Assembly: GCA_030447005.1 (NCBI GenBank)
Contig: JAUJME010000038.1
Span: 1 to 10,803 of the forward strand
Direction of reading: 5' to 3'
DNA: 10,803 nt
Source of the DNA: Solirubrobacteraceae bacterium
GTDB lineage: Bacteria; Actinomycetota; Thermoleophilia; Solirubrobacterales; Solirubrobacteraceae
Made by a program: the position numbers and the translations under genes. How positions within the stretch are numbered: the stretch's first letter is position 1; each line of letters begins with the position of its first letter. Shown here piece by piece: positions 1 through 10,803 of this stretch. Under the pieces are notes generated by a model that had not been told where the DNA came from, did not search any database, and saw only the letters and a program-made list of their open reading frames with translations.

Positions 1-1205
1 CGGGCAAGCTCGCCGACCGGATCGTGCTGCCCTCGTTCCTGCTCGCCGGTGCGGTCCTGGCGGCGACGCGGAATCCCACCCGCGCGGCGTCGATCCTCAT
101 CACCGACTTCGCGACCGGCATCCGCGTCTCCGTGCCGACGGCCGTCCTCGCCGCGATGACGAGCGCGGCACAGGCCGGGGTGGTGATCCGGAGTGGACGG
201 GCGCTCGAGCAGCTCGCCGGCGTCGACGCCGTCGTCTTCGACAAGACGGGGACCATCACCGAAGGCAACCCGGCCGTCGTCGGCGTCGAGAGCGTCACCA
301 GCGCGCTTTCGGCCGACGAGATCCTCGCCATCGCGGCGACCGCCGACCAGCGGCTCAGCCACCCCGTCGCCGAGGCGATCGTCCGCTACGCCGCGGCCGC
401 AGGCGTGACGCCGGGGCGCAGAGGCCGGTGGAACTACGACATCGGCCTCGGCGTGCGCGCGGAGATCGGCGGGCAGGAGATCCTGGTGGGGAGCGACCGG
501 CTGCTCGCACGCGAGGGGGTCGACCTGACCCCGGCGGCGCCGTTCTCAGACCGGCAGTCGCGCATCTATGTCGCTGCGGACGGCGCGCTGTGTGGCGTGA
601 TCGCGTACGCGGACCCGATCCGCCGGGAGGCCGAGCACGTCGTCGGCGCGCTCCGCGAGCGCCACGGCATGGAGATCCACCTGCTGACCGGCGACAAGAC
701 GGAGACCGCGCACGCCGTCGGCCGGCGCCTCGGCATCGACGCCGTGAACGTCCACGGCGAGCTGTTCCCCGAGGACAAGGCCGCCGTGCTCCGCCAGCTG
801 CGCGCGCAAGGCCGCCGGGTCGCCTTCGTCGGCGACGGGATCAACGACCTTCCGGCGCTGGCCTACGCCGACGTCTCCGTGTCGTTCGGCGGCGCGACGG
901 CCGTCGCGCGCGAGACGGCCGACGTGGTGCTGATCGAGGACAGCCTGCACGCGCTGCCCGCGGCGGTCGCCGCCTCGCGGCAGGCGATGCGCCTGGTGAA
1001 CCAGAACATCGGCATCGTCGGCGCCGTCAACCTGACGGCGCTGACCGTCGCCACGGCGACCGGGCTGTCGCCGACGACCGCCGCGGTCGTGCACAACGGC
1101 TCCACGGTGGTAGCAGCCCTCAACGGCCTACGGCCACTGCTCGGATCCAACGGGCGCAAACGCCGGGCCGAAGGCGATCGGACACAGGAGACCACGCATG
1201 GGTGA
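1..1205 (+). CDS. Heavy-metal (P1B-like) P-type ATPase, C-terminal part, 5' end outside window
   Basis: Membrane ion pump that uses ATP hydrolysis through a phospho-aspartate intermediate; in this family it usually exports transition metals. The frame is open from base 3 to the TGA at 1203-1205, and residues before the in-frame GTG at 24 continue the protein, so the true start lies off the left edge. Numbered from that GTG, visible parts are a membrane segment (about 2-15), the transport-site helix (about 24-45), DKTGTIT with the phosphorylated Asp73, the HP motif of the nucleotide-binding domain (113-114), TGD (222-224), GDGIND (270-275) and a final helix pair ending HNGSTVVAALNGLR. The oddity is at the transport site: where P1B pumps carry CPC, SPC, TPC or CPH, this one reads FAT (29-31, in TDFATGIRVSVPT), with no Cys or His. 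Substrate is therefore uncertain. The last 8 bases overlap the next gene, suggesting coupled expression. Confidence 0.9.
   Translation, partial: GKLADRIVLPSFLLAGAVLAATRNPTRAASILITDFATGIRVSVPTAVLAAMTSAAQAGVVIRSGRALEQLAGVDAVVFDKTGTITEGNPAVVGVESVTSALSADEILAIAATADQRLSHPVAEAIVRYAAAAGVTPGRRGRWNYDIGLGVRAEIGGQEILVGSDRLLAREGVDLTPAAPFSDRQSRIYVAADGALCGVIAYADPIRREAEHVVGALRERHGMEIHLLTGDKTETAHAVGRRLGIDAVNVHGELFPEDKAAVLRQLRAQGRRVAFVGDGINDLPALAYADVSVSFGGATAVARETADVVLIEDSLHALPAAVAASRQAMRLVNQNIGIVGAVNLTALTVATATGLSPTTAAVVHNGSTVVAALNGLRPLLGSNGRKRRAEGDRTQETTHG
1186..1190 (+). promoter_or_regulatory. Shine-Dalgarno AGGAG for the small protein at 1198
   Basis: AGGAG lies 7 bases before the ATG at 1198, inside the end of the ATPase gene. 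It is one of the clearest ribosome binding sites in the window and supports the small overlapping gene as real and translated. Confidence 0.7.
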
Positions 1206-1452
1206 CAACGGGAAGACGGGCTCGCAGATGTGGAAGGGTGCGCGCCGCGGCGCCGGCTGGGCGCTCGGGGTGGGCGGCGTGATCTCGGCCGCCGCCGTCC
1301 TCCGGGACGGGCCGCGGGACACGGTCAAGGCGATGATGAAGGCCGGGATGCGCGGGCGCGAGGTGGCCGCCGAGGTCTCCGAGCAGGTGCAGGACCTCTA
1401 CGCCGAGGCGCAGGCCGAGCGGTTCCCCGCGCCTGAGGCGGCGGATCGCTGA
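1198..1452 (+). CDS. Small membrane-associated protein, DUF1490/PacL-like, partner of the P-type ATPase
   Basis: 84 residues. It has a short polar start, a Gly/Ala-rich hydrophobic segment (about 17-35) that could be one membrane helix with small-residue packing, and a long amphipathic helix (about 42-75, ending VQDLYAEAQAER). This layout, and its position overlapping a metal P-type ATPase, match the actinobacterial DUF1490/PacL proteins, which scaffold metal-efflux ATPases such as mycobacterial CtpC. In known PacL proteins a His/Asp-rich tail binds metal; here the tail (FPAPEAADR) has no His or Cys, so metal delivery is unlikely and a structural role fits better. The start is well supported: ATG with AGGAG 7 bases upstream. 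The family assignment is from remembered sequence character, not a search. DUF5132-type small proteins, also found beside metal ATPases, are the main alternative. Confidence 0.72.
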   Translation: MGDNGKTGSQMWKGARRGAGWALGVGGVISAAAVLRDGPRDTVKAMMKAGMRGREVAAEVSEQVQDLYAEAQAERFPAPEAADR

Positions 1453-1478
1453 CCGGCGCGCGCCGCGGATGAAGGGAT

Positions 1479-1516
1479 GAGGGGAGGGCCGCCAGGAGGG
1501 TCCGGCCCCCCCCTCT
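1479..1516. terminator. GC-rich hairpin between convergent genes, candidate terminator
   Basis: GAGGGGAGGGCCG (1479-1491) pairs with a downstream CGG, C-run and TC (1503-1516) around an 11-base loop, leaving one internal bulge. It sits between the stop of the small gene at 1452 and the stop of the ZIP gene at 1546, where a terminator for either strand is expected. There is no T-tract, so it is not a textbook intrinsic terminator; T-less hairpins are common in GC-rich Actinobacteria. Confidence 0.5.
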
Positions 1517-1520
1517 GATG

Positions 1521-1536
1521 CCGCCGTGGGGCGGCA
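1521..1536. terminator. Second short hairpin, likely ends the ZIP transcript
   Basis: GCCGCC (1521-1526), loop GTGG, GGCGGC (1531-1536): a perfect 6-bp stem lying 9 bases beyond the ZIP stop codon on the minus strand. Its placement suits minus-strand termination. No T-tract is visible on either side. Confidence 0.4.
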
Positions 1537-1545
1537 AGGCAAGCT

Positions 1546-2724
1546 TCAGGCGGTCACCAGCAGGCCGGTGACGTAGAGCACGGCGACGCCGGTGAGGATC
1601 CCGCCGACGCTGGCCGGGTGCAGCGCCCGGCCGGCCGCGTCGCGGATGGACGGGATGAGCTGAACGATGACCTGGGCGATGGCGCCGATCCCGAGCCCGA
1701 GCAGCAGCCCGGCGACCTCGGCGTTGTAGGCCGATGCGCCGATCACCGCGCCGACGCTGGCCGGCGCGCCGGCGATCAGCCCGAGCATGGCCAGCCGCGC
1801 GAGCCGGGGTCGCTCCTCGCTCAGCGGGGCGACGATCGCCAGGCCCTCGGTCGTGTTGTGCAGCGCGAAGCCGAAGATCAGGAACGTCCCGAGGGCGAGC
1901 GCGCCGACGGCGTACGCGGAGCCGATGGCCAGCCCCTCGCCCAGGTTGTGCAGCCCGATCCCGATGGCGATCATGAGCGCCAGCCGCTCGCCCGAGGCGC
2001 CGCTGCGGCCGGCGGCCTCGCGCCGGGCTCGCAGCGCGCGGTCGAGGGCGGTGAGGCCCAGATAGGCCGCGACGGCGCCGATGATCACCAGCTCGACGCC
2101 GCCGAGCGCGCCGGAGCTCTCGCCGGCGATCTCCGAGCCCTCGAGCCAGGCGTCGACCGCGAGGAAGCCGAGCAGGCCGACCGTGAGGGCCATCAGGAAG
2201 CGGACCCAGCCCGGGTCGATCCGGCGCAGCAGTGGGAGGAACAGCATCCCGAGAATCACGGGGATCACGCCGACGTAGATGCCGATGAGGATCATCAGCC
2301 CGATGAAGCCGCCGCCCGTCTGCGGGGTCGCCACGGCGGCTTCGATCTCGTGCTCGATCGTCGCGCCCGTCGAGGTGAGGAGCGTCACGAGGTAGGGCGA
2401 GTCGGCCTGCCACGGGTAGTCGAGCCGCAGCGTGCGGGTCCCGAGGCGGCCGACCTCGCCGCCGTCGGAGGAGTAGTCGACGTAGGCGTCGTTGACGAAG
2501 ACCTGCGCGACCTGCGCGGCGTCGGGGCCCGCGTTGCGCAGCGTGAGGATGATCTCGCCCGGCCGCAGCTCGGTGCGCTCGACGGCGAGGTCCTCGGCGG
2601 GCGGCCCGGTGCGCTCGCCGAGCGTCGAGCCCCCGAAGGCCAGCAGGGCGACCAGCGCGGCCGCGATCAGCGCGAGCGGGACCAGCGCGAGGGCCCAGGT
2701 GGGCAGCTTTCGGATGGCGTCCAT
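1546..2724 (-). CDS. ZIP-family metal transporter with N-terminal extracytoplasmic domain
   Basis: 392-residue membrane protein. The C-terminal part (about 141-390) carries eight hydrophobic segments and the two metal-site motifs of ZIP carriers: HNLGEG (259-264) and HNTTEG (289-294), in adjacent helices as in ZupT/GufA-type proteins. ZIP proteins move divalent metals (Zn, Mn, Fe), usually into the cytoplasm. Unusually, a first membrane helix (7-30) is followed by about 110 non-membrane residues predicted to be beta-rich (LRPGEIILTLRNAGPDA), resembling CARDB/Ig-like export-side domains. The ATG at 2724 overlaps the oxidase stop as TGATG, and GAGG lies 7 bases before it, so the two genes are translationally coupled. 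Upstream open sequence in this frame is antisense or overlapping coding with no ZIP character and was excluded. Family call firm; metal and direction inferred. Confidence 0.88.
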   Translation of the reverse strand: MDAIRKLPTWALALVPLALIAAALVALLAFGGSTLGERTGPPAEDLAVERTELRPGEIILTLRNAGPDAAQVAQVFVNDAYVDYSSDGGEVGRLGTRTLRLDYPWQADSPYLVTLLTSTGATIEHEIEAAVATPQTGGGFIGLMILIGIYVGVIPVILGMLFLPLLRRIDPGWVRFLMALTVGLLGFLAVDAWLEGSEIAGESSGALGGVELVIIGAVAAYLGLTALDRALRARREAAGRSGASGERLALMIAIGIGLHNLGEGLAIGSAYAVGALALGTFLIFGFALHNTTEGLAIVAPLSEERPRLARLAMLGLIAGAPASVGAVIGASAYNAEVAGLLLGLGIGAIAQVIVQLIPSIRDAAGRALHPASVGGILTGVAVLYVTGLLVTA

Positions 2725-3782
2725 CACGTGACCTCGAAGAAGCCCATCCAGCCGAGCTCGGCGAACTCGGTCTTGTGGGCGTGGAACATGACGCGGCCAC
2801 CCTGGGTGTCGCGGAAGCGCATCTCGAGGATCCCCCGCTGCGCCTGGGTGAGCGCGATCGTGTCGGTGAGCTCTGACGGCTGCAGCGACGTGCCGGTCGG
2901 GAAGTAGTTGAAGAACTGCCCGTGGACGTGGAAGGAGTTGATCGGGTCGTACTCGAGCGCGTTGATCAGGTAGATCCGCACGAGCTCCCCGCGCTTGACC
3001 TTGACCGGCTCGTTGTTGTGGTGGAAGGCGACCGTGTTGACCGCGTAGACCTGGTTGCCCTCGGCGTCGAAGTTCGTGTTGAAGCCGTTCATCACCATCA
3101 CCAGCTCGTCGGCCTCCGGCCGGCCCGCCTTCGGATCGATGATGAACGCGCCGTAGAGGCCGCGGGCGATGTGCTCGGCGAGCGGGCTGACGTGGCAGTG
3201 GTACAGGTGGCAGCCGAACGGCTCGGCGTCGAACTCGTAGACCGTGCTCTTGCCGGGCGCGATGGCGCCGTCGCCCTCCTCGGGGATGCCGTCCATCGCC
3301 GGTGCGTGGAAGCCGTGGAAGTGCATCGTGTGCGGGTGCTCGCTCCCGTTGACGAAGCGGACGCGCAGCTTGTCCCCCTCGCGGCAGCGCAGCGTCGGCC
3401 CAGGGATGCGGCCGTTGAAGGTCCACGCCGGGAACTTCACGCCGGGCGCCACCTCGATCTCCTTGTCGGCGGCGAACACGGTCCATTCGCGCAGCGTCCG
3501 GCCGCTCGCGAGCCTCGTCGTCTTCCCGTAGTCGAAGTCGCGCAGGATGTCGGTGGGGTTGAAGCCGTTCGCGCGGTGATCGACGACGTCGCCGTGCCGG
3601 AAGGTCGGTCCGTTGACCCCCCCGCCGTGATCCATGCCGCCGGGCTTGCGGGTCGCCTGCCCGCCCGCCGCGGACGCGGTGCCGTGCAGCGAGCGGTGCG
3701 GGACGAGCCCGTGAAGGAGGGGGACGGAGGCGGCGGTCGCGCCGAGCGCTCCCAGCGCCTGTCGCCGGTTGAGGCGTTTCAT
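2724..3782 (-). CDS. Tat-exported two-domain multicopper oxidase, type-1 copper in domain 1
   Basis: 352 residues, a laccase-like oxidase expected outside the membrane. The start KRLNRRQALGALGATA is a twin-arginine signal (about 1-40). Domain 1 has HTMHFHGFH (151-159) and HLYHCHVSPLAEH (192-204); domain 2 has FHVHG (284-288) and FHAH (333-336). Together these give all eight histidines for a trinuclear copper site (154, 156, 195, 197, 285, 287, 334, 336). Type-1 copper ligands occur only in domain 1: His151, Cys196, His204, with Leu209 at the axial position. In domain 2 the equivalent positions are Asn282 and Ala335. This is the arrangement called type C among two-domain oxidases; nitrite reductase is unlikely because the trinuclear set is complete and the axial residue is not Met. 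Substrate unknown; metal-ion oxidation (Mn, Fe or Cu) suits the neighbouring ZIP and metal regulator. Start has no strong Shine-Dalgarno. Confidence 0.93.
   Translation of the reverse strand: MKRLNRRQALGALGATAASVPLLHGLVPHRSLHGTASAAGGQATRKPGGMDHGGGVNGPTFRHGDVVDHRANGFNPTDILRDFDYGKTTRLASGRTLREWTVFAADKEIEVAPGVKFPAWTFNGRIPGPTLRCREGDKLRVRFVNGSEHPHTMHFHGFHAPAMDGIPEEGDGAIAPGKSTVYEFDAEPFGCHLYHCHVSPLAEHIARGLYGAFIIDPKAGRPEADELVMVMNGFNTNFDAEGNQVYAVNTVAFHHNNEPVKVKRGELVRIYLINALEYDPINSFHVHGQFFNYFPTGTSLQPSELTDTIALTQAQRGILEMRFRDTQGGRVMFHAHKTEFAELGWMGFFEVT
2732..2735 (-). promoter_or_regulatory. Shine-Dalgarno GAGG for the ZIP gene, inside the oxidase gene
   Basis: On the minus strand GAGG is followed after 7 bases by the ATG at 2724, which shares its A with the oxidase TGA (TGATG). 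This fixes the ZIP start and indicates re-initiation by ribosomes finishing the oxidase. Confidence 0.6.
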
Positions 3783-3815
3783 GATCCGGATTCAAGCACG
3801 GGTATCGTCCGTTCA

Positions 3816-3850
3816 ACAAAGATCGTTTGGGTTCCCCAAAACTATCTTGT
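3816..3850. promoter_or_regulatory. 35-bp symmetric dyad, candidate operator of the DtxR/MntR-type regulator
   Basis: Centred on 3833, an inner perfect arm TTTGGG (3826-3831) / CCCAAA (3835-3840) with a 3-base centre is flanked by symmetric outer ACAA (3816-3819) / TTGT (3847-3850). It lies in the only AT-richer stretch of the window, between the oxidase start and the regulator promoter. It is 34 bases from the oxidase ATG and just upstream of the regulator -35. DtxR-family proteins bind palindromes of about 19 bp or more, so self-recognition is plausible. Binding itself is inference. Confidence 0.6.
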
Positions 3851-3858
3851 GCCACAGC

Positions 3859-3886
3859 TTGACCATGCCTTGGCGACCCCTAGACT
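3859..3886 (+). promoter_or_regulatory. Housekeeping-type promoter of the metal regulator, leaderless transcript predicted
   Basis: TTGACC (3859-3864), a 16-base spacer and TAGACT (3881-3886) make a good sigma70-like promoter. The -10 ends 7 bases before the ATG at 3894, the spacing typical of leaderless actinobacterial mRNAs, and no Shine-Dalgarno precedes that ATG. Transcription should therefore begin at or within a base of the start codon. Confidence 0.65.
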
Positions 3887-3893
3887 CGACGCG

Positions 3894-4652
3894 ATGGCGC
3901 CGACCGACAGTGCGAACCGGTGCTCCGCGACGGTCGAGGACTACGTGAAGGCGATCCTGCGCTCCGCCCGCGGCCCGCGCAGGATCGCGTCCACGACGGG
4001 GGTCGCCGAAGCGCTGGGCATCACGCCCGGCTCGGTCTCGGCGATGTTCAAGCGACTCGCCGATCTACAGCTCGTCATCCACGTCCCGTACCACGGCGTG
4101 ACCCTCACCGGCGACGGCGAGCGACTTGCGTTGCGGATCGTCCGCCGGCACCGGCTGCTCGAGACCTTCCTCGTGCAGACGCTGGGCATGCCGTGGGACC
4201 GGGTGCACCTGGAGGCCGATCGGCTCGAGCATCACCTCTCCGAGGAACTCGAGGAGCGGATCGCCGCGACCCTCGGCGAGCCCACCGTCGATCCTCACGG
4301 CGATCCCATCCCCTCGGCCGATCTCACCATGCCCGTCGACGACACGGTCGCCCTCGTGGAGCTCCAGGCGGGTCAGTCGGGCGAGGTCGCCAGCGTCTCC
4401 GACAGCCACCCCGAGATGCTCCGGTACCTGTCCGACGTCGCGGGGATCGGCCCGGGCACCCGGTTCGCGGTGCAGGACAGGCAGCCGTTCGGCGGCCCGC
4501 TCATCCTGCGCATCGGCTCGCGAGCCGTGGTGCTCGGCGCACCGCTGGCCGGCTCGGTGCAGGTGCGGCTGAGCCGCGCGCCGGCGGCTCCTCAGGCGAT
4601 CGCGCCCGCCGCCACGAGCGACAGCACCAGCGCGCCAAGCGCGATCCGGTAG
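3894..4652 (+). CDS. DtxR/MntR-family metal-dependent transcriptional regulator with C-terminal SH3-like domain
   Basis: 252-residue metal-activated DNA-binding protein. Order: winged helix-turn-helix (about 12-75, with SVSAMFKRLADLQLV and wing PYHGVTLT), dimerisation/metal domain (76-142, ending DPHGDPIP), and a FeoA/SH3-like domain (about 150-226). Against remembered IdeR and MntR sequences, His86, Glu90 and His105 match one metal site. The second site has Asp16 (Met10 in IdeR, Asp8 in MntR), Asp109 (Cys102 in IdeR, Glu99 in MntR), Glu112 and His113. The missing Cys and the Asp at position 16 favour manganese over iron, though Lys19 stands where MntR has Glu11. It probably controls the divergent oxidase-ZIP operon and itself through the dyad at 3816-3850. 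The last ~24 residues are an Ala/Pro/Ser tail that runs antisense into uppP. Start chosen by family N-terminus and promoter spacing. Confidence 0.92.
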   Translation: MAPTDSANRCSATVEDYVKAILRSARGPRRIASTTGVAEALGITPGSVSAMFKRLADLQLVIHVPYHGVTLTGDGERLALRIVRRHRLLETFLVQTLGMPWDRVHLEADRLEHHLSEELEERIAATLGEPTVDPHGDPIPSADLTMPVDDTVALVELQAGQSGEVASVSDSHPEMLRYLSDVAGIGPGTRFAVQDRQPFGGPLILRIGSRAVVLGAPLAGSVQVRLSRAPAAPQAIAPAATSDSTSAPSAIR

Positions 4653-5419
4653 GCGACGAAGATGCCGACCGAGTGGGTCTCGAGGTAGCGCAGCAGCCAG
4701 GCGATGGCCGCGTAGCCGACGACGAAGGAGACGACCGTGGCCAGCGCCACGGCCGCCGCGCTCTCCCCGCCCGCCCCCTCGCCGCCCCCGAGCGCGTCGC
4801 CGAGCTGGTAGAGCCCGCTCGCCAGGACCGCGGGGATGGCGAGCAGGAACGAGAACCGGGCCGCCGCGGCGCGCTCGAGCCCGAGCAGGAGGCCGGCGGT
4901 CATCGTCGCCCCCGAGCGCGACACGCCGGGGATCAGCGCGGCGGACTGCGCGAGGCCGATCAGCACGCCGTCGCGCACGGAGAGGGCGTCGAGGTCGCGC
5001 TCGTGGCGCCCGACGCGGTCGGCGAGCAGCAGCAGGAGGGCGAAGCCGATCAGCACGGAAGCGATGAGGACGAGGTCGCGGCCACCCGTCTCGATCTGGG
5101 CCTGGAACGCGAAGCCGAGCAGCCCGATCGGCACCGTGGCCACGACGATGAACCAGCCCATCCGCACGTCGGGATCGCGGCGCAGCGCCGGGTCGCCCAG
5201 CGCCCGCAGCCACTTCGTCGCGATCCGCCACAGGTCGCGCCGGAAGTAGATGAGGACCGCCGCCTCCGTCCCGAGCTGGGTGACCGCGGTGAACGCCGCG
5301 CCGGGGTCCTCCCAGCCGAGCACGGCCGGCACGATCCGCTGATGGGCGCTCGAGGAGATGGGGAGGAACTCGGTGAGGCCCTGGATGAGGCCGAGCACCA
5401 GCGACTGGAGGAGGCTCAT
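4592..5419 (-). CDS. uppP: Undecaprenyl-diphosphate phosphatase (UppP/BacA)
   Basis: Integral membrane enzyme that dephosphorylates undecaprenyl diphosphate, recycling the lipid carrier for peptidoglycan and other surface polymers. 275 residues, the usual size. The first signature LTEFLPISSSAH (15-26, with Glu17, the Ser triplet and His26) and the second PGVSRSGAT (164-172, with Ser167 and Arg168) are both intact, and several hydrophobic helices follow the family pattern through to the C-terminus. I chose the ATG at 5419 because the protein then begins MSLLQSLVLGLIQG as in homologues; an in-frame GTG at 5431 would add four residues. It follows the GGDEF gene by 46 bases on the same strand, so co-transcription is likely. 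Its 3' end overlaps the convergent regulator by 61 bases. Confidence 0.95.
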   Translation of the reverse strand: MSLLQSLVLGLIQGLTEFLPISSSAHQRIVPAVLGWEDPGAAFTAVTQLGTEAAVLIYFRRDLWRIATKWLRALGDPALRRDPDVRMGWFIVVATVPIGLLGFAFQAQIETGGRDLVLIASVLIGFALLLLLADRVGRHERDLDALSVRDGVLIGLAQSAALIPGVSRSGATMTAGLLLGLERAAAARFSFLLAIPAVLASGLYQLGDALGGGEGAGGESAAAVALATVVSFVVGYAAIAWLLRYLETHSVGIFVAYRIALGALVLSLVAAGAIA

Positions 5420-5442
5420 GCGGCTGGGCACCCTAGCGGCGC

Positions 5443-5466
5443 CCCGGGCCGCGTCCCGGGCCGCGT
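5443..5466. repeat. Tandem duplication of a 12-bp unit between uppP and the GGDEF gene
   Basis: CCCGGGCCGCGT occurs twice head to tail (5443-5454 and 5455-5466), and the next base also matches. The second copy touches the stop codon of the GGDEF gene (5466-5468). Each unit contains the palindrome CCCGGG, so the pair can also fold. It is probably a simple slippage duplication. Confidence 0.7.
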
Positions 5467-6074
5467 CAGCGCGCGGTGAGCGACCGCTCGCGGCCGCGCC
5501 TGGCCGCGTACATGCGCCGGTCGGCCTCCTCCCACGCGGCGGCGAGCCCGGCGGCGGGGTCGCGCTCGGCGACCCCCAGCGACGCCATGATGCCGGCCGC
5601 CTCGAGCGCCGCGCCCAGGCGCTCGACCAGCGCGCGGGCGGTCTCGAGGTCGGCGTTGACCGCCAGCACCGCGAACTCGTCGCCGCCCACGCGGGCGACG
5701 GTGTCCGTGTCGCGCACCGCGGAGCCGAGCGCGGTCGCGGCCGCGCGCAGGAGCCCGTCGCCGGCGGGGTGACCGAGGGCGTCGTTGACCGCCTTGAGGC
5801 CGTCGAGGTCGATGGCCACGATCGAGGCCGGCTGGCCGTAGCGGGCGCAGCGCCGCTCCTCCGCCCGGAGCCCCACCTCCCAGCCGCGGCGGCTGCGGAC
5901 GCCGGTGAGCACGTCGGTGTAAGCCTCGGCCTCCGCGCGCTCCGCTCGCTGCCGGGACTGGAGCAGCGACGCGAGCAGCCGGTGGGCGAGGTCGCCGGCG
6001 GCAGGGTCGTCGAGGACGGACTCGGCCGCCTCCTCGAAGGAGCGGAAGGGTCTGCGCGAGCGATCCGTGCTCAT
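5466..6074 (-). CDS. Soluble GGDEF-domain diguanylate cyclase
   Basis: 202 residues; predicted to condense two GTP into the second messenger cyclic di-GMP. Residues 1-50 are polar and helical (possible short coiled coil, RQRAERAEAE), with no membrane segment and no recognisable sensor domain. The catalytic domain begins at DVLTGVRSRRG (54-64) and includes IDLDGLKAVND (88-98) for metal and base contacts. The signature is an intact GGDEF (130-134). Five residues before it, RDTD (121-124) fits the RxxD inhibitory site that gives product feedback. Both features point to an active, self-limiting cyclase. The ATG at 6074 is preferred; an in-frame GTG at 6083 adds three residues. No strong Shine-Dalgarno is visible. 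It is divergent from pncB (57 bases) and upstream of uppP in the same direction. What signal it reads is not apparent. Confidence 0.93.
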   Translation of the reverse strand: MSTDRSRRPFRSFEEAAESVLDDPAAGDLAHRLLASLLQSRQRAERAEAEAYTDVLTGVRSRRGWEVGLRAEERRCARYGQPASIVAIDLDGLKAVNDALGHPAGDGLLRAAATALGSAVRDTDTVARVGGDEFAVLAVNADLETARALVERLGAALEAAGIMASLGVAERDPAAGLAAAWEEADRRMYAARRGRERSLTAR

Positions 6075-6085
6075 GACCCACACAA

Positions 6086-6120
6086 CGCGGCGGGGGAGGC
6101 CGTTCCGCCGCGGTTATCGT
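6086..6120. promoter_or_regulatory. 8-bp inverted repeat and -10-like element in the GGDEF/pncB divergent spacer
   Basis: CGCGGCGG (6086-6093) and CCGCCGCG (6105-6112) form a perfect inverted repeat with an 11-base spacer. Immediately after it TATCGT (6115-6120) fits the TANNNT -10 pattern and would put the pncB start site a few bases before its ATG at 6132. The dyad would cover the -35 region. This could be a repressor site, but GC-rich palindromes arise easily by chance here. Confidence 0.35.
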
Positions 6121-6131
6121 CCCTGGTTCGC

Positions 6132-7229
6132 ATGAGCACCGGCACGCGCGCCCGCCTGAGCCCCGAGGTCTTCCGCCTGCCGCTGGCCAAGCTCCGCTCG
6201 GGCTACTACTCCGACGCCTACTTCACGCACACGAAGGCGCTGCTCGAGGCGGAGGGGCACCGGCCGCACGTCCTCATGCAGGTCTTCCAGCGCGAGGCGT
6301 CGTTCCTGGGCGGCGTCGACGAGGCGGTGGCGATCCTCCGCGGCTGCACGGGACGCTGCGCGCCCGACGGCGGCTGGATCGACGGCTGGGACGAGGTCGA
6401 GGTCCGCGCCCTGCACGAGGGCGACGAGATCGCACCGTGGGAGACCGTGATGACGATCGAGGGCGACTACTCGCTCTTCGCCCACCTCGAGACGGTCTAC
6501 CTCGGCTGCATGGCCCGCCGCACGCTCGTGATGCGCAACGTCCACGAGGTGGTCGAGGCCGCCGGCGGCAAGGCGATCCTCTACTTCCCCGCCCGCCACG
6601 ACCACTGGCTCGTGCAGACGGGCGACGGCTGGGCGGCGCACGTGGCCGGGGCGATCGGCGTCTCCACCGACGCGCAGGCGTCGTGGTGGGGCGGGCGCGG
6701 CGTCGGCACGGTCCCGCACGCGCTGATCGCCGCCTACGGGGGCTCGACGGTCGCCGCCGCGCGGACCTTCGCGCGCCACTTCGCCGACCAGATGCGGATC
6801 ACCGTGCTGGTGGACTTCGAGAACGACTCGGTGCGCACCGCACTCGAGGTCGCCGACGCGCTCGGCGACGATCTCTGGGGCGTGCGCCTGGACACGTCGG
6901 AGCGGCTCGCCGACGCCGGGCTGGTCGCGCGCATGGGGGAGGAGGCCGCGCCGCGCGGCGTCGCCCCCGAGCTCGCCGAGCTCGTCCGGACCGAGCTCGA
7001 CCGTGCCGGCCACCAGCGGGTGCGGATCGTGGCGTCGGGCGGCTTCAACGCGGAGCGCATCCGCGCCTTCGAGGCGGCCGGCGTCCCCGTCGACGCCTAC
7101 GGGGTCGGCTCGGCGCTCATCCGCGGCTCCAACGACTTCACGGCCGACATCGTGCTCAGCGACGGGCGCCCGGTGGCCAAGGCGGGCCGCGGCCTGCGCC
7201 CGAACGACCGCCTCGAGCTCGTCACCTAG
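6132..7229 (+). CDS. pncB: Nicotinate phosphoribosyltransferase
   Basis: 365 residues; joins nicotinate to phosphoribosyl pyrophosphate to give nicotinate mononucleotide in NAD salvage, in the cytoplasm. Recognisable parts are the N-terminal YYSDAYF (25-31), VFQREASF (51-58), GVSTDAQASWW (176-186), GTVPHALIAAYGG (192-204) with His196 a candidate for the phosphorylated/active-site His, VDFEND (227-232), GVRLDTSERL (250-259), ASGGFN (301-306) and DAYGVGSAL (321-329). It resembles the shorter archaeal-like NAPRTase class rather than the E. coli form. The ATG at 6132 begins MSTGTRARLS; long open sequence upstream in the same frame is antisense to the GGDEF gene and was excluded. No Shine-Dalgarno is present, consistent with a very short leader. 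PncA, which makes nicotinate, is encoded nearby on the other strand. Confidence 0.94.
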   Translation: MSTGTRARLSPEVFRLPLAKLRSGYYSDAYFTHTKALLEAEGHRPHVLMQVFQREASFLGGVDEAVAILRGCTGRCAPDGGWIDGWDEVEVRALHEGDEIAPWETVMTIEGDYSLFAHLETVYLGCMARRTLVMRNVHEVVEAAGGKAILYFPARHDHWLVQTGDGWAAHVAGAIGVSTDAQASWWGGRGVGTVPHALIAAYGGSTVAAARTFARHFADQMRITVLVDFENDSVRTALEVADALGDDLWGVRLDTSERLADAGLVARMGEEAAPRGVAPELAELVRTELDRAGHQRVRIVASGGFNAERIRAFEAAGVPVDAYGVGSALIRGSNDFTADIVLSDGRPVAKAGRGLRPNDRLELVT

Positions 7230-7237
7230 CCCGCGCC

Positions 7238-7807
7238 TCAGAGCAGCGGCACGAACCGCACGCCCTCCAGGCGGCGGCGCCTGAGCCGCCGCCCGTCGCG
7301 CGAGCGGCGGACGAGCACGAGCCGCTGCGCGTCGGCGTGGCCCACGGGCGCCACGAGCCGCCCGCCCGGCGCGAGCTGCTCCTCGAGCGCGGGCGGGACG
7401 GCGCGCGCCGCGCAGGCGACGTTGATCGCGTCGAAGGGAGCCGCCTCGGGCAGCCCGCCGGCTCCGTCGCCGACGCGCAGCGTGACGTTGGCCGCGCCCG
7501 CCGAGCGCAGGCGGGCGGCCGCTCCGGCCGACAGCTCCGCGTCGCGCTCGACCGACCACACGTGCGCCGCGAGCCGGGCGAGGAGCGCGGCGTGGTAGCC
7601 CGAGCCCGTGCCGACGTCGAGGACGCGCTCGGAGCCGTCGAGCTCGAGCAGCGCGCACATGCGCGCGACCACCAGCGGCTGGGAGATCGTCTGCCCGCCG
7701 CCGATCGGCAGCGGCCGGTTCTCCCACGCCTCCGCGACGAGCTCGGGATCGACGAAGCGGTCGCGCGGCACGCTGCGCACCGCCTCGAGCACGCGCTCGT
7801 CCCCCAC
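7238..7807 (-). CDS. pcm: Protein-L-isoaspartate O-methyltransferase
   Basis: SAM-dependent methyltransferase that starts repair of isoaspartyl residues in aged proteins. From the GTG at 7807 it is 189 residues, with family motifs GGGQTISQP (36-44), VLDVGTGSGY (62-71, SAM-binding motif I), VWSVERD (83-89) and a C-terminal VRFVPLL. The start is doubtful: codons just upstream, between the pncA stop and this GTG, read RLVAQLRAARV, which matches the conserved N-terminal helix of the family (usually RxVxQLRxRGI), yet no ATG, GTG or TTG occurs there in frame. A CTG at 7822 is one possibility. The gene is last in a four-gene minus-strand operon, 37 bases after pncA, and converges on pncB with only 8 bases between the stops. 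Confidence 0.9.
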   Translation of the reverse strand: MGDERVLEAVRSVPRDRFVDPELVAEAWENRPLPIGGGQTISQPLVVARMCALLELDGSERVLDVGTGSGYHAALLARLAAHVWSVERDAELSAGAAARLRSAGAANVTLRVGDGAGGLPEAAPFDAINVACAARAVPPALEEQLAPGGRLVAPVGHADAQRLVLVRRSRDGRRLRRRRLEGVRFVPLL

Positions 7808-7844
7808 GCGCGCGGCGCGCAGCTGGGCGACGAGGCGGTCGGCC

Positions 7845-8393
7845 TCAGCCCGCGTGGGCCACCTCGGCGCCGGCCGCCCGGAGCTCGTCGAGCGCGCGGT
7901 CGGCGTCCCGCGGCTCGACGTCGACGCCGCACACCGCGCCCTCGTCGACCCGCACCGCCAGCCCGGCGCGGAGCGCGTCGAGCGCGGTGTGCTTGACGCA
8001 GTAGTCCGTCGCCAGGCCGACGACGGTGACCTCGTCGACCCCCCGCTCGGCGAGCAGGGCGGCGAGCTCGGTGGCCTGGAAGCCCGAGTAGCCCTCCGTG
8101 TCGCGGGCCTGGCCCTTGTCGATCACCACGTCGACGTTCGCGCGCTCGAGCGAGGGATGGAGCTCGGCCCCGGGTGTGCCCTGGACGCAGTGGACGGGCC
8201 AGGTGCCGCCCTGCTCGGTGAACGATCCGTGGTCCGGAGGGTGCCAGTCGCGGGTGGCGACGACCAGGTCGAAGTCGCCCGAGCCCGCGAGCGCGTTGAT
8301 CCGCGGGGCGATCTCGTCGCCGCCGGCCACGCCGAGCGCGCCGCCCGGCGTGAAGTCGTTCTGGAAGTCGACGACGATCAGCGCGCGCGGCAT
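7845..8393 (-). CDS. pncA: Nicotinamidase (isochorismatase-like hydrolase)
   Basis: 182 residues; hydrolyses nicotinamide to nicotinate and ammonia, feeding PncB in NAD salvage. The catalytic triad is visible: Asp9 in VVDFQNDF, Lys93 in DKG and Cys132 in TDYCV. Metal ligands known in mycobacterial PncA have counterparts in RDWHPPDH (Asp49, His51, His55), and GTWPVHCVQGTPG (63-75) supplies the conserved His68 region. Length equals that of known nicotinamidases. The ATG at 8393 is fixed by the family start MPRALIVVDFQNDF; open sequence upstream in the frame lies inside the eRF1-like gene and was excluded. The eRF1-like gene ends 10 bases upstream and pcm follows, so it sits inside an operon. 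Another isochorismatase-superfamily amidase is possible but less likely given pncB nearby. Confidence 0.93.
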   Translation of the reverse strand: MPRALIVVDFQNDFTPGGALGVAGGDEIAPRINALAGSGDFDLVVATRDWHPPDHGSFTEQGGTWPVHCVQGTPGAELHPSLERANVDVVIDKGQARDTEGYSGFQATELAALLAERGVDEVTVVGLATDYCVKHTALDALRAGLAVRVDEGAVCGVDVEPRDADRALDELRAAGAEVAHAG

Positions 8394-8403
8394 GGGATCG
8401 AGC

Positions 8404-9549
8404 CTAGTAGCGCAGGATGGCCCCGATGCCGCCGTGGGCGCCCAGGTCGGCGAAGCGGCGGATGACCCGGACCGCGGCCGACTGCTCCATGGCCTTCTCG
8501 ATCGCCGACTCGACGATGTCGGGTTGTGCCTCCAGCTGCGGCTCGTCGACCGGGACGGTCCCCGCGTCGGCGGTGAGCATGCCCGTCCGGATCTCGACGA
8601 GGCCGCTCGAGCGGAAGCCCTCCTCGAGCAGGAGCACCTCCACCTTGAACTCGTTGAGGGCCTCGAGCGTCGGCTGCAGCCCGGCCGTCGCGCGCCCACC
8701 GCGGCCGATCTCCTGGGCGAAGCGGTCGAGCACCTCTCGCTCGCGCAGCCGCTCGTCCTCGTCGATCACCGGCGCGGCGGCCTCGCGGACCTCGTCCGTG
8801 GAGGAGTTCTCGATGTCGATCGAGATCCGGCCGGCGAGCTTCTCGGCGAGGTAGGGATGCAGGTGGCTCTCCATCTCGCTCGTCAGCTCGGGCGGTGTGC
8901 CCACCAGCAGCCGGTCGAACGGGCGGCGCTTGAAGTAGCGGAAGAGCTCCTGCGCGACGTGCTCGAGGTGGTCGCGCTTGTCCTCCTCGACGCTGCGCTC
9001 GTAGCGCGCCTGCGACCAGCCGCCCTGCGAGTGCTGGTTCTTGACCTCGTCGTCGATGCGCCCGAGGTCGGTGAAGCCGGTGGCGGCGCCGATCAGCACG
9101 CGCGCCGTGCGCCGGTTGGCGAGCAGGATGCAGACCCGCTCGGCCTCGCCCTGCAGGACGAGCGGCTCGAGGTAGGCCGTGTGGTTGACGATCGCCCTCG
9201 ACTCGATGGGGTGCGGCAGGGGGACGACCTCGAGCAGGTCGGCCGGCGCGCAGGCGTAGACCGCGAGGCCCTGGACGCCGCCCGACGCGATGTCGCCGCC
9301 CTCGAGGACCTCCTTGACCCGCTCGACGTCGGCGCGCAGCGCCTGGTGCTCGTCGTGCTCGAGCCCCTCGGCCTCCTCGACCCGATGCGAGGCCTCGGTG
9401 AGCACCGAGGTGATCGCGGTGGCGCGCGCGGCGCCCGTCGCGAACTCGCTCGGGTCCAGGTTGAGGAAGACGGAGAGGACGCGGCCGCGGTCGGGGTGCA
9501 GGTCGGCGAGGCGGCGCAGCCGGCCGCGGGTGAGGGTGGGAGCAGCCAT
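8404..9549 (-). CDS. Bacterial eRF1-like (baeRF/Vms1-like) protein with GGW in place of GGQ
   Basis: 381 residues with the plan of archaeal/eukaryotic release factor 1. An N-terminal domain is followed by an RNase H-like central domain (about 135-270). A C-terminal L7Ae-like domain (about 275-381) ends AHGGIGAILRY, nearly identical to the end of aRF1/eRF1. In the central domain, the loop equivalent to GGQSxxRF reads GGWSQARYER (176-185), so the peptidyl-hydrolysing Gln is a Trp, with Gln180 two residues on. Bacterial members (baeRF families, actinobacterial Vms1-like factors) are thought to act in ribosome rescue or nascent-chain release from stalled 50S subunits. The C-terminal domain lacks the Cys zinc motif of aRF1. 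It lies 10 bases after the nucleotidyltransferase-fold gene and 10 before pncA. Fold assignment is confident; biochemical role is inferred. Confidence 0.85.
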   Translation of the reverse strand: MAAPTLTRGRLRRLADLHPDRGRVLSVFLNLDPSEFATGAARATAITSVLTEASHRVEEAEGLEHDEHQALRADVERVKEVLEGGDIASGGVQGLAVYACAPADLLEVVPLPHPIESRAIVNHTAYLEPLVLQGEAERVCILLANRRTARVLIGAATGFTDLGRIDDEVKNQHSQGGWSQARYERSVEEDKRDHLEHVAQELFRYFKRRPFDRLLVGTPPELTSEMESHLHPYLAEKLAGRISIDIENSSTDEVREAAAPVIDEDERLREREVLDRFAQEIGRGGRATAGLQPTLEALNEFKVEVLLLEEGFRSSGLVEIRTGMLTADAGTVPVDEPQLEAQPDIVESAIEKAMEQSAAVRVIRRFADLGAHGGIGAILRY

Positions 9550-9559
9550 GCGGTCGGCT

Positions 9560-10144
9560 CTACCCCGCCCGGGTGGCGGCGGAACCCGCCGGCAGGATCC
9601 CCAGACCGTCGATGAGCACGAAGAACGCCGCCGCGAACGGGTTGCCCTCGGTGCGGCGGCGGACCTCGTCCCAGTCGATCTTCTCGCGCAGCGCGCGGGC
9701 GATCGGGAGCAGCCGCTCGTAGCGGATCGAGTGCTCCGTCATGGCATGGAGCTTCGTGGTCACCACGTCCTCGAGCGCCATCACCGGCATGCGCATGGAG
9801 AGGACGTCGAGCTCCTCGCCGCGCGCGAAGGCGTCGTCGTCGATGTCCATTCCGCTCGGCCCGTAGATCAGGTCGACGAGGATCTCACCGTCCCAGGCCT
9901 TCACGAGCCACTCCTCAGGCGGGCGCTCGCGCCGCATGCCGGTGCCCTCGAGCGCCTCGAGCGCCCGCTCGGCGTCCTGCTCGCGGATCATGAGGTCGAG
10001 GTCGTGGCGTGTCTCGGGCGCCCCGCGCGCCCAGCAGGCCAGGCTGCCGCCCAGCAGGAAGGGGATCTCGGCGTCGCGGAGAGCGGCCACGCTGCGCTTC
10101 AGCGTGGCCTCGAACTCACCGAAGGAGGGCTCGTGCTCGGGCAT
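9560..10144 (-). CDS. Nucleotidyltransferase-fold protein of unknown substrate
   Basis: 194 residues. FLLGGSLACWARGAPETRHD (29-48) followed by DLDL (48-51) and a third acid in EILVDLIYG (Asp91) form the pol-beta-type nucleotidyltransferase signature: GGS (32-34), two metal Asp (48 and 50) and the partner Asp91. The rest, with ALEDVVTTKLHAM (123-135), follows proteins often annotated as nucleotidyl transferase or DUF6036/AbiEii-like. Such proteins may move a nucleotide onto RNA, protein or a small molecule; the target here is unknown. No antitoxin-like or HEPN partner is adjacent, so a toxin-antitoxin role is not supported. It is the first gene of the minus-strand operon; its start (ATG 10144) lies 34 bases from the divergent phosphoesterase. 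No strong Shine-Dalgarno was seen. Confidence 0.8.
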   Translation of the reverse strand: MPEHEPSFGEFEATLKRSVAALRDAEIPFLLGGSLACWARGAPETRHDLDLMIREQDAERALEALEGTGMRRERPPEEWLVKAWDGEILVDLIYGPSGMDIDDDAFARGEELDVLSMRMPVMALEDVVTTKLHAMTEHSIRYERLLPIARALREKIDWDEVRRRTEGNPFAAAFFVLIDGLGILPAGSAATRAG

Positions 10145-10148
10145 AGGT

Positions 10149-10165
10149 CCGGGTGCTACCCGGGT
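10149..10165. promoter_or_regulatory. Overlapping palindromes in the 34-bp divergent spacer
   Basis: CCGGGT (10149-10154), loop GCT, ACCCGG (10158-10163) is a perfect 6-bp inverted repeat; its right arm also starts the palindrome ACCCGGGT (10158-10165). It fills the middle of the gap between the nucleotidyltransferase-fold gene and the phosphoesterase gene and could be a shared operator. No clear promoter elements are visible around it. Confidence 0.3.
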
Positions 10166-10170
10166 AAGGA
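10166..10170 (+). promoter_or_regulatory. Shine-Dalgarno AAGGA for the phosphoesterase
   Basis: AAGGA ends 8 bases before the ATG at 10179, an ideal spacing, and decides the start of the phosphoesterase gene. Confidence 0.65.
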
Positions 10171-10178
10171 CCCCGGCG

Positions 10179-10803
10179 ATGCCAGTTTCCGCAGAAGGTC
10201 AGCCCGCTACCGAGCCCGAGTCGGCCCGCCTGCGCATCGCGGCGGCCGGCGACGTGCATTGCGGCGAGACGACGGACCGCGAGGCGCTCGCCGCCGCCTT
10301 CGCCGGCGCCGCCGAGCGGGTCGACCTCATCCTGCTCGCCGGCGACCTGACCACGCACGGCGAGCCCGAGCAGGCGGCCATCCTCGCCGGAGCGTGCCGC
10401 GACCTCGGCGTCCCGGTGCTCACCGTCCTCGGCAACCACGACTGGCACTCCAACCGCCGCGACGAGCTGGTGGCCGCGCTCGAGGAGGGGGGCATCGACG
10501 TCATCGACGGCGAGCACCGCGTCCTCAGCGTGGACGGGACGGACGTCGGCGTCGCGGGCGTGAAGGGCTTCGTCGGCGGCTTCCCCGGCTCCCACATGCC
10601 GGACTTCGGCGAGCCGTCGCTGCGGGCGGTCTACGCGGAGGGCGCCGAGGAGGTCGCCGCGCTCGACGCCGGACTGCGCGCCATCGCGACGTGCCCGTTC
10701 CGCGTCGTGCTCATGCACTACGCGCCGACCACGGAGACCCTCGTGGGGGAGCGGCGCGACATCTGGGCGTTCCTGGGGACGGACCGGCTCGCGCCGCCGA
10801 TCG
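10179..10803 (+). CDS. Calcineurin-like metallophosphoesterase, 3' end outside window
   Basis: 208 codons are visible before the window ends with no stop. The protein shows the metal-binding motifs of the family in order: GDVH (24-27), AGDL (54-57), GNHDWH (85-90) and MHYAP (179-183); the last motif (GHxH) should lie beyond the edge. These enzymes hold two metal ions and cleave phosphate mono- or diesters. This one is cytoplasmic by sequence, having no signal peptide or membrane helix. Closest general class is the CpdA/Icc-like cyclic nucleotide phosphodiesterases and related uncharacterised phosphoesterases, but the substrate cannot be told. The ATG at 10179 is supported by AAGGA at good spacing; the first ~17 residues (PVSAEGQPATEPESA) are a disordered-looking lead-in before the core strand RLRIAAAGDVH. 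Divergent from the nucleotidyltransferase-fold operon. Confidence 0.88.
   Translation, partial: MPVSAEGQPATEPESARLRIAAAGDVHCGETTDREALAAAFAGAAERVDLILLAGDLTTHGEPEQAAILAGACRDLGVPVLTVLGNHDWHSNRRDELVAALEEGGIDVIDGEHRVLSVDGTDVGVAGVKGFVGGFPGSHMPDFGEPSLRAVYAEGAEEVAALDAGLRAIATCPFRVVLMHYAPTTETLVGERRDIWAFLGTDRLAPPI

Follow-up and report, generated by a model that had tools for sequence, protein, structure and literature searches.

In many bacteria and some archaea, a gene for an exported two-domain multicopper oxidase stays next to a gene for a ZIP carrier, and we lean towards the view that this pair serves to acquire manganese, possibly manganese/iron, with an MntR-type regulator in control. In the window, as we call the whole stretch of 10,803 nucleotides that was analysed, from a soil bacterium, both genes lie on the same strand and share one base, and the gene for an MntR-type regulator is divergent from them (Table 1). 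Read from the sequence, an oxidase-ZIP pair with such a regulator suggests oxidase-assisted manganese uptake. Bacterial manganese uptake is usually described via Nramp and ABC carriers. If our reading is correct, a redox-assisted ZIP route would be added to it in several bacterial phyla and haloarchaea, and the many two-domain copper oxidases that so far lack an assignment, 3GDC with its solved structure among them, would receive a function. It would also become directly testable why a copper enzyme adjoins a metal carrier and a regulator of the manganese type.

Table 1. Features of the window
Feature	Position	Strand	Remarks
P1B-type ATPase, C-terminal part, VVHN near the end	3..1205	+	gene cut by window edge; separate from the oxidase-ZIP module
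Small ATPase partner, DUF5132-like, 84 aa, without histidine	1198..1452	+	separate unit
ZIP carrier, 392 aa, extra N-terminal helix and ectodomain	1546..2724	-	
ZIP ectodomain, beta-sandwich, residues 45-133	2326..2592	-	insertion ahead of the ZIP core
Exported two-domain multicopper oxidase, 352 aa	2724..3782	-	T1 site in N-terminal domain (H149, C196, H204, L209); both domains contribute trinuclear-site histidines
Candidate operator TTTGGGTTCCCCAAA	3826..3840	none	perfect palindrome between oxidase gene and regulator gene
Promoter-like TTGACC-16-TAGACT	3859..3886	+	before regulator; consensus match only
MntR/DtxR-type regulator with FeoA domain, 252 aa	3894..4652	+	PF01325, PF02742 and PF04023 above cut-off

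Conservation of the oxidase-ZIP pair

The initial annotation had coupled the oxidase to the ZIP carrier, and this coupling turned out to be near-obligate. From at least 564 genome loci, the best 80 by ZIP similarity were taken, and in 76 of these 80 the oxidase gene was found directly upstream of the ZIP gene; among the exceptions, L065 starts at a contig edge, and L072, L074 and L076 are truly non-adjacent. In a set of 296 genomes, in which part of the first-look candidates were scored for ZIP, oxidase and Nramp, 30 of the 31 oxidase matches at E<=1e-100 sat directly upstream of ZIP. The same set contained 36 ZIP rows in 31 genomes, 31 of them with the oxidase directly upstream; those without it were three near a contig start (G270, G038:C133, G228:C56) and two weak partial matches (G158, G227). 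The oxidase gene was likewise directly upstream of the ZIP gene in all 23 plasmid records that were opened, picked for taxonomic spread from 150 records with a ZIP match and representing six phyla including haloarchaea.

Fusion of the two genes, considered as a proof of contact, was rejected. Seven long ZIP relatives with oxidase sequence occurred among the best 120, and six of them were read (P0269 was left out). The junction stretch of P0249, P0254, P0263, P0272 and P0285 was out of frame by eye, and these candidates were therefore taken for frameshift products. P0255 is in frame, but it is one cluster (5 member sequences, 1 contig) beginning inside the oxidase.

Copper sites of the oxidase and metal sites of the carrier

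Type C two-domain multicopper oxidases are defined by a T1 copper in the N-terminal cupredoxin domain only (PMC13151041), and the window oxidase matches this type in sequence by its T1 site, confined to that domain, and its four HxH motifs. Across the 76 loci (75-76 readable sequences per position), the T1 ligands H149, C196 and H204 of domain 1 were kept in every readable sequence, position 209 of domain 1 was Leu in 40 and Met in 36, and at position 335 of domain 2 Cys was replaced by Ala (73), Gly or Ser. The trinuclear histidines of the four motifs (H154/156, H195/197, H285/287, H334/336) were kept in all readable sequences, and the His and Cys residues inferred to bind copper were also intact in all 23 cross-phylum relatives. 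Export is probably via Tat. The best structural relative by sequence is 3GDC, a multicopper oxidase which we take to be from Arthrobacter sp. FB24; on plasmid 1 of Arthrobacter sp. FB24 a regulator is divergent from the oxidase-ZIP pair, as in the window.

Since the enzyme class is broad, the oxidase could conceivably be a laccase acting on phenols or polymers, with ZIP merely supplying its metal or being a bystander. One oxidase of Rhodococcus opacus, with 57% identity to 3GDC, has been grouped with laccase-like enzymes possibly used on polyethylene, in a work where 3GDC serves merely as structural reference for a laccase-like protein (PMC8556283). We find this explanation very hard to believe, given that metal regulators adjoin the oxidase and that a free-standing laccase would not be expected to pair almost obligately with a single type of carrier in different phyla.

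The carrier shows the ZIP fold, matches no other Pfam family, and is thus not an Ftr1-family permease. Its score is below the Pfam Zip gathering score (26.7 bits versus 35.1); many of its relatives are listed with PF02535. The metal motifs of TM4 and TM5 (HN..E and N..E) are intact, with H259, N260, E263 and N290 in 60 of 60 sequences and E293 in 59. The fold and the HN..E motif are shared with BbZIP of Bordetella bronchiseptica, which, however, has no ectodomain, and A322 occupies what we presume to be the BbZIP E240 position, so that the second-site Glu of BbZIP is Ala in the window carrier. We know of no oxidase partner of BbZIP. ZIP carriers are known for divalent ions and are generally an importer family; cargo and direction are not readable from the sequence, and for the direction of transport we infer import.

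A regulator of the MntR type

Conservation of the oxidase-ZIP-regulator trio in relatives was checked, as the initial annotation had proposed, and the outcome did not refute that annotation: a DtxR/MntR-type regulator adjoins the pair in 38 of the best 80 of at least 564 loci and on 11 of the 23 plasmids (six by model, five by annotation). The other 42 loci gave no such regulator beside the pair with the window's own protein as query, which may miss distant ones. The window regulator scores above cut-off with PF01325 (43.3 bits), PF02742 (107.6 bits) and also PF04023, and its best PDB match is 5zr4 (9.3e-45). Among 40 sequences (one gapped), the metal ligands are of the Asp/Glu/His type without Met or Cys (D16 in 32, H86 in 39, D/E109 in 39, E112 in 38, H113 in 39), and Lys/Arg is found at position 19 in 38. 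The curated MntR equivalog NF047407 is not reached by the window regulator (182 bits versus 350). Four alphaproteobacterial regulators from next to the pair were tested, and all of them pass NF008273, a curated equivalog for MntR; those of Deinococcus and Halomarina pass none of the tested curated MntR models.

The closest characterised regulator type is DR2539 of Deinococcus radiodurans, a repressor of mntH that works with Mn(II) or Fe(II) (PMC3327659). Like the window regulator, DR2539 has Lys where MntR has Glu11, and its C-terminal part is of the SH3 type; mntH is its known target (PMC3327659). DNA binding of the window regulator is predicted. Other regulators occur as well: an ArsR-type regulator adjoins the pair in Cytobacillus, in Microvirga it is followed by a Fur gene that comes closest to iron Fur among the curated models without reaching their cut-off, and in Shinella a metal-sensing repressor follows ZIP in addition to MntR. 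Manganese as the regulating metal, favoured earlier from the regulator residues, gains support from the regulator family, the four curated-model MntR proteins of alphaproteobacteria, the linkage to Nramp/MntH in some lineages and MntR-box-like sites in two of six loci tested.

Iron would be the cargo if the oxidase were a ferroxidase and the pair an analogue of Fet3/Ftr1, which seems quite improbable to us: the permease is a ZIP and not Ftr1, oxidation to Fe(III) would oppose uptake because ZIPs are known for divalent ions, and the four tested alphaproteobacterial regulators are manganese-type MntR. On the other hand, yeast Fet3-Ftr1, in which a multicopper oxidase at the surface hands metal to a permease (PMC11817551), joins the same two kinds of protein as the window pair. 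Fet3 has three domains and the window oxidase two; in yeast the permease is Ftr1 and the metal iron, whereas the window has a ZIP permease, probably for manganese, and any complex of its oxidase and carrier is putative. The response of DR2539 to Fe(II) (PMC3327659), the oxidation of Fe(II) by a type B two-domain oxidase (PMC13151041) and the Fur gene of Microvirga would also fit iron.

Candidate operator signals

The palindrome before the regulator gene occurs once versus 0.02 expected matches, and it is also listed as terminator-like. A fixed TTTAG operator motif was dropped as chosen post hoc. Because this motif had been picked after the palindromes were seen, the scan was redone over all 5-mer half-sites with spacers of 3-8 upstream of 74 oxidase genes (73 loci and the window), with z-scores taken against half-sites of equal A+T and single-base shuffles as controls. 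The class to which the window itself belongs led, with TTTGG-N5-CCAAA first and TTTGG-N4 second, followed by TTCGG-N4, GTTTG-N6 and, only fifth, TTTAG-N6; raw counts were led by GC-rich half-sites such as CGCCG-N6 (17 regions). None of three operator classes was found in the 10 loci with the regulator ahead of the oxidase on the same strand, where the promoter may lie further upstream.

Exact ATAGC-N4-GCTAT sites precede the oxidase in two of six alphaproteobacterial loci tested. In G317, an identical palindrome stands before Nramp and before the oxidase, the only two sites of this pattern there. The palindrome-pattern scan yielded 28 forward sites versus 13 for the reversed control pattern, and an operator-type box was present in only 2 of 14 Nramp upstream regions (from 15 matches, L118 being left out as the second half of a split gene). 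The TTAG-type half-site occurs before iron genes and before unrelated genes too, and the operator is therefore not manganese-specific.

Neighbours of the pair and proposed mechanism

Nramp lies within ~1.5 kb of the pair in 8 of the 80 loci (with a short match in L037 and the opposite strand in L041), and five of the loci (L020, L036, L058, L061, L063) have the order oxidase-ZIP-regulator-Nramp on one strand. In Deinococcus, MntH-MntR is divergent from oxidase-ZIP. At least four of the eight pair-bearing genomes with Nramp in the 296-genome set have it <=4 kb from ZIP. Nramp was rarer in pair-bearing genomes, 8 of 29 versus 133 of 267 (Fisher p 0.03, kinship uncorrected; G158 and G227 counted without the pair, G270 with it), as if ZIP could replace Nramp.

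Detoxification of manganese or of metals in general, in which the pair would lower a toxic metal, for instance through Mn(II) oxidation outside the cell, and MntR would be an activator, is decidedly improbable: in five loci the pair clusters on one strand with Nramp, whose family consists of importers, and ZIP carriers are generally importers too. It would agree with the cation-efflux family being the commonest among other neighbour ORFs (8 of 100 scanned, from ~156 recurring ones), with the metal-resistance genes adjoining some plasmid copies, and with the activation of the exporter gene mntP by E. coli MntR (PMC9806134).

Several plasmid copies adjoin CopC, CopD, DUF305, SCO or cytochrome oxidase genes, and some Rhodococcus copies lie inside copper/cytochrome-oxidase islands. 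The pair might thus handle copper: the oxidase, which itself requires copper, would convert Cu(I) to Cu(II) outside, and ZIP would import copper or the pair would detoxify it. An adjacent multicopper oxidase and zinc/iron permease is in fact already published for an ammonia-oxidising archaeon, Nitrososphaera viennensis (PMC7785015), and the earlier statement that no such system had been described was too strong. There, a two-domain oxidase with axial Leu, MCO1, stands beside a ZIP-type permease as in the window, both genes are slightly up under copper limitation (log2 0.81 and 1.33), and the authors propose copper oxidation and uptake; the description of that pair mentions no MntR (PMC7785015). 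A common family of the archaeal pair and the window pair would be conjectural, the regulators beside the oxidase-ZIP pair are mostly of the MntR/DtxR type, though others occur, and the linkage to Nramp/MntH speaks against copper, which we regard as unlikely.

Under the preferred reading, manganese acquisition, low cell manganese would make the regulator leave the palindrome, and the divergent oxidase-ZIP operon would be expressed. The exported oxidase would act at the outer face beside the ZIP ectodomain, possibly in contact with it, and ZIP would bring a divalent metal into the cell. The oxidase substrate would most likely be a metal, either Mn(II) that is yet to be captured or its competitors Fe(II)/Cu(I), which would thereby be barred from the carrier. 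An exported Rieske protein gene follows the pair in 20 of the 80 loci, and plastocyanin-like genes follow it in four haloarchaeal plasmids; such a third gene suggests a redox chain that takes in the oxidase step, and the gene product could be the exported electron carrier of that chain in part of the lineages. A wider claim can be formulated, namely that redox-coupled manganese importers make up a class that spans phyla and is in part carried on plasmids. In this class, the oxidase and the ZIP ectodomain would join an electron carrier of their own (in some actinobacteria and cyanobacteria Rieske, in haloarchaea plastocyanin-like) in one outer-face complex that alters the redox state of manganese or a competing metal at the ZIP mouth, under MntR control; we hold it to be doubtful.

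Points against manganese acquisition are the loci without an MntR/DtxR-type neighbour, the ArsR, Fur and other regulators, the copper islands, the half-site that is not manganese-specific, the lead of GC-rich half-sites by raw count, the low number of Nramp upstream regions with such a box, the ability of MntR to activate efflux genes such as mntP (PMC9806134), and a carrier whose cargo and direction the sequence does not reveal and which has A322 at the presumed E240 position.

The ATPase and its small partner

The initial annotation had described a five-gene metal block. All the genes named are present, and oxidase, ZIP and regulator cohere, but the ATPase and its small partner are a separate unit. 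ATPase relatives of >=60% identity were found near the oxidase-ZIP module in only 3 of the 80 loci, and a single five-gene system was rejected on these grounds. The ATPase, whose gene is cut by the window edge, reaches 343.1 bits with NCBIfam ATPase-IB_hvy versus a cut-off of 346.25.

The small partner had been called PacL-like, which found no support: no DUF1490 match was listed at E up to 10, DUF6110 gave no match, and a C-terminal metal-binding motif of the DLHDHDH type is absent, as is any histidine for such a tail. The PacL1-CtpC and P1B6-DUF6110 pairs resemble the window in having a P1B ATPase with an HN pair beside a small partner (PMC9374683), but the window partner has no metal-binding tail. 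It scores 22.3 bits with DUF5132 (cut-off 25) and shows by eye one hydrophobic and one Glu/Ala-rich stretch. A relative of the small partner directly follows the ATPase in all three loci having such an ATPase.

Conservation of the oxidase-ZIP pair

The stop codon of the two-domain multicopper oxidase gene and the start codon of the ZIP carrier gene that follows it have one base in common (TGATG), and because of this overlap the two genes very probably form one operon.

Features of the left part of the window and further genes discussed in the text
Feature	Positions	Strand
P1B-type ATPase, 3' part of gene	3-1205	+
Small gene (84 residues)	1198-1452	+
ZIP carrier	1546-2724	-
Two-domain multicopper oxidase, precedes ZIP	2724-3782	-
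Palindrome TTTGGGTTCCCCAAA	3826-3840	
Regulator	3894-4652	+
UppP/BacA, convergent with regulator	4592-5431	-
Nicotinate/quinolinate phosphoribosyltransferase-type	6114-7229	+
Isochorismatase family	7845-8396	-
Homologue of bacterial archaeo-eukaryotic release factor (baeRF family 10)	8404-9549	-

At least 564 genome loci were found by ZIP similarity, and the best 80 were analysed. A same-strand oxidase gene was located directly upstream of the ZIP gene in 76 of these best 80, with 6-186 bases between matched ends. One of the four remaining loci begins right at a contig edge, and the other three (L072, L074 and L076) are true exceptions. The closest locus, L001 from an uncultured Solirubrobacteraceae bacterium, shows 93% identity in the oxidase and 92% in the ZIP. 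We also surveyed 296 genomes from the phylum to which L001 belongs. ZIP matches were present in 31 of them (36 rows), and oxidase matches at E<=1e-100 in 28 (31 rows). Thirty of the 31 oxidase rows immediately precede a ZIP, and the last one is a contig-end piece whose other part stands beside a ZIP in the same genome. Seen from the ZIP side, 31 of 36 rows have an oxidase immediately upstream, three are near a contig start and two are weak. Weaker oxidases (E 1e-70 to 1e-85) in eight genomes occur without such a ZIP and resemble an outgroup.

Among 72,556 plasmid records, 150 matched the ZIP. The pair is thus often plasmid-borne, and 74 of the 150 records are predicted to be conjugative. In all 23 plasmids examined, picked for spread, the oxidase gene directly precedes the ZIP, and all 23 pairs keep the ZIP motifs as well as the T1 cysteine and inferred copper histidines of the oxidase. 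These pairs span Actinomycetota, Alphaproteobacteria, Cyanobacteriota, Deinococcota, Bacillota and Halobacteria, with identities to the window of 47-68% (oxidase) and 37-61% (ZIP).

Features of the oxidase

The top solved relative of the oxidase is 3gdc (E 2.6e-126), followed by 7rab. The T1 ligands, inferred by the copper nitrite reductase pattern, would be H149, C196, H204 and the axial L209, all in domain 1, and domain 2 has Ala at the place of a T1 Cys. Across the 76 loci, with 75 or 76 sequences readable per position, all readable sequences kept the T1 His-Cys-His and all eight histidines of the trinuclear site, and the axial residue was split between Leu (40) and Met (36). With its predicted T1 ligands in the first domain, the oxidase matches type C of the two-domain oxidases, which is defined by T1 in the N-terminal domain (PMC13151041). 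A twin-arginine motif was read by eye at its N-terminus.

The ATPase and its small partner

The initial annotation had placed the ATPase and a PacL-like partner in one metal block with the oxidase-ZIP pair. This grouping was abandoned, as the two genes occur near the pair in only 3 of the 80 loci, together in all three. DUF1490 is the defining domain of PacL proteins, most of which have a histidine-rich tail; related P1B6 ATPases carry an HN motif and have DUF6110 partners without such a tail (PMC9374683). The window ATPase has an HN pair (VVHN), and domain models gave neither a DUF1490 nor a DUF6110 match for its histidine-free partner. A P1B6-like type is therefore our guess, and we treat ATPase and partner as a unit apart from oxidase-ZIP.

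The regulator and its candidate operator

The regulator contains DtxR-family DNA-binding, metal/dimerisation and FeoA domains, and its top PDB match is 5zr4, which we take to be DR2539. In an alignment of 40 regulator sequences, the metal site was kept as Asp (32), His (39), Asp/Glu (39), Glu (38) and His (39), and the position of MntR Glu11 was Lys or Arg in 38. In this the regulator is like DR2539, which has Lys there and is described as an mntH repressor responsive to Mn(II) and Fe(II) (PMC3327659).

In 38 of the 80 loci, a relative of the window regulator is encoded no more than 1.5 kb from the pair, divergently in 8, downstream in 20 and upstream in 10; at the sensitivity used, none was found within this distance in the other 42. 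A DtxR/MntR-type gene is beside the pair in 11 of the 23 plasmids (6 model-checked, 5 by annotation). All four alphaproteobacterial proteins annotated as MntR pass the NCBI curated equivalog model (scores of 205-240 bits against a cut-off of 153), and the Deinococcus and Halomarina regulators beside the pair scored under the cut-offs of the curated models tested. Exact ATAGC-N4-GCTAT sites, which resemble the E. coli MntR box, precede the oxidase in two of six alphaproteobacterial loci: Phyllobacterium has two, and Shinella one plus a single-mismatch site, against at most 0.006 sites at one mismatch in shuffles of these regions. The other four have either sites with two mismatches only (two loci) or no site (two loci). 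The pair is also accompanied by an ArsR-type regulator in Cytobacillus, by Fur in Microvirga and, 3' of the ZIP, by a metal-sensing repressor in Shinella.

In the window, TTTGGGTTCCCCAAA is the only stretch that fits its own palindrome pattern when up to two mismatches are tolerated (0.02 expected), and it was additionally listed as terminator-like. All 5-mer half-sites with spacers of 3-8 were then ranked by z-score upstream of 74 oxidase genes. TTTGG-N5-CCAAA came first, in 12 regions including the window (mean 0.23 and maximum 3 in shuffles). TTTGG-N4 ranked second and TTTAG-N6 fifth, and at least one of the three occurs in 26 regions. By raw counts, GC-rich half-sites were commoner. In ten genomes, the pattern KTTAGNNNNNNCTAAM gave 28 sites versus 13 for the reversed control. 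Six precede the oxidase, one Nramp (genome G317) and one a DtxR-type regulator (genome G008), several iron-type genes (ferritin, two Peripla_BP_2 proteins, imelysin), and further ones unrelated genes such as aldehyde dehydrogenase and biotin carboxylase. The half-site is therefore of a DtxR-family type and does not prove a link with manganese. Such a box is present in only 2 of the 14 regions scanned upstream of Nramp.

Manganese or copper

Eight of the 80 loci have Nramp at a distance of up to about 1.5 kb from the ZIP, and five of these (L020, L036, L058, L061 and L063) have the single-strand order oxidase, ZIP, regulator, Nramp. In Deinococcus sp. D7000, the regulator gene and an Nramp gene of the MntH subfamily are oriented divergently to oxidase-ZIP. 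Nramp is present in 141 of the 296 genomes: 8 of the 29 with a full-score ZIP versus 133 of the 267 others (Fisher p 0.03, uncorrected for kinship). At least four of the eight genomes with both have Nramp and the ZIP no more than 4 kb apart.

The simplest interpretation is that the pair acquires manganese (or manganese/iron) under MntR control, with the ZIP as carrier. The oxidase might oxidise Mn before capture, remove competing Fe(II) or Cu(I), or provide a link to an electron carrier. The main rival is that the pair serves copper instead, because some plasmid copies lie within copper islands and because in Nitrososphaera viennensis, according to PMC7785015, MCO1 and the adjacent zinc/iron permease are mildly up under copper limitation and were proposed to serve copper oxidation and import. 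Our literature search found no functional study of a bacterial oxidase-ZIP pair.

The third gene and other neighbours

We consider an electron-carrier third gene the most interesting feature of the system. A small Rieske protein is encoded directly 3' of the ZIP in 20 of the 80 loci and, by annotation, after the ZIP in 4 of the 23 plasmids (two Actinomycetota, two Cyanobacteriota). Both proteins tested had the Rieske domain over cut-off, and export was read from two N-termini. In all four haloarchaeal plasmids examined (L133, L134, L140 and L142), three of them nearly equal in layout, the third gene is annotated as plastocyanin/azurin; one such protein scored 68.9 bits, under cut-off, against the plastocyanin model. 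That two unrelated electron carriers occupy the same place suggests outer-face electron transfer as part of the function.

In both Bacillota plasmids examined (L136, L137), TatA is annotated directly after the ZIP, as if the pair brings its own export help. Among the other recurring neighbours in the 80 loci, cation-efflux (CDF) proteins were the commonest family (8 of 100 ORFs scanned). In the window itself, the regulator and UppP genes overlap by 61 bases (4592-4652). Further right, the isochorismatase-family gene, by sequence likely a nicotinamidase, and the phosphoribosyltransferase-type gene are a possible NAD salvage pair.
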